A DNA stretch of 64,000 nucleotides from an uncultured Alphaproteobacteria bacterium. Its GTDB lineage: Bacteria > Pseudomonadota > Alphaproteobacteria > Micavibrionales > UBA1664. The position numbers and the translations under genes are program-made. Below the pieces are notes generated by a model. That model was not told the origin of the DNA and did not search any database. It was given only the letters and a program-made list of their open reading frames with translations. Of the stretch, positions 1-64,000 are shown piece by piece. The DNA is taken from the NCBI GenBank assembly GCA_943789475.1, contig CALSUG010000002.1, positions 62,001 to 126,000 on the forward strand, in the 5' to 3' direction. Position 1 is the first letter of the stretch. Each line of letters begins with the position of its first letter.

Positions 1-1361
1 TGATCTAATGTCTCAAAATTTTCTGTTTTTAAATCACTTTCAACAGGTGGATTATTTTTTGATTTCACGGGCTTCGGAACAAATCCGGCCTTAAACCCTA
101 ATTTTGAGGCTTCCTTCATACGTAACTCAGGTTGCGATACATGTCGAACCTCCCCCGCCAAACCAATTTCACCAAAGATCACCGTGTCTGCTGGTACAGG
201 ATCGCCACTCGCCGCACTAATAAGTGCAACGGCTACGGCCAAATCTGCCGCAGGCTCACTAATTTTCAGACCACCCGCTACGTTCAAATACACGTCCATG
301 CCCGACATCATAACACCACATCGAGATTCCAAAACGGCCAACAACATTGATAGGCGGTTTGTATCCCATCCGACCACCGCGCGTTTAGGTGTTGAATAAG
401 ATGTCGGCGCCACCAACGCCTGTATTTCAACTAACACTGGACGCGATCCTTCTAGTCCTGCAAAAACAGCAGAACCAGAAACATTTTCAGCGCGTTCGGA
501 TAAAAATAATGCGGATGGATTTTGAACCTCCATCAACCCTGCCCCGGCCATTTCAAAAACACCAATTTCATCTGTTGGGCCAAAACGATTTTTCACCCCC
601 CGTAAAATCCTAAATTGATGTCCTCGATCCCCTTCAAAATACAACACCGTATCAACCATGTGTTCCAAAACACGCGGTCCCGCAATTGCACCTTCTTTTG
701 TTACGTGCCCCACAATCAATAATGTCACGCCAAGACGTTTTGCATTACGAATTAATTCTTGCGTAGATGTTCGCACTTGTGTCACCGTTCCTGGCGCACT
801 ATCAACCGTATCAACATACATAGTTTGAATAGAGTCAATAACCATAATGTCATATGCTTTTTTACCATTCGCACCTGACATCGATTTAACAATATCACGT
901 ACATTGGTTGCCGACGCCAAATCAACAGGCGATTGTGCCAATCCCAATCGTTTTGCACGAAGTCGCACTTGATCCACAGCTTCTTCACCCGAAATGTAGG
1001 CACATTGAACGTTTTTATTCGCCAAGATACATACCAATTGTAATAATAATGTGGACTTACCAATCCCAGGATCACCACCGATCAAAACTGCGGAACCAGG
1101 CACAAGCCCACCCCCAACAACGCGATCAAATTCTGATATTCCAGATACTGATCTAGGAAGATCCGGGCTTTCCGATTTTAAATCTTCAAATTGGATCACA
1201 TTCCCTTTTGTCGACGAACCAAGCCCTTTTGGTGTAGATTCAATACGTTCTTCCGTAATAGAGTTCCATTCCCCGCATGATTCACATTTACCCTGCCAAC
1301 GGGGTGCTACAGATCCGCATGATTGACAAATAAATTGAGCTTTTGATGATGATTTCGCCAT
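1..1361 (-). CDS. radA: DNA repair protein RadA/Sms (runs off window start, C-terminus missing)
   Basis: Manual reverse-strand translation from ATG at 1361: MAKSSSKAQFICQSCGSVAPRWQGKCESCGEWNS (zinc finger), GGDPGIGKSTLLLQ (Walker A), KNRFGPTDEIGVFEM (RadA KNRFG motif). Missing from the ORF track because it is open at the edge. Confidence 0.97.
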   Translation of the reverse strand, partial: MAKSSSKAQFICQSCGSVAPRWQGKCESCGEWNSITEERIESTPKGLGSSTKGNVIQFEDLKSESPDLPRSVSGISEFDRVVGGGLVPGSAVLIGGDPGIGKSTLLLQLVCILANKNVQCAYISGEEAVDQVRLRAKRLGLAQSPVDLASATNVRDIVKSMSGANGKKAYDIMVIDSIQTMYVDTVDSAPGTVTQVRTSTQELIRNAKRLGVTLLIVGHVTKEGAIAGPRVLEHMVDTVLYFEGDRGHQFRILRGVKNRFGPTDEIGVFEMAGAGLMEVQNPSALFLSERAENVSGSAVFAGLEGSRPVLVEIQALVAPTSYSTPKRAVVGWDTNRLSMLLAVLESRCGVMMSGMDVYLNVAGGLKISEPAADLAVAVALISAASGDPVPADTVIFGEIGLAGEVRHVSQPELRMKEASKLGFKAGFVPKPVKSKNNPPVESDLKTENFETLD

Positions 1362-1453
1362 GATTCATAGACTATAGACAATATAATGTGATGAAAAGTA
1401 TTTTAGAAAATTGTTACGCTGGAACATTCAACATTATATGTTAGGATTTCTAT

Positions 1454-2146
1454 ATGATACATAAAGCACCATACATATATTTTTTTAAAACGATTCTTTA
1501 TCTTATAGCTATGATTGCGTTCACAACGACATCATCACTAGCTAGTGATGATCAAGACAAGCTATTTAAAAGATACATAACAGAAAATTCACAATATAAA
1601 ATCCTCCTTAAACTAAATAACGATAAACTTCAAAAATTAACATTCCCAAATTGTGATACACCTGCCACATACAAACGCCTTAAACCAACAATTTTAATCC
1701 CCACAACCTTTGCTCCAAAAGAGAGTGATCACAAACATCCAGCAAAAGGACAGTGGATAGAAAAATCTATTATTACAGCATGCAATAAACAAACATTATT
1801 CAACCACATCGTCATTGCAGCTAATGTAAAAAAAACACCCACTCTTTTTCCAATGATTAATGGTCAAACCAAAATAGATCAAATATACCAATCCACTGTT
1901 TTAAAAAAAATTATTAGCAAATTAAAAGATCATGAAACACGTTGTCATGGAAAATCATTCATAAAAAATACTGGTATTTTAGGTTATCGTAATCCAGAAA
2001 CAAATGCTCTTTCAAAAAAAGATAAAAACAGCGGATGGTTCGAACGATGGGTTGTAGATGCATGCGGTAAATCTTACGATATTAACATCGCTACATTACC
2101 TGACCCAAGATCAACTTACCGTTTTATCGTTAACATCGCTCAATAA
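1454..2146 (+). CDS. Secreted protein of unknown function with two similar halves
   Basis: N-terminal hydrophobic signal-like segment (YFFKTILYLIAMIAFTTTSSLA); repeated G-W-E...AC-K motif. Confidence 0.75.
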   Translation: MIHKAPYIYFFKTILYLIAMIAFTTTSSLASDDQDKLFKRYITENSQYKILLKLNNDKLQKLTFPNCDTPATYKRLKPTILIPTTFAPKESDHKHPAKGQWIEKSIITACNKQTLFNHIVIAANVKKTPTLFPMINGQTKIDQIYQSTVLKKIISKLKDHETRCHGKSFIKNTGILGYRNPETNALSKKDKNSGWFERWVVDACGKSYDINIATLPDPRSTYRFIVNIAQ

Positions 2147-2172
2147 CACGCATCAATCAAATCACTCTATAT

Positions 2173-3300
2173 TTATTCACCAGATTTCTTTTTTGTATCT
2201 AGTGCAACAATGTCTTCCATACCATTTTTGTCTTCAGCATCATCTTGTCCAGCCAACATACCATCCGCAACTAATCCAGCATTTGCACGAATTTGATTAT
2301 CAAGCTTCGCCTCAAATTCAGGATTATCCTGCAAGAATTTTTTAGCATTTTCACGGCCTTGGCCAATACGCTCGCCTTGTGATGAGAACCAAGATCCAGC
2401 TTTTTCAACGATTCCAGCAGCAACACCAAGATCCAAAATTTCACCTTGTTTAGACACACCCTCACCATACATGATGTCAAATTCAACCTGACGGAATGGG
2501 GGTGCCATTTTATTTTTAACCACCTTTACACGTGTTTGATTACCTACGATTTCGTCCTTGTCCTTGATTTGACCAATACGACGAATATCCAAACGAACAG
2601 AAGCATAAAACTTTAGTGCGTTACCACCAGTCGTTGTTTCAGGTGATCCAAACATCACTCCAATTTTTGATCTAATTTGGTTAATAAAAATAATAACCGT
2701 GCGTGATTTCGAAATTGATCCTGTCAATTTACGCAAGGCTTGTGACATCAAACGTGCCTGAAGACCCATATGAGAGTCCCCCATATCACCTTCTAATTCC
2801 GCACGCGGAACAAGCGCAGCAACAGAATCAATAACAAGAACATCTAATGCACCTGAACGTGTCAATGTGTCTGCAATTTCCAAGGCTTGCTCACCCGCAT
2901 CTGGTTGCGAGATCAACAAATCTTCAACATTACAACCCAATTTTTTTGCATACACAGGATCCAATGCATGTTCTGCATCAATAAATGCACATGTTCCACC
3001 CGATTTTTGAGCCTGAGCGATGACTTGCAGAGCCAATGTTGTCTTACCAGAACTTTCTGGCCCATAAATTTCGGCAACACGCCCACGCGGCAATCCGCCA
3101 ATTCCAAGCGCGATGTCCAAACCAATAGATCCGGTTGATATTGCCTCAACATTTAAAGCCTGCGCACCCTCACCACCAAGTTTCATAATAGAACCTTTAC
3201 CAAAAGCTCTTTCGATTTGTGATAAAGCGGCATCTAACGCTTTTGATTTATTATTATCCATTTTTTTATCCTTCGCATCGTTCAAATTTGTAACAGCCAT
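2173..3300 (-). CDS. recA: Recombinase RecA
   Basis: [87 protein letters not shown]. Confidence 0.99.
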
Positions 3301-3373
3301 AAGAGTAATCCTTTTCTATGATATTTCTAGAAAGCGTCAGTTAAAAAACGCCCTCATCCACATATAATTATAA

Positions 3374-3388
3374 GAACATGAAGAGAAC
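3374..3388 (-). promoter_or_regulatory. SOS box (LexA site, alphaproteobacterial GTTC-N7-GTTC)
   Basis: + strand GAAC-atgaaga-GAAC upstream of recA. Confidence 0.8.
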
Positions 3389-3398
3389 AAAATGTAAA

Positions 3399-3413
3399 GA
3401 ACAAAAACAGAAC
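3399..3413 (-). promoter_or_regulatory. Second SOS box (GTTC-N7-GTTC)
   Basis: + strand GAAC-aaaaaca-GAAC, 25 bp from the first box. Confidence 0.78.
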
Positions 3414-3429
3414 ATTTTTTGTATTGCTC

Positions 3430-5790
3430 TTATTTTTTATTCAAAACCTCTTTTACACGTGATGCAAGCTGTTGCAACGTAAACGGTTTTGGAAGAAAAT
3501 GAGCATTATCGCCTATTTCTTCTTTAAAACGATCTTCTGTATAACCTGATACAAAAATAATGGGCATATCAGGATAAATTTTCATGACTTCCTTTGCCAT
3601 TGTTGGCCCATCCATTTCTGGCATAATGACATCTGTCACAATGATATCAACACTACCCTCATGATCATTCAATACATCCAATGCCGTTTGACCACAACTA
3701 GCCTCTAAAACATTATATCCCTTATTCGACAAAGCACGAGCCGAAAACATACGCACCGCATCTTCGTCCTCCACTAACAAAACCGTCGCAGTTCCCGTTA
3801 GATCCTCTTGCGGTTTTTCTTTTTCTTCAATAACCGGTACGTCAGTATTTTTACTGTCAATGTCATCTAAGTAACGAGGTAAATAAACGGAAAAGGTCGT
3901 TCCCTTTCCAACAGAGCTATCCACATCAATGTATCCACCTGTTTGACGAATAATACCGTAAACTGTTGCCAGCCCAAGCCCCGTTCCTTCACCAATTTTT
4001 TTTGTTGTAAAGAACGGTTCAAAAATACGTTCCAATGTTTTTTGATCTATGCCTGTCCCTGTGTCAGACACATGAATCGCAACCCAATCACCAGCAGGCA
4101 TAGAATCATTCATAACGGGTTTTGATTTTTTATTTGTTACATTTTCTGTGGTGATCTTTAAATGTCCTTTGTCACCCATTGCATCACGTGCATTCACTGC
4201 CAAATTGATAAGAACCTGCTCCAATTGACCTTCATCCACCTTAATATCGTAAAGGTTTGCAGCATGAGTCAATTCAAGATCAATTTGAACGCCGATCAAA
4301 CGACGAATTAAGTGCGATAACTCCGTCAACACCTCTGTAACGTCCAACACCTTAGGATTCAATTGTTGTTGCCGAGAAAACGCCAATAATTGACGCACAA
4401 GGTTTGCCGCACGATTTGAATTTTGCTTAATCTGCATAATATCGTTAAAAGATGGATCACCTGCCTTGTGACGCAGTAAAAGTAAATCACAAAACCCAAT
4501 CATGGCCGTCAATAAGTTATTAAAATCATGGGCAACACCACCCGCAAGCTGACCTACAGCCTGCATTTTTTGCGATTGATTGACCTGAGCCTCTAATGAT
4601 TTTTGTTCCGTTCTATCAAAAATACGAACCGCAATTTTATGCCCTCTGAGAGGTGATGCGTATATTTTAACAGCAATTTTTTCATCAAATTTTGGAGAAA
4701 TAAGATCAATATCAACCGCTTCTGTCACGATATTTTTGTGACGCACCTCGCTCAATAATTTTTTAGTATTATCACGATCGTCTTCATCAACAAAATCTAA
4801 AAAATTGTGCGCATCAATGTCAGTTTGAAAAATTTGCAACATATTGGACAACGTTCTATTAGAATCTGTGACCTTGCCATCCGCATCCACCATAGCGATA
4901 CCGAGTGGTGCTTCTTCAAAAAATTGACGGAAACGATCTTCAGATTCTTGCAGTGCCTGACGCATCTCACGTTCAGATGTTAAATCATGAACAACACCTC
5001 GTACACGAACATGGACGTCATCCTCTATCACCACAGATTGATTAATTGATGCTAAAAATGTGCGCCCTGCAGGCCCCTTCATATTAATTTCTGTGACCTG
5101 ACGCACACCACCACCATCTTTGATATCATATGGCTTAACTGATAAAAATTGATGATCCAGATATGAATGCATTGTCCCACCACCAAGTAGCGTATCAATA
5201 TCACTTCCCAACCAACGTGCAAGGGTTGCATTTACAAACGTAAAACGCCCATTCTCATCCAATGCATAAAAACCGACCGGTGCATGATCCGTGAAATCCA
5301 CCAATTTTTCACGCTCTTCACGAACAACTTCCTCAACTGCACGACGTTCAGTTATATTATCAACACGCCAATGAACCGTTCCCAACCATCCGGGCACGGG
5401 TTGTGCCGCCAAACGATACCAATGCTCTTCACCTTGAGAACTAATGATTTTTGCTTCCATTGCGTCTTCGTGACCGCGCATCGCATTTTGAATTAACGAT
5501 TCTAACCTCTCTTGAACCATAGAATCATGTTCATTTACAAACAAACGGCGAATAATCGTAAGATTCGGCACCTCCCCATTAACGCATAAATCTTGAAACG
5601 CAGGATTAAAAAATATAACTTTATCTTGGATATCTGTTACAAGTCGTGCAGATGTAGAACCTTCAAAAATTTCTGTTAGAATCGATTTGTCGCGTGCATG
5701 TCGACGATAAAACTGAACGTAAATTACCCACATCACAAACAAAGTGATTAACAACCCACCTACAATTATAAAATCATTCAAATCCAACAT
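3430..5790 (-). CDS. cckA: Hybrid sensor histidine kinase CckA (PAS repeats, HisKA, HATPase, receiver)
   Basis: QMQAVGQLAGGVAHDFNNLLTAMIGFCDLLL typical of CckA; C-terminal receiver (VLLVEDEDAVR...IIVTDVIMPEMDGP); next to flhB. Confidence 0.93.
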   Translation of the reverse strand: MLDLNDFIIVGGLLITLFVMWVIYVQFYRRHARDKSILTEIFEGSTSARLVTDIQDKVIFFNPAFQDLCVNGEVPNLTIIRRLFVNEHDSMVQERLESLIQNAMRGHEDAMEAKIISSQGEEHWYRLAAQPVPGWLGTVHWRVDNITERRAVEEVVREEREKLVDFTDHAPVGFYALDENGRFTFVNATLARWLGSDIDTLLGGGTMHSYLDHQFLSVKPYDIKDGGGVRQVTEINMKGPAGRTFLASINQSVVIEDDVHVRVRGVVHDLTSEREMRQALQESEDRFRQFFEEAPLGIAMVDADGKVTDSNRTLSNMLQIFQTDIDAHNFLDFVDEDDRDNTKKLLSEVRHKNIVTEAVDIDLISPKFDEKIAVKIYASPLRGHKIAVRIFDRTEQKSLEAQVNQSQKMQAVGQLAGGVAHDFNNLLTAMIGFCDLLLLRHKAGDPSFNDIMQIKQNSNRAANLVRQLLAFSRQQQLNPKVLDVTEVLTELSHLIRRLIGVQIDLELTHAANLYDIKVDEGQLEQVLINLAVNARDAMGDKGHLKITTENVTNKKSKPVMNDSMPAGDWVAIHVSDTGTGIDQKTLERIFEPFFTTKKIGEGTGLGLATVYGIIRQTGGYIDVDSSVGKGTTFSVYLPRYLDDIDSKNTDVPVIEEKEKPQEDLTGTATVLLVEDEDAVRMFSARALSNKGYNVLEASCGQTALDVLNDHEGSVDIIVTDVIMPEMDGPTMAKEVMKIYPDMPIIFVSGYTEDRFKEEIGDNAHFLPKPFTLQQLASRVKEVLNKK

Positions 5791-5832
5791 CCCGCAAACA
5801 GGATGCCATATTCATGGAACAAGGAAAAAGAA

Positions 5833-6915
5833 TTATTTCTTTTTTGATCGACCTTTGTTGAGTGAATAAACGTATGAAATTATTTCAGCCACCGCCTGGT
5901 AATGTTCTGTTGGAATAATTTCACCAATTTCAACAATATCATATAATGCACGAGCCAGAGGTTTATTTTCAACCAATTGAACATCGCTCTCTTTCGCTTT
6001 TTCACGAATACGTAGCGCAACATCATCCATTCCTTTTGCCAAACAAATCGGTGCATCCATCGTATCACCGTCATATTGTAAGGCGATGGCAAAATGTGTT
6101 GGGTTGGTAATCACGACCGTTGCATCAGGAACGGCTTGCATCATTCGTTGTTGTGACTTTTGCATACGAAGTTGGCGCAATTTTGCTTTCATATGCGGGT
6201 CACCATCTGTTTGCTTATGTTCGTCTTGAATTTCTTTCCGTGACATTCGCATTTTTTTCATATGTTCCATACGTTGATACACCACATCAATAACGGCCAA
6301 CACAAACAAAGTGACCAAAATACCTGCCATCAAGCGAAACAACATTCCACGAAACTCTTCCATCATACTAGGGATAGGCAACCCAATAAAATGATCAACA
6401 CCTTCAAAAAATGGCGCTAATAAAACAAAACTAACACCGCCAATCAACGATATTTTTAACAATCCTTTTAAAAATTCAAATAGAGAACGCATTGAAAACA
6501 TGCGCTCAAACCCTTTCATAATCGAGAGTTTATCTAGTGATGGTGCAATTGAACCTGGAGCGAACAAAGGCCCCACCTGTATCAGTGGTGCAAGGATCGC
6601 TGCAATAATCAAAAAAATTAGTGGTAGCGCCATAGCCTTAAAAATACTGGTGAACAATTCCGATAACACGGCACCCAAACCACCAGACACACCATGGAGT
6701 TGATAACTATTTTCCATTAATCCTTTAAAAGTGGTCGCCATATCAGACATCATTGAACTACTCATAGCGACAATTACAATAGTTCCCGCCAGCAGCATCA
6801 CCCAATTATTGAGTTCTTTACTCATCGGAACCTGCCCCTTTTTTCGCGAATCCTCTAATTTTTTCGAGGTGGGTTCTTCGGTTTTTTGGGAATCATCGGT
6901 AGAATCATCAGACAT
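5833..6915 (-). CDS. flhB: Flagellar export protein FlhB
   Basis: EEPTSKKLEDSRKKGQVPMSKE and the autocleavage motif VVITNPTHFAIALQYD. Confidence 0.98.
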   Translation of the reverse strand: MSDDSTDDSQKTEEPTSKKLEDSRKKGQVPMSKELNNWVMLLAGTIVIVAMSSSMMSDMATTFKGLMENSYQLHGVSGGLGAVLSELFTSIFKAMALPLIFLIIAAILAPLIQVGPLFAPGSIAPSLDKLSIMKGFERMFSMRSLFEFLKGLLKISLIGGVSFVLLAPFFEGVDHFIGLPIPSMMEEFRGMLFRLMAGILVTLFVLAVIDVVYQRMEHMKKMRMSRKEIQDEHKQTDGDPHMKAKLRQLRMQKSQQRMMQAVPDATVVITNPTHFAIALQYDGDTMDAPICLAKGMDDVALRIREKAKESDVQLVENKPLARALYDIVEIGEIIPTEHYQAVAEIISYVYSLNKGRSKKK

Positions 6916-6926
6916 GGCCTATCCTA

Positions 6927-7703
6927 TCATAACTTTCTAAAGAACACCTGAATGGCTTCATCATAATGGTTAAGCCAAAACAACATCATCGTTGAAAAAC
7001 ATAGCAATAACGTCAAAAGGCCTAATGTAATTTGCAAGGGAAGGGCTAAAACAAACACTTGAATTTGTGGCATTAATCGTCCCAGAACACCCATCGCAAT
7101 ATAAAGAAATAAAGATACAACCAAAAACGGTGTCGCCATGTAAAAACCAATGGAAAAACTTTGTGAAACTGCCTTTGTAACAGTCAGCGCCATATTTCCT
7201 ACCAATGGAATATCACCGCCAGCAGGAAATGTATGATAACTTTCCACTACACCAAAAATCAACATATGATGCAAATTTGTTGAAAACAATAAAACACCAC
7301 CGATAATGGACAAAAAAGCCCCCATAATCGATCCTTGAGACGCCATTTGAGGGTTAAACACTTGCGCATTCCCCAAACCTAAATTCATCGACACCAACAT
7401 TCCCCCCGTATCCAGAGCCGCCATAAAAATTTTAGCAATCGTTCCTATAAAAAAGCCAATTAAAATTTCAGTCATCATCATCCAAACCAAACTCGCTGCA
7501 TCACCATGCCAAGTAGGGATAAGTTGAGAAATAGCTGGCGCCATAACAAAAGACATCGCAACAGCAAAAACCAAGCGAACATTCGGATTGATAAAACCAT
7601 CACCGACACCTGGCATAATCATCACCGTTGTTCCAACACGGCAAAATACCAACATATAAAGGACGATCTGGCTTAGGATATATTCTTCTAGTAAAGATTG
7701 CAT
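6927..7703 (-). CDS. fliR: Flagellar biosynthesis protein FliR
   Basis: Multi-TM FliR-like sequence between flhB and fliQ. Confidence 0.95.
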   Translation of the reverse strand: MQSLLEEYILSQIVLYMLVFCRVGTTVMIMPGVGDGFINPNVRLVFAVAMSFVMAPAISQLIPTWHGDAASLVWMMMTEILIGFFIGTIAKIFMAALDTGGMLVSMNLGLGNAQVFNPQMASQGSIMGAFLSIIGGVLLFSTNLHHMLIFGVVESYHTFPAGGDIPLVGNMALTVTKAVSQSFSIGFYMATPFLVVSLFLYIAMGVLGRLMPQIQVFVLALPLQITLGLLTLLLCFSTMMLFWLNHYDEAIQVFFRKL

Positions 7704-7713
7704 AGAGGGGCGA

Positions 7714-8013
7714 TTACCCTCCTAAATTTCCGGCAATAATAATATCAGACAATGATTTCATATATTCCGTCATCATAATTGCAAAAGAAGGTAGTAAGAC
7801 ATAAATAGCCGCAAAAATTACAACAATTTTCGGTACAAAAGCTAATGTCATCTCTTGGATCTGTGTCAAAGCCTGAAACAACGCCACAATCAAACCAACA
7901 AATAAACCAACCATCATGATCGGCATCCCCAATTTTAAGGTCATCCAGATCGCTTCACGTGCAAGGCCTATTATTTCCGCTTCTTCCATAGACATCATTA
8001 TGGCGTGAAACAA
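7714..8013 (-). CDS. fliQ: Flagellar biosynthesis protein FliQ
   Basis: ~90 aa two-TM protein with VGLFVGLIVALFQALTQIQEMTLAFVPKI. Confidence 0.96.
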   Translation of the reverse strand: MFHAIMMSMEEAEIIGLAREAIWMTLKLGMPIMMVGLFVGLIVALFQALTQIQEMTLAFVPKIVVIFAAIYVLLPSFAIMMTEYMKSLSDIIIAGNLGG

Positions 8014-8030
8014 AAATCATCGCAAACAGA

Positions 8031-9182
8031 TTATGCTTTCTTTATTGAATCTCGTGCTTGTTTTTCAATTTCTTGCGGTGATTCCAATTGATCAGAATGA
8101 TTTGTCGCTTGTAACTCTTCAAATTTACGTGCCTTGGATAAAACGTTACGTTCCAACGATCCCAACGCATCATTATACGCACCAACGGATCTATTTAAAT
8201 TTGTTCCGACCTTATCCAAATGCCCTCCAAATGTTGACAGGCTTTTATACAAATCACGCCCTGTATCGGCAATATGTTGCGCATTTTCCGCCAATTCACC
8301 CTGACGCCAGGATAAATGAACCACACGTAACAACGACAACATCAATGACGGTGATGTTAGGACAATGTTATGATCAGACGCATAATCAATCAATTCTGGG
8401 TCGCCCGCGACCGCCAACGAGAATAAATGTTCTCCCGGTAAAAATAACACCGTAAAATCAACGGGTGAACCCAGCGCATCTTGATATGATTTTGCCCCCA
8501 ACGCCTTTATATGCGAACGAACCTGTGTCGCCAACCGCGTACGAATTTCATCTTGAGCCTCGGGTTTATCTAGATCTTCCAAAATATCTTGGATAGGTGC
8601 CTTGGCATCAATGGCAATTTTAAATCCATCTTGTAATGCAATAACAATATCCGGGCGTAAACGCGATCCATTCTCACTTGTTACCGTGGCTTGTGTATCA
8701 TAGTGTACGCCCCGTACCATTCCCGCCTTTTCCAACAAACGGTCCAACAACATTTCACCCCATCGACCACGCATCGCAGGATTATTCATCGCACCCGCCA
8801 ATTTCAACGTTGATTGTGATAACATCTGCAAATCTTCACGAACCAGCGCACTTGTACCTTTTAATTCATTAACCGCACCGCCCAGTTTTTCCAAATTTTG
8901 TTGAACTGGCTTTACAATTTCAGAAATTGCAAATTGACGTTTTTCAAGATCACCTTTGTTATTTTGTTCCCACGCTTTAAAGCGTTCTTGCGCAACTTGC
9001 ATAAAACTTTCATTCGTTTCGCGTAAAGCCTCATTCGACAAAACCTTAAACTGATTCAGTAAATCCGCACGCCCCTGTTGTTCAAGTTTCAATTTGGCGC
9101 GTGTAATAATAGCAAATACCATTACCACAATAAATAAACCCCACCCAAAACCACATAAAATCATTAATTGTTCAAATGTCAT
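8031..9182 (-). CDS. rmuC: DNA recombination protein RmuC
   Basis: MRGRWGEMLLDRLLEKAGMVRGVHY, IDAKAPIQ, VDFTVLFLPGEHLFSLA. Confidence 0.95.
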   Translation of the reverse strand: MTFEQLMILCGFGWGLFIVVMVFAIITRAKLKLEQQGRADLLNQFKVLSNEALRETNESFMQVAQERFKAWEQNNKGDLEKRQFAISEIVKPVQQNLEKLGGAVNELKGTSALVREDLQMLSQSTLKLAGAMNNPAMRGRWGEMLLDRLLEKAGMVRGVHYDTQATVTSENGSRLRPDIVIALQDGFKIAIDAKAPIQDILEDLDKPEAQDEIRTRLATQVRSHIKALGAKSYQDALGSPVDFTVLFLPGEHLFSLAVAGDPELIDYASDHNIVLTSPSLMLSLLRVVHLSWRQGELAENAQHIADTGRDLYKSLSTFGGHLDKVGTNLNRSVGAYNDALGSLERNVLSKARKFEELQATNHSDQLESPQEIEKQARDSIKKA

Positions 9183-9229
9183 GGGTCATATAATATGGAT
9201 CAAACTGTCGAAATGCAAAGGATTGATCG

Positions 9230-9895
9230 ATGTTTCACAAACAAAATGGGAATGCACTTTTATATGTCTTAATCGCCGTGACATTATTGGCGGTCTTAAC
9301 CTATACCATTGCTGGTGAAAATAGAGGCCAACAACAAAATCAATTAACCGAATCTCGTACTAAATTACTAGCAAGCGATCTAATATCACATGCCAATTCT
9401 GCAGAGCTTGCTTTTAAGCAAATGGAAATGTTTGGTATTGAAGCCGATCAAGTGTTATTCGATCTTCCAGGAACAGCAGCATACAGCACAAATGTAACAC
9501 GACAAATTTATCATCCAAGTGGTGGCGGATTAAGCCTTATGGAAACATCATCTTATTTCCAAGGAGATCCTGTTCTTAGCGGATGGTATGGACGAACAAA
9601 TGGACAAGTGGAGTGGACTCCAAGCATCAAAACAGATTTATTATATTCAGCCATAGATATTTCTGCTGAGGTATGCGAAAAAATAAACCAGAATTTGTTA
9701 GGAAATTCATCAATTCCAACCGCGCCAAACTTATCACTTCAAGTTACATTTACAAACCTTGGTACAATATCTGATACATTCACCGCAACACAATGCCCTG
9801 GGTGTAATAATATCAAAAGTCAGTGCTTTGTCAGACCCGCTTTTGGAGCTTTTGAGGAATATTACGTGTTTTATAATATCATTGGGACAAGATAA
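9230..9895 (+). CDS. Pseudopilin-like protein of unknown function
   Basis: KQNGNALLYVLIAVTLLAVLTYTIAG prepilin-like N-terminal helix; C-terminal Cys cluster QCPGCNNIKSQC. Confidence 0.6.
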   Translation: MFHKQNGNALLYVLIAVTLLAVLTYTIAGENRGQQQNQLTESRTKLLASDLISHANSAELAFKQMEMFGIEADQVLFDLPGTAAYSTNVTRQIYHPSGGGLSLMETSSYFQGDPVLSGWYGRTNGQVEWTPSIKTDLLYSAIDISAEVCEKINQNLLGNSSIPTAPNLSLQVTFTNLGTISDTFTATQCPGCNNIKSQCFVRPAFGAFEEYYVFYNIIGTR

Positions 9896-9990
9896 ATCAC
9901 TTCTTAAAAATCCACATCCATCAACGACAATAGGGTATACTATACTCATAAACCATGATCCGTGCACTCCTAATTACAGGTCAAAAAACT

Positions 9991-10073
9991 TAAGTCGTTC
10001 AAGTCGTTTTCAACCTAACCACTTGAAAATAAACAAAACCATTAGACTTAGTGAAGTTTAATTAAGTCGTATT
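9991..10073 (+). repeat. Dispersed intergenic repeat, copy A (TAAGTCGTTCAAGTC ... TAAGTCGTATT)
   Basis: Shares both end motifs and near-identical spacing with the sequence at 32652-32731 (opposite strand). Confidence 0.6.
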
Positions 10074-10113
10074 TAAGGTGACTTTCATAATCCTTAATGT
10101 TATAAGCCACATT

Positions 10114-11553
10114 ATGAGCGAAAAACGTCTACCCCGTATTGCATTAATTGGTCGTCCGAATGTTGGAAAATCAACATTATTCAACCGTATGGCACGTAAA
10201 AAATTGGCCATCGTCAATGACACGCCAGGTGTGACACGTGATTGGCGCGAGGCGGATGCCAATTTAATGGGACATGATGTCATGATTATTGATACGGCAG
10301 GGTTGGAAGAGGCCTTTGACGATTCCATCCAAGGCCGCATGCGCCGCCAAACCGAGCAAGCCATTGATAATTGTGATGTTGCCGTGTTCATGATGGATGG
10401 ACGCGCGGGCGTTACACCAATTGATCAACATTTCGCACAATTTGTTCGCAAACGCGACATTCCTGTCCTCCTCACCATTAACAAATGTGAAGGTAAGGCA
10501 GGTATGGACAGCATGGGCGAGGCCTATTCATTAGGCCTTGGCGAACCAATGCCTATTTCTGCCGAACATAACGAAGGTATTTCCGTGTTATACGATGCCA
10601 TCCTTAATGCCGTGAAGGATCATTTTATCAACCTTAATGAAGAGGAAGAAAAAAATGATGATCACGACCGTGAAGCCACCGTTGAAGAAGGCGATGAAAA
10701 TTTCGAATTAACCGACATTGATGATGTTGAAAAACCAATCAAGGTTGCCATTGTTGGTCGTCCGAACGCTGGTAAATCAACACTGGTCAACACTCTTGTT
10801 GGGTCCGATCGCGTTATGACAGGGCCAGAGGCAGGCATCACACGCGATGCCATCGCCATCGATTGGGAATATAATGATCGCGCATTCACACTTGTTGATA
10901 CCGCAGGTCTACGCAAGAAAAACCGCGTCACACATGATATTGAAACCGCATCAAACGAAGATGCATACCGCGCCATTCGCTTGGCGCAAATTGTTGTTCT
11001 TGTATTGGATGGAACATTATCATTGGATAAACAAGATTTATTAATCGCATCACATGTGATCGAAGAAGGTCGCGCACTTGTGATCGCCATTAACAAATGG
11101 GATATCCAAGATAAAAAAGACGAAATTTTACAAACATTCCGTGACCGTATTGAACGGTCATTAGGGCAATTGCCTGATGTCCCTGTTGTCACTCTATCCG
11201 CCCTAAAAGGTAAAAAGATTGATCGCCTTATGGAATGGATGATGACCGCCCATACAAATTGGAACAAACGTGTCACAACAGGTCAATTAAACCGTTGGAT
11301 CGAGGCGATAGAATCACGCCATCCAGCACCATTAACGCAAAATCGTCCAAACCGATTACGCTTTATCGCGCAAATTAAAACACGCCCACCGACATTTGCG
11401 TTATGGGTGTCAAAACCACAAGATATTCCAGGATCTTACAAACGTTATATCATTAAAAACCTGCGTGAAGATTTTGGTTTGGGCCATGTGCCAATTCGTT
11501 TGATGTTGCGCACATCCAAAAACCCATACGCGGATAAGAAAAAACTGAATTAA
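10114..11553 (+). CDS. der: Ribosome-assembly GTPase Der (EngA)
   Basis: Two tandem G domains (IALIGRPNVGKSTLFNRM; VAIVGRPNAGKSTLVNTLV) and KH-like C-terminus. Track ORF starts at 10078; 10114 (MSEKRLPRIALIGRPN) is the more likely start. Confidence 0.98.
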   Translation: MSEKRLPRIALIGRPNVGKSTLFNRMARKKLAIVNDTPGVTRDWREADANLMGHDVMIIDTAGLEEAFDDSIQGRMRRQTEQAIDNCDVAVFMMDGRAGVTPIDQHFAQFVRKRDIPVLLTINKCEGKAGMDSMGEAYSLGLGEPMPISAEHNEGISVLYDAILNAVKDHFINLNEEEEKNDDHDREATVEEGDENFELTDIDDVEKPIKVAIVGRPNAGKSTLVNTLVGSDRVMTGPEAGITRDAIAIDWEYNDRAFTLVDTAGLRKKNRVTHDIETASNEDAYRAIRLAQIVVLVLDGTLSLDKQDLLIASHVIEEGRALVIAINKWDIQDKKDEILQTFRDRIERSLGQLPDVPVVTLSALKGKKIDRLMEWMMTAHTNWNKRVTTGQLNRWIEAIESRHPAPLTQNRPNRLRFIAQIKTRPPTFALWVSKPQDIPGSYKRYIIKNLREDFGLGHVPIRLMLRTSKNPYADKKKLN

Positions 11554-13694
11554 ACCGCCTCGACAAAACTCTCAAGTACACGTTTACGTCCTTTTGTATC
11601 AAACACGATATCCAATTTATTTCCATCAATGACAAGGACTGTTCCTTCGCCAAAGGCCGCATGGGCGACACGTCCACCAACGGATAATCCCGATGCGGTT
11701 TCGTTGCGTTTGATAAATGACCTCGGTGCGGGCGCATGTGTCTGTCCCGAACTATCCCAATGGTTTGACCTTGCCTGTACATCACTACCGATTTCAATCA
11801 CATCGTTTGGTAATTCTTCGATAAATCGTGATGGAATATTATTAACCCAATTACCGTATGTGCGGCGGTTGGCGGCGTGGGTGATAAATGCCTTTTCCCG
11901 TGCACGGGTAATACCAACGTAGGCCAAGCGGCGTTCTTCCTCCAACCCTTTTGTACCGCTTTCATCCATGGATCGTTGTGATGGGAACAAACCTTCCTCC
12001 CATCCTGGTAAAAACACACAATCGAATTCTAACCCTTTGGCGCCATGCAATGTCATGATGGTGACCTTGTCATGATTATCATTATTTTGCGCATCCATCA
12101 CCAATGCGACATGTTCTAAAAATTCAGGCAGGCTTTCATATTCTGCCATGGCAGAAATGAGTTCGTTCAAGTTTTCAACACGTCCTTGCGCCTCGACACT
12201 TTTGTCATTTTTCCACATATCCAAATAACCGCTTTCCTCAAGGATAAGGTTGGCGAGTTCTGGATGAGGCATTGTTTCAATCAAACTATTCCATCGTTTG
12301 AAATCGGCAATAACATTGCTTAATGTTTCACGTTGTTTTGGTTTTAAATCATCACTGGCGCATAGTTGTTCAATTGATTGGTACAGCGATATGCCCGTAT
12401 GGCGTGCATGATCGTACAGGCGTTGAACGGTCGTATTACCAAGTCCGCGTTTAGGTGTATTGATAATACGTTCCAACGCCAAATCATCGTGCGCCTGTGC
12501 GGTAATGCGAAGATAGGCAAGAGCATCACGAATTTCCATGCGTTCATAAAAACGTGGTCCACCAACAATGCGGTATGGAATGTTAAGTGTGATAAAACGT
12601 TCCTCAAATTCACGCATTTGGAATCCTGTACGTACTAAAACGGCCATTTCAGAATTTTTAATTTGTTTACGTTGTAATTGTTCAATATGTTCGCCAACCC
12701 ATCGTGCCTCGGCCGATCCATCCCATAACCCATGGACGATGACTTTGTCACCTTCGCCCTTTTGTGAACGAAGTGTTTTACCAAGGCGATTTTCATTGTA
12801 TGCGATGACGCCATCTGCCGCAGTTAGGATATTTTGTGTCGAACGGTAATTTTCTTCTAAACGAATTGTTTTGGCGTTTTCAAAATCTTTTTCAAATCGT
12901 AAAATATTGCCAACCTGTGCGCCACGCCATCCATAAATGGATTGGTCATCATCACCAACCACACAAATATTTTGTGATTTTTGTGCAAGCAGGCGAAGCC
13001 ATAAATATTGTGCAACGTTGGTGTCTTGATATTCATCCACCATGATATAACGGAAACGACGATGATATTGTTCCAATACCTCGGCATGTGATTGTAAAAT
13101 TGTAATCATATGAAGGAGAAGATCACCAAAATCACATGCGTTTAATGTTTTTAACCTTGCCTGATATGCGCGGTAAATATCAATCATTTTACCATTTGCA
13201 AATTCGCCTGCCTCTTCCATTGTGACTTTATCAGGGGTCAGTGCGCGATCTTTCCATCGATCAATCATTGATGATGCAATTTTGGGTGTAAATTTTTTAA
13301 CATCAATACCCGCATCGCCCATCAATTGTTTTAACAATCGTTGGCAATCATCAGGGTCAATAATGGTGTAATTGGATGATAATCCGACAAGGTCGGCATG
13401 GCGACGCAACATTCGCCCAGCCAACGCATGGAATGTGCCTAACCACCATCCCTCGACAGGTTGCCCACCCATTAATGATGATACACGTTCGCGCATTTCC
13501 ATCGCGGCCTTGTTTGTAAATGTCACCGATAATATTTCACCAGGCATCGCCTTGTACAAATTCAACATATGCGCAAGTCGTGTGGTCAGGACACGTGTTT
13601 TACCCGTTCCTGCACCCGCCAAAACAAGCAAAGGGCCATCAAGGTTTTCAACGGCTTCGCATTGCGCCGTGTTTAATGCTTTTAAATATTCCAT
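11550..13694 (-). CDS. UvrD/PcrA/Rep superfamily DNA helicase
   Basis: LNTAQCEAV, LVLAGAGTGKTRVLTTR, MVDEYQDTN, VVGDDDQSIYGWRGA, TLHGAKGLEFDCVFLPGWEEGLFP. Track ORF extends to 13733; MEYLKALN start at 13694 preferred. Confidence 0.96.
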   Translation of the reverse strand: MEYLKALNTAQCEAVENLDGPLLVLAGAGTGKTRVLTTRLAHMLNLYKAMPGEILSVTFTNKAAMEMRERVSSLMGGQPVEGWWLGTFHALAGRMLRRHADLVGLSSNYTIIDPDDCQRLLKQLMGDAGIDVKKFTPKIASSMIDRWKDRALTPDKVTMEEAGEFANGKMIDIYRAYQARLKTLNACDFGDLLLHMITILQSHAEVLEQYHRRFRYIMVDEYQDTNVAQYLWLRLLAQKSQNICVVGDDDQSIYGWRGAQVGNILRFEKDFENAKTIRLEENYRSTQNILTAADGVIAYNENRLGKTLRSQKGEGDKVIVHGLWDGSAEARWVGEHIEQLQRKQIKNSEMAVLVRTGFQMREFEERFITLNIPYRIVGGPRFYERMEIRDALAYLRITAQAHDDLALERIINTPKRGLGNTTVQRLYDHARHTGISLYQSIEQLCASDDLKPKQRETLSNVIADFKRWNSLIETMPHPELANLILEESGYLDMWKNDKSVEAQGRVENLNELISAMAEYESLPEFLEHVALVMDAQNNDNHDKVTIMTLHGAKGLEFDCVFLPGWEEGLFPSQRSMDESGTKGLEEERRLAYVGITRAREKAFITHAANRRTYGNWVNNIPSRFIEELPNDVIEIGSDVQARSNHWDSSGQTHAPAPRSFIKRNETASGLSVGGRVAHAAFGEGTVLVIDGNKLDIVFDTKGRKRVLESFVEAV

Positions 13695-13831
13695 GGTTAT
13701 TTGTTTACCACAGAGGTCGTGGTGGCACACCAAATTTTTCTTCTCATATTATGTGATGTTCAAATCATGACTATCAACAATCCCATTAAAACTCTATAAA
13801 ATATGCAGAAAGACAAAAAGGTAATATTTTT

Positions 13832-14275
13832 ATGGGGTTATTTACTCAACTTCTTATCGGTGGCGGATTAATCGCCCTAACATTCATTATTCAGGCATTT
13901 TGTTTTGATCGAATTATCCGTATCGCGCCATGGATTGAAAAACAATCCGTACGGTTATCTAAACCAATGTGGAAATCTATATTTTTTGTTGTAATAATTT
14001 CACTTATCACAGGTGTTCTGATCATCGAAATGTGGGTATGGGCCTTATTTTATCTTGGTATCGATGTCATGCATGATGTTGAATCTGCGCTTTATTTTTC
14101 AACAAGCGCCTTTACCACCGTTGGTTTTGGAGATATTTATTTAGATAAAGAATGGCGTATGGTCAGCGCCATAGAATCCGTAAACGGATTTTTATTATTC
14201 GGTTGGGCAACCGCCTTCATTTGGGAAGTCGTGACACATATTTACGCAAAAGAGGGAAAAGCGTTAAAAAAATAA
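13832..14275 (+). CDS. Two-TM potassium-channel-like protein
   Basis: Pore filter STSAFTTVGFGDIYLD between hydrophobic helices. Confidence 0.85.
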   Translation: MGLFTQLLIGGGLIALTFIIQAFCFDRIIRIAPWIEKQSVRLSKPMWKSIFFVVIISLITGVLIIEMWVWALFYLGIDVMHDVESALYFSTSAFTTVGFGDIYLDKEWRMVSAIESVNGFLLFGWATAFIWEVVTHIYAKEGKALKK

Positions 14276-14279
14276 AAAT

Positions 14280-15767
14280 CTATAACCGCTCGCTGTGATA
14301 TTTATCCAAATCACTAAATTGTGTTATGTGGCCTTCAAATTTAAGATCCACGGCGCCTGTCGATCCATGTCGTGATTTCGCAATAATAACCTGTGCAATA
14401 TTTTTTGCCTTCGCCATTTTATCTTCCCATTCCGCATGTTTTTGCGTATCGGACACATCAGGTTCGGCATTTTGCAGATAATATTCCTCACGATAAATAA
14501 ACATCACAACATCCGCATCTTGTTCAATCGATCCAGATTCACGAAGGTCAGATAGCAACGGACGTTTATCTTCACGACTTTCAACACCACGCGATAACTG
14601 TGACAATGCAATCACAGGAATTTGCAATTCTTTGGCGATAGCCTTAAGCCCGCGAGTGATTTCAGAAACCTCCAAAACACGATTTTCATTTCCTTGTTTT
14701 GATCCTGACCCGCGGAGGAGTTGAAGATAGTCAACAATCAACATTTCCAACCCGTGTTTACGTTTCATACGACGTGCACGTGTACGCACAGCGGTAATAG
14801 TTTGTGACGGTGTATCATCAATAAATAATGGAATTTGTGATAACCATCCCGCACAATCTTTTAAACGGTAAAATTCATCTGCGGTAAATGTTCCCGTTCT
14901 TAATTTTTCGGATGGAATGCCCGCCAATGATGATAACAATCTTGTTGCCAACTGATCGGCCGACATCTCAAGCGAGATAACACCAACGCGGCCACCTTCT
15001 GTTCCACCTGACTTCGCAAATGCATGTGCCGCGTTATAGGCCACATTCACGGCCAATGATGTTTTACCCATTGCAGGACGAGCGGCAAGAATAAGCAGGT
15101 CAGAGGGTTGTAAACCACCCAATTTTTTATCAAAATCGCGCAAACCCGATGTAACACCAGTCACATTACCGTCTGTTTTAAACGCCTTTTCCGCAATTTC
15201 GATTGAGACACTTACGGCATCTTTCATGGTCATAAAACCACCGGCGTTATTACCACCCTGTTCTGCTAGATTGTATAATTTTTTCTCTGCACCTTCTAAG
15301 GCCGTTTGAGAATCCGTATCAATATCTTGTTCAAATGCATCATTAACAACATCACGCCCAATAGCGATTAATTCACGACGAACAAACATGTCATGGATAA
15401 TTTGGGCATAATTTTTCGCGTTAATGATTGAAATCACAGATGATGCAAGATCGGAAATATAACCCGCACCGCCGACATCCTTCAAATCATCATCTTGTTC
15501 AAAATACGCCCTTAACGTTACTGCATCTGCATTTTGCCCACGGTCAATAATTTTGAGAACAGCATCATAAAGTCGTTGATGCACCGGCACGAAAAAATTT
15601 TCCGCGCGCAAATAATCTGAAAATTCTTCCAAAATACGATTATCTTCAAGGATCGCGCCTAACAAGGCTTGTTCCGCCTCAATATTATGAGGAAGCGTGC
15701 GCACAGTCGGATCATTGGAATCGTTGACGTGTGATGATGTGTCTATGGACTCGAGCGGAAAATTCAT
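14280..15767 (-). CDS. dnaB: Replicative DNA helicase DnaB
   Basis: LPHNIEAEQALLGAILEDN, LILAARPAMGKTSLAVNVA, LIVDYLQLLRGSG, LSQLSRGVESREDKRPLLSDLRESGSIEQDAD. Confidence 0.98.
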   Translation of the reverse strand: MNFPLESIDTSSHVNDSNDPTVRTLPHNIEAEQALLGAILEDNRILEEFSDYLRAENFFVPVHQRLYDAVLKIIDRGQNADAVTLRAYFEQDDDLKDVGGAGYISDLASSVISIINAKNYAQIIHDMFVRRELIAIGRDVVNDAFEQDIDTDSQTALEGAEKKLYNLAEQGGNNAGGFMTMKDAVSVSIEIAEKAFKTDGNVTGVTSGLRDFDKKLGGLQPSDLLILAARPAMGKTSLAVNVAYNAAHAFAKSGGTEGGRVGVISLEMSADQLATRLLSSLAGIPSEKLRTGTFTADEFYRLKDCAGWLSQIPLFIDDTPSQTITAVRTRARRMKRKHGLEMLIVDYLQLLRGSGSKQGNENRVLEVSEITRGLKAIAKELQIPVIALSQLSRGVESREDKRPLLSDLRESGSIEQDADVVMFIYREEYYLQNAEPDVSDTQKHAEWEDKMAKAKNIAQVIIAKSRHGSTGAVDLKFEGHITQFSDLDKYHSERL

Positions 15768-15815
15768 GAGTCACACTATAGAAAAAGCCATCTTAAAATG
15801 CGACTCTTATTTTCT

Positions 15816-16808
15816 TTATTGCTTGCTACGAATTTTGCGCCATTTCGCAACATTCGCATTATGTTGCGCCAATGTTTTACCAAACGCATGACCACCCGTA
15901 CCATCAGCAACAAAATAAATATAATCATGGATGCCGGGATTCAATACACCATCAATCGCACCGCGACCTGGATTACAAATTGGTGTTGGCGGTAAACCCG
16001 TACGCGTGTACGTATTATAAATCGTGTCCTTGCGCAAATCCTTGATCAAAAGGCGACGTCCCAACGGGCCTTTACCATCATTTTTATGCTGTCCCTTTGT
16101 AATACCATAAATAACGGTTGGATCGGTTTGCAGTGGCATCCCCTTACGCAAACGATTTATGAACACTCCCGCAACCTTGGCATACTCACTTGCCACAGAT
16201 GTTTCTTTTTCAACAATGGATGCCAAGATCATCACTTCTTCCATTGTATTCAATGGCAAGTCATCTAGTTTTTTTTCATCTTGATCATTCGTAAAATTAT
16301 TCATCGCATCCTGCATACGGGCAATTTTTTCCATACGCGCTTCACCTTTTGCAAAAAAATAAGTGTCGGGCATTAATGATCCTTCAGGTGGTGTGTTTTC
16401 AATTTCTCCCTCTAAGAACTCATTATTTTTCAACAGTTGAACAATTTCCCATGATGTCTTCCCTTCGGGAATTGTAAATTTACGTTGTATCGTTTTTCCA
16501 TTTTGCAAAATATCCAAAACACCCGATATATTGACACCCGCAGGAATTAAAAATTCTCCAGCTTGCAATGGTTTTGCACTGTTTTTAACTTTTGATCCCA
16601 ACATAAAAGGATACGCGTTTATGATAATTTTTTCATCCTGCAACATCGCGGCAATATCACGTGTCCCCATACCCCGCTTGATTTGAATTTCACGCGGTGT
16701 ATCCAACGTATTCGGCATTTGAAAAACAACAACCAATGCGGTAATTGCAATCGCAACTCCAATTAAAAAAAGATACGAAAATGAAAATAGCCCAAGAATA
16801 AATTTCAT
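15816..16808 (-). CDS. mltG: Endolytic transglycosylase MltG (YceG)
   Basis: ASIVEKETSVASEYAKVAGVFINRLRKGMPLQTDPTVIYG; YNTYTRTGLPPTPICNPG. Confidence 0.96.
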   Translation of the reverse strand: MKFILGLFSFSYLFLIGVAIAITALVVVFQMPNTLDTPREIQIKRGMGTRDIAAMLQDEKIIINAYPFMLGSKVKNSAKPLQAGEFLIPAGVNISGVLDILQNGKTIQRKFTIPEGKTSWEIVQLLKNNEFLEGEIENTPPEGSLMPDTYFFAKGEARMEKIARMQDAMNNFTNDQDEKKLDDLPLNTMEEVMILASIVEKETSVASEYAKVAGVFINRLRKGMPLQTDPTVIYGITKGQHKNDGKGPLGRRLLIKDLRKDTIYNTYTRTGLPPTPICNPGRGAIDGVLNPGIHDYIYFVADGTGGHAFGKTLAQHNANVAKWRKIRSKQ

Positions 16809-16845
16809 GGGCTATTTTGTAACATGAAGTTTTTATATTTAAAAA

Positions 16846-18114
16846 CTAAACTTTAGAAAGGATAATAGATGCGTTTGTTCCACCAAATCCAAAACTGTTC
16901 GATAATGCAACCGTTACATTCTTCTCTTTTGCCTCGTGTGGAACCAAATCCATGCCTTCGCATACTTCGGATGGATCATTCAAATTCAATGTTGGTGGCA
17001 TAACACCTGTTTGAATTGTTTTTGCCGTATAGATTGCCTCGACCGCACCCGCAGCACCAAGCAAGTGACCAATCGCCGATTTTGTTGATGACATTGATAA
17101 ACTGTCCAATGAATTTTCGAACATACGTTTTACCGCACCTGCCTCAATCCCATCACCAACTGGCGTTGATGTTCCATGTGCATTCACATACTGAATATCT
17201 TCTGGATTAACGCCTGCGTTACGCATTGCCGCTTCCATCGCGCGGAAACCACCATTTCCATCTGCCGCAGGAGCCGTAATATGATTTGCATCACCAGATA
17301 GGCCGTAACCCTTCACCTCTGCATAAATTTTTGCACCACGTGCTTTTGCGTGTTCATATTCTTCCAATACAACAACACCTGCACCTTCACCAATCACAAA
17401 ACCATCACGACCATCATCAAACGGACGTGATGCATTTTCTGGTGTTTCATTATAACCCGTCGTTAATGCACGTGCGGCGGCAAAACCCGCCATACCAATG
17501 CGATTAACAGAACTTTCAGCACCACCCGCAACCATAACATCAGCATCACCAAACATGATCAAACGCGCGGCATCACCAATCGCATGTGTCCCTGTTGCAC
17601 AGGCCGTTACAACAGAATGGTTCGGCCCCTTAAATCCATATTTAATTGACACATGACCAGACGCCAAATTAATCAACGATGCAGGAATAAAGAACGGTGA
17701 AATACGTCGTGTTCCTTTTTCTTGAGCTAATAATGTTGTTTCGTAAATCGTTTCAAGACCACCAATACCAGATCCAATTAAAACACCAGAACGCCATTGT
17801 TTTTCTTCTGTATCTGCATCATATCCAGAATCTTCAATCGCTTCTTGAGCCGCGGCCATGGCAAAAATAATAAATTCATCCATTTTCTTTTGCTCTTTGA
17901 ACGCAACAAATGAATCCGCATGAAAACGTCCGCCATCACATGCCTCATCCGCACGTGGAATAATACCCGCAACTTTTGATGGGATATCAGAAACATCAAA
18001 ATGAGAAACCTTGCTAATACCGCTTTTACCATTTGTGATAGAAGCCCAGTTATGATCAACACCCATACCCAGTGGCGATACCATTCCCATTCCTGTAATA
18101 ACAACACGTCTCAT
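16846..18114 (-). CDS. fabF: 3-oxoacyl-ACP synthase II FabF
   Basis: MRRVVITGMGMVSPLG; VVTACATGTHAIGDA; NAHGTSTPVGD; SNSFGFGGTNASIIL. Confidence 0.98.
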   Translation of the reverse strand: MRRVVITGMGMVSPLGMGVDHNWASITNGKSGISKVSHFDVSDIPSKVAGIIPRADEACDGGRFHADSFVAFKEQKKMDEFIIFAMAAAQEAIEDSGYDADTEEKQWRSGVLIGSGIGGLETIYETTLLAQEKGTRRISPFFIPASLINLASGHVSIKYGFKGPNHSVVTACATGTHAIGDAARLIMFGDADVMVAGGAESSVNRIGMAGFAAARALTTGYNETPENASRPFDDGRDGFVIGEGAGVVVLEEYEHAKARGAKIYAEVKGYGLSGDANHITAPAADGNGGFRAMEAAMRNAGVNPEDIQYVNAHGTSTPVGDGIEAGAVKRMFENSLDSLSMSSTKSAIGHLLGAAGAVEAIYTAKTIQTGVMPPTLNLNDPSEVCEGMDLVPHEAKEKNVTVALSNSFGFGGTNASIILSKV

Positions 18115-18141
18115 TTTTCAATTTTCCTTATTTAAAACGAC

Positions 18142-18164
18142 ATCCCCGCTTTAAAAGCGGGGAT
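18142..18164. terminator. Hairpin between acpP and fabF (possible attenuator)
   Basis: atccccgctttaaaagcggggat near-perfect inverted repeat. Confidence 0.6.
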
Positions 18165-18218
18165 CTCTTAATTCGTTTATATGAGATCCTTCGCACTTAT
18201 CGCGTAGGATAACAAAAA

Positions 18219-18458
18219 TTATTCGCCTGAATTCTCAGTGATAAAGCTTACTGCATTACCAACAGTTTGAATTTTTTCAGCTGCATCATCTGGAATTTCA
18301 ACATTGAATTCTTCTTCAAATGCCATAACCAATTCAACAGTATCCAATGAATCTGCACCAAGATCATCGATGAAGCTTGCACCTTCTACAACTTTATCTT
18401 CATCAACACCTAAATGTTCAACAACAATTTTTTTAACGCGTTCAGCAATATCGCTCAT
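18219..18458 (-). CDS. acpP: Acyl carrier protein
   Basis: [23 protein letters not shown]...[27 protein letters not shown]. Confidence 0.99.
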
Positions 18459-18603
18459 CACTTTATTTCCTTATTTTTATTTACTCAAATCTATTAAAGA
18501 CTGCCGTTTATTTAGCAGAGAGTTTCGGATAAAACAATAGCTGATTTATTTACCTTGTCTAGCCCCCATAAAATATGACTTTTTCAATATGTGGATAAGC
18601 CTT

Positions 18604-19410
18604 TTATTCAGGGGCAATCAAACAAATGTCAAACGAAATAGATGGCATGCCATTATCAATCAAATTATCTTTTTCATCCTCACTTAATAATGATTCAACA
18701 ACCCATCCAGACCCATAACCAGATTTAACCTGCGCTACGATTGCCTCTGCCGAAGCGCTTTCGCATTTTGGTTGTTGTTGAAGTTTTAGTGATGACTTAT
18801 TAAGCATCTTATCAACCGCCTGCCCTAAGGCCGTTTTAGGGGAATACATCAACACATCACCATGTATCTCACCATTCTTCACACAATATTGATCTTGCAA
18901 AGATGATGCGAAAACCAATCTATCTCGATAAATAATTTCCGCATTATCAAAGATAGAATCATTCCAAAAATCAAATTTAGGAACAAGGGTGTGGCTACAT
19001 TGTTTTTGTCGCGCCATTTCTAACGCGTGCGATACAGATGAAACAACAAGACGATAACTATTAAGTTTTGATCGCTTCAACCAATTTGGCAAAAATCCCA
19101 CGGCAATAGTATTTGTCGTACAAATAACAGCCGCATCATTTTGTAGGTGACTGGTCGCTAAATTAGAAATTCGACGCATATCCATAATATCATCGCGCAA
19201 TCGGTATATCCGTTTTTTGCATTCAATTCCCGATTTCGTAAGTGATATAGGACGCACATCGCGATCAAACAAATCACATCCAAACCAATCTTCCATCGAT
19301 TTTATCCTACGACTAAATGCAGATTGCGTTGTACAGCGTTGTTGCGCGGCCAAAGTAAAATTTTGCGTTTGATCCAACGCAATAAAATCATCAATCCATG
19401 TTAGTTCCAT
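18604..19410 (-). CDS. LysR-family transcriptional regulator
   Basis: N-terminal LysR HTH: DDFIALDQTQNFTLAAQQRCTTQSAFSRRIKSMEDWFGCDLFDRDVRPISLTKSG. Confidence 0.93.
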   Translation of the reverse strand: MELTWIDDFIALDQTQNFTLAAQQRCTTQSAFSRRIKSMEDWFGCDLFDRDVRPISLTKSGIECKKRIYRLRDDIMDMRRISNLATSHLQNDAAVICTTNTIAVGFLPNWLKRSKLNSYRLVVSSVSHALEMARQKQCSHTLVPKFDFWNDSIFDNAEIIYRDRLVFASSLQDQYCVKNGEIHGDVLMYSPKTALGQAVDKMLNKSSLKLQQQPKCESASAEAIVAQVKSGYGSGWVVESLLSEDEKDNLIDNGMPSISFDICLIAPE

Positions 19411-19441
19411 TATGCATTATATGCATAATATAATGCATAAT
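19409..19441. promoter_or_regulatory. Inverted repeat over LysR start codon (likely operator)
   Basis: ATTATGCATTATA-tgcataa-TATAATGCATAAT, 13-bp perfect arms, in the divergent intergenic region. Confidence 0.65.
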
Positions 19442-19482
19442 TACAATTGGAAAATAACAATAATTACTCATATTGTTATTCC

Positions 19483-19731
19483 ATGAAAGCATTACAAGAA
19501 CACACAAATCCAGAATGGCCAATAGGGACAAAGTTTAACAATATCGGACGAACCGAAGCCGCACGCATATTCCCCGATGTCATTACGGTTAAAAATTACT
19601 TTAAAACGGCACATGAAGGCCATGACGTTTTAATTTTAGAAGCAAAGCCACATCACACTTTCATCATGCCATTGAGAGAGGCCGAATTGATCTATCAACG
19701 TCAAGGTCATAATGCACCTACAATATTTTAA
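19483..19731 (+). CDS. Hypothetical protein divergent from LysR gene
   Basis: ORF with ATG at 19483 (MKALQEHTNPEWPIGTKF); the track start at 19447 is a TTG. Confidence 0.6.
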   Translation: MKALQEHTNPEWPIGTKFNNIGRTEAARIFPDVITVKNYFKTAHEGHDVLILEAKPHHTFIMPLREAELIYQRQGHNAPTIF

Positions 19732-19736
19732 ATATA

Positions 19737-20447
19737 TTATGCCGTTCTAACAACTTTACTATCTGTATTAAAACCTAAAGGCTCTCCTAACTCACTCATA
19801 GATTCAATCACCCATTTACAATCAATCGCTTTCAAACGCGCTGCCTGATTGTCACGGTGGGTCAATCCAACATACCCTACAGTATCAATTTTCGCGGCAA
19901 TGCCCGCCATTGCTCCTGCAACCGTGTCCTCAACAACAACCGCGTGTCGTGACGCCACATGCATGGCATCACATACATGGAGGTACAAATCAGGCGCAGG
20001 TTTTGGATATTTAACATCCTCAAATGTAAAAATAAATTCATCTGGGAAAAATTCCTTTAATCCCGCGGCCCTCAGTGTTTCAATAACATTTCCACGCGTA
20101 CCATTCGACCCAACTGCCATTTTTTGCCCCGCATTACGCAATTTTTCCAATAATGGATATGTTGTTGAATCCAATCGAATATGATCAGGCAAAATTTCTC
20201 GAAAAACGTCCTGATTTTTGTGAATATGCCCTTCAGGAAATCGAACATTATGTGTTGTTTCAATTTTTTCAACAATATCTGTGACCGCATACCCCATGAA
20301 TGTTTCCATGGTTTTTTCGACCGTATATTCAGTTAATCCCATGGCATGCAATTGTCGCATCAAAACCGTATTATGCGCCACCTCAGAATCCGCCAAAGTT
20401 CCATCACAATCAAAAATAATAAGTTCGTAATTTGATATCTTGTTCAT
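19737..20447 (-). CDS. HAD-family hydrolase (phosphoglycolate phosphatase-like)
   Basis: LIIFDCDGTLADSE; GSNGTRGNV; KPAPDLYLHVCD; VVEDTVAGAMAG. Confidence 0.92.
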   Translation of the reverse strand: MNKISNYELIIFDCDGTLADSEVAHNTVLMRQLHAMGLTEYTVEKTMETFMGYAVTDIVEKIETTHNVRFPEGHIHKNQDVFREILPDHIRLDSTTYPLLEKLRNAGQKMAVGSNGTRGNVIETLRAAGLKEFFPDEFIFTFEDVKYPKPAPDLYLHVCDAMHVASRHAVVVEDTVAGAMAGIAAKIDTVGYVGLTHRDNQAARLKAIDCKWVIESMSELGEPLGFNTDSKVVRTA

Positions 20448-20468
20448 ATTAGAGAGTAATAAAATGGA

Positions 20469-21014
20469 TTATGCGGTTAGGCTAGTTTTATTTTCACTAA
20501 CTCGTATTTTTCGCTTTTGGTCTTTGTAAAAATTGCGAACCAGTGAAAATACTGTTGATGAAATGATAAATACGCACGTTGCCAACATTGCAAAATCACT
20601 CATATGTAAGCAATATACGATCCACAATCCTTGTGATAGCAAAACACCTGTCTTATATAAAATGTAATTATATTTATTAGTATTTGCAAAACATATGCAC
20701 CATCCAGCAAAGATAATAAGAAAATCATAAGCCGATGATAAATTTGATAAAAGCATCAAAGTAGTAAGAGAAGTTCCCATTAAAGCAATCATTTTAATTC
20801 GCCTTGAACACGATGTATTTAAAATCAAAAGCCCGGTTAACGTAGCCAACGCGACCTGTATCATCGGGCTACTTAAATCTATAACACTATAATAAGCAAT
20901 ATAACTTACATTACCGCACAATGCCAAAATCATAGAGTGCTTAGGCGCTCTAAAAAATCCGCCAAAAATAAAAAATAGATTTGCTAAAATTCCTAAAATA
21001 ACCGCTTCATTCAT
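20469..21014 (-). CDS. YgjV-like inner membrane protein
   Basis: Multi-TM protein beginning FFIFGGFFRAPKHSMILALCGNVSYIAYY. Confidence 0.6.
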   Translation of the reverse strand: MNEAVILGILANLFFIFGGFFRAPKHSMILALCGNVSYIAYYSVIDLSSPMIQVALATLTGLLILNTSCSRRIKMIALMGTSLTTLMLLSNLSSAYDFLIIFAGWCICFANTNKYNYILYKTGVLLSQGLWIVYCLHMSDFAMLATCVFIISSTVFSLVRNFYKDQKRKIRVSENKTSLTA

Positions 21015-21076
21015 TGTTTTATTATGATTACGAAGTGGTAAAAAAATATGAATAATAGATAAAATTCAAAATAAAA

Positions 21077-21098
21077 AAGAGGGCTAAAGCCCTCTTTA
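21077..21098 (-). terminator. Rho-independent terminator downstream of fabG
   Basis: aaagagggct-aa-agccctcttt. Confidence 0.75.
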
Positions 21099-21122
21099 AA
21101 TAAAAACAATCTAATAATAATT

Positions 21123-21866
21123 CTATATCATGGCCATTCCACCGTTCACATGAACTGTGGATCCTGTCACGTAATTCGCTTCATCCGAAGCCAAATACAC
21201 AACTGCAGACGCAATATCACCTGACGTCCCCATTTTACCTGCAGGAATTTTTGCATTAATAACAGCTTTTTGATCATCATTTAAGGCATCAGTCATTGCA
21301 GTTGCAATAAATCCTGGCGCAACACAATTAACCGTAATACCACGTGATGCGGTTTCCGCAGCCATAGCCTTTGACCAACCAATCATACCCGCCTTTGATG
21401 CAACATAGTTACATTGACCTGGATTACCCGTCACACCAACAATTGATGCAATATTAATGATACGGCCAAAACGATTTTTCATCATTCCACGCTGTACTGC
21501 CTGCGCTAATCTAAATGTTGATGTCATATTAACATCAACAACCTGTTGCCAATCTTCATCCTTCATACGCATGGACAAACCATCACGTGTAAGACCCGCA
21601 TTATTCACGAGAATATCAATGCGTTCCATTGCCTCACCAGCGCGTTTCACTAGGTCAGCCATAGCCTCAGACGATGACAAATCCGCTGGCAAAATATGAA
21701 CACGTTCACCAAGTTCCGATGCCAACGTATTTAGTTTATCTTCATTACGGCCTGAAATACCAACCGTTGCGCCCTGTGCATGCAATGCCTTTGCAATCGC
21801 ACCACCAATTCCACCTGTCGCACCTGTTATCAATGCTGTTTTACCCGTTAAATCAAACATATTCAT
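21123..21866 (-). CDS. fabG: 3-oxoacyl-ACP reductase FabG
   Basis: ALITGATGGIGGAIA, LVNNAGLTRDGLSMRM, NYVASKAGMIGWSKA, YVTGSTVHVNGGMAMI. Confidence 0.97.
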   Translation of the reverse strand: MNMFDLTGKTALITGATGGIGGAIAKALHAQGATVGISGRNEDKLNTLASELGERVHILPADLSSSEAMADLVKRAGEAMERIDILVNNAGLTRDGLSMRMKDEDWQQVVDVNMTSTFRLAQAVQRGMMKNRFGRIINIASIVGVTGNPGQCNYVASKAGMIGWSKAMAAETASRGITVNCVAPGFIATAMTDALNDDQKAVINAKIPAGKMGTSGDIASAVVYLASDEANYVTGSTVHVNGGMAMI

Positions 21867-21903
21867 TCCTCTTATTTGTTCGTTTCAATTATTCAATATC
21901 TCT

Positions 21904-23424
21904 TTATTCTAAAATAATAAAGCCACTTTCCGCGGATCCTTTAACTTCACCTTGTGTTTGTTTTTCAATTTCAGCAGGTAAATTTTGCATCATTGATTTT
22001 AATTCCTCAGGATTTTGTAATTTTTGCAATAATGTCTGCATCATTTTTGATACAACGTTTTCTGCATTCAACGTGCCCTGTGCCTGTGCTTTAAACGGTG
22101 CTGCCGTTTGAGCCGCATCACCTTCCAATTTGTTTAACTCACGTAACGCACCTGCCACATCACCCTTATCCAATGCCTTTTGTGCTTTTGATACAATAGC
22201 TTGTTCCTTAATGCCCATCATCGGCTTACCGTCTTTTTCAACAGACAAAATTTGTCCAATACGGCCCATAATTTTATCTTGGACAGACACCTCTTCACCA
22301 CGTAACGCCGCTGACAATATATCACCAGCCATACTACGGAATTCAGATGACAATCCATCAGATGTTAAAACACCACTTTCTGCGTAAGGTGCCAAACGTT
22401 CAATAGATGCCGTTAATTCAGGGTCTTCATTACCCACCAATTCTTGTAAAACAACTAAGTCATCGGCAAATGGTTGTTCACGATTCAATGATGAGCGCAT
22501 TTGCGTCATTGCCAATAACATTGCCGCGGCACCCATATCACGGCCAGTTACGTTTTCTAACGATTTTGCTAGTTCCGCATTATTATCCTTGGCATTTTGT
22601 AATCTTGTTTCAAAATCACCCATACGTGATTGCAATGAATCAATAACCAATCGCAAGTCGTTTAATGCTTGTACATTTTCACCTGAAACTTGTGTTGACT
22701 GAGTCATTGTATCAAAACGATTCATTAACTGTCCTAAATCAATTTCTTCACCAGCCGACCTTAAGCGACTTTCAAGTCCTGTTACACGCTCAGACATGCT
22801 CATATCATTATTCAAAATAATTTGACCGGATGCATCCCGCTCAACACCAACCGCGGCGGCAATATCCGTTACTTGATCACTTAAACTATTAAGGCCTTGT
22901 GTTACTGTTTGTTCAAAGCTGTTGTATTGTTTATCAATTGAATTAAACCGTTTTTCGATTTGTTTTTGATCCTTGGCAACATTCACGATTTCTTGTGCTT
23001 CTTGCCCAAATAATACATATCCAATACCACCTAATACCGCCAAGATTGATACAGTTGTAATAACAGATCGCTTAACCGCGTCACGTTTTATTTTACCGGC
23101 ATCTAAATTATTGTATTCGCGTGGTGGTGAAACCTTTGATGGCGCTGCAGGTGTTGACGGAGCAACATTAATTGGTGTTTCTTGTTCTTGAGGTGCATTA
23201 TTTTTATTTGCTGTGTTGGCCGTAACATCATACCCATCTAATGATATTTGGTTTGCCTTTGCCGCACTTACAACATCATTTACACGATCTGCAGGGATAT
23301 GATCACGCTTTTTCCACCCTTGTATTGTTGATACAGCAATGTCCAATTTACGCGCCATAGGTCGCATTCCACCAAATCGATTAATCAATTGATCAACGTT
23401 TTTTAAACCATCTGTATGTGTCAT
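21904..23424 (-). CDS. Mitofilin/COG4223-type membrane protein with N-terminal HTH-like domain
   Basis: Downstream of hemC-hemD; one TM helix (VITTVSILAVLGGIGYVLFG), long coiled coil, mitofilin-like C-terminus; N-terminus FGGMRPMARKLDIAVSTIQGWKKRDHIPADRV is HTH-like. Confidence 0.8.
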   Translation of the reverse strand: MTHTDGLKNVDQLINRFGGMRPMARKLDIAVSTIQGWKKRDHIPADRVNDVVSAAKANQISLDGYDVTANTANKNNAPQEQETPINVAPSTPAAPSKVSPPREYNNLDAGKIKRDAVKRSVITTVSILAVLGGIGYVLFGQEAQEIVNVAKDQKQIEKRFNSIDKQYNSFEQTVTQGLNSLSDQVTDIAAAVGVERDASGQIILNNDMSMSERVTGLESRLRSAGEEIDLGQLMNRFDTMTQSTQVSGENVQALNDLRLVIDSLQSRMGDFETRLQNAKDNNAELAKSLENVTGRDMGAAAMLLAMTQMRSSLNREQPFADDLVVLQELVGNEDPELTASIERLAPYAESGVLTSDGLSSEFRSMAGDILSAALRGEEVSVQDKIMGRIGQILSVEKDGKPMMGIKEQAIVSKAQKALDKGDVAGALRELNKLEGDAAQTAAPFKAQAQGTLNAENVVSKMMQTLLQKLQNPEELKSMMQNLPAEIEKQTQGEVKGSAESGFIILE

Positions 23425-24038
23425 GTATGTTTCCTCAAATATATATGAATTAATTCTTTCATCGCATCATAACGCGGATACGTACATGACGCAATATCTG
23501 CAACCTTCATCCCTTTGAAGACATTCTCGACATTAGAAGAAAGGCATAAAATTGTTTTATTTTTAAGATCATATTGACGGATATATTGTGCGGCCTTAAC
23601 CGAAAAAACACAAATAATTTCATCCTCATCATTAATGTCAAAACATTCATTTTTAATCGTTTCGTAAACAGGCCACGCAATTGTATTGTGCGGAACGCAT
23701 GTAGGAACATCTGCACAAGGGTAAAGTATGTTTGGATAACCTGATAAATCCAAATCCATGACGCCACCAGTTCCTGTTTGAATAACATCATAGCCATTTT
23801 TTGTTGCTATTTGTCCTGTCCCATGCCCAACCGCAATAACTGGCAAATCAGGTAAAGGAGTGTCAAACACCTGTGTTGATGATATCAACATTACATCAAA
23901 TGTAGCTGAGGGTTTTTCTATATCCAAAGATTTGACGATAAGTGCAGATAAGCAATACGCATCGACGGATTCTGATTTTAAGTCATCAACAATCTCATCT
24001 GCACGCGGTTGCGTACAAGTGATTAGAACCTTAGGCAT
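23421..24038 (-). CDS. hemD: Uroporphyrinogen-III synthase (divergent)
   Basis: Starts MPKVLITCTQPRADEIVDDLKS; overlaps hemC end; short Rossmann-like protein. Confidence 0.8.
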   Translation of the reverse strand: MPKVLITCTQPRADEIVDDLKSESVDAYCLSALIVKSLDIEKPSATFDVMLISSTQVFDTPLPDLPVIAVGHGTGQIATKNGYDVIQTGTGGVMDLDLSGYPNILYPCADVPTCVPHNTIAWPVYETIKNECFDINDEDEIICVFSVKAAQYIRQYDLKNKTILCLSSNVENVFKGMKVADIASCTYPRYDAMKELIHIYLRKHT

Positions 24039-24972
24039 GAGCCTGTAAATATTGTTTGGGTGTTTTCGCCTTAATCAATTCACCAACCCGTGTTCCTAGT
24101 GCAAGTGCATCTTCGATTGTAACAACGTTTTCGGTTTCATCTGCATCACAAATATCAGATCCATCAGGTGAGGCAACCAATGCACGAAGACGCATTTTAT
24201 CTTCCTCTACAAACTCTGCATATGATCCAATTGGTGTACGGCACGACCCATCAAGAACGCTCAACGTCGCGCGCTCTGCTACGGCTAACAAGCCTGTCTT
24301 ATGATCATGTATAGAATCTAATATTTCTGACGTCCTGGTGTCATTTTCACGAATTTCCATCGCAATAATCCCCTGACATACAGCCGGCAACATTTCTTCA
24401 ACACTCAAATATGATGCAATTTTAGATTCCAACCCCATACGTTCCAATCCTGCTGCCGCAAGAATAGTTGCATCAACTTGTCCATCCTCTAATTTTTTCA
24501 ATCGTGTATCAACATTACCACGTAACGGAACAATATTTAGATCCGGTCTATGTGATAATAATATAGATCCTCTACGCATGCTTGATGTTCCCACCGTCGC
24601 ATTTTGTGGTAAATCATTCACCGTTTTTGCAATCTTGGAAATAAATGCATCACATGGATTATCACGATCCAGAACATGATCAACAATCAATCCCTTTGGT
24701 AAAAACGTAGGAACATCTTTCAATGAATGAACGCCAACATCAACACGCCCATCTAGAATTGCCATTTCAATTTCCTTTGCGAACAAACCTTTACCGCCAT
24801 CCGCTTCGGACAATAATGTTTCACCATGTGATGGTTTCCAATCACCTGATGTTTCAATAACAACAATTTCAATGGAAAGATTAGGATTTTTTGCCTGTAT
24901 TAATTTCAGTAATTTTTGTGCCTGAATTAATGCTAGTTTACTACCTCGTGTGCCGATTTTCATGAGCTTCAT
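24031..24972 (-). CDS. hemC: Hydroxymethylbilane synthase
   Basis: KIGTRGSKLALIQAQ, DVGVHSLKDVPTFLP, GTSSMRRGSILLSHRPDLNIVPLRGNVDTRLKKLEDGQ, LDGSCRTPIGSYA. Confidence 0.98.
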   Translation of the reverse strand: MKLMKIGTRGSKLALIQAQKLLKLIQAKNPNLSIEIVVIETSGDWKPSHGETLLSEADGGKGLFAKEIEMAILDGRVDVGVHSLKDVPTFLPKGLIVDHVLDRDNPCDAFISKIAKTVNDLPQNATVGTSSMRRGSILLSHRPDLNIVPLRGNVDTRLKKLEDGQVDATILAAAGLERMGLESKIASYLSVEEMLPAVCQGIIAMEIRENDTRTSEILDSIHDHKTGLLAVAERATLSVLDGSCRTPIGSYAEFVEEDKMRLRALVASPDGSDICDADETENVVTIEDALALGTRVGELIKAKTPKQYLQAHA

Positions 24973-25068
24973 TCTATTTTTTTATCTATTTATATTCTTG
25001 ATAAAACTGTTCAACAAAAAAAGAAAGCGCAAATATCAAATATCCTACGCTTTCCCTCTATAGAAATC

Positions 25069-28000
25069 TTATACAAGTTGACTGAAACGTGATTCAATCG
25101 AGGTCAACATTGCAAAATCAATTTTTTGTTCTTCGTTCATCGTTTGAACAAGATCTAAAATCGGTTGAACATTATCCTGATTAATTTCAATCCAATCTTG
25201 GACAGGATTAATAGGGCATTTTTTACCTGAACACACTTCACTTACGATTCTTTTCGTTAACTGTGCTTGCGTTACATATAATCTATCCGCAACGGATTTT
25301 AATGTTTCGGCCTCCCACCTTGTTTCAGGCTCCATGGTCTTTGCTTTATCACGTAACCATACAAGAGAAAGTGCCTTGTTCAATCCATAATAGACCTTGG
25401 CAACTGTTTTCAAATCATGCCCTTGCTCTTTCGCAATACGAATAACATCCCATACCGTATTTAATATCGGCAACAATGCTAATTTGTGCGCTAAATCCTT
25501 AGGGAATTTTTGATCTATATAATGATTTTGAAGGTTTTCAACATACGTCCTTGTCGTGTCTGGCAATAATTTATCAAAAGATTTCATTAATTTTGTCAGG
25601 TCTTTTTTGAACGCATCACCTGTTTTTAGAAGCTCTTTTTCTTTTAAATTTTCTGCACGGTAATGTTTTAAAAACCATGTTGAACCATAGTCAATAAAAC
25701 TTGCGATACTGTCCAAGGCTTCAATCTGCGCCTGTGCCGTTGCCACATTGTCTAAAGATTCAATTTGTCCATACATGTCACGTAGGTCAAATATTTCACG
25801 TACAATGAAATAAATACGAGAAATTGTACATGCGGGCGCCCCTGTTTTAAGTGATTGATTCATCACATATGCAGGCCCCATGCGGTTCACAATTGAATTC
25901 GCCATTTGCGTTGAAATAATTTCGCGACGCAAGCGATGATTCATCATTTCTTTCGAATACTTCTTGCGCAACTCGTCTGGAAAATAATGTGTCATCCAAT
26001 CTTGGAACGCTGGATCATCAGGCAGATTACTGTCTACCAAATCTTGGAACAACTTAATTTTAGTATATGAAATAAGTGTTGAAAGTTCTGGCGCAGTTAA
26101 ACCTTTATGATCACGCGCACGATTTTCAATTCCGGCACTATCTGGCAAATACTCAATTTCACGATCCAAACCAAATGTTTTTTCGAGATGTTCAATAAGT
26201 GCCGTATGCGTCGTCAATTTTGTGTACGCTTCGTTATGAGCCATAGATATAGCCTGCGTTTGTTGGTAATTATTCCGCAAAACCAAATCTTCAACATCTT
26301 TTGTCATCTTTGCGAGAACCTTATTACGCTCTTTCACAGACAACTTTGATTTCTGCATGATTTGTTGGAACAAAATTTTAATGTTCACTTCTAAATCCGA
26401 ACTATTCACACCACCAGCATTATCAATGAAATCAGCATAACATTTTACGCCTAATAAGTTCATACAAATACGCGCAGCGTGTGTTGTGCCTAGGTTAGCC
26501 CCCTCACCAATGACCTTTGCACGAGCTTCATGTGCATCAATCCGAATATTGTCATTCGCTTTATCTCCTGCATCTGCATGACTTTCATTTGGTGCCTTAA
26601 TATATGTTCCGATACCGCCAAACCACATCAAATCTGTTTCCGATTTTAACATCGCATTCATTAATTCAATTGGTGATACTTCTTTTTTATCCAAGCCAAA
26701 GCGTGCTTGAATTTCAGGTGTTAATTTTAAAGATTTATCATGGCGAGAATAAATACGACCACCTTTTGACAACAACCCTTCATCATATTGATCCCATCCT
26801 TTCACCGCTTTGAATAAACGTTGACGTTCTTTAAACGATGTTTTTACATCTGGATTAGGATCACAGAAAATATGCAGATGGTTAAACGCACCCACAAGGC
26901 GGATACAAGGAGACAACAACATTCCGTTACCAAAAACATCACCACCCATGTCACCAACACCGATGACTTCGAATTCTTCTTTTTGAATATTTTTGCCTAA
27001 TTCACGAAAATGACGTTTGACGGATTCCCATGCACCGCGCGCAGTAATCCCCATGGCTTTATGGTCGTATCCTGCAGATCCACCAGAGGCAAATGCATCA
27101 CCCAACCAAAATCCACGATCCATCGCCAAACCATTGGCAATATCCGAAAATGTTGCTGTTCCTTTATCCGCAGCAACAACCAAATACGGATCATCTTCGT
27201 CATGGCGTACAACATCACATGGTGGAACAATTTTTGCACCATTGATATTGTCCGTAACATCCAATAGACCCGAAATAAATGTTTTATAACATTCGATTCC
27301 TTCTGCTAAAAACGCGTCTCTTCCGCCCGTTTTAGGCGGGTGCTTAACAACAAATCCACCCTTTGACCCAACAGGAATGATCACCGCATTTTTAACATTT
27401 TGAGCCTTCATTAAACCCAAAACCTCTGTACGGAAATCTTCATGACGATCAGACCAGCGCAATCCACCACGCGCAACCTTTCCACCACGCAAATGAATAC
27501 CTTCAACCCGTGGTGAATAGACAAATATCTCTACCATTGGTCTTGGCAATGGCAAAATATCTACACTGGAACTATCAATTTTAAATGACACATACGATTT
27601 ATTTTGGAAAAAACTTGTTCGCAATGTGGATTCCATAATTTGTAACATTGATCGTAAAATACGATCCTCATCAAACGAGGATACTTTTTCCAACGCTTTA
27701 TTAATCTTGCGTTTATATGTCGACATCAACGATGTACGTTTCTCTTGTGAATGAACTGGTTTATGGCGACCATAAAAATATTCAAGCATCATATCCGCGA
27801 TATCAGGATGATCAGTCACCGCCTGCATCATATATGTTGGTGTATATTGAATTTTCGTTTGGCGCATATACTTAACCATCGAACGCAAAACCAAAACATC
27901 ACGCCATGGCATTTTAGCCTTCGCAATCAATGCATTTAATTTATCATTTTCGCACTCTTTATTTAAAATTGTACGTAAACCATCTTCAAAAACATCCTTA

Positions 28001-29820
28001 ATGTCTTTTACAGGTTTAGCATGATTTGGGTTTTTAAATTCAATTTCAAAATCATGTAACCAAATGGACTTTCCATCTTCGACATTAATTTCAAATGGTT
28101 TTTCTGCGATAACATTAAAACCAAAATTTTCTAAAACAGGCAAAATATCAGACAACGTTACAGGAGTACCAGGATGATATATTTTTAAATTCAGCTGATG
28201 CGCTTCATTTTCTTTGTCATGATACAATTCGAACATAAAATCATTATGTTTATGCACTAGTTCTAATTTTTGAATATCATGGTACGCCTCAACTGAACCT
28301 GCGTGCGCCTGATATCCCACTGGAAATGATTTTCTATATTTTTTTGCCAATGATAATGCGTTTTTTTCGCTTTCACATTTTTCAAGCAACGTTGTACGAA
28401 TTACCTCGCCCCATGAACGTGTCGCATCAATCAGTTTTTGCTCTATCACTTTAAAGTTATATTTTTTCGCGATGTTAGATTCATCGATATTCACGCGATA
28501 AATGACACGCGCCAGCGGACTATCATCTAATACTGTATAAAAGGCTTCACAATCACCTTCAAACTCTTGTTCTAAAATACCTTGAACCTGCATTCGCATA
28601 TCCGTTTCATATTTTTCGCGCGGCACATACACTAAACATGAAACATAGCGCTTAAATGGATCTTCACGTACGTACAGGGCAACTTTTGGTTGTTCCTGCA
28701 ACGCCATAATAGACACCGCATATTTTGTTAATGTCTCAACGTCAATTTGGAACAATTCATCACGCGGATATTTCTCTAGGATATGCATCAACGCGCGGTG
28801 GTTATGACTATTTTCACCGTAACCTGTTTTTTCCAAAACTTTTTCAACCTTTTTGCGTAAATAAGGAATATCTTCGATAGAGCGCGAATACGTTACCGAT
28901 GTAAACAGCCCGATAAACAATTTTTCACCAATGACATTTCCTTTATCATCATAAATTTTAATTGCAATCGCATCCATAGGAACACGACGATGAACGGTCG
29001 CCTTTTTGTTGACTTTAGCAATTGTGAGTGTGGCTTGAGATATTCTTTTCTTTTGCAACTCCGCAGGAAGGCTTTGGCGTGTTTTATTAATATAAACAGG
29101 TCGTTTGGCATCACTCAATAGCCCAAGCCCCGATCCCTTTACAATTTGGGATTCGACCTTTTTACCTTTGGTCATAAATTTATATTCACGACACCCAAGC
29201 AGCGTAAAATTATTTTCGTGAACATATTGTAACAATGCCTGATATTCATCAAACATAGCTTTATCATTTGCTTTTTTAACATTCGATAAATCATCAATTG
29301 TTTTACAAACGGCCTCACGCATTTTTTGCCAATCATTTGTGGCAAAACGAACATCCGTAATAACTTCAGAAATTTCTTTTTCTAAACGTGTTTTTTGTTC
29401 TTTTCCTAGAATTCCCTGTAACGTAATAATCAAGAAAGATTCACGGTTACCATTTGTATCTTTTTTTGTTTTTGCACGAACAGATTTTAATTGTCCAGAA
29501 GCCGTTCTCTCAACAATTAGTGTATTATGCAATACACCTTCAATCGTATATTGTTTTTCGACACATGCTGCCGTAATTGAATCAATCAAGAATGGTCGAT
29601 CATCCGTTACTACAACCATTAATGTTTGGTCATGCTTATCATCTACACCCTTTTTATCGGATGGAACAATCACAACCTTTGATTCGTTCTTTTTTAATTT
29701 ATCTAATGATTTGGACGCAATATTCAATGCCTGATCCAGCACATGATCAGGAATGTGCGCGTGATCACGTAATTTTGATAATTTTTTAATTTGTGTTTTG
29801 AAATTTTTGAAAAGTGGCAT
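25069..29820 (-). CDS. NAD-specific glutamate dehydrogenase, large form (1583 aa)
   Basis: VEGIHLRGGKVARGGLRWSDRHEDFRTEVLGLMKAQNVKNAVIIPVGSKGGFVVK; GGSAGYDHKAMGITARGAWESVKRHF; size typical of the L_180 class. Confidence 0.97.
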   Translation of the reverse strand: MPLFKNFKTQIKKLSKLRDHAHIPDHVLDQALNIASKSLDKLKKNESKVVIVPSDKKGVDDKHDQTLMVVVTDDRPFLIDSITAACVEKQYTIEGVLHNTLIVERTASGQLKSVRAKTKKDTNGNRESFLIITLQGILGKEQKTRLEKEISEVITDVRFATNDWQKMREAVCKTIDDLSNVKKANDKAMFDEYQALLQYVHENNFTLLGCREYKFMTKGKKVESQIVKGSGLGLLSDAKRPVYINKTRQSLPAELQKKRISQATLTIAKVNKKATVHRRVPMDAIAIKIYDDKGNVIGEKLFIGLFTSVTYSRSIEDIPYLRKKVEKVLEKTGYGENSHNHRALMHILEKYPRDELFQIDVETLTKYAVSIMALQEQPKVALYVREDPFKRYVSCLVYVPREKYETDMRMQVQGILEQEFEGDCEAFYTVLDDSPLARVIYRVNIDESNIAKKYNFKVIEQKLIDATRSWGEVIRTTLLEKCESEKNALSLAKKYRKSFPVGYQAHAGSVEAYHDIQKLELVHKHNDFMFELYHDKENEAHQLNLKIYHPGTPVTLSDILPVLENFGFNVIAEKPFEINVEDGKSIWLHDFEIEFKNPNHAKPVKDIKDVFEDGLRTILNKECENDKLNALIAKAKMPWRDVLVLRSMVKYMRQTKIQYTPTYMMQAVTDHPDIADMMLEYFYGRHKPVHSQEKRTSLMSTYKRKINKALEKVSSFDEDRILRSMLQIMESTLRTSFFQNKSYVSFKIDSSSVDILPLPRPMVEIFVYSPRVEGIHLRGGKVARGGLRWSDRHEDFRTEVLGLMKAQNVKNAVIIPVGSKGGFVVKHPPKTGGRDAFLAEGIECYKTFISGLLDVTDNINGAKIVPPCDVVRHDEDDPYLVVAADKGTATFSDIANGLAMDRGFWLGDAFASGGSAGYDHKAMGITARGAWESVKRHFRELGKNIQKEEFEVIGVGDMGGDVFGNGMLLSPCIRLVGAFNHLHIFCDPNPDVKTSFKERQRLFKAVKGWDQYDEGLLSKGGRIYSRHDKSLKLTPEIQARFGLDKKEVSPIELMNAMLKSETDLMWFGGIGTYIKAPNESHADAGDKANDNIRIDAHEARAKVIGEGANLGTTHAARICMNLLGVKCYADFIDNAGGVNSSDLEVNIKILFQQIMQKSKLSVKERNKVLAKMTKDVEDLVLRNNYQQTQAISMAHNEAYTKLTTHTALIEHLEKTFGLDREIEYLPDSAGIENRARDHKGLTAPELSTLISYTKIKLFQDLVDSNLPDDPAFQDWMTHYFPDELRKKYSKEMMNHRLRREIISTQMANSIVNRMGPAYVMNQSLKTGAPACTISRIYFIVREIFDLRDMYGQIESLDNVATAQAQIEALDSIASFIDYGSTWFLKHYRAENLKEKELLKTGDAFKKDLTKLMKSFDKLLPDTTRTYVENLQNHYIDQKFPKDLAHKLALLPILNTVWDVIRIAKEQGHDLKTVAKVYYGLNKALSLVWLRDKAKTMEPETRWEAETLKSVADRLYVTQAQLTKRIVSEVCSGKKCPINPVQDWIEINQDNVQPILDLVQTMNEEQKIDFAMLTSIESRFSQLV

Positions 29821-29992
29821 TGTTATTTTTCTCGTCTTTGTTTTTGATCAGAACTGATCTTTTCGAAACAAAAGTGTATCACCATCATGAAAATACGAAA
29901 ACACGTAAAGTGATCTATATAAATCACACTCTTTTTATTTATTGTCATATTTTTACTCCTGTGGTATACAGTAAAAAAAGGGAGGAACCGTA

Positions 29993-30100
29993 ATGAATAT
30001 TAAAAATATTTTTAATCGTGCAAAAGAAAAAATAAGCATGGCACTCCTAATGCGCCGTGTTAATAAGAAACTTAAACAAGGTCGCCACCTAAAACGTTAA
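29993..30100 (+). CDS. Small basic protein, 35 aa
   Basis: MNIKNIFNRAKEKISMALLMRRVNKKLKQGRHLKR, preceded by a strong Shine-Dalgarno (gggaggaaccgtaATG). Confidence 0.5.
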   Translation: MNIKNIFNRAKEKISMALLMRRVNKKLKQGRHLKR

Positions 30101-30139
30101 ACATATTTGATTTTTAAATCATAATGTGGTTTAAAGACA

Positions 30140-30232
30140 TCGGAAGTCGGCGCGGGCGGAATCCTCGCCAATTTGGTCAGGTCGGAAACGAAGCAGCCAC
30201 AACGAATTTTTCTGGGTCGTGTCCGGCTTCTA
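30140..30232 (+). ncRNA. ffs: Signal recognition particle RNA (4.5S type)
   Basis: Conserved apical domain GGTCAGGTCGGAAACGAAGCAGCC (30175-30198); flanks GGAAGTCGG / CCGGCTTC can pair. Ends approximate. Confidence 0.92.
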
Positions 30233-30306
30233 TTATCTCATAAAACCTCTGACTAAATTTCTATTTATCATGGATATTCTATCCAAATATTGCTATTGCT
30301 TAACAC

Positions 30307-31974
30307 ATGGCAGATGACAATCAAGAATATCGCGTTCTGGCGCGTAAATATCGTCCACAAAATTTCGATGAATTGGTCGGGCAAGACGCCCTTGTCACAA
30401 CATTAAAAAATGCGATAGATAGCGGCCGTATTGCACATGCATTCATGTTAACCGGTATTCGTGGAACGGGTAAAACAACCACCGCACGCATTATTGCAAA
30501 GGCATTAAATTATACAGGTGCCGATGGAACTGCAGGCCCAACAACAGGCGACACAAGCGATTGCGAAACATGCCAAGCCATTGCCGAAGATCGCCACCCT
30601 GACATCATGGAAATGGATGCTGCATCACGCACAGGAATTGATGACATTCGTGAAATTTTGGATGGCGTACGGTATGCCCCAACATCAGCACGTTATAAAA
30701 TATATATTATCGATGAAATTCACATGCTGTCCAAGCAAGCCTTTAACGCGCTTCTTAAAACATTGGAAGAGCCCCCATCCCACGTTAAGTTTATTTTTGC
30801 AACGACAGAAATCCGTAAGGTTCCGGTAACGATTTTATCACGTTGCCAACGATTTGACCTGCGCCGTATTGATGTTCCCGTTTTAAAGGATCATTTTGCC
30901 AATATTTGTACAAAAGAAGATGTAAAAGCAGAAGATAGTGCCCTTAATCTCATCGCACAAGCCGCCGATGGTTCAGTCCGCGATGGATTAAGCCTTCTTG
31001 ACCAAGCAATGGCATTAGGTGCATCCAACACAATATCAGAAAGCGATGTTGCAACAATGTTGGGTGCGACCGACCGTGTTAAAATTTTAGATATCATTGA
31101 AACATCCCTTGGTGGTGAGCCACAAAAGGCGTTGAACATCATGCATGACCTATACCGTATGGGAACTGATCCGCGCGTGGTTATTCAGGATATGATGGAT
31201 ATGGTGCATGGATTATCCGTTTTGGCATTAAATCCCGATGCGAATGTTGAATCATTACCCCATGCGGCAATGGACAAGGCCAAATCAATGGCGACAAAGC
31301 TATCCACGCCACAATTACAAAAAACATGGCAAGTTTTGTTAAAAGGATTAGGTGAATTATCAAACGCACCAAACCCACAAAAGGCGGCGGAAATGATTAT
31401 CCTACGCCTTATATATGCGGCAGATTTGCCAGATCCTGCCGATTTAATCCAAAAAATAAAAGACGGCAAAATTACGCTTGGTACACAACCACCCATGGTA
31501 CCCACACCTGATAACAGTGGCAATCAACCACAACTGCGCGCAATTGCAGGCGGAGGGGTAGTTAGCGAAGCAATGCCCGCACCACAATCACAAACGGCAT
31601 CGTCACCCGATACGATGCAGGCCATGATGGCATTATTTGAAAACCATGGCGAAGTCCTCATCGCCGCACATTTATACCAAGACATTGCCTGTGTAACACT
31701 CAAACCTGGTTTTTTTGAATTTAAATCATACCCAAATGCACCTACCGATTTGGCAGGGCGTGTACGAACACATTTGAATAATTGGACAAATGAAAAATGG
31801 ATGGTGTCTGTCGCTAATAACGCAGACAATGTAAAATCATTAGCAGAAATTAAAAAAGATATAGATGATGCCGATCACAATGCCGTTTTGGCACATCCAA
31901 ATGTAAAATCCGCACTGGATATATTTCCAGACGCAAAAATTGTAGAAATATTTAAAACAAACGAAGAGGATTAA
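30307..31974 (+). CDS. dnaX: DNA polymerase III subunit gamma/tau
   Basis: LARKYRPQNFDELVGQDALVTTLKNAI, LTGIRGTGKTTTARIIAKALN, YIIDEIHMLSKQAFNALLKTLEEPP. Confidence 0.98.
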   Translation: MADDNQEYRVLARKYRPQNFDELVGQDALVTTLKNAIDSGRIAHAFMLTGIRGTGKTTTARIIAKALNYTGADGTAGPTTGDTSDCETCQAIAEDRHPDIMEMDAASRTGIDDIREILDGVRYAPTSARYKIYIIDEIHMLSKQAFNALLKTLEEPPSHVKFIFATTEIRKVPVTILSRCQRFDLRRIDVPVLKDHFANICTKEDVKAEDSALNLIAQAADGSVRDGLSLLDQAMALGASNTISESDVATMLGATDRVKILDIIETSLGGEPQKALNIMHDLYRMGTDPRVVIQDMMDMVHGLSVLALNPDANVESLPHAAMDKAKSMATKLSTPQLQKTWQVLLKGLGELSNAPNPQKAAEMIILRLIYAADLPDPADLIQKIKDGKITLGTQPPMVPTPDNSGNQPQLRAIAGGGVVSEAMPAPQSQTASSPDTMQAMMALFENHGEVLIAAHLYQDIACVTLKPGFFEFKSYPNAPTDLAGRVRTHLNNWTNEKWMVSVANNADNVKSLAEIKKDIDDADHNAVLAHPNVKSALDIFPDAKIVEIFKTNEED

Positions 31975-31978
31975 AACC

Positions 31979-32299
31979 ATGGATATGATGAAAATGATGC
32001 AGCAAGCCAAACAAATGCAGGACAAAATGGTATCAATGCAGGCCGAAATGGAAAATGTAGAAGTCACAGGTCAATCAGGTGGCGGCATAGTTACCGTTAC
32101 GATGACTTGTAAAGGCAAAATGACAGCCCTTAAAATCGCCCCAGAGGTTATTACACCAGAAGATCCAGAAATGTTAGAAGACCTTGTTTTGGCCGCCGTG
32201 AATGATGCAAAGGCAAAGGGTGACCAAACATTGGCAGACCGCACAAAGGACATGATGGGTGGAATGGGATTACCCGCCGACATTAAACTGCCGTTTTAG
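31979..32299 (+). CDS. ybaB: YbaB/EbfC nucleoid-associated protein
   Basis: MMQQAKQMQDKMVSMQAEMENVEVTGQSGGGIVTVTMTCKGKM, downstream of dnaX. Confidence 0.96.
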   Translation: MDMMKMMQQAKQMQDKMVSMQAEMENVEVTGQSGGGIVTVTMTCKGKMTALKIAPEVITPEDPEMLEDLVLAAVNDAKAKGDQTLADRTKDMMGGMGLPADIKLPF

Positions 32300-32382
32300 G
32301 GCTTATACACAACAAATATCTTGACTTGTTCTTGATAATCCGTAATGTACGGCTTGAAATTTAAGAATTTGAGGAAAATACC

Positions 32383-32553
32383 ATGGCTAAAAAAGGTCCA
32401 AATCAAAAAGTGAAATTAGTATCATCTGCTGGTACTGGATATTGCTATTACACACGTCGTACAAAAAACCTGACTGAAAAAATCGTTCAGCGTAAATACG
32501 ATCCTGTTGTTAAAAAACACGTAGAATTCAAAGAAGATAAGATTAAATCATAA
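32383..32553 (+). CDS. rpmG: 50S ribosomal protein L33
   Basis: Manual translation [56 protein letters not shown] (56 aa; below track cut-off). Confidence 0.96.
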
Positions 32554-32612
32554 TTTTTAATTTTATTGGTTGCATTGGGTATCGAAATAGTACATAAAGT
32601 CGATCTCCCTGT

Positions 32613-32644
32613 AAAACTCCGTCCTTTGTGGCGGAGTTTTTTTT
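32613..32644 (+). terminator. Rho-independent terminator downstream of rpmG
   Basis: aaaactccg-tcctttgtgg-cggagtttttttt. Confidence 0.85.
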
Positions 32645-32651
32645 ATATAAC

Positions 32652-32731
32652 AATACGACTTATTAAGTCGGTTAAGTTTAAATAAGCACACCTAACATAT
32701 TGATATTATTGATTCAGACTTAAACGACTTA
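32652..32731 (-). repeat. Dispersed intergenic repeat, copy B
   Basis: Reverse complement reads TAAGTCGTTTAAGTC ... TAAGTCGTATT; includes palindrome CGACTTATTAAGTCG at 32656-32670. Confidence 0.6.
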
Positions 32732-32846
32732 GGTTTTCCATCTTTATAATTGCATCTAATATATCGACGCAATTACCCCCTTGATACAATTACAGTACCT
32801 TAGAATCATCCAAACATGCAGCTTTTTAAACTCACCCCATAAAAAA

Positions 32847-32868
32847 AGCCCTACCAAATGGTAGGGCT
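32847..32868 (-). terminator. Rho-independent terminator downstream of IalB-like gene
   Basis: agccctacc-aaat-ggtagggct. Confidence 0.8.
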
Positions 32869-32887
32869 ATCTTAAAAACATACAAGA

Positions 32888-33418
32888 CTATTTCACGCCA
32901 CAGGCCTTATTAATTGCATCATGTGCACCACCCGATCCTTTTAAAGAAAAAGTATCCGTTGTTTTTGTACCACGTGATGACGTCCCCTTTACAACCATAT
33001 TTGATCCCTTACGGATGGATTCAGCAATTTTGTTATCTGTTGCTTGATCTGGCGTCCATGCCATATCTTTTTGTGTGAACAATGTGAACTTATTATTATT
33101 TACATCAACGGTGACATCACTGCCGTCTTTGTATGTATAACCAGTAACATAACTAAATACATTTTTCGTTTTTTCACCAGGACGATGTGTCACAAGCGCA
33201 AATACATCACCACGTTTTGTATAATTACCCTCGGCCTTTTTAGGTTGACTAACCATGTAACAAACTTTTTTATCATTTTCCGTGAATTTATAAGCCGCCC
33301 AATCACCAAAATTGCCAATAAGTGTTGGTGATTGTGCCATCGCTGGTGAAATCAAGGTACCAAATGCAAGCGTTGTTAATGTCAAAAAAGAGCGACGAAA
33401 AGTCATGTTTATCTCCAT
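32888..33418 (-). CDS. IalB (invasion-associated locus B)-family secreted protein
   Basis: Signal peptide ending SPAMAQ; GNFGDWAAYKFTENDKKVCYMVSQPKK; KMSNMVVKG-type C-terminal region and terminal ACGVK. Confidence 0.82.
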   Translation of the reverse strand: MEINMTFRRSFLTLTTLAFGTLISPAMAQSPTLIGNFGDWAAYKFTENDKKVCYMVSQPKKAEGNYTKRGDVFALVTHRPGEKTKNVFSYVTGYTYKDGSDVTVDVNNNKFTLFTQKDMAWTPDQATDNKIAESIRKGSNMVVKGTSSRGTKTTDTFSLKGSGGAHDAINKACGVK

Positions 33419-33520
33419 ATATTATCTATAGTTCATATTATTTACATGCATCATACGGCAGAAAAACGGCAACACCAAGACAAGCCTGACATCACGCGAC
33501 AGACTATGTGGATAAATAAT

Positions 33521-34087
33521 CTATTTTTTTGATGGTTGTTTATTACGATTTGAACGCAGGAATAAACGAAGTCCCTCTTGCGGTGGCATCCATTCTTCTG
33601 TTGGTCCACCTGCCATAATAGGACGAGGCGCAAAACGACCCGTTGACATCAGTCGATCGTACATGACGATTGCGCCCGCAACACCGACATTAATACAAAA
33701 CTGCATTGGAATTTTAATAACGTGATCCGCGCGTTCCATCATCTCGGAGGATACATTTCCCATTTCAGGCCCTAAAATATAGGCCGCCGCTTGCGGATGT
33801 TTAAAACTCGGCAATTCAATAGAATCCTCTGTAAATTCAACAGCAACAAGTGAACATTTTTTCGGCAACATAAAATCACCACCTGTTTCATATTCAAAAA
33901 ATGGTAAATTTTCCCATGCCTTTGATGTATCGGATTCACGCACTTGTTTTACGTTCAATTGCGCACCAACCGTAAAAAAAAAAGATGCACCAAAAGAATG
34001 TGCAGAGCGCACCATATTCCCTAAATTTCCAGGTTTAGTTACACCTTCAACCCCTATACCAAAATATCCACGTTTATTATAACTCAT
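33521..34087 (-). CDS. SpoU/TrmH-family RNA 2'-O-methyltransferase
   Basis: GVTKPGNLGNMVRSAHSFGA, AYILGPEMGNVSSEMMERADHVIKIPM, INVGVAGAIVMYDRL. Confidence 0.92.
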   Translation of the reverse strand: MSYNKRGYFGIGVEGVTKPGNLGNMVRSAHSFGASFFFTVGAQLNVKQVRESDTSKAWENLPFFEYETGGDFMLPKKCSLVAVEFTEDSIELPSFKHPQAAAYILGPEMGNVSSEMMERADHVIKIPMQFCINVGVAGAIVMYDRLMSTGRFAPRPIMAGGPTEEWMPPQEGLRLFLRSNRNKQPSKK

Positions 34088-34310
34088 ACGTTTATGATAT
34101 ATCGATAAAACACAAGATAATCAAGATCGTTCAATTAAATGATTTCAACAAATTTTACATATCTTTTTTAAAAATAAAGCCTCTCTTTATAAAATAAAAA
34201 GTATTATATATTTTTATCAAAAATTTGCATTTTACAATCTATATATGGTATCTAGTTATTAATATCATAAGAATAACAATAAATAATGATACTAAATGGG
34301 GACATAAAAA

Positions 34311-34805
34311 ATGACTTATAATACAATCAGTACAGGTGAAATTTGTCAAAAATACACATGTTATGACAATTTAAAAAATATGCAATGGCCTTCCGCTGTT
34401 CTTTCTATTTTTCAAAATATACAACAATCATCTAATCAAATTTTAGTTAAAAACAAGGCTCAAGATTCCATCCAAGGTGTGCGCTATATCCTTGATACAG
34501 AGCCTTCAAATTTACGACCAGTTAAATCATGGACAATTCGTATTGAAGAATGGAACTGCACGGCAAAAGGGACAATCAAGGCCAAAGATACTCTCTTAAT
34601 ACGCGTGTCAAATATCCCGCAAAACTGTAATGATTTATCCTATGCACAACATATCAAAGATATTTACGTGCAAGATATTCCAATGGATGTTTCATCCGAC
34701 ACTGCATTTAATGCCGTGATGGCCACATCAATTTTCATTTCAAAAATTAACGCTGGTCGTTTGCCTGATATTAAAAAGATATTATCACTCTATAATCTTG
34801 CATAA
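34311..34805 (+). CDS. Hypothetical protein
   Basis: 164-aa ORF with Shine-Dalgarno-like gggga and downstream terminator; no family recognised. Confidence 0.65.
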   Translation: MTYNTISTGEICQKYTCYDNLKNMQWPSAVLSIFQNIQQSSNQILVKNKAQDSIQGVRYILDTEPSNLRPVKSWTIRIEEWNCTAKGTIKAKDTLLIRVSNIPQNCNDLSYAQHIKDIYVQDIPMDVSSDTAFNAVMATSIFISKINAGRLPDIKKILSLYNLA

Positions 34806-34806
34806 A

Positions 34807-34829
34807 AAAAGCGCCGTAATGGCGCTTTT
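34807..34829. terminator. Bidirectional terminator
   Basis: aaaagcgcc-gtaat-ggcgctttt between convergent genes. Confidence 0.75.
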
Positions 34830-34850
34830 AAATACTTAAACGATTTTCTA

Positions 34851-35156
34851 TTAATCGTCTTTTTCGACAGTAACCTCTATGTCACCTTCTAAATCAGAAA
34901 GATCATCATCACTTTCTACGTCATCAATGCCATCATCAATATCATCTTCATCAACAGCAGCCTCTTTATTCTTCGCCTCAATTTCATCACGTTTTACCGT
35001 ATCTGGTACAATCGTTGATTTTGCACGACGTGATTTAACTTCAATTTCACCAGTAAATTCTGTCTTACATGATGGGCATATGATTGGTAATTTCCCAAAA
35101 TCATAAAACTTCATCTCGCATGATGTACATATTCTTTTTAAACCACGATTGGCCAT
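34851..35156 (-). CDS. TIGR02300-family (FYDLN acid) protein
   Basis: MANRGLKRICTSCEMKFYDFGKLPIICPSCKTEF plus acidic C-terminus. Confidence 0.93.
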   Translation of the reverse strand: MANRGLKRICTSCEMKFYDFGKLPIICPSCKTEFTGEIEVKSRRAKSTIVPDTVKRDEIEAKNKEAAVDEDDIDDGIDDVESDDDLSDLEGDIEVTVEKDD

Positions 35157-35262
35157 AAGCTGTTAACCTTTCTGCTCTTTATTCTTTGTTAAAGTTCAAT
35201 TAAACTCTTTATGAAACAATATCAATAGTAAACTGATTATTCACATCGTAAAGGATTTTTCC

Positions 35263-36393
35263 ATGCAAAAAAATATCGTTATATGCGGTTACAAACGCTC
35301 CCCCTTTCATTTTGCAAATAAAGGTGCGTTGGCAAAAGTAAGACCCGATGACATGGCTGCAGCTGTTATTAATGCGTTGCTATTGGAAACAGGTGTCAAT
35401 AAAGACGACATTGAAGACGTTTTAATGGGATGTGCATTCCCCGAGGCCGAACAAGGGTTTAACCTTGCAAAAATCGTAGGGCAAATTTGTGAACTACCTG
35501 CATCTGTTGCGGGTGCAACCGTTAACCGTTTTTGTGGATCATCCATGACAACCATGCATATGGCCGCGGGTTACATGCAAATGGGTGCGGGTGATGTTTA
35601 TATCGCCTCAGGGGTGGAAAGCATGTCACGCATTCCAATGGGTGGGTTTAACCCAATGCCAAATCCTGCATTGGCCAAAACATTCCCCGATGCATATATC
35701 AGTATGGGAACAACCGCGGAAAATTTAGCGAATAAATATGAGATTAGCCGTGAAGAACAAGACGCGTTTGCACTTGCATCACATCAAAAGGCATCAAACG
35801 CCGTTTCAACAGGTAAATTTGATGATGAAATCGTGGGCGTTGGTGAAGTTGCCGAAGATGGATGTATCCGCCATGACGCAACGTTGGAAGGTTTCGCAGG
35901 ATTAAAGCTAGCTTTTGATGAAAATGGATCTGTCACGGCCGGAACATCATCACCATTAACCGATGGTGCATCGGCGGTATTACTTGCAACAGAAGAATAC
36001 GCGGACAAACATGGTTTACCTAAATTGGCGCGTATCAAATCAATCGCAACAGCCGGATGTCAGGCGGACATCATGGGTATTGGTCCTGTGCCGGCAACGC
36101 AAAAGGCGTTGGATCGCGCAGGAATAACATTAGCCGATGTTGGGCTAATCGAATTGAATGAAGCCTTTGCCGCGCAAGGAATGTCTGTTTTGAAAGAATT
36201 GGGTGTTGAAAACACAGATCACGTCAATGTTGATGGTGGTGCGATTGCATTGGGCCATCCGCTGGGTGCATCGGGCGCACGTATTACGGGTAAATTAGCA
36301 TCATTGATGAAGCGTGAAGGCGTGCAATATGGCCTCGCGACAATGTGTATTGGTGGCGGTCAAGGTGTTGCGACAGTTCTTGAAAAAATATAA
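35263..36393 (+). CDS. Acetyl-CoA acyltransferase/thiolase
   Basis: NRFCGSSMTTMHMAAGYMQMGAGDVYIASGVESMS; ELNEAFAAQGMSV; GGAIALGHPLGASGARI; CIGGGQGVATVLE. Confidence 0.96.
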   Translation: MQKNIVICGYKRSPFHFANKGALAKVRPDDMAAAVINALLLETGVNKDDIEDVLMGCAFPEAEQGFNLAKIVGQICELPASVAGATVNRFCGSSMTTMHMAAGYMQMGAGDVYIASGVESMSRIPMGGFNPMPNPALAKTFPDAYISMGTTAENLANKYEISREEQDAFALASHQKASNAVSTGKFDDEIVGVGEVAEDGCIRHDATLEGFAGLKLAFDENGSVTAGTSSPLTDGASAVLLATEEYADKHGLPKLARIKSIATAGCQADIMGIGPVPATQKALDRAGITLADVGLIELNEAFAAQGMSVLKELGVENTDHVNVDGGAIALGHPLGASGARITGKLASLMKREGVQYGLATMCIGGGQGVATVLEKI

Positions 36394-36413
36394 ATATTTT
36401 AAATTTTAAAAAT

Positions 36414-36512
36414 AATGGTTGGGCGCGTATTACATTGGGTGATCGTCGTTCAGGATTTGTGCATGGTGATAATATTGCACGTCGTCCAACGGGTTACCGT
36501 TGCCCTAAATAA
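36414..36512 (+). pseudogene. Remnant C-terminus of an SH3-like domain protein
   Basis: Reads NGWARITLGDRRSGFVHGDNIARRPTGYRCPK* with no start codon or upstream domain; resembles DGWASVLLKTKTGQRNFWVSGQPQHIRSIGPSQRCQ of the next gene. Confidence 0.65.
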
Positions 36513-36592
36513 TTTAAAATATGTAAAATTTTATTGAGTTTTTTCTTAATTATTGTATGATACGTCATTGTAAAAAAACTGGAACCTTATTA

Positions 36593-37072
36593 ATGAAAAA
36601 AATAAACTGGCCAAAAGTAAACTTAACACGCAAACAGACCATCGCAGGCGGTGTTGCCGTTGCCGCATTTGGTATCGCCCTCGGATTCGTTGGAACAAAT
36701 GCTTTCCTTAACGATAATGATAGTCAACAACGTGCTGAGGTTGCACCAAATACAGAACCAACCACATTTAAACCATTGCCGCGCCCTAAAAGAATAGTGC
36801 CACGGGCTGAAACCTTACCGCCACAATCATATCGTGATTATACGCATTATGTTGTGTCCGATGGGTTAAACGTTCGTTTTGGACCCAGTACAGATTTTTT
36901 TCTTGCCACAGCAAAACCCTTAAAACGTGGAACATGTATTAGAGTTAATCACACTAGAAGTGACGGCTGGGCAAGCGTTTTATTAAAAACAAAAACTGGA
37001 CAAAGAAATTTTTGGGTTTCGGGCCAACCTCAACATATTCGCTCCATTGGCCCAAGCCAGCGTTGTCAATAA
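36593..37072 (+). CDS. SH3-like domain protein, membrane-anchored/exported
   Basis: TM segment near N-terminus; VVSDGLNVRFGPSTDFFLATAKPLKRGTCIRV. Track ORF starts at 36557; 36593 preferred. Confidence 0.78.
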   Translation: MKKINWPKVNLTRKQTIAGGVAVAAFGIALGFVGTNAFLNDNDSQQRAEVAPNTEPTTFKPLPRPKRIVPRAETLPPQSYRDYTHYVVSDGLNVRFGPSTDFFLATAKPLKRGTCIRVNHTRSDGWASVLLKTKTGQRNFWVSGQPQHIRSIGPSQRCQ

Positions 37073-37114
37073 TCGACATTGCCCTTTAATCCATTCGTCG
37101 TTATTGTCACCCTC

Positions 37115-37867
37115 ATGAGAAAAATGATTGTAACTCTCCTTTTATCTTCAACGCTTACCCTATCTGCTTGTCAAACAAGTCGTGATGGTCAGGCAACCAA
37201 TTGGGGATCATTGGCACAAGATGTCTTAAATAGTCAATTATTCCAATCCACCGCGATGAGCGCACTATCATCTAGTGAAATTTCCGCGGGCTTGCGTGAG
37301 GCATTGAATGTCGGGACAAATGCCGTCGTATCTCAATTGGGTCAATCGGGAGGATTTAACCTTGATCCACTCATTCGCATTGCTTTGCCAAAAGAATTAG
37401 AAACCGTTGATAATACCCTATCAAAATTGGATATGGACGGCCTTACCAAAGATTTAAAAAATCGTATGAATGCGGCGGCAGAAATCGCGACACCGCGTGC
37501 GAAAGAATTATTTGTAAATGCGATTACAAATATGACCATCACAGATGCTCAAAATATATTGGGTGGTGCAAATGACGCGGCAACGCAATATTTACGCCAA
37601 TCAATGGGGGCACAATTGGGAAATGATATATCACCTATTATCCAAAATGCGTTAAACCAGGCAGGCGCAATGCAGGCATATGACCAAGTTATGGGGCAAT
37701 ATCAAGCCTTACCATTCATGCCTGATGTAAAATCAAACCTAAATGACTATGTCGTTGATAAAGCATTGGACGGTATTTTTTATTATGTTGCACAAGAGGA
37801 AGCCGCCATTCGTGAAAATCCTGCGAAACGTGCAACTGAACTGTTACAAAAAGTGTTTGGGCAATAA
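37115..37867 (+). CDS. DUF4197-family lipoprotein
   Basis: Lipobox-like TLTLSACQT; SSSEISAGLREALNVGTNAVVSQLG...IALPKELETV. Track ORF starts at 37079. Confidence 0.88.
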   Translation: MRKMIVTLLLSSTLTLSACQTSRDGQATNWGSLAQDVLNSQLFQSTAMSALSSSEISAGLREALNVGTNAVVSQLGQSGGFNLDPLIRIALPKELETVDNTLSKLDMDGLTKDLKNRMNAAAEIATPRAKELFVNAITNMTITDAQNILGGANDAATQYLRQSMGAQLGNDISPIIQNALNQAGAMQAYDQVMGQYQALPFMPDVKSNLNDYVVDKALDGIFYYVAQEEAAIRENPAKRATELLQKVFGQ

Positions 37868-37870
37868 ATC

Positions 37871-38077
37871 ATGTCAGATAAAAAATTAATGGAAATCGAA
37901 ACCACATTAGCCCATCAGGAAAAAACGATTGCCGATCTTTCCGACGTGATTAATGATCAATGGAAAGAGATTGAAGCCCTTAAGCGTCAATTAAAAATGA
38001 CCAATAATAAAATTGAAGAGTTAGAATCCAGTGCGGGTCAACAGGATCAATCCAACGTTAAACCACCACATTGGTAA
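37871..38077 (+). CDS. slyX: SlyX-family protein
   Basis: METTLAHQEKTIADLSDVI-type coiled coil ending NVKPPHW. Confidence 0.88.
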   Translation: MSDKKLMEIETTLAHQEKTIADLSDVINDQWKEIEALKRQLKMTNNKIEELESSAGQQDQSNVKPPHW

Positions 38078-38334
38078 AAATGATGACAATTGAACACGAC
38101 ATTAAAGATATCAAAAACCGCAATAAACAGGTTGAAAGCGATAAAGCGTGGGAAGTGTCGAAAACACGCCGCTTTACAATTGCACTTATCACTTACCTTA
38201 TCGCGGTATATTATATGCGTATTTTAGGCATTGAGGATTACTATTTTCATGCTTTTGTACCAACTGGAGGATACCTTTTATCGACCCTTGCCTTACCAAA
38301 CATAAAGCGTATTTGGATCAAAATTATAAATTGA
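38071..38334 (+). CDS. Small two-TM hypothetical protein
   Basis: Overlaps slyX stop; hydrophobic helices. Confidence 0.6.
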   Translation: MVKMMTIEHDIKDIKNRNKQVESDKAWEVSKTRRFTIALITYLIAVYYMRILGIEDYYFHAFVPTGGYLLSTLALPNIKRIWIKIIN

Positions 38335-38365
38335 CATAAGATAGCAATTAAAGTATTATCATCCC

Positions 38366-39514
38366 ATGAAATTCAGGACATTTTTTGGATTATGTAGTAG
38401 CGGTACCGTCCTTGGTATAGGCGCAGCTCTATTTATAAATTCTGGCGAAATTACTACAGACACGCCATCTCCCGAAAACGGTAATGGCTTTACTTTATTT
38501 GATTGGGGATCCCCCCCTGATCGATCTCAATGGGCGAATACACTTCGCTCTCCTGTCAAAAGAACAGAAACAACACCTGAAGCATCCTCAATTATTACGG
38601 ATGATCGTCGTTCTGTCACAATGGCAGAAGAAAAATATGACGCAGTTGGAAATCTCAGAAGCAATATTGGATGGTGTGGTGCATCTATCACTCTAATTGA
38701 TAGATATACAGATAAACACGGCCGTGATATTATTCTAACTTCTGGACATTGTATCACCAAAGAAGGAAGCAACCAGATTGATATAAACTCCATTAATTTT
38801 ACAGCTAGCTATATTGATAAAAATAATCAATACCAAACATTCACATCAGGGGCATCTGAAGCTATAGCATGGAATGGTCGTCATGATTTCGCTGTGATAG
38901 CGCTCGAAAATCCTATTCCCGACGAAATTAAACCCGCACGAGGCATTCCTGATTACTCATTTAAAATAAATCAAAATATTTCCTCTGGCGGTTACTCTGC
39001 CGATATAAGTGAACTTACAACACATGACAATTGTCAAATTAAAGGTATTCACAGCAATGGTGTGTCAACAAATTGCGATATAACATCGGGTGATAGTGGT
39101 GGATTTTTATCAAATCCTACAACTAATAATACGCTCACAATTGTTGGAGTAAACACTTCTATCGGGAAAAATTTAACTACATATCATGATCCTATAAGAT
39201 CATCACTTTTGAACCAAATTTCTTTTTTACAACGAAGTCCTGTACCATCAACGATAATTTCAAAATTACAAAAAAAATCTACTAATTGCCTTATCGTAAC
39301 CGCAAATAACCTACGCGTACGCGAATGGGCAGGAACCGAACACCGTCAAATTACGTCTTTGTTTAATGGACAAGTTATTCCTATTTTACACAGTATTGAA
39401 GAAAATGTACCTGGTGATTGGGTAGCTGTAGAATTAGAAAACGGTCGTCGCGGCGTTGTTGCAACAAAATACAATGGAAGAACATTGGCCAGATTAACAC
39501 CATGCGGGTCTTAA
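38366..39514 (+). CDS. Secreted trypsin-like serine protease with C-terminal SH3-like domain
   Basis: Triad motifs ILTSGHC, HDFAVIALE, TSGDSGGF; C-terminus CLIVTANNLRVREWAGTEHRQITSLFNGQVIPI. Confidence 0.87.
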   Translation: MKFRTFFGLCSSGTVLGIGAALFINSGEITTDTPSPENGNGFTLFDWGSPPDRSQWANTLRSPVKRTETTPEASSIITDDRRSVTMAEEKYDAVGNLRSNIGWCGASITLIDRYTDKHGRDIILTSGHCITKEGSNQIDINSINFTASYIDKNNQYQTFTSGASEAIAWNGRHDFAVIALENPIPDEIKPARGIPDYSFKINQNISSGGYSADISELTTHDNCQIKGIHSNGVSTNCDITSGDSGGFLSNPTTNNTLTIVGVNTSIGKNLTTYHDPIRSSLLNQISFLQRSPVPSTIISKLQKKSTNCLIVTANNLRVREWAGTEHRQITSLFNGQVIPILHSIEENVPGDWVAVELENGRRGVVATKYNGRTLARLTPCGS

Positions 39515-40641
39515 CCATTTAAGTCCATCCGCGGAGCACGCGATGGTTTTTCGATAATTGGCTCAACTTCCAAAATTTCTTTTGTAATATCAATTGGCTC
39601 GTCCGGTGTTGCATCTAATAGAACAGGAATAGGAATACCGCGGCGTTGTTTCACTGCAATGCGGATTTTTTTCCAATCTAGGCGATCTTTTTTATCACCA
39701 GCCATATTTGATAAATCGGCGAATAATGTCGAGGGCACACGGTATTCTTTTATTACACCAATATCCTCATACGAGTCTGCAAGTTCATCTTCTGCGTGTG
39801 CTTCTAAATATAACACATCGTCAATCCACGCCAATTTAACGGGTTGTTTAATAACATTCACTTGCGTTCCCACAGGGATGTTTTCAAAAACCTTCACGAT
39901 GTCTTCGGGATACATACGAATACATCCAGATGAAACACGACGCCCGACGCCCAATGGTTTATGCGTTCCATGAATCAAGTATTGAGGCCAACCAAGATAA
40001 AGTGCATGCGTGCCCAACGGATTGTCGTCCCCAGGTGGCACAACGGCGGGCAATTCAGGATCGGCCTTACGCATTCGTGGTGTTGGGCGCCATGATGGGC
40101 CGTCCTTTTTACGCGTAATTTTTGTTTTCCCCGTTGGGGTATTTAAACCATCACGCCCAACCCCCAATGGATATGTTTTTAGATTTTTAGGATCAGTTAT
40201 AAAATCATACATCCGCATTTCAGCCAAATTAATGACAAGACCTTTGCGATCAACATTGTGGGGGATAAGGTGTTTTTTAGGTAAATTGATTTTAGTTCCA
40301 CGACCAGGAAGCCATGGATCAACCCCAGGATTTGCCGCAACCATTTCAACATACCCTAAATTATGTTCACGTCCCATTTCAAGAAGTGTGTCTTCGAATT
40401 TGGCACGGATGGTTTCTGTTTGTCCTATAAAATTTTGAACTTTTACAGGCTCTTCAACTGCTATTTCTTCATCACGATCATTTTGTGGTTTTTCACTGGG
40501 TTCTGGAATATCCGTATCATACGCTGGCTTTTGGGTTAGCAAAATTTTAAAATCAGGTATCGCAGGAACATTATCATTTGCACGCCCATAAAAGGGCAAA
40601 AGGCCAATAATCATCATGGTTGTGTAAATCGTAAACCGCAT
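39511..40641 (-). CDS. L,D-transpeptidase (YkuD) with LysM-like segment
   Basis: YLIHGTHKPLGVGRRVSSGCIRMYPEDI active-site motif. MRFTIYTTMM start at 40641 preferred over 40671. Confidence 0.93.
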   Translation of the reverse strand: MRFTIYTTMMIIGLLPFYGRANDNVPAIPDFKILLTQKPAYDTDIPEPSEKPQNDRDEEIAVEEPVKVQNFIGQTETIRAKFEDTLLEMGREHNLGYVEMVAANPGVDPWLPGRGTKINLPKKHLIPHNVDRKGLVINLAEMRMYDFITDPKNLKTYPLGVGRDGLNTPTGKTKITRKKDGPSWRPTPRMRKADPELPAVVPPGDDNPLGTHALYLGWPQYLIHGTHKPLGVGRRVSSGCIRMYPEDIVKVFENIPVGTQVNVIKQPVKLAWIDDVLYLEAHAEDELADSYEDIGVIKEYRVPSTLFADLSNMAGDKKDRLDWKKIRIAVKQRRGIPIPVLLDATPDEPIDITKEILEVEPIIEKPSRAPRMDLNG

Positions 40642-40684
40642 GAATGTTATATAGCCTATAAATCGTGACAAAACAAAGGCGATG

Positions 40685-41803
40685 TTAAACGCGCAATGGC
40701 ATCAAAACATATAGTGATGAAGAATCACTGGTATCTTGAATAATTGTTGGTCCACCAGCATCCGCCAATGTCAGGCGACATCCATCACTTTCGATTTGTG
40801 CTGTAATATCCAACAGGTAGCGTGAATTAAATCCAATTTCCAAATCCGTATTATCATTTGAAATTTCGATATCTTCAGTTGCTGATCCAGCATCAGGGCT
40901 TTGTGCACTCAACGTCATTGTTCCACCGTTAATTGCCAATTTGACAGCACGTGTTTTTTCATTTGAGATCGTTGAAACACGGTCAATCGCACTTGTGAAA
41001 ATTTTAGGATCAATTTCAACAATCTTATCATTTCCTTGTGGAATAACCTTTTGATAATCAGGGAACGTTCCATCAATCAATTTTGATGTCATAACGATAT
41101 GATCGAACTCAAAACGAATTTTGTTTTCAGATAATTGAATTGAAATTGTGTCGGCAGCTTCCTCAACAAGTTTACGAATTTCTGCAACCGCTTTGCGTGG
41201 AATAATAACGCCAGGCATGTCCACGCCACCTTCTGGTAATGGCATTTCAAATTGAGCCAAACGGTGGCCATCGGTTGCCACCGCACGTAAAACGGCAACA
41301 CCATTAGCATCCGCAGCATGAAAATAAATACCATTTAGATAATAACGTGTCTCATCATTTGACATTGCAAAACGTGTACGATCAATTAATTCACGCAAAT
41401 CATTTGCAGGAATGGCAAGTGTAATCTCCATGTCTGTTGATCCCAGTTCAGGAAAATCAGAAACAGGCAAGCAAGACAATTTAAATTGTGAACGACCGGC
41501 AGTAACTGTCATCATAGATCCACCAGGCTCTAGCGTTAGATCAACTTTAGAATCATCTGGTAATTTACGAACGATATCATGGAACGTGTGTGCTGGTGCC
41601 GTAATTGCACCTTCTGTTTGAACGTCAGCCGCCACAGATTCTTTCATTTCCAAATCCATGTCCGTTGCCGTTAATGTTAACATCCCATTTTCTGCATCCA
41701 TACGTACATTCGCAAGAATAGGAATAGTGTTCCTGCGTTCAACAACAGATTGAACGTGGGATAATGCTCTCATCAAGTCAGCGCGATCAATGGTCAGTTT
41801 CAT
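40685..41803 (-). CDS. dnaN: DNA polymerase III beta clamp
   Basis: MKLTIDRADLMRALSHVQSVVERRNTIPILANV; RYYLNGIYFH; VATDGHRLA; LYVLMPLRV. Confidence 0.98.
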   Translation of the reverse strand: MKLTIDRADLMRALSHVQSVVERRNTIPILANVRMDAENGMLTLTATDMDLEMKESVAADVQTEGAITAPAHTFHDIVRKLPDDSKVDLTLEPGGSMMTVTAGRSQFKLSCLPVSDFPELGSTDMEITLAIPANDLRELIDRTRFAMSNDETRYYLNGIYFHAADANGVAVLRAVATDGHRLAQFEMPLPEGGVDMPGVIIPRKAVAEIRKLVEEAADTISIQLSENKIRFEFDHIVMTSKLIDGTFPDYQKVIPQGNDKIVEIDPKIFTSAIDRVSTISNEKTRAVKLAINGGTMTLSAQSPDAGSATEDIEISNDNTDLEIGFNSRYLLDITAQIESDGCRLTLADAGGPTIIQDTSDSSSLYVLMPLRV

Positions 41804-41907
41804 TTTTATATCCTTTGGCAATTAATTTTAATTAGAATTGATATTAAACACTAATCATCTCTAGTCAATATAAGGCTTATGTCCTGCATGTTTTTATTCA
41901 GATAATA

Positions 41908-41935
41908 AAAAAGCCCGCTATAAAAACGGGCTTTT
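41908..41935 (-). terminator. Rho-independent terminator downstream of rpsA
   Basis: aaaagcccg-ctataaaaa-cgggctttt. Confidence 0.75.
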
Positions 41936-41961
41936 AAATTCTTTATATAATTCGCTTTGAA

Positions 41962-43668
41962 TTATTTTTTGTCATCGCCAAGCGCAGCACCCAAAATATC
42001 ACCAAGTGAAGCACCTGATTCAGTTGAACCAAATTCTTCCATAGCTTTTTTGTTCTGCTCTTGCTCGTACACTTTGATAGACAATGTTAGTTCACGAGTT
42101 TTTGCATCGATTTTCATGATCTTTGCATCAACTTTTTCACCAACCGCTAAACGCTCTGGGCGTTGCTCTGAACGTTCGGATGAAATATCAATCTTCTTAA
42201 TGTAACCATTAAGGTTTTCATTCACTGATACTTTCACGCCTGTGCCTTCGATTTCTGTTACTGTACATGTAACAACAGAACCACGTGCAACACCGTCCAT
42301 AGCGCCTTTGAATGGGTCTTCAGTCAATTGCTTAATCCCCAATGCAACGCGCTCTTTGTCCGCATCCATTTCAAGGATTTTAGTCATGACTTTGTCACCA
42401 ACTTTATAAGACTTTAAGATCTCATCGCTTTGGTCTTCCCAAGAAATATCAGAAATGTGAACCATTCCATCAATTTCATCGTTCAATGCAACAAACAATC
42501 CAAATTCAGTGATGTTACGCACTTCACCTTCAAGCTCTTCACCAACTTTCTTGCTGTCGATGTATGCAGCCCATGGATTTTCTTGTGTTTGTTTAATACC
42601 CAAAGAAATACGACGTTTTTCAAGATCAACATCCAACACCATCACGTCAACTTCTTGTGAAGTAGAAACGATTTTACCTGGGTGAACATTTTTCTTTGTC
42701 CATGACATTTCAGATACGTGAACCAAACCTTCGATACCATCGTCAAGTTCAACAAACGCACCATAATCAGTGATGTTTGAAATACGACCTTTGTACGTTG
42801 CTCCAACAGGGTAAAGGCTTTCCGCCGCTTCCCATGGATCATCCGCCAATTGTTTCATACCCAATGACACACGATTTGTTTCCTGATTATAACGGATAAC
42901 CATAACATCGATTTGTTGTCCAACTGACAATGCCTCTGTTGGGTGGTTAACACGTTTCCAAGAAATATCAGTCACGTGAAGCAAACCGTCAATACCACCA
43001 AGGTCAACGAACGCACCGTAATCAGTGATGTTCTTAACAATACCAGTAAGGATTTTACCTTCTTCGATTGTACCCATGATTTCTGAACGTGCTTCTGCTT
43101 GTGATTCTTCAAGGATTGCACGACGTGAAACAACAATGTTTCCACGAGCACGGTCCATTTTCAAAATCTGGAATGGTTGTGGAACACCCATTAATGCAGA
43201 TACGTCACGAATTGGACGAACATCAACTTGTGATCCAGGCAAGAATGCCACAGCACCGTTAAGGTCAACTGTAAATCCGCCTTTTACCTTACCAAACATA
43301 ACACCTGTTACGTTTTCTTCTTTTGCATGAAGAACTTCAAGATCAGCCCACGCTTCTTCGCGACGCGCTTTTTCACGAGAAAGAACGGCTTCACCGTTTC
43401 TGTCTTCTAATCTTTCTACGAATACTTCAACCGCATCCCCGATTTCTAATTCAGCGCGTTGTCCCGCCAAACCAAATTCTTTCAATGGGATACGTCCTTC
43501 AGATTTCAATCCAACGTCAACCGTGATTGCATCTGAATTCATACTTACAATTGTTCCGGTCACAACCGACCCAACAAATGCTTCATTTTCACCTAACACT
43601 TCACCAAGAAGGGCGGCGAAATCATTGCTCTCTTCTCTGTCTTGTAGTTTTGCTGCAGTTCCAGCCAT
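41962..43668 (-). CDS. rpsA: 30S ribosomal protein S1
   Basis: Six S1-domain repeats (e.g. GIVKNITDYGAFVDLGGIDGLLHVTDISWKRVNHPTE). Confidence 0.98.
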   Translation of the reverse strand: MAGTAAKLQDREESNDFAALLGEVLGENEAFVGSVVTGTIVSMNSDAITVDVGLKSEGRIPLKEFGLAGQRAELEIGDAVEVFVERLEDRNGEAVLSREKARREEAWADLEVLHAKEENVTGVMFGKVKGGFTVDLNGAVAFLPGSQVDVRPIRDVSALMGVPQPFQILKMDRARGNIVVSRRAILEESQAEARSEIMGTIEEGKILTGIVKNITDYGAFVDLGGIDGLLHVTDISWKRVNHPTEALSVGQQIDVMVIRYNQETNRVSLGMKQLADDPWEAAESLYPVGATYKGRISNITDYGAFVELDDGIEGLVHVSEMSWTKKNVHPGKIVSTSQEVDVMVLDVDLEKRRISLGIKQTQENPWAAYIDSKKVGEELEGEVRNITEFGLFVALNDEIDGMVHISDISWEDQSDEILKSYKVGDKVMTKILEMDADKERVALGIKQLTEDPFKGAMDGVARGSVVTCTVTEIEGTGVKVSVNENLNGYIKKIDISSERSEQRPERLAVGEKVDAKIMKIDAKTRELTLSIKVYEQEQNKKAMEEFGSTESGASLGDILGAALGDDKK

Positions 43669-43794
43669 AATAATAGTCTCTTTTCATTTTTAAATACGCT
43701 AAACACATAGAGCTTGCACGGGTTTGACCCCAGCCTGTGGATAACAGGACATGTTTTACGCGTATACATCACGGATTGCAAGGATTACTTACAA

Positions 43795-44208
43795 CTAAAC
43801 TATAGCATCGTCAGGGGTCGCATTTTCAACAACTTGTTGATCTATTTTTTCTTCAATCTTTTTTTGAATTTTTTCTTCTATTTCTGCTCTCTCTTCAGGA
43901 GAAAGCCTTGCTAATTCTTCTTCAGTCAATCCTTCTTTTGCAAGAATGGCTTCACGAATGATTTCTGCAGGAGACTTCGTCATATAATCCAAAAATGCTT
44001 TAACCGAATCCGATCGTGGGCTTTCATCTATTTTTTGCGCTTCTTCAAGCGATTTCACCTCATTCAAAAAAACATCAAATGATTTGCCTATTGGTTCAGT
44101 TTTTAATTCACCCTGTATCTTCGCAGAATTTATTCTCTCCGCCTTAGCGACATCTATCCTTTGGCTATTATGTGTTGGGTTAAAAAAATGCGTTTGTATC
44201 GACGACAT
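43795..44208 (-). CDS. Hypothetical protein with EGLTEEELARLSPEERAEIEEKI C-terminal motif
   Basis: 137-aa ORF, no signal peptide, charged helical C-terminus. Confidence 0.65.
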   Translation of the reverse strand: MSSIQTHFFNPTHNSQRIDVAKAERINSAKIQGELKTEPIGKSFDVFLNEVKSLEEAQKIDESPRSDSVKAFLDYMTKSPAEIIREAILAKEGLTEEELARLSPEERAEIEEKIQKKIEEKIDQQVVENATPDDAIV

Positions 44209-44264
44209 AATAAATCCTTACAATGGTTAAATACGATATCTAACAATGCAAAAATTATACCAAT

Positions 44265-45089
44265 TTAAACAGGTTTGGCTGTTATCCATTTATTTTCAAA
44301 ACGTCCTAACGCAACACGATTTGCCAATCCACGGATCGAAGGTTCGTATAAATCTGCCATTTTTTCAAATAAAGAATCGTAAAAACAATCTTTTGCGCTC
44401 AGGGCAGGAGACAAAGACTCAAACAAACCATCTATGCCCATGCTTGGTGGTTTTGCTTGTTTTCTTTCTTCCTCAATCCGCTCTTGTTCTTCTTCATCCG
44501 TTTCTTGTATTGGTTTTTCTATTATTTCTTCCCTGGGTTGATAAAGAGCAGCCTGAACATTATGAACCGCATTCAAGGCAATATTCATCATTCGCCTATC
44601 TCTTTCTGCGTCAAGAGACGCAATATTTTCACCTTGACCAGAAGCCTGTGCAATAAGTGCAGAGGCTCTTTTTGCCTCAATGTCTATTTGCTTGTTGAAA
44701 ATATGCAGAAGAGACACAATCGCAATCGTAGGTTTTGTTAAAATATTTTTTGCAGGGTCTAAAATCTGACTACTTCCCTCAACATACGGGCTTTCCTCAT
44801 TCACTATCTTTTCAACACTAAAACCAACAAATGGAATATTTTCACTTGCATCAAAATTATAAACAGCCAATCTAAAATTTCCCGCAGCACGAAATTCTTT
44901 TATACTTGGGCGTATGTCTTGTGATAATTCATCCACATATTCCGTATATGGCATGCTATTCACACCCACGGGAACAATTCTGTTTTCATCCGCCTGAGAA
45001 AAAATTTCATCTGCTTCTAACTCAGATGTTGCATGACTCCTTATACGAACCTCTTGAATTAATGAATTATCTGAAACAACCTGAAGCAT
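44265..45089 (-). CDS. Hypothetical protein
   Basis: 274-aa ORF, same strand and adjacent to 43795-44208; no recognised family. Confidence 0.68.
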   Translation of the reverse strand: MLQVVSDNSLIQEVRIRSHATSELEADEIFSQADENRIVPVGVNSMPYTEYVDELSQDIRPSIKEFRAAGNFRLAVYNFDASENIPFVGFSVEKIVNEESPYVEGSSQILDPAKNILTKPTIAIVSLLHIFNKQIDIEAKRASALIAQASGQGENIASLDAERDRRMMNIALNAVHNVQAALYQPREEIIEKPIQETDEEEQERIEEERKQAKPPSMGIDGLFESLSPALSAKDCFYDSLFEKMADLYEPSIRGLANRVALGRFENKWITAKPV

Positions 45090-45179
45090 CCCTTGTCCTT
45101 TTTTATTTTTATTAATACGTCTATTTATTTAATCGTATTAATAAAATTTCACAAGGTCAAGTTTTCGTATAATATTATT

Positions 45180-45941
45180 TTAATTTTTCAATCGATAACC
45201 CGTTTTGAAAATCCACGCGATAATGCCGATACAAAGTGACAGGAAAACCAAGATCATTGTCACACTAACCCCCAATGATACATCTGAGCTTTCATAAAAG
45301 CTCCAACGGAAGCCACTAACCAAATAAACAACAGGGTTTAACAAAGAAATCTTTTGCCAAATATCAGGCAACATTGAGATTGAATAAAAGCTCCCCCCCA
45401 AAAATGTGAGTGGGGTAATCACAAGCAATGGAATGAGTTGTAATTTTTCAAATCCATCTGCCCAAATACCAATGATAAACCCAAGAAGGCTAAACGTGAT
45501 ACATGTCGTCGTTAAAAAGAACAACATCCATATTGGATGTTTAATTTCTAAATCGACAAAGAAACCGGCCGTTGCCAAAACGATCAATCCAATCATCATT
45601 GACTTTGTCGCGGCCGCACCAACATACCCCAAAACCATTTCAACAAATGATAATGGCGCCGATAACATTTCATAAATGGTCCCTGAAAAACGTGGAAAAT
45701 ATATTCCAAACGATGCGTTTGATATGCTTTGGCTTAACACCGTTAACATGATCAACCCCGGCACGATAAACGCGCCATAACTCACCCCATCAACGTCCGT
45801 AATGCGCGACCCAATGGCCGATCCAAATACGATAAAATACAATATTGTTGAAAGAATAGGCGAGGCTAAGCTCTGCCCAATTGTACGAAACGTACGTGAC
45901 ATTTCAAATTTATAAATTGCGCTAACACCTCTTAAATTCAT
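45180..45941 (-). CDS. ABC-2 type transporter permease
   Basis: Six-TM protein with [38 protein letters not shown], overlapping ABC ATPase gene. Confidence 0.93.
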
Positions 45942-46867
45942 GATGATTCCCCCACCAACTCTACAAAAATATCTTCAAGTGAACTTTGTCGCGTATTAAA
46001 ATCTTTACACTTCACCCCATATTCTTTTAATTTTTCTAACAATGAAACAACCCCGTTATCTTCCTTTAACGGATCATAGGTGAAAACCAATTGCATGCCG
46101 TCAGTGACAATTGTGATGTCCAAATTTTTTAAATCATCTGGCAATGTCATTAATGGTTTGTATAAATCCAAAACCAATTCTTTTTTACCCAATTTTTCCA
46201 TCAATGTTTTTTTAGATTCTGTCAAAATGACCTTACCCTTGCGAATAACACCAATACGATCGGCCATTTCCTCGGCTTCTTCCAAATAATGTGTTGTTAA
46301 AATAACGGTAACACCCGTTTCTTGTAATTGACGCACCTGTTCCCACATTGATTTTCTCAATTCAACATCAACACCGGCGGTTGGTTCATCCAAAAACAAA
46401 ATATCTGGCTCGTGCGACAACGCCTTTGCAATCAAAACACGACGTTTCATACCGCCAGATAACATTCGAATTTGCGTATCCTTTTTATCCCAAAGCGATA
46501 GTTTTTTGAGTAAATCTTCGATATAGGCTGCATTTTTGGCCTTACCAAATAATTCACGGCTGAACGATACGGTATTCAACACCGTTTCAAATGCATCCGT
46601 CGTTAATTCTTGAGGTACCAAACCAATATGAGAACGCGCCTTGCGATATTGGGATTGATTATCATGTCCTAGAACTTCGACATGCCCAGAACTCGGTTGA
46701 ACAATGCCACATATCGTACTAATCAATGTTGTTTTCCCAGCACCATTTGGTCCAAGTAATGCAAAAATTTCACCTTTTTTGACATCAAGATTTACCCCGT
46801 CCAAGGCCTGAAATCCATTATCATATTTTTTTGAAAGGTTTTTTACCGAGATTGCAAAATCCATCAC
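45938..46867 (-). CDS. ABC transporter ATP-binding protein
   Basis: [50 protein letters not shown]. Confidence 0.96.
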
Positions 46868-46881
46868 TTCATTCTTTCACT

Positions 46882-47523
46882 TTATAAATTTTCTACAACT
46901 AATTCGAATGCCTGATTTGCCGTGAGCATTGATGTGTCGACCACAATCGCATTTTCAGCAGGCCTCATCGGTGCTTCGGCACGGTTCGCATCACGATCAT
47001 CACGTTCTGTCATGTCTGCAAACACATCTTCGTATGATGTATTTTCACCCATAGATTGTAATTCAGCAAAACGTCGTTTTGATCGTGTTTCCGTCGATGC
47101 CGTAATAAAAAATTTATGTTGTGCATCGGGACAAATCACCGTTCCACAATCACGACCATCTAAAACTGCACCCGACAACCCTTGTGGTGGTGTATTGGCA
47201 AGCGTGCGTTGCAAATCCAATATTGCCTGACGCAACGGTGGATGGGGTGCAACACGTGATGCCATTTGGCCTGCCGTATCCGATTTCAATTTTGGATTAT
47301 CCATCATGTCCAATGTAAATTCGTCTGCCAAATTTTGTGCAATTTCAACAACCGCATCACGATCATCTTCTGGTGTAATCCCTCTGGCTTGTGCTTCTAA
47401 ACCAACCAAACGATAGAACTTTCCTGTATCCAAATAAAAATAATTAAGGTGATCTGCCAACCTACGTGCTAATGTTCCCTTGCCGCTGGCCGCGGGGCCA
47501 TCAATTGTAATAATTTGTGTCAT
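46882..47523 (-). CDS. cmk: Cytidylate kinase
   Basis: MTQIITIDGPAASGKGTLARRLADHLNYFYLDTGKFYR; VLDGRDCGTVICPDAQHKFFITAS. Track ORF begins at 47550. Confidence 0.96.
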   Translation of the reverse strand: MTQIITIDGPAASGKGTLARRLADHLNYFYLDTGKFYRLVGLEAQARGITPEDDRDAVVEIAQNLADEFTLDMMDNPKLKSDTAGQMASRVAPHPPLRQAILDLQRTLANTPPQGLSGAVLDGRDCGTVICPDAQHKFFITASTETRSKRRFAELQSMGENTSYEDVFADMTERDDRDANRAEAPMRPAENAIVVDTSMLTANQAFELVVENL

Positions 47524-47558
47524 AGGGACTGTTGTAAGGGATTTAAGCACAAAAAAAA

Positions 47559-47580
47559 AGCCCTACAAACATGCAGGGCT
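47559..47580 (-). terminator. Rho-independent terminator downstream of rplI
   Basis: agccctacaaacatgcagggct flanked by an A tract (T tract on the transcribed strand). Confidence 0.75.
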
Positions 47581-47604
47581 CTTCTTATAAAATCATTATG
47601 TAAC

Positions 47605-48183
47605 TTACGCTGCTTCTGTATCTTCCGCAGGTGTTTCTGTTTGCGCTTCCGCTTCAACAGGTGCTTCTTCTGCAATTTCTTCTTCGTGATCTGCACCAAC
47701 AACTTGGCCAGTTTCACGTTGAATTTCTGCTTCTGCCGCTGTTCTTGCGATATTCACAACAACATCAACTTTCACTTCTGGGTGTAATGTCACTGGAACA
47801 GTGAAAAGACCCAAAGTTTTCAAGTTAACGTTAAGGTCAACCTGACCACGTGTAACATTCACTTTTGTTGCCTCAGCAACAACTTCAGAAATGTCACGTG
47901 CCGCAACAGAACCGTAAAGTTGCGCAGATTCAGATGCCTGACGGATCAAATCAACAGTCAAGCCTTCCAATTTCTTCGCTTCTTTTTCTGCTTCTGTACG
48001 ACGTTTGTCATTTGCAGCTTCAATTGCTTTACGTTCTTTTTCAAAATAAGCAACGTTATCCGCTGTCGCGCGCAACGCTTTACCTTGTGGAAGAAGATAG
48101 TTACGAGCAAAACCAGGCTTTACATTTACTTCTTCGCCTAGGTTACCCAATTTTTCAACGCGTTCTAATAATATAACTTTCAT
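47605..48183 (-). CDS. rplI: 50S ribosomal protein L9
   Basis: MKVILLERVEKLGNLGEEVNVKPGFARNYLLPQGKALRAT. Confidence 0.98.
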   Translation of the reverse strand: MKVILLERVEKLGNLGEEVNVKPGFARNYLLPQGKALRATADNVAYFEKERKAIEAANDKRRTEAEKEAKKLEGLTVDLIRQASESAQLYGSVAARDISEVVAEATKVNVTRGQVDLNVNLKTLGLFTVPVTLHPEVKVDVVVNIARTAAEAEIQRETGQVVGADHEEEIAEEAPVEAEAQTETPAEDTEAA

Positions 48184-48201
48184 GATTATTATTCCTTCTC
48201 T

Positions 48202-48447
48202 CTATGCTTCGTTTTGAACATATGGAAGTAACGCCATGAAACGTGCGCGTTTGATTGCACGAGCAAGTTCACGCTGCTTCTTTGGTGAAACATATGTAAT
48301 ACGTGTTGGCATGATTTTTCCACGTTCTGAAATAAAACGAGACAATGTTTTTGTATCTTTCCAATCAATTTTCGGCGCATTTGGTCCTGTAAATGGACAT
48401 GTTTTCTTGCGACGGAAAAATGGAGCTGATGATCTTTCTTCTGACAT
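48202..48447 (-). CDS. rpsR: 30S ribosomal protein S18
   Basis: [12 protein letters not shown]...[51 protein letters not shown]. Confidence 0.98.
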
Positions 48448-48770
48448 TACGCTACCTCCTTCTCTTCTGTTGATGCTTCAACAAATTCTTCAACACGGAT
48501 TGTCATGTAACGCAAAACATCTTCGTTAATGCGGATTTGACGTTCCATTTCCAAAACAGCAGGAGCCGGCGCATCGATTTGCATCAATACATAGTATCCT
48601 TTTTTGTTTTTTTGAATGCGGTAAGCCAAAGTTTTAAGACCCCAATTTTCAGTCTTTTCTACTTTACCTTCGCCGTCAGTGATAATTTTCGTCAATGTCG
48701 CGGATAGCTCATCAACGCTTGCAGGTGTCATATCCTGCCGTGCAATAAGCACAGTTTCATATAATGGCAT
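48447..48770 (-). CDS. rpsF: 30S ribosomal protein S6
   Basis: [22 protein letters not shown]...[26 protein letters not shown]. Confidence 0.98.
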
Positions 48771-48945
48771 ATGATGTCCTTTCGGTTATACCCAACCCCA
48801 TGCACATGCTTCGCGGGTTAGGAAGGTTAAAAAAATGAAAGATTTCTCTTTCGATATGAGGTTATAAGCCAAAAGGGTGAGGTAATGCAAGGGTTATTAC
48901 AAAATAATTGATTTTCATAAGAAATGCAACTATGATCCCCGTTAA

Positions 48946-49389
48946 ATGAACAACGATAGAATACAAGGCTACATCAACGATATTAACCGAAGACAAATGT
49001 CATTTGGTGATATTGACGAACAACAAACACAATACGTTCTACTGGTCATCGATGCGTGGCGTAATCAGAATATCCATGTATTAGAAGTCCGTCATTATTT
49101 AGACGATATTGTTCGTGACGAACTAACACCTGAAAAAATTGAAATATTAAAAAATGGAAACCAAAATCAATATGATTTTTGGGAAACAACATTGATTAAC
49201 TACAGAAAAGATTATCGTGATGGCCTGACCGACACTGATCAACAAGATAATATTCATGGAGCATTAACAAACATTGAGCAACGATTGAAATCGCACTGGA
49301 AGCCCTTCGCCGTTACAATCCGACGCATAATTTTCAAGGTGATGGCCGAAGCTATGGCGAATACTATGAAACGCCAAGGCCATATATAA
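48946..49389 (+). CDS. Hypothetical protein, 5' part of apparently frameshifted gene
   Basis: Plausible acidic protein sequence up to about IEQRLKS; the tail looks out of frame. Confidence 0.5.
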   Translation: MNNDRIQGYINDINRRQMSFGDIDEQQTQYVLLVIDAWRNQNIHVLEVRHYLDDIVRDELTPEKIEILKNGNQNQYDFWETTLINYRKDYRDGLTDTDQQDNIHGALTNIEQRLKSHWKPFAVTIRRIIFKVMAEAMANTMKRQGHI

Positions 49390-50468
49390 AAGAAAACGAC
49401 AGACTTATCACTATCGCTGACCGTTTTAGTTTGGATGATTTATGGGTTTTCTATTACATGATTGAACCTATCTTAGAATCTAATGCACAAATCGCAACGG
49501 CGATGGATATGGCACGTTATGCCGAAGAACGAGGTGTGCCACTTGATCCCGACGCATTGTACCTTACCAACCAAGAACATGATGTTGCCGATGATGCTCA
49601 TATTTTGAAAGAAGATACAAATGCGCTACCAATAGCATTGAAAGATGCTTTTTATGATGTCGCGATTGGGCGCATCAACAAAGAACAATTTTTGAACAGG
49701 TTAAGCGTTTTGGCCGATCATAGTTTGCAGGGTGATATTTCTGATCCAAAAGATTTATTACCAACATATGATGAATTAGTAATGATGATTGAAGACCAAT
49801 CTTCGCAAGGCGAGGGCTGTCAATCCCGTGAATTAACAACCTATGAACAGGCCATGACAAGCCGTGTTTATGATTTTATTCGCGTTTTAACAGGTAGCCA
49901 TGACGATGAAATTGAATTGGGGTTGTCTTTAATACAAATGATCAATCGTTACGAACCTCAATTGAAAGAAATGGAAAGAGAACGCCAAATTGAAAAAGCC
50001 CGCATTGACAATGCCCGAATAGATGAAGAAATGAAACAATGGCATGAAAAACGTAAATACGGCGGTGATACACAACGTTCCATTTTTATGGGTGATAACG
50101 ATAAATTTGATGACATTAGCCATTTATCGGATGTTTTCGACAAATTGCGTGGATATACAAAACGAGGTCTTGAAACATTGAAAGACGAAGATGGTGAAAC
50201 ATACGAAGCCCCCACAGATTTAACAATTGATGGATCATCGCAATTAGTTGTCCGAAATAGTAATGTTGAAACATGCCTTGATGAAATGCACTATTTGGGA
50301 CAAACAGGTGGTGATTACGATGAATCACACCAACATCACTACTATCGTTCAAAGACAAAGAGATCAATGTATCCACGCAAAGAATTGCCAACAAAATTAA
50401 AACCATTTACCGCGAATAGTAATGATCCAAGAAAAGGATTTAATGCGTTAGAGTTTAACCCACTTTAA
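49278..50468 (+). CDS. Hypothetical protein, 3' part of apparently frameshifted gene
   Basis: Open frame extends upstream of the TTG at 49431 with plausible sequence (ALEALRRYNPTHNFQGDGRSYGEYYETPRPYIKENDRLITIADRFSLDDLWVFYY) but no ATG/GTG. Confidence 0.55.
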   Translation, partial: ATIEIALEALRRYNPTHNFQGDGRSYGEYYETPRPYIKENDRLITIADRFSLDDLWVFYYMIEPILESNAQIATAMDMARYAEERGVPLDPDALYLTNQEHDVADDAHILKEDTNALPIALKDAFYDVAIGRINKEQFLNRLSVLADHSLQGDISDPKDLLPTYDELVMMIEDQSSQGEGCQSRELTTYEQAMTSRVYDFIRVLTGSHDDEIELGLSLIQMINRYEPQLKEMERERQIEKARIDNARIDEEMKQWHEKRKYGGDTQRSIFMGDNDKFDDISHLSDVFDKLRGYTKRGLETLKDEDGETYEAPTDLTIDGSSQLVVRNSNVETCLDEMHYLGQTGGDYDESHQHHYYRSKTKRSMYPRKELPTKLKPFTANSNDPRKGFNALEFNPL

Positions 50469-50469
50469 A

Positions 50470-52500
50470 CTATTTTTCACTCGCGTCACGCGGGAGGCGG
50501 ATAAGGGCGGTTGTGCCTTCGCCTTCGGCAGACTCAAGAATAATCGTACCACCGTGAAGTTCCGCAAGTTCTTTTGTAATCGTTAGGCCAAGGCCTGAAC
50601 CTTCGTGATTGCGTGTATGTGCGGATGAAACTTGTTCAAATGGCTTTAAAACAGCGGACAATTTATTGGCCGGAATCCCGACACCATTATCGATCACCTT
50701 AACCGTAACATGGTTATCAAATTCTTCGATTGCCACAGAAATTGTTCCACCTGGCTCAGTGAATTTGACCGCATTGGATAAGATATTCAACAAAATTTGC
50801 ATGACCGCGCGACGGTCGGCAATGATGTTTGGTGTGTCATTTTTTATTTGGGAATCCAGCGTGATAACGCCCTCTTGTGCACGTGATTCAATCATACGTA
50901 CCGCGGTATTAACAATATTTCCAAGTTTAATTGTTTCTAAATCAAGTTCGTATTTACCCGCTTCAATTTTTGACATGTCCAAAATATCGGTAATAAGCGC
51001 AAGTAAATGTTCACCACTGTCATGAATGCTTGTTGCATAATCTAAATATTTATCATTACCCACCGCGCCCAACATTTGGCGTTTTATCATATCGGAAAAA
51101 CCAATAATGGCATTTAATGGTGTGCGTAATTCATGGCTCATATTTGCCAAAAATCTTGATTTTGATGCATAGGCTTGTTCCGCCGCATCCTTCGCCGCAC
51201 GCAATTCCATTTCATGTTCGGCTTGTTCAGTCACATCCTGCATCACACCATAAAGTGCAATAACATCACCATCTTCGTCTAAATCACATCGCCCTTCACA
51301 TCGTACGTAACAAATTGATTTGTCTTCGCGTACAACACGAAAATCCAAATCATATTCATTTTGTTCAATAATCGCGCGTTGAAACGCCTGCGTCATACGA
51401 CCAATATCACGTTTGTGTAACAATGCATTCGCATTATCCAATGTTGGTGTAAATTCATCTGCGTTCACACCAAAAATTTTATAAATTTGTTCCGACCATT
51501 CAATATTTGTCGAACCGACATTCCAACGCCAATGCCCCATATGCGCCAAGGCCTGTGCCTCTGATAATTCTTGTTCACGGCGACGTAGAGCCTTTTCACT
51601 CACTTTCACAGAAGTAATATCATGGCCAAGGCAATAAAGCTCATCACCCTTTTTATGAATGCGCCAGTGCATCCAAATATTTTGCCCCTGTTTTGCATTC
51701 ATGCGTGTTTCAAATTCAACAGGGTGATATCCGACATCATTTTCAACATCATGCATTTGAAATGATTGTAAATATTGACGCACGGATGCACGATCTTCGT
51801 CATAAACACGGTCTAAAAACGATGCTCCTAAATCTTGTTCCAACCGTTCCGTAAATCCAGTATTAAAACGTAAAATGTGTCCATCTTCGGATAGAACACA
51901 CATCACATCCCTATTCATGGCAGAAAAAGCCTGAACATCAGATGTGCCTAATGTTAATCGATGATCGATAATCTCTTCATCACGAGCGATATCTGATTTT
52001 ATTTCCTTTACCTGTTCAACATCACTATTACTTGGTGATAATCCATTAAGTAAAGATACCCAATCTGGTTGCGTATCTACGGTGATATCTACTTCTTTAT
52101 CAAAGGAACTACATGCGACTAAATATTTTTGATTATCTTGTCCTTTGATCCAATCAAAGAAAAATTTATGAGGTGTGTGTTTATCACCAACAAGTAATAT
52201 ATGTTCTCCTGATTTTAAAGATGATATAGTCGACCCACCGCCTTGGCTCAGACTGTTAAAGACCGCACGATCATTCATAACATCGTCCAAATTTTTAAAA
52301 AACACCGTGTCCAATAATGCACGTCCTTTCAAATCCAGCGGCGGAATTCCCAAGGAAACAGCAAAAGCATCATTCACATCCAAAATTTCACCATTCACAT
52401 CCGTAATAAAATGCATTTGATGCGCAGGTTTTTTCTTCACCGTCGCAACAGGTGTTTTTTTCTTAAAATCAATTTTTGATGCGTTTGATTTGACTGACAT
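50470..52500 (-). CDS. PAS-domain sensor histidine kinase (soluble, no receiver)
   Basis: SKSRFLANMSHELRTPLNAIIGFSDMI (HisKA); VKVIDNGVGIPANKL and GSGLGLTITKELAELHGG (HATPase); several PAS segments. Confidence 0.95.
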   Translation of the reverse strand: MSVKSNASKIDFKKKTPVATVKKKPAHQMHFITDVNGEILDVNDAFAVSLGIPPLDLKGRALLDTVFFKNLDDVMNDRAVFNSLSQGGGSTISSLKSGEHILLVGDKHTPHKFFFDWIKGQDNQKYLVACSSFDKEVDITVDTQPDWVSLLNGLSPSNSDVEQVKEIKSDIARDEEIIDHRLTLGTSDVQAFSAMNRDVMCVLSEDGHILRFNTGFTERLEQDLGASFLDRVYDEDRASVRQYLQSFQMHDVENDVGYHPVEFETRMNAKQGQNIWMHWRIHKKGDELYCLGHDITSVKVSEKALRRREQELSEAQALAHMGHWRWNVGSTNIEWSEQIYKIFGVNADEFTPTLDNANALLHKRDIGRMTQAFQRAIIEQNEYDLDFRVVREDKSICYVRCEGRCDLDEDGDVIALYGVMQDVTEQAEHEMELRAAKDAAEQAYASKSRFLANMSHELRTPLNAIIGFSDMIKRQMLGAVGNDKYLDYATSIHDSGEHLLALITDILDMSKIEAGKYELDLETIKLGNIVNTAVRMIESRAQEGVITLDSQIKNDTPNIIADRRAVMQILLNILSNAVKFTEPGGTISVAIEEFDNHVTVKVIDNGVGIPANKLSAVLKPFEQVSSAHTRNHEGSGLGLTITKELAELHGGTIILESAEGEGTTALIRLPRDASEK

Positions 52501-52567
52501 AATCTCAATTACAGTTATATTTTCATATCAGCGTACTTGATTTGCAAACTTATCCACAAGCAAAAAA

Positions 52568-52585
52568 TGCAGGGAAGACCCTGCA
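52568..52585 (-). terminator. Hairpin terminator
   Basis: tgcaggg-aaga-ccctgca. Confidence 0.55.
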
Positions 52586-52611
52586 TAATGCTAATTTCAT
52601 ATTGAAAATAT

Positions 52612-52830
52612 TCAATCGAGGTAATTATTATCTTTTAGATCTTTTTTATTACCCAAATCATTTTTTGCTACCATAACTAAACCAGATGCAACGGTCACAA
52701 CAAACAATGTTCCCAAAATTTTCCAAAGAAGATCTTCACCTATACTCAGTCCCCAAATTTCAGCCACAAAAAGCGCCGCCCCAATGACAACACAAGCGAT
52801 AATAACTTTAAGAAAAATATTATGAAGCAT
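52612..52830 (-). CDS. Small two-TM hypothetical protein
   Basis: 72-aa ORF overlapping the DUF4177-like gene. Confidence 0.6.
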   Translation of the reverse strand: MLHNIFLKVIIACVVIGAALFVAEIWGLSIGEDLLWKILGTLFVVTVASGLVMVAKNDLGNKKDLKDNNYLD

Positions 52831-53050
52831 TCTGCTTTTCTCGCTTCATAACAGTTACAAAGGCTTCACGGCTAAACAAAAGAAGCATCCGGCGAATTTC
52901 TCTCTCCATTGTCACAACTTCCCAACCTTCTTCACCATTACGGTTTAAAAATTCAGTAAATTTCACAGGGTCAACTTTGGATCCACCAAGGAAAAGTGAC
53001 CCTAAAATACCCTCACGATAAACAGTCACCTTATATTCAAATTTTTTCAT
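52820..53050 (-). CDS. DUF4177-like protein
   Basis: MKKFEYKVTVYRE...FTEFLNRNGEEGWEVVTMEREI. Confidence 0.75.
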   Translation of the reverse strand: MKKFEYKVTVYREGILGSLFLGGSKVDPVKFTEFLNRNGEEGWEVVTMEREIRRMLLLFSREAFVTVMKREKQNAS

Positions 53051-53062
53051 TAAAATGATACC

Positions 53063-54424
53063 TTATGCTGCTTTGTCAGCTTCATCCAATTTAGCAAGCT
53101 GTTGTTCCAGCCAATGAATCGTGTAATCACCTGAAATAAATTCTGGTTGAGAGATAATCCATTTGTGTAACGGCAATGTTGTCTCAATTCCTTCAATCAC
53201 TGTTTCATCAATTGCACGATGCAAACGGCGTAAACATTCTGCGCGATCACGACCATGAACGATCAATTTACCAACCATGGAATCATAATATGGTGGGATT
53301 GAATATCCTTTATAAATCGCACTATCCATACGAATACCAAGACCACCTGCAGGATGATATTCTTTAATCATTCCAGGTGATGGCATAAATGTACGTGGGT
53401 TTTCGGCATTCACACGAACCTCAATTGAATGTCCACGAAGGCGAATATTATCTTTTTTGAATGTTAGTTCTTCACCAGCCGCAATACGAATTTGTTCACA
53501 CACAAGGTCAATACCTGTAATCATTTCTGTTACTGGGTGCTCAACCTGAATACGTGTATTCATTTCCATGAAATAGAATTTTCCTTCTTCGAACAAAAAT
53601 TCAAATGTTCCTGCACCACGATATTGCATTTTTTTCACAACATCGGCGGACACACCACCAATATATTCACGTTCTTCATCCGTTAGAACAGGACTAGGGC
53701 CTTCTTCAACAACCTTTTGATGACGACGTTGGATTGAACAATCACGTTCACCAAGATGAATTCCACCACCTTTACCATCACCAAATACTTGAATTTCAAT
53801 ATGACGTGGTTTTTCAAGGAATTTTTCCATGTAAACCGTATCATCACCAAAGTTTGCTTTGGCTTCTGATCTAGCTGTTGAATAGGCTTCTGCCATATCT
53901 TTGATGTCTCGGACAACTTTCATCCCTTTACCACCACCACCTGATGCGGCCTTAATGATAACAGGCAAACCCCATTCTTCGGCTGTGGCGATTGCATCTT
54001 CGACAGATCCCAAAGCACCCGCAGAACCAGGAACAACTGGCAAACCCAATGTTTGAACCGTTTCCTTGGCAACAACCTTGTCACCCATTGATTCAATATG
54101 TTCAGGTTTAGGACCAATAAAAGCAAAACCGTGTTCTTCAACCATACGTGCAAATTCTGCATTTTCAGACAGGAAACCGTATCCTGGATGGATCGCCTCT
54201 GCCCCTGTAATCGCCGCAGCGGTTAGAATTGCAGGAATGTTAAGATAGCTGTCTTTGGCCGCTGGCGGTCCAATACAAACGCTTTCATCCGCCAAACGAA
54301 CAACCATTGAATTTTCATCCGCCGTTGAATGCACAGCAACGGTTTCAATTCCCATTTCTTTACACGCACGATGAATACGAAGAGCGATTTCGCCACGATT
54401 TGCGATTAGTACTTTTTTGAACAT
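53063..54424 (-). CDS. accC: Acetyl-CoA carboxylase biotin carboxylase subunit
   Basis: MFKKVLIANRGEIALRIHRACKEMGIETVAVHS; EMNTRIQVEHPVTEMITGIDLV. Confidence 0.99.
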   Translation of the reverse strand: MFKKVLIANRGEIALRIHRACKEMGIETVAVHSTADENSMVVRLADESVCIGPPAAKDSYLNIPAILTAAAITGAEAIHPGYGFLSENAEFARMVEEHGFAFIGPKPEHIESMGDKVVAKETVQTLGLPVVPGSAGALGSVEDAIATAEEWGLPVIIKAASGGGGKGMKVVRDIKDMAEAYSTARSEAKANFGDDTVYMEKFLEKPRHIEIQVFGDGKGGGIHLGERDCSIQRRHQKVVEEGPSPVLTDEEREYIGGVSADVVKKMQYRGAGTFEFLFEEGKFYFMEMNTRIQVEHPVTEMITGIDLVCEQIRIAAGEELTFKKDNIRLRGHSIEVRVNAENPRTFMPSPGMIKEYHPAGGLGIRMDSAIYKGYSIPPYYDSMVGKLIVHGRDRAECLRRLHRAIDETVIEGIETTLPLHKWIISQPEFISGDYTIHWLEQQLAKLDEADKAA

Positions 54425-54437
54425 AATTTGTTCCTTT

Positions 54438-54677
54438 TTATTTTGGATATGCGTTTGGATTCACAGTATTCATACTGCTCTCGAAATCAACTTGAGTTAG
54501 ATCGGCATCTCGTTCAAATTTTTTCCATTCGGCAACAACCATAAAGATTGCTTTAGCTTTGACGCCATCAGCTTCTAAGCCAGTAAATATATGATCAATA
54601 TCATAGTTTTTTCTTACACGATCAACCATATTTTGGGCATGATTATCAAACTCTTTTTGCCTTATGCTGTCTGTCAT
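54438..54677 (-). CDS. Hypothetical 79-aa protein between accB and accC
   Basis: Same-strand ORF with tight spacing to accB and accC. Confidence 0.7.
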   Translation of the reverse strand: MTDSIRQKEFDNHAQNMVDRVRKNYDIDHIFTGLEADGVKAKAIFMVVAEWKKFERDADLTQVDFESSMNTVNPNAYPK

Positions 54678-54686
54678 ACTTCTATC

Positions 54687-55151
54687 CTATTCGATAATTG
54701 CGAGAACATCACCAAATTCAACGGGTGCCGCATCGGACACTAGAATTTGTGATACTTTTCCTGATTTATCAGCCTTAATTGGGTTCATAACCTTCATTGC
54801 CTCAACAATCATAATTGTATCGCCCACATTGACGTTTGATCCAACCGATACAAAATTTGCTGCACCTGGTTCTGGTGACATATATGCCGTTCCAACCATC
54901 GGTGATTTTACCGCACCAGGATGTGATGCATCAACCGCCGCAGGGGCATCATTTGCCGCCGCTGGTACCGCAGCAACAGCAGGAGCGGCCGCAACTGGCG
55001 CCGCCATCGCCGCAGGAGCAGCCACAGTTGTTTGATAAACTTCGCGTGCAACACGAATTTTCAAATCTTTTTCTTCAACCTCAATCTCAGTAAGGTCAGT
55101 GTCATTTAAAATTTCAGCCAAATCCCTGATGGCCGCGCGATCAATTTTCAT
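54687..55151 (-). CDS. accB: Biotin carboxyl carrier protein
   Basis: Ala/Pro linker followed by biotinyl motif [21 protein letters not shown]. Confidence 0.98.
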
Positions 55152-55225
55152 AGTTTTTCTCTTAATTTGTTTAAATCGACCCTGTTTTTAACAGATTTAT
55201 ACGGGACAAGTCAAAGGGTAAGACA

Positions 55226-55669
55226 TTAATGATGCTTCATCATGCTTTGGCGTGATTTAACAATAATGGTCACGGGCACTTCACCCGCATTTTCAAAAAC
55301 AACTACGCCATCAAATGTTTCACCATCAACAAAATCAGATACCATATCAAACACCATAATATGATCCGCCATTGGTTTAAGTGTATGCATATCACCCGAT
55401 GCAATATCATACCCATCAACACGACGCATTTTCATGATATCATTTTTAGTTTCCATTGTGTGCAGTTCGGCACGACCCGCGCGATCCGTTTTGAAACCAA
55501 TCATACGATCATCAATATCTGTATTATTTGACACCATCATAAATATAGCCGCGGCCGGAAATTTTTTCGGCGTTTCAACCATATAGGCATCGGAAATTTC
55601 AATCGTATTCGCCTGCGGGAAACATCCCGCAAGCATAATAACAAAGCATAAAGCTATAATTTGTTTCAT
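55226..55669 (-). CDS. PCu(A)C-type copper chaperone (lipoprotein)
   Basis: Lipobox MLAGCFPQ; ISDAYMVETPKKFPAAAIFMMVSNN...ELHTMETKNDIMKMRRVDG; HIMVFD. Confidence 0.88.
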   Translation of the reverse strand: MKQIIALCFVIMLAGCFPQANTIEISDAYMVETPKKFPAAAIFMMVSNNTDIDDRMIGFKTDRAGRAELHTMETKNDIMKMRRVDGYDIASGDMHTLKPMADHIMVFDMVSDFVDGETFDGVVVFENAGEVPVTIIVKSRQSMMKHH

Positions 55670-55673
55670 AGAA

Positions 55674-56273
55674 TTAATATTTTACTGAGCATCCATAGGG
55701 CTGTGTCGAAGATGTCTCAATCGGCTCACCGCTTTTCAATGAATTTAATGCATAACGAACATAATTTTTTGCCGTTGCAATGCCATCTGGTTTAAAACTG
55801 CTATCATCATCAATCGCCCCTGCGTATGCCAACACACCTTTTGCATCAATGACAAACATATGTGGTGTTGTTTTCGCCTCATACAATTTACCAATTGCAC
55901 CTGATGGATCTTGAATACGCGCCGTTGGGTGTGCGCCAACTTCCTTCATCACATGATTGGCCGTTGCGTTATCAACTTGTCCTTGTTTTCCTTGTGCGGA
56001 TGATGCAATCGATAGCCACACTACGCCGTCATCTGTTGCTTCCTTTTGTAATTTTTGCATGTTGCCGCCATCATAATGTTTTTTGACATACGGGCACTCA
56101 TGATTTGTCCATTCCAATACAACTGTTTTTCCTAAAAAATCAGACAGTTCATGTTGAACACCATTTGTATCCATACCTTTGAACACTGGTGCAGGTTCAC
56201 CAACAACTGGTGCCGCAATTGCCGCCGTTGTTGTCATTAAAATAACAGCCGTTGATAGTAGTAATTTTTTCAT
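55674..56273 (-). CDS. Secreted redoxin/thioredoxin-fold protein
   Basis: Signal peptide; VGEPAPVFKGMDTNGVQHELSDFLGKTVVLEWTNHECPYVKKHYDG. Confidence 0.88.
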   Translation of the reverse strand: MKKLLLSTAVILMTTTAAIAAPVVGEPAPVFKGMDTNGVQHELSDFLGKTVVLEWTNHECPYVKKHYDGGNMQKLQKEATDDGVVWLSIASSAQGKQGQVDNATANHVMKEVGAHPTARIQDPSGAIGKLYEAKTTPHMFVIDAKGVLAYAGAIDDDSSFKPDGIATAKNYVRYALNSLKSGEPIETSSTQPYGCSVKY

Positions 56274-56277
56274 AATC

Positions 56278-58284
56278 TTATTCTCCTTGAATGGTTTCTA
56301 AAATAATATTTGGGGTTAAAATTTGTGGTAAAATAATTGGATCTGGACGCATTCCATTGTCATTTTTCGCGCCATAAAACACATATAACGGAACACCATT
56401 ACGGCCAAATTTTTCTAAATATTTGGTAATTTTTTCATCACGGTTTGTCCAATCACCCTTCATATAAAGAATATTTTCATCTGCAAACGCGTCTTGAACC
56501 TCGACTTGTGACAGTGATGTATTTTCATTCACCAAACACGTAATACACCATGCTGCGGTCATATTCACAAATACGGCTTGATCAGAGTTTTCATCCAAAA
56601 TATTTTCTAATTTAGCATTATCAAATGGTTCATAATTCATTGTCGATTTTGGTGATAAAATCGCACTATAAAATCCAAATACGCCGATTAATAATAATGC
56701 CAATAGTCCTTTCCAAAGTTTCGATGTTGATTTTTTTGAAAACCAAATCAAAAACATAATGGCAAGGAATAATCCCAAAATATAGATAATCGCCAAATCA
56801 CCCGCTTGTTGCGCCAAAACCCACACCAACCAAATGGCCGATGCAAACATCGGGAATGCCAGGACCTGTTTAAACGTATCCATCCATGCACCTGGACGTG
56901 GTAATATTTTTTGTGTCGCAGGAACAAAGGTCAAAAGTAAGTATGGAAATGCCAACCCAAATCCAAGCATTGCGAATACAAGCAAACCAACAAAGGCCGA
57001 TTGCGTCAACGCATATCCAATGGCGGATGCCATAAATGGCGCAGTACATGGCGTGGCAACCAACGTGGCCAACACACCTGTAAAAAATGATGATTTGGCA
57101 TCATTACCCGTTGTTAAATTTGATCCTATATTCGTGAAACAGCCACTTATTTCAAACAACCCCATAAGGTTTAATCCAATTAAAAACAACATTGTCGCAA
57201 GGACAGTAACCACAATTGGGTCTTGTAATTGAAAACCCCATCCAATGGTTTCGCCAGCGCCCTTTAATATCATTAAAACACCCGCGATAGACACAAATGA
57301 CAACATGATACCCGTCGTATATGCAATACCGCTTGCACGTGCGTGTGATCGTTCTTTATCCGATAGTTTGACAAGTGATAATGCCTTCATCGATAACACG
57401 GGGAAAACACATGGCATCAGGTTCAAAATTAAACCACCGACAAATGCAAATCCCAAGATAAATATAAAACTATATTCTACTGAACTTTCAGCACTCTTTA
57501 AATTCGCCGTAACTTCATATGCTTCGTTTCCTGTTTGAATAACAAATGATGCCTGTGTCAAAGTTGTCAAATCACGATCATCCGATTTTGCCGTAAATAT
57601 TACAACATCATCCATAATTTCGCTCGTCACATCAGATGTCGTTTGAACAATTCCCCATGTTGTAGGAAACAAATCAACATCCAACATTTGATTATGGAGG
57701 TCAGATGGTACCGACACATTTAAAACAACATTTTCACCTTTTTTTACAAATGATGTGTTCCAATCAACCTGTCTCGGCATACTCTTCTTAGCCTTTTCAA
57801 AAATAGATTGATTAATATTTTGTGTTACATCAGAAACCGGTAATGAAATAGAAATTTTTTGTGATTCTGGAATACAGATATCATCACAAACCAACCAATA
57901 AACTGTCCCATTCAACTCTACGCTATCAGCTGAATATTTAGGCCACAAAGATAGAGTTTGTGTAAAAATCGGTTGGCCCTTGTGACCAAAATTAACCAAA
58001 GGATCATAAAAGAACTTGTCCGGTGTAGGCTCTCTTACCTCTGATACAGAAACACCTTTTGGTAGTTCCCAATCAATTGTCATGGCCTCACCCGAATCAC
58101 CTGGATTTATCCAATAAGTATGCCACCCATCAATAATATTTTGACGGATAGCAATATCAATAGACCCTCCCGCTTGCACTGCACTTTGTGATGCAAAAAC
58201 ATCAATTGTGGCTTTTGGATCATCTTGTGCCATAGAAGGCAAAGATATAAAAAACGCAAGGGCAAGTGAGAGAATGTATTTCAT
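56278..58284 (-). CDS. DsbD/ScsB-like thiol:disulfide interchange protein
   Basis: N-terminal DsbD-alpha-like region, LILNLMPCVFPVLSMKALSLV TM domain, C-terminal thioredoxin with AAWCITC. Confidence 0.93.
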   Translation of the reverse strand: MKYILSLALAFFISLPSMAQDDPKATIDVFASQSAVQAGGSIDIAIRQNIIDGWHTYWINPGDSGEAMTIDWELPKGVSVSEVREPTPDKFFYDPLVNFGHKGQPIFTQTLSLWPKYSADSVELNGTVYWLVCDDICIPESQKISISLPVSDVTQNINQSIFEKAKKSMPRQVDWNTSFVKKGENVVLNVSVPSDLHNQMLDVDLFPTTWGIVQTTSDVTSEIMDDVVIFTAKSDDRDLTTLTQASFVIQTGNEAYEVTANLKSAESSVEYSFIFILGFAFVGGLILNLMPCVFPVLSMKALSLVKLSDKERSHARASGIAYTTGIMLSFVSIAGVLMILKGAGETIGWGFQLQDPIVVTVLATMLFLIGLNLMGLFEISGCFTNIGSNLTTGNDAKSSFFTGVLATLVATPCTAPFMASAIGYALTQSAFVGLLVFAMLGFGLAFPYLLLTFVPATQKILPRPGAWMDTFKQVLAFPMFASAIWLVWVLAQQAGDLAIIYILGLFLAIMFLIWFSKKSTSKLWKGLLALLLIGVFGFYSAILSPKSTMNYEPFDNAKLENILDENSDQAVFVNMTAAWCITCLVNENTSLSQVEVQDAFADENILYMKGDWTNRDEKITKYLEKFGRNGVPLYVFYGAKNDNGMRPDPIILPQILTPNIILETIQGE

Positions 58285-58288
58285 GGAT

Positions 58289-58714
58289 TTATGAATTCAG
58301 CGCAATAAATGTTTCTAATTTCGCCTTGATCACTTCAACGCTATCCGTTTTTGTAATACGAACCGTCTCTTGTCCATCTTTCACTAATGCCGCAAAGCCA
58401 GTTTTTGGTGCATTTTTGTTATACAAAACACCCAGACCATTTTTATCTGCTAGTTTTAATGATTCCGCTTTTGTTTTATCGTCTGTTAGATCAAATTTTA
58501 CAACATTAAGAGCATCTTTTGATTCTAACTGCCCTATTGCTTCCATCATTTTAGGTTCCAAAACTTTACAAGAACCACACCAATCCGCATAAAATACAGC
58601 AACTGTTGGTTTATCGTTTTCAGTCATTGGTTCCATCGCACTTGCAGGTGCCATAAATCCAAATACGGCAAAAGCCATAATAAAAAGTGATTTAAGCATG
58701 ATATTAATCCTCAT
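58289..58714 (-). CDS. Secreted thioredoxin-like protein
   Basis: VAVFYADWCGSCKVLEPKM after signal peptide. Confidence 0.9.
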   Translation of the reverse strand: MRINIMLKSLFIMAFAVFGFMAPASAMEPMTENDKPTVAVFYADWCGSCKVLEPKMMEAIGQLESKDALNVVKFDLTDDKTKAESLKLADKNGLGVLYNKNAPKTGFAALVKDGQETVRITKTDSVEVIKAKLETFIALNS

Positions 58715-58806
58715 TAAAAAAAAATTAAGTTAGGATCACAGTATCTGACATGAATATGGCGAAAAAAAGATTTTTCTTCGCCATAATGTTTTCTTTAAAA
58801 AATTAA

Positions 58807-59667
58807 TTAATTCTTTTCAATGTCATCAATCAGATTATTTAAATCATACGGACGACCACGCACCACACGTATTTCACCTTTTAATGTGCGGTAAACAACA
58901 ATCGGCGTTGCATCAAATCCCCATTCCAATAATGTTTTCTTATTATTTTCAACAGCCTTGGTGTTAATATTTTGTGGCGCCGATAATGCACTGTTATCTC
59001 CATGTGCGTATTTCAATAAAATTTCTTCTGGATTTGCGCTTGCCAATAAAACAGCTGCCTTACGTTGCCCTGCATCAGAAATACCAATTGGAATCACGCG
59101 CAGTTTTATTTGATCATTAGAAAACGCAGAATCCATTTCACGAATCATTTGTTTACAATGTGGGCAATCTGGATCGATAAAAGCAAAAACATCATGCTTA
59201 CCTGTTTCATTAATCGTAATCCAATTAGATGCAATTAAATCAGTGTACATCCGTTGTGCTTGTGTCAATTCACGCACAACTGGCGCAGGTGTATCTGTTA
59301 CTGGCGGTTGCGCTATTTGCGCTTGTTTATGTTGGCTTAAACTTCCCCCCGTCGCCGCATACATATCATCGCCTACACGACGATTAAGAGACGTTAATTG
59401 TCCCATCGTAATCATTTCGCCCTCACCGTTAAACATCAGTCCCATCACCATTGCGGTGCGATCACGATTTTCATAGAAAAATTCTGGTTTCCCCTGTCGA
59501 ATCAATGCCCATCCATTCATACCTTCAAATTCACCGAGATAAAAAATTTGCGCACCACTATCTACCATCTTTTTTAATGATTTTGGGGGATCAGGTTGCG
59601 TGATATCTTGTGCCTGTGTTGTAAACGGCATAAGAAGCACTAAAACAAGAAGGGTGAACATGCGCAT
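58807..59667 (-). CDS. DsbC/DsbG-like thiol:disulfide interchange protein
   Basis: Signal peptide; FAFIDPDCPHCKQMIREM; DATPIVVYRTLKGEIRVVRG. Confidence 0.87.
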   Translation of the reverse strand: MRMFTLLVLVLLMPFTTQAQDITQPDPPKSLKKMVDSGAQIFYLGEFEGMNGWALIRQGKPEFFYENRDRTAMVMGLMFNGEGEMITMGQLTSLNRRVGDDMYAATGGSLSQHKQAQIAQPPVTDTPAPVVRELTQAQRMYTDLIASNWITINETGKHDVFAFIDPDCPHCKQMIREMDSAFSNDQIKLRVIPIGISDAGQRKAAVLLASANPEEILLKYAHGDNSALSAPQNINTKAVENNKKTLLEWGFDATPIVVYRTLKGEIRVVRGRPYDLNNLIDDIEKN

Positions 59668-59760
59668 GAGGATTTATCCTTTTTTCGGTTTTCATTGAAT
59701 TGCCACAATTAATGTCTATATTATATGCGTAATGTGTCATTGTTAAGGAGGAAAATAAAC

Positions 59761-60468
59761 ATGAACATCCAAAATTCTAAAACACGCTCAACAACGGAGA
59801 GCTATGACGAAGGGCTACGCGATCATTTTCGTGGTGTTTATAATGTCATGAGCATGGGTTTAGTTGTGACTGGGTTGATTGCATTTGCAATTGCTAACAC
59901 ACCTGTGATTATGAATCTTTTATTCGGAACACCATTAAAGTGGGTTATGATGTTTGCACCAATGGCCTTCATTTGGTTTGGTTTTTCACCAAATGCAATC
60001 CGTAGAAAAACAGCTGGACAATTAAAAACAATGTTTTTCTTATTCTCCGCTGTATTCGGGGCATCCCTATCAACAATCTTTATTGTTTATCAAGGTGCTG
60101 ATATCGCACGTGCATTCTTTATTACAGCGGCCACTTTTGCGGCAACATCTGTATTTGGATATGTAACCAAAGCAGACCTTAGTAAGTTTGGCTCATTTCT
60201 CATCATGGGAGTGATTGGTATTTTGATTGCGGCGGTTGTAAACATCTTTTTGCAATCATCAATGCTACAGTTCGTTATCTCAGCAGCAGGTGTAGTGATT
60301 TACACAGGACTTGTGGCGTATGATACACAAAACATAAAAGAATCGTATTCACACTCCCACGGTGATGATGCTAATGGTAAAATGGCAGTTATGGGTGCTC
60401 TAGGGCTATATATCAACTTTATTATGCTATTTCAATTTATTCTGAGCCTTCTTGGTAACAGAGAATAA
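59761..60468 (+). CDS. Bax inhibitor-1/YccA-family membrane protein
   Basis: Seven-TM protein, YDEGLRDHFRGVYNVMSMGLVVTG; LVAYDTQNIKE; LGLYINFIMLFQFILSLLG. Track ORF starts at 59725. Confidence 0.94.
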   Translation: MNIQNSKTRSTTESYDEGLRDHFRGVYNVMSMGLVVTGLIAFAIANTPVIMNLLFGTPLKWVMMFAPMAFIWFGFSPNAIRRKTAGQLKTMFFLFSAVFGASLSTIFIVYQGADIARAFFITAATFAATSVFGYVTKADLSKFGSFLIMGVIGILIAAVVNIFLQSSMLQFVISAAGVVIYTGLVAYDTQNIKESYSHSHGDDANGKMAVMGALGLYINFIMLFQFILSLLGNRE

Positions 60469-60490
60469 ATTAGATTCTATAACCAATTTA

Positions 60491-60513
60491 AAAACCGCTT
60501 TATAAGCGGTTTT
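60491..60513. terminator. Bidirectional terminator
   Basis: aaaaccgctt-tat-aagcggtttt between convergent genes. Confidence 0.8.
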
Positions 60514-60514
60514 T

Positions 60515-61156
60515 TTATCCTTTTCGAATAAATTCAGCCTCAATAATGATATCAACCTTATCACCGATTTGAGGGATATAGGTTTTCATTCCAAAATCGC
60601 TACGTTTCAACGATGCCGTCGCCGAAAAACCGATAACAGGGCGATTTACAAATGGGTGATTCCCCAATGCACGGTTAAATGTAACGTCCAGCGTGATTGA
60701 TTTTTTCACTCCCAAAAACACCAAATCACCTGTCATTTGTGCCGTTTTAGGCCCTGTGATTTTTACAGCTTTAGAATTAAATGTAATCTTGGGAAATTGT
60801 TCCGCATTAAACCACCCTGCGTCACCAACCAACTGTTTATCAAAATCTTTTTTATCCGGCTCTGAGTAATCCGTTTTTATTGATGTTGGATCAATAGTCG
60901 CCCGTACCTTGCTCGCCTGTAAATTCGTTGGATTCAACATGATATCTGCATCAAAATCAGTGAAGCGCGCTGTATAATTTGATAACCCTAAATGACTAAC
61001 CTTCCATGTAAAACTTGCATGTTTTTTATCCAGAGAATAAATACCTCCTGGCATTGCCTGTAAATCCGTTTCCGTTGATTCTTGCGCATGACCAACAAAC
61101 GGTAAAATCATTAAAGACAGCGTTAAAATAAAAATTTTCATGGTTACATTCCTCAC
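60515..61156 (-). CDS. YceI-family periplasmic protein
   Basis: YSLDKKHASFTWKVSHLGLSNYTARFTDFDADI; GFSATASLKRSDFGMKTYIPQIGDKVDIIIEAEF. Confidence 0.95.
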   Translation of the reverse strand: MRNVTMKIFILTLSLMILPFVGHAQESTETDLQAMPGGIYSLDKKHASFTWKVSHLGLSNYTARFTDFDADIMLNPTNLQASKVRATIDPTSIKTDYSEPDKKDFDKQLVGDAGWFNAEQFPKITFNSKAVKITGPKTAQMTGDLVFLGVKKSITLDVTFNRALGNHPFVNRPVIGFSATASLKRSDFGMKTYIPQIGDKVDIIIEAEFIRKG

Positions 61157-61204
61157 TTATTTTAATGATACGTGATAAGTTGAGGGAAATAAAGCTATGA
61201 GCTA

Positions 61205-61429
61205 TTAAACTTCGATATCAATCGCGTTCAATAGTGTTTCATGCAAATCCTTTGTTGTTTCTAAAACAAGGGCATTGGCTTTAAAATTATTCGCATTGAC
61301 CTTAACATCAATAATATCTTTTGTTGGTTCAGTGCCACGTTGTGGGTTAGCAATATTGTCTGCGGCCTTTGCAACATTCAAAGATGATTTTTGTAAGCCA
61401 GCAATTGAAGTATTTATAGAACTCACCAT
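61205..61429 (-). CDS. Mini flagellar rod/hook-like protein (74 aa)
   Basis: Flagellar rod N-terminal-like SINTSIAGLQKSSLNVAKAADNIANPQ and C-terminal-like ETTKDLHETLLNAIDIEV. Confidence 0.65.
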   Translation of the reverse strand: MVSSINTSIAGLQKSSLNVAKAADNIANPQRGTEPTKDIIDVKVNANNFKANALVLETTKDLHETLLNAIDIEV

Positions 61430-61460
61430 AATAATTTAAGAATATCAGAAAAATATTAAT

Positions 61461-61979
61461 GTGTTTTTAATTTTATTTGGTATTGTATATTTTATGAAAT
61501 ACATAGCATTTTTATTCTTACTGACCTTTATTGTGCCTGCCCAGGCCGAAGAAAACCCATGGACATGGAATCACGGCATAAAATCATTAAAGGATTGGGG
61601 TTCATCACATTGGAAATCACAAAATTTTGAGCCATCTGTTCAAAAACAACACGATATGTTGCGTTCAAATACAAGACAATCACAATCTATGTTTGCCAAT
61701 ATTGATGGATTGGACCCAACAGAGTTTATTCAAAATTTAAAAAATGCAAAAATCATTAAAGGCGCTTTTAACCAGCGCACAGGTTTTTTCAAACAACATA
61801 TCTCACAAGATGTTGTTATTGAGTTAGATGAAAATTTTTATACGCTTTCATCATCGGATCAAGCACTGATCACCGAATTGTTGGCTAAATCATATAATCA
61901 GGAAAATTATTTATTAAAAGACACCAATACGAAAAATATCGTTGGTCAAATTACGCCTGAAGGATTTTATCTTTTTTAG
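61461..61979 (+). CDS. Secreted hypothetical protein
   Basis: Signal peptide MKYIAFLFLLTFIVPAQAEE (likely start at the internal Met); no family recognised. Confidence 0.65.
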   Translation: MFLILFGIVYFMKYIAFLFLLTFIVPAQAEENPWTWNHGIKSLKDWGSSHWKSQNFEPSVQKQHDMLRSNTRQSQSMFANIDGLDPTEFIQNLKNAKIIKGAFNQRTGFFKQHISQDVVIELDENFYTLSSSDQALITELLAKSYNQENYLLKDTNTKNIVGQITPEGFYLF

Positions 61980-62847
61980 ATTTTTTATGTTCACGCCATA
62001 AAATAAAAAGATTGCTGAAAACAATAACCCCTGCACCAACCCATATGTCAGTTGAGGCAACATGATTCCAAATGATGTAATCAAAAAAGGCACTCCATAA
62101 CAACATTGTATATGCAATAGGTGTAATAACACTTGCAGGCGCATGTCGATAAGATTCTGTTTTAAGTAATAACGACAATGTTCCAATAAATCCTAATAGC
62201 AATAGGAACCACCATGAAATTTGATCTGATATTATTTTTTCAGAAAACGGCAAATAGGCGCTCGTTATAACAAGCCCAATAAGCATAAAATAGAACACTG
62301 TCGTCATTGCATGTTCCGTTTTACCAAGTTGTCTCAACATAATAAGAACAAGGCCATTACAGAGAGCAAATCCTAAACCTACCGTGTATCCATAAAATGA
62401 GATATTTGATTGATCAAACCCAATAATAAAGATTATTCCAAATAAACCTATAAGTGTTGCTAAGCATCTATAGATGCCCACTTTTTCATTTAACAATGGA
62501 TAAGATAAAATAATAACAAACAATGGAGACGTAAAACCAATAATGGTTCCTTCTGTTACAGGCATAAGGCTGAACATCCAGATACCAAGAATAAAACCAA
62601 TTGTACCGACAATACTACGCATGATATGCGCACGTAGGCGATTTGTTTTCATTAAGTAGGTTTTTTTTGTGATTAGAAATCCTACAAATAAAATAAAAAA
62701 CGCAAATAAATTTCGCCAAAATGCAACAACTACTGGATCAAGATCCGCAGACATAATCTTGGTCAACACATTCATAGCACTCAAAAAAAGCGCTGACAAA
62801 ACCGCCGTAAAAATTCCAATTTTTAATCTTTGTTGGTGCACAGACAT
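61951..62847 (-). CDS. EamA/DMT-superfamily transporter
   Basis: Ten-TM repeat structure; GTIIGFTSPLFVIILSYPLLNEKVG. Confidence 0.92.
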   Translation of the reverse strand: MSVHQQRLKIGIFTAVLSALFLSAMNVLTKIMSADLDPVVVAFWRNLFAFFILFVGFLITKKTYLMKTNRLRAHIMRSIVGTIGFILGIWMFSLMPVTEGTIIGFTSPLFVIILSYPLLNEKVGIYRCLATLIGLFGIIFIIGFDQSNISFYGYTVGLGFALCNGLVLIMLRQLGKTEHAMTTVFYFMLIGLVITSAYLPFSEKIISDQISWWFLLLLGFIGTLSLLLKTESYRHAPASVITPIAYTMLLWSAFFDYIIWNHVASTDIWVGAGVIVFSNLFILWREHKKSKKDKILQA

Positions 62848-62856
62848 GAAAACACT

Positions 62857-63753
62857 CTATGGCGTTTCAATAATTTTATCTATATTCAATTGGTTGCGGA
62901 GCCATGTCATTTGGCGTTTCGCATATTGGCGTGTTTCTGTTTGTGTTTGTTCAATTGCCTTATCCAATGTCCATTCACCATTCAAATAATGCCGAAATGG
63001 ACGAAACCCATGTGCCTTAACAACCAAGGCATCATTTGGAACATCACCCGATTGTATCAAATCATCCAGCGCGCGAACCTCATCCAAAATGCCTAAATCC
63101 ATCATAATGTCCAAACGCGTATTAATTTTTTCAATCAATTTTTCACGATTGGGAAATAATGCCGTGACATTAAATTCATATCCATCTGGTGCACCTGTTA
63201 AAGCTTCCTTTTGCCAATCGACAATCGAACGACCTGTATGATGAAATACCTCCCACGCGCGAACATTACGTTGCGTATTCATCGGATCTATTTTTCCATC
63301 GACCATTGGATCATCTGATTTTAGTCGTTCGTGAAATGCGGGGTTACCTAATTCGGTCTGTAATGCGATCCCTTTATCCCTTACATCATTTGGAATTTCA
63401 GGAACTGGCGAAAAACCTTCCATCAATGCTTTCAGGTAAAATCCCGTTCCACCACAAATAATCGGCGTCTGATCATTGGCAAAACATTGTTCAACCTCAT
63501 TGATCGCGTCTTCGCGCCAATCGGCGGCCGAATAATGTCGAGATGGATGTAAATGGCCGTATAATCGATGGGGTGCCTGCGCCTGTTCATCTGCATCAGG
63601 TTGCGCCGTTAGAACATGTAACGCATCATAAGATTGCATAGCATCACAATTAATCACGACACCGTTTTGTCTTTGTGCCAGATCAAGCGCGTACGCCGAT
63701 TTCCCCGACGCCGTCGGTCCAATTATAACGTGAATTAAATTATTCTGCGTCAT
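62857..63753 (-). CDS. miaA: tRNA dimethylallyltransferase
   Basis: VIIGPTASGKSAYALDLAQ, VINCDAMQSYDALHVLTAQP, ICGGTGFYLKALMEG. Confidence 0.97.
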   Translation of the reverse strand: MTQNNLIHVIIGPTASGKSAYALDLAQRQNGVVINCDAMQSYDALHVLTAQPDADEQAQAPHRLYGHLHPSRHYSAADWREDAINEVEQCFANDQTPIICGGTGFYLKALMEGFSPVPEIPNDVRDKGIALQTELGNPAFHERLKSDDPMVDGKIDPMNTQRNVRAWEVFHHTGRSIVDWQKEALTGAPDGYEFNVTALFPNREKLIEKINTRLDIMMDLGILDEVRALDDLIQSGDVPNDALVVKAHGFRPFRHYLNGEWTLDKAIEQTQTETRQYAKRQMTWLRNQLNIDKIIETP

Positions 63754-64000
63754 CCGGCTGTAATTTCACCGCAACAAATTGGATAGATCCCTGACGATTT
63801 AAAAGAAGTAGAACACTTTCGCGGCCTGTTTTTTGCGCACGTAAAATTTCATCTTGTGCTTGTTTCACTGCACGAACCGGTTTTTGATTAATATCTGTAA
63901 TCACATCGCCAACATCGATCCCTTTTTTACCAGCATCACTGTCTAAATCCGCATCAATAACCAACAATCCTTTTACATCATCATCAATATTATATATCTC
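63740..64000 (-). CDS. C-terminal PDZ part of DegP/HtrA-like serine protease (runs off window end)
   Basis: EIYNIDDDVKGLLVIDADLDSDAGKKGIDVGDVITDINQKPVRAVKQAQDEI. Confidence 0.8.
   Translation of the reverse strand, partial: EIYNIDDDVKGLLVIDADLDSDAGKKGIDVGDVITDINQKPVRAVKQAQDEILRAQKTGRESVLLLLNRQGSIQFVAVKLQPDDAE

Follow-up and report, generated by a model that had tools for sequence, protein, structure and literature searches.

Several bacterial repeats and phage packaging sites have an IHF site combined with other parts. Correia elements of Neisseria are MITEs of about 107 and 155 bp, and the 155-bp form binds IHF in vitro. This longer form carries an IHF site and putative promoters, and empty sites are known (PMC2229807). 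Their termini carry 24-bp inverted repeats and TA ends, and they are associated with target-site duplications. RIB/BIME elements of E. coli are made of REP palindromes. According to Boccard and Prentki 1993, as cited in PMC2267715, they are IHF-binding repeats located at the 3' ends of transcription units. Two phage packaging sites are also relevant. P1 pac, a single site inside pacA, is a compact bent site with hexamer repeats (HEX4/HEX3) on both sides of an IHF site (PMC10028697); according to the title of Huang and Masters 2014, cited in the same paper, placing P1 pac sites in the E. coli chromosome strongly raises the packaging of host DNA. Lambda cosB (R3-I1-R2), a single phage site next to cosN, has an IHF site flanked by terminase sites, and the IHF bend makes their grooves face each other for terminase (PMC4856287).

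The element analyzed here was found in a 64,000-nucleotide window of the genome of an uncultured alphaproteobacterium (G000; 1.97 Mb, 9 contigs). Its nearest precedent in kind is the Correia element, and its physical layout is closest to P1 pac and lambda cosB. Like Correia/NEMIS, it is a short dispersed intergenic repeat (<200 bp, 14 full copies, no transposase gene inside) with empty orthologous sites, and like the 155-bp form it has an IHF site and a promoter, here by sequence consensus only. Unlike in Correia elements, the inverted tandem hexamers are internal, and a resident capsid operon has a promoter similar to that of the element. Since terminal inverted repeats were not found and target-site duplications could not be placed, the element was not filed as a Correia member. 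P1 pac shares the hexamers flanking an IHF site, but here they are arranged 2+2 and occur in about 15 chromosomal copies, none of them in the terminase gene; in contrast to lambda cosB, no cosN-like cleavage site is known. We give a probability of about 0.5 to the following reading: the family is short, non-autonomous, MITE-like intergenic DNA of probable phage origin, whose IHF-folded 3' half docks a multimer supplied in trans.

Two copies in the window and a family in the genome

An initial annotation had described two similar stretches of the window as a repeat of about 85 bp with conserved paired ends and a variable middle. Direct checking located these ends where it had placed them: TAAGTCGTTCAAGTC at 9991-10005 (+) and TAAGTCGTATT at 10063-10073 (+) for copy A, and TAAGTCGTTTAAGTC at 32731-32717 (-) for copy B. 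The repeat thus exists; its unit is larger than described, and many copies reach further upstream to a promoter.

Copy B (32652-32731, minus strand) is a canonical member of the family. It scored 81.8 bits (C2:94662-94743 in the genome) against R1, a sequence model of the conserved module built from the alignment of 14 copies. The whole copy, at 32652-32800 (-), consists of a degenerate promoter and leader, an A-rich linker, the IHF-centred module and a third half-site, and sits between two convergent genes, 32888-33418 (minus) and rpmG at 32383-32553 (plus). On the basis of the alignment of copies and the sequence, a degenerate -10-like hexamer, TGTAAT, was placed at 32789-32794 (-); it is followed by TATCAA (32781-32786, -), which resembles the family leader TATCAACG. 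The module itself begins with a left arm of tandem hexamers, TAAGTC-GTT-TAAGTC (32717-32731, -), continues with the IHF site TATCAATATGTTA (32693-32705, -), and ends with the inverted right arm AACTTA-ACC-GACTTA (32664-32678, -). The half-site TAAGTCGTATT (32652-32662, -) lies directly 3' of the right arm. Only a few family copies carry it; therefore, of the pair of ends initially proposed, the left arm is real, but its partner is a third half-site absent from most copies.

Copy A is far less complete. Its left arm, TAAGTC-GTT-CAAGTC (9991-10005, +), is 109 bp upstream of the ATG that starts der (10114), and its right part (10044-10073, +) contains GACTTA at 10046-10051 and TAAGTCGTATT at 10063-10073. 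The IHF consensus was looked for at the expected place and was not there. Copy A scored 19.6 bits against R1, compared to 64.6-81.9 bits for full copies, and matched over positions 5-47 only. On this sequence evidence it is a degenerate relative, which was therefore classified as a decayed or rearranged member. By itself, copy A might partly be a chance similarity.

The window alone gives a modest excess of TAAGTCGT, with 4 occurrences against 1.03 expected; 4 was reached in 3 of 100 shuffles. The genome-wide excess is decisive. The exact 15-mer TAAGTCGTTYAAGTC occurs 14 times in the whole genome, whereas the initial annotation had raised the case of just two chance-level occurrences. Allowing up to two mismatches, 35 places were found (some of them inverted right arms of the same elements) versus 10 for a reversed-pattern control, and the R1 search returned 14 full copies and one partial copy (44 bits). 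Chance similarity is thus ruled out for the family, given the 14 exact copies and a congener family of the same geometry. These same data make it extremely improbable that the two window copies are unrelated, even though the count in the window is only slightly out of the ordinary and copy A matches the family weakly.

The window also contains, at 30141-30235 (+), a bacterial small SRP RNA (RF00169, 51.3 bits), just upstream of a dnaX-like gene.

Inverted hexamers around an IHF consensus: DNA site or RNA

The module has a strict order: two tandem TAAGTY hexamers with a 9-bp period (a 3-bp spacer within the pair), 11 bp, the IHF consensus, 14 bp, and two inverted hexamers. This 15-11-13-14-15 geometry, read directly from the sequences, is exact in 24 of the 25 full copies from two species. 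WATCAANNNNTTR is the established IHF consensus, and it is also exact in 24 of these 25 copies, the odd one having AAACAA. Among 100 hexamers (consensus TAAGT(C/T)), the G is invariant and the T following it is present in 99. From the IHF site to the right arm, the sequence is mostly variable. Interiors do differ between copies, as initially noted, but not freely, since they include the fixed-spacing IHF consensus and the second inverted arm. The genome encodes both IHF subunits, with an alpha gene at 127.8 bits (cut-off 111) and a beta gene at 117.3 bits (cut-off 115). The element is predicted to bind IHF. Many members reach 50-100 bp upstream to a promoter, and promoter-bearing elements are about 165 bp long.

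The initial annotation had suggested a multi-site protein-binding element, a REP/MITE-like element or a small structured RNA. The arms can form a hairpin on both strands; however, pairing tracks the hexamers rather than a stem. At position 15/54, 23 of 24 copies have a C.A mismatch; at position 8/61, within the 3-bp spacer, only 8 of 24 can pair; and in several copies of the congener G001 the left and right spacers differ outright (GTC vs TAT). GU pairs between the arms are rare. The stem pairing and covariation expected of an RNA are thus not seen. Because the spacers are unpaired and the mismatch is retained, we read the element as inverted tandem protein sites around a predicted IHF bend, i.e. 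a multi-protein DNA site rather than an RNA. Fixed-spacing tandem hexamers flanking an IHF consensus favor the first of the three initial proposals.

A multicopy small RNA family, in which the promoter would drive an RNA of about 130 nt that folds into a 5' stem and a long 3' hairpin, was considered for several reasons: -10 sequences are present in most copies, a 5' stem is possible, with a compensatory-looking change in one copy (L017), and plus-strand folding z-scores range from -1.3 to -5.3. But the minus strand folds about equally well (-1.7 to -3.7), a U-tract after the hairpin is absent in most G000 copies, the hairpin loop is conserved as the IHF consensus, and an Rfam search gave no family matching the element. 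Together with the pairing data, this makes an RNA improbable. A riboswitch or attenuator was ruled out because several copies have no codirectional downstream gene. Integron attC sites were also considered, as some copies come immediately after short ORFs; inspection by eye showed no consistent attC core, and the IHF site is central.

Genomic positions and signs of mobility

At the ORF level, at which gene context was assessed, copies follow stop codons, sit between convergent genes or occupy tail-to-head gaps. A search of the genomes of 55 relatives (draft assemblies) matched, besides G000, only congeners: G001 in 12 places and G003 in one. Positions are specific to each lineage. Between mazG and hflX, and between tgt and upp, the G000 element is absent in congeners G003 and G004; between uvrC and purB it is absent in G001. 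In G003 and G004, mazG and hflX are directly adjacent; in G000, the copy sits between the stop codons of the two genes. In the reverse test, no G000 counterpart of the genes flanking G001 copies was near any G000 copy. Congeners thus lack the element at three conserved gene pairs while having copies elsewhere, which indicates that it is mobile or subject to fast turnover; part of this positional turnover could be due to loss. Element boundaries at empty sites are not placeable to the base, as the congeners are too diverged.

A lack of conservation at orthologous loci had initially been named as part of what would refute the repeat. It is indeed observed, but we interpret it as mobility. Many dispersed intergenic copies, empty orthologous sites and the absence of positions shared between congeners agree with the earlier suggestion of a MITE-like element. 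In contrast, a REP element in the strict sense is not supported: a search for the Y1 (RAYT) transposase (PF01797) gave no match in G000, although it gave matches in 5 control genomes. The whole unit has no terminal inverted repeats, the 5' promoter end and the 3' arm end not being inverted copies of each other, and the inverted arms are inside the 3' half. Plasmids searched for the element gave chance-level matches only, and viral contigs searched with the arm-IHF pattern gave none.

The locations at gene 3' ends, together with the IHF consensus, recall RIB/BIME elements, and the family could accordingly be a chromosomal element of that kind, an IHF-bent site acting in nucleoid packing, supercoiling or transcription termination. 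We consider this doubtful, since the arms are tandem hexamers and not REP palindromes, many copies include a promoter with a capsid-type leader, there are only about 15 copies, their positions are not conserved between congeners, and no Y1/RAYT gene is present.

Promoter, capsid operon and the packaging question

In many copies a promoter lies 50-70 bp upstream of the module. Ten G000 copies have an exact TATAAT 52-66 bp before it, and variants are present in others. G001 copies show a full TTGACA-N17-TATAAT around a palindrome such as ATAGGATAATTATCCTAT; some G001 copies have no promoter, and therefore promoter and module may be separate modules. The first transcribed bases of element promoters, TATCAACGCCA, resemble those of the capsid-operon promoter at the same offset. 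With up to 2 mismatches allowed, 89 of the 142 genomes of the order contain the pattern TTGACNNNNTAGGAATNNNNTCCTATNAT, at most 22 times in one genome, versus one match in all for the control; the pattern was found in no genome of families f3 and f6. This order-wide promoter with an internal palindrome (TTGAC-N4-TAGGAAT-N4-TCCTAT-N-AT) has 22 sites in G131, 18 in G101 and 17 in G001.

In eight genomes, including G000 (C3:45481), the pattern precedes a podovirus-like major capsid gene. A word like TATCAACGCCA is present in all eight capsid leaders, 5-6 nt after the -10, with 8-11 of 11 bases identical. At the same offset, 8 of 12 short G000 copies match TATCAACGCCA at 7-11 of 11 bases, only 4 of the 12 leaders being individually significant against shuffles. 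The operator palindrome is not retained in G000 copies. The shared promoter could reflect common descent rather than common control.

The capsid gene (L163:17464-18333) belongs to a podovirus-like cluster at C3:34500-49000 (L163, L164) that also has genes for portal, tail, large terminase and endolysin. Of the 142 genomes of the order, 103 have the capsid gene, nearly always in single copy and mostly at 60-86% identity, and named phage relatives include pelagiphages. The cluster is a candidate gene transfer agent or domesticated prophage.

The TTGACNNNNTAGGAATNNNNTCCTATNAT pattern also precedes ORFs about 55 aa long that show weak similarity to Phd/YefM antitoxins (PF02604, E 0.037, short of the curated cut-off). 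These ORFs start a few bases after the operator-bearing -10 and are apparently leaderless; a toxin partner was not noticed. They were seen in G001 (L082, L087, L089, L090), in G000 (L083, L088) and at L084, L085, L086 and L233. Short elements possibly arose by internal deletion of such a mini-Phd cassette; this origin was kept only as a possibility because G000 leaders fit the capsid operon, at a fixed offset, better than the ORF start.

The link to the capsid operon makes packaging a serious rival. The elements would then be dispersed pac/cosB-like initiation sites used by a gene transfer agent, a domesticated podovirus-like particle: terminase would bind the IHF-folded hexamers and begin to package host DNA from numerous points on the chromosome, and the common promoter type would couple this to the induction of capsid synthesis. 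The layout, with hexamer clusters on both sides of the IHF site as in P1 pac (PMC10028697) and as in the R3-IHF-R2 array of lambda cosB (PMC4856287), would suit this role, as would the widespread single-copy capsid gene with adjacent portal, tail and terminase genes, and the operator and leader common to elements and capsid operon. However, R1 has no match in the capsid/terminase cluster itself (C3:34500-49000), characterized GTA terminases are described as typically non-specific (PMC12946183), and a promoter is superfluous for a pac site. We consequently regard packaging as unlikely. The broader picture of pac-like start sites spread through the chromosome, with hexamers varying between species and serving an order-wide gene transfer agent derived from a domesticated particle, is rather unlikely too. 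If the hexamer-binding protein were a terminase, the result would be a gene transfer agent whose loading sites are built into the genome.

For the MITE-like reading, we infer from the sequences a phage origin of the family, a protein acting on the hexamers and transposition by a mobilizing enzyme. A typical copy would comprise a promoter and initial transcribed sequence of the order-wide capsid-operon kind, followed by an IHF-centred nucleoprotein site. By bending the centre of the element, IHF would bring the two hexamer pairs opposite one another; a multimeric protein made elsewhere and acting in trans would bind the facing pairs and thereby recognize the element for mobilization. The elements may be ordinary hitch-hiking DNA; that they load virus-like particles is less likely. 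If the hexamer-binding protein turns out to be a transposase or integrase, it would reveal how elements that lack obvious terminal repeats can move. Each part of the element can be read in physical terms: a bend site, paired docking hexamers and a capsid-operon-type promoter.

Other hexamers are found in the same layout. In G002 the left arm is GTAGTC-TCC-GTGGTC, the IHF site AATCAATGGGTTA and the right arm GACCAC-GGG-AACCAC-GGT-GACCAC, and the operator that precedes them is again the same. The bend-centred layout is thus kept between species while the docking word differs (TAAGTC, GTGGTC), which points to co-evolution with the presumed hexamer-binding protein. In G001, a second type of element has AATCAATATTTTA flanked by GACTTA repeats. 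The resemblance is looser in the more distant G019 and G131, where the operator precedes a start codon, palindromic repeats of other kinds and AAACAANNNNTTA. In these two genomes (L210, L212, L226, L227, L235), GTCATTGCGAGG...GCAATCCA palindromic repeats separate the operator promoter from the sequence after it, a placement that suggests nested repeat insertions. Finally, a separate ATCGTCAAACGAACTAAG-like repeat, common to G000 and G002, was observed outside the window (L083 downstream of the ORF, L015 and L150); in L083 and L150 it is followed by an IHF-like AATCAAAATG site.
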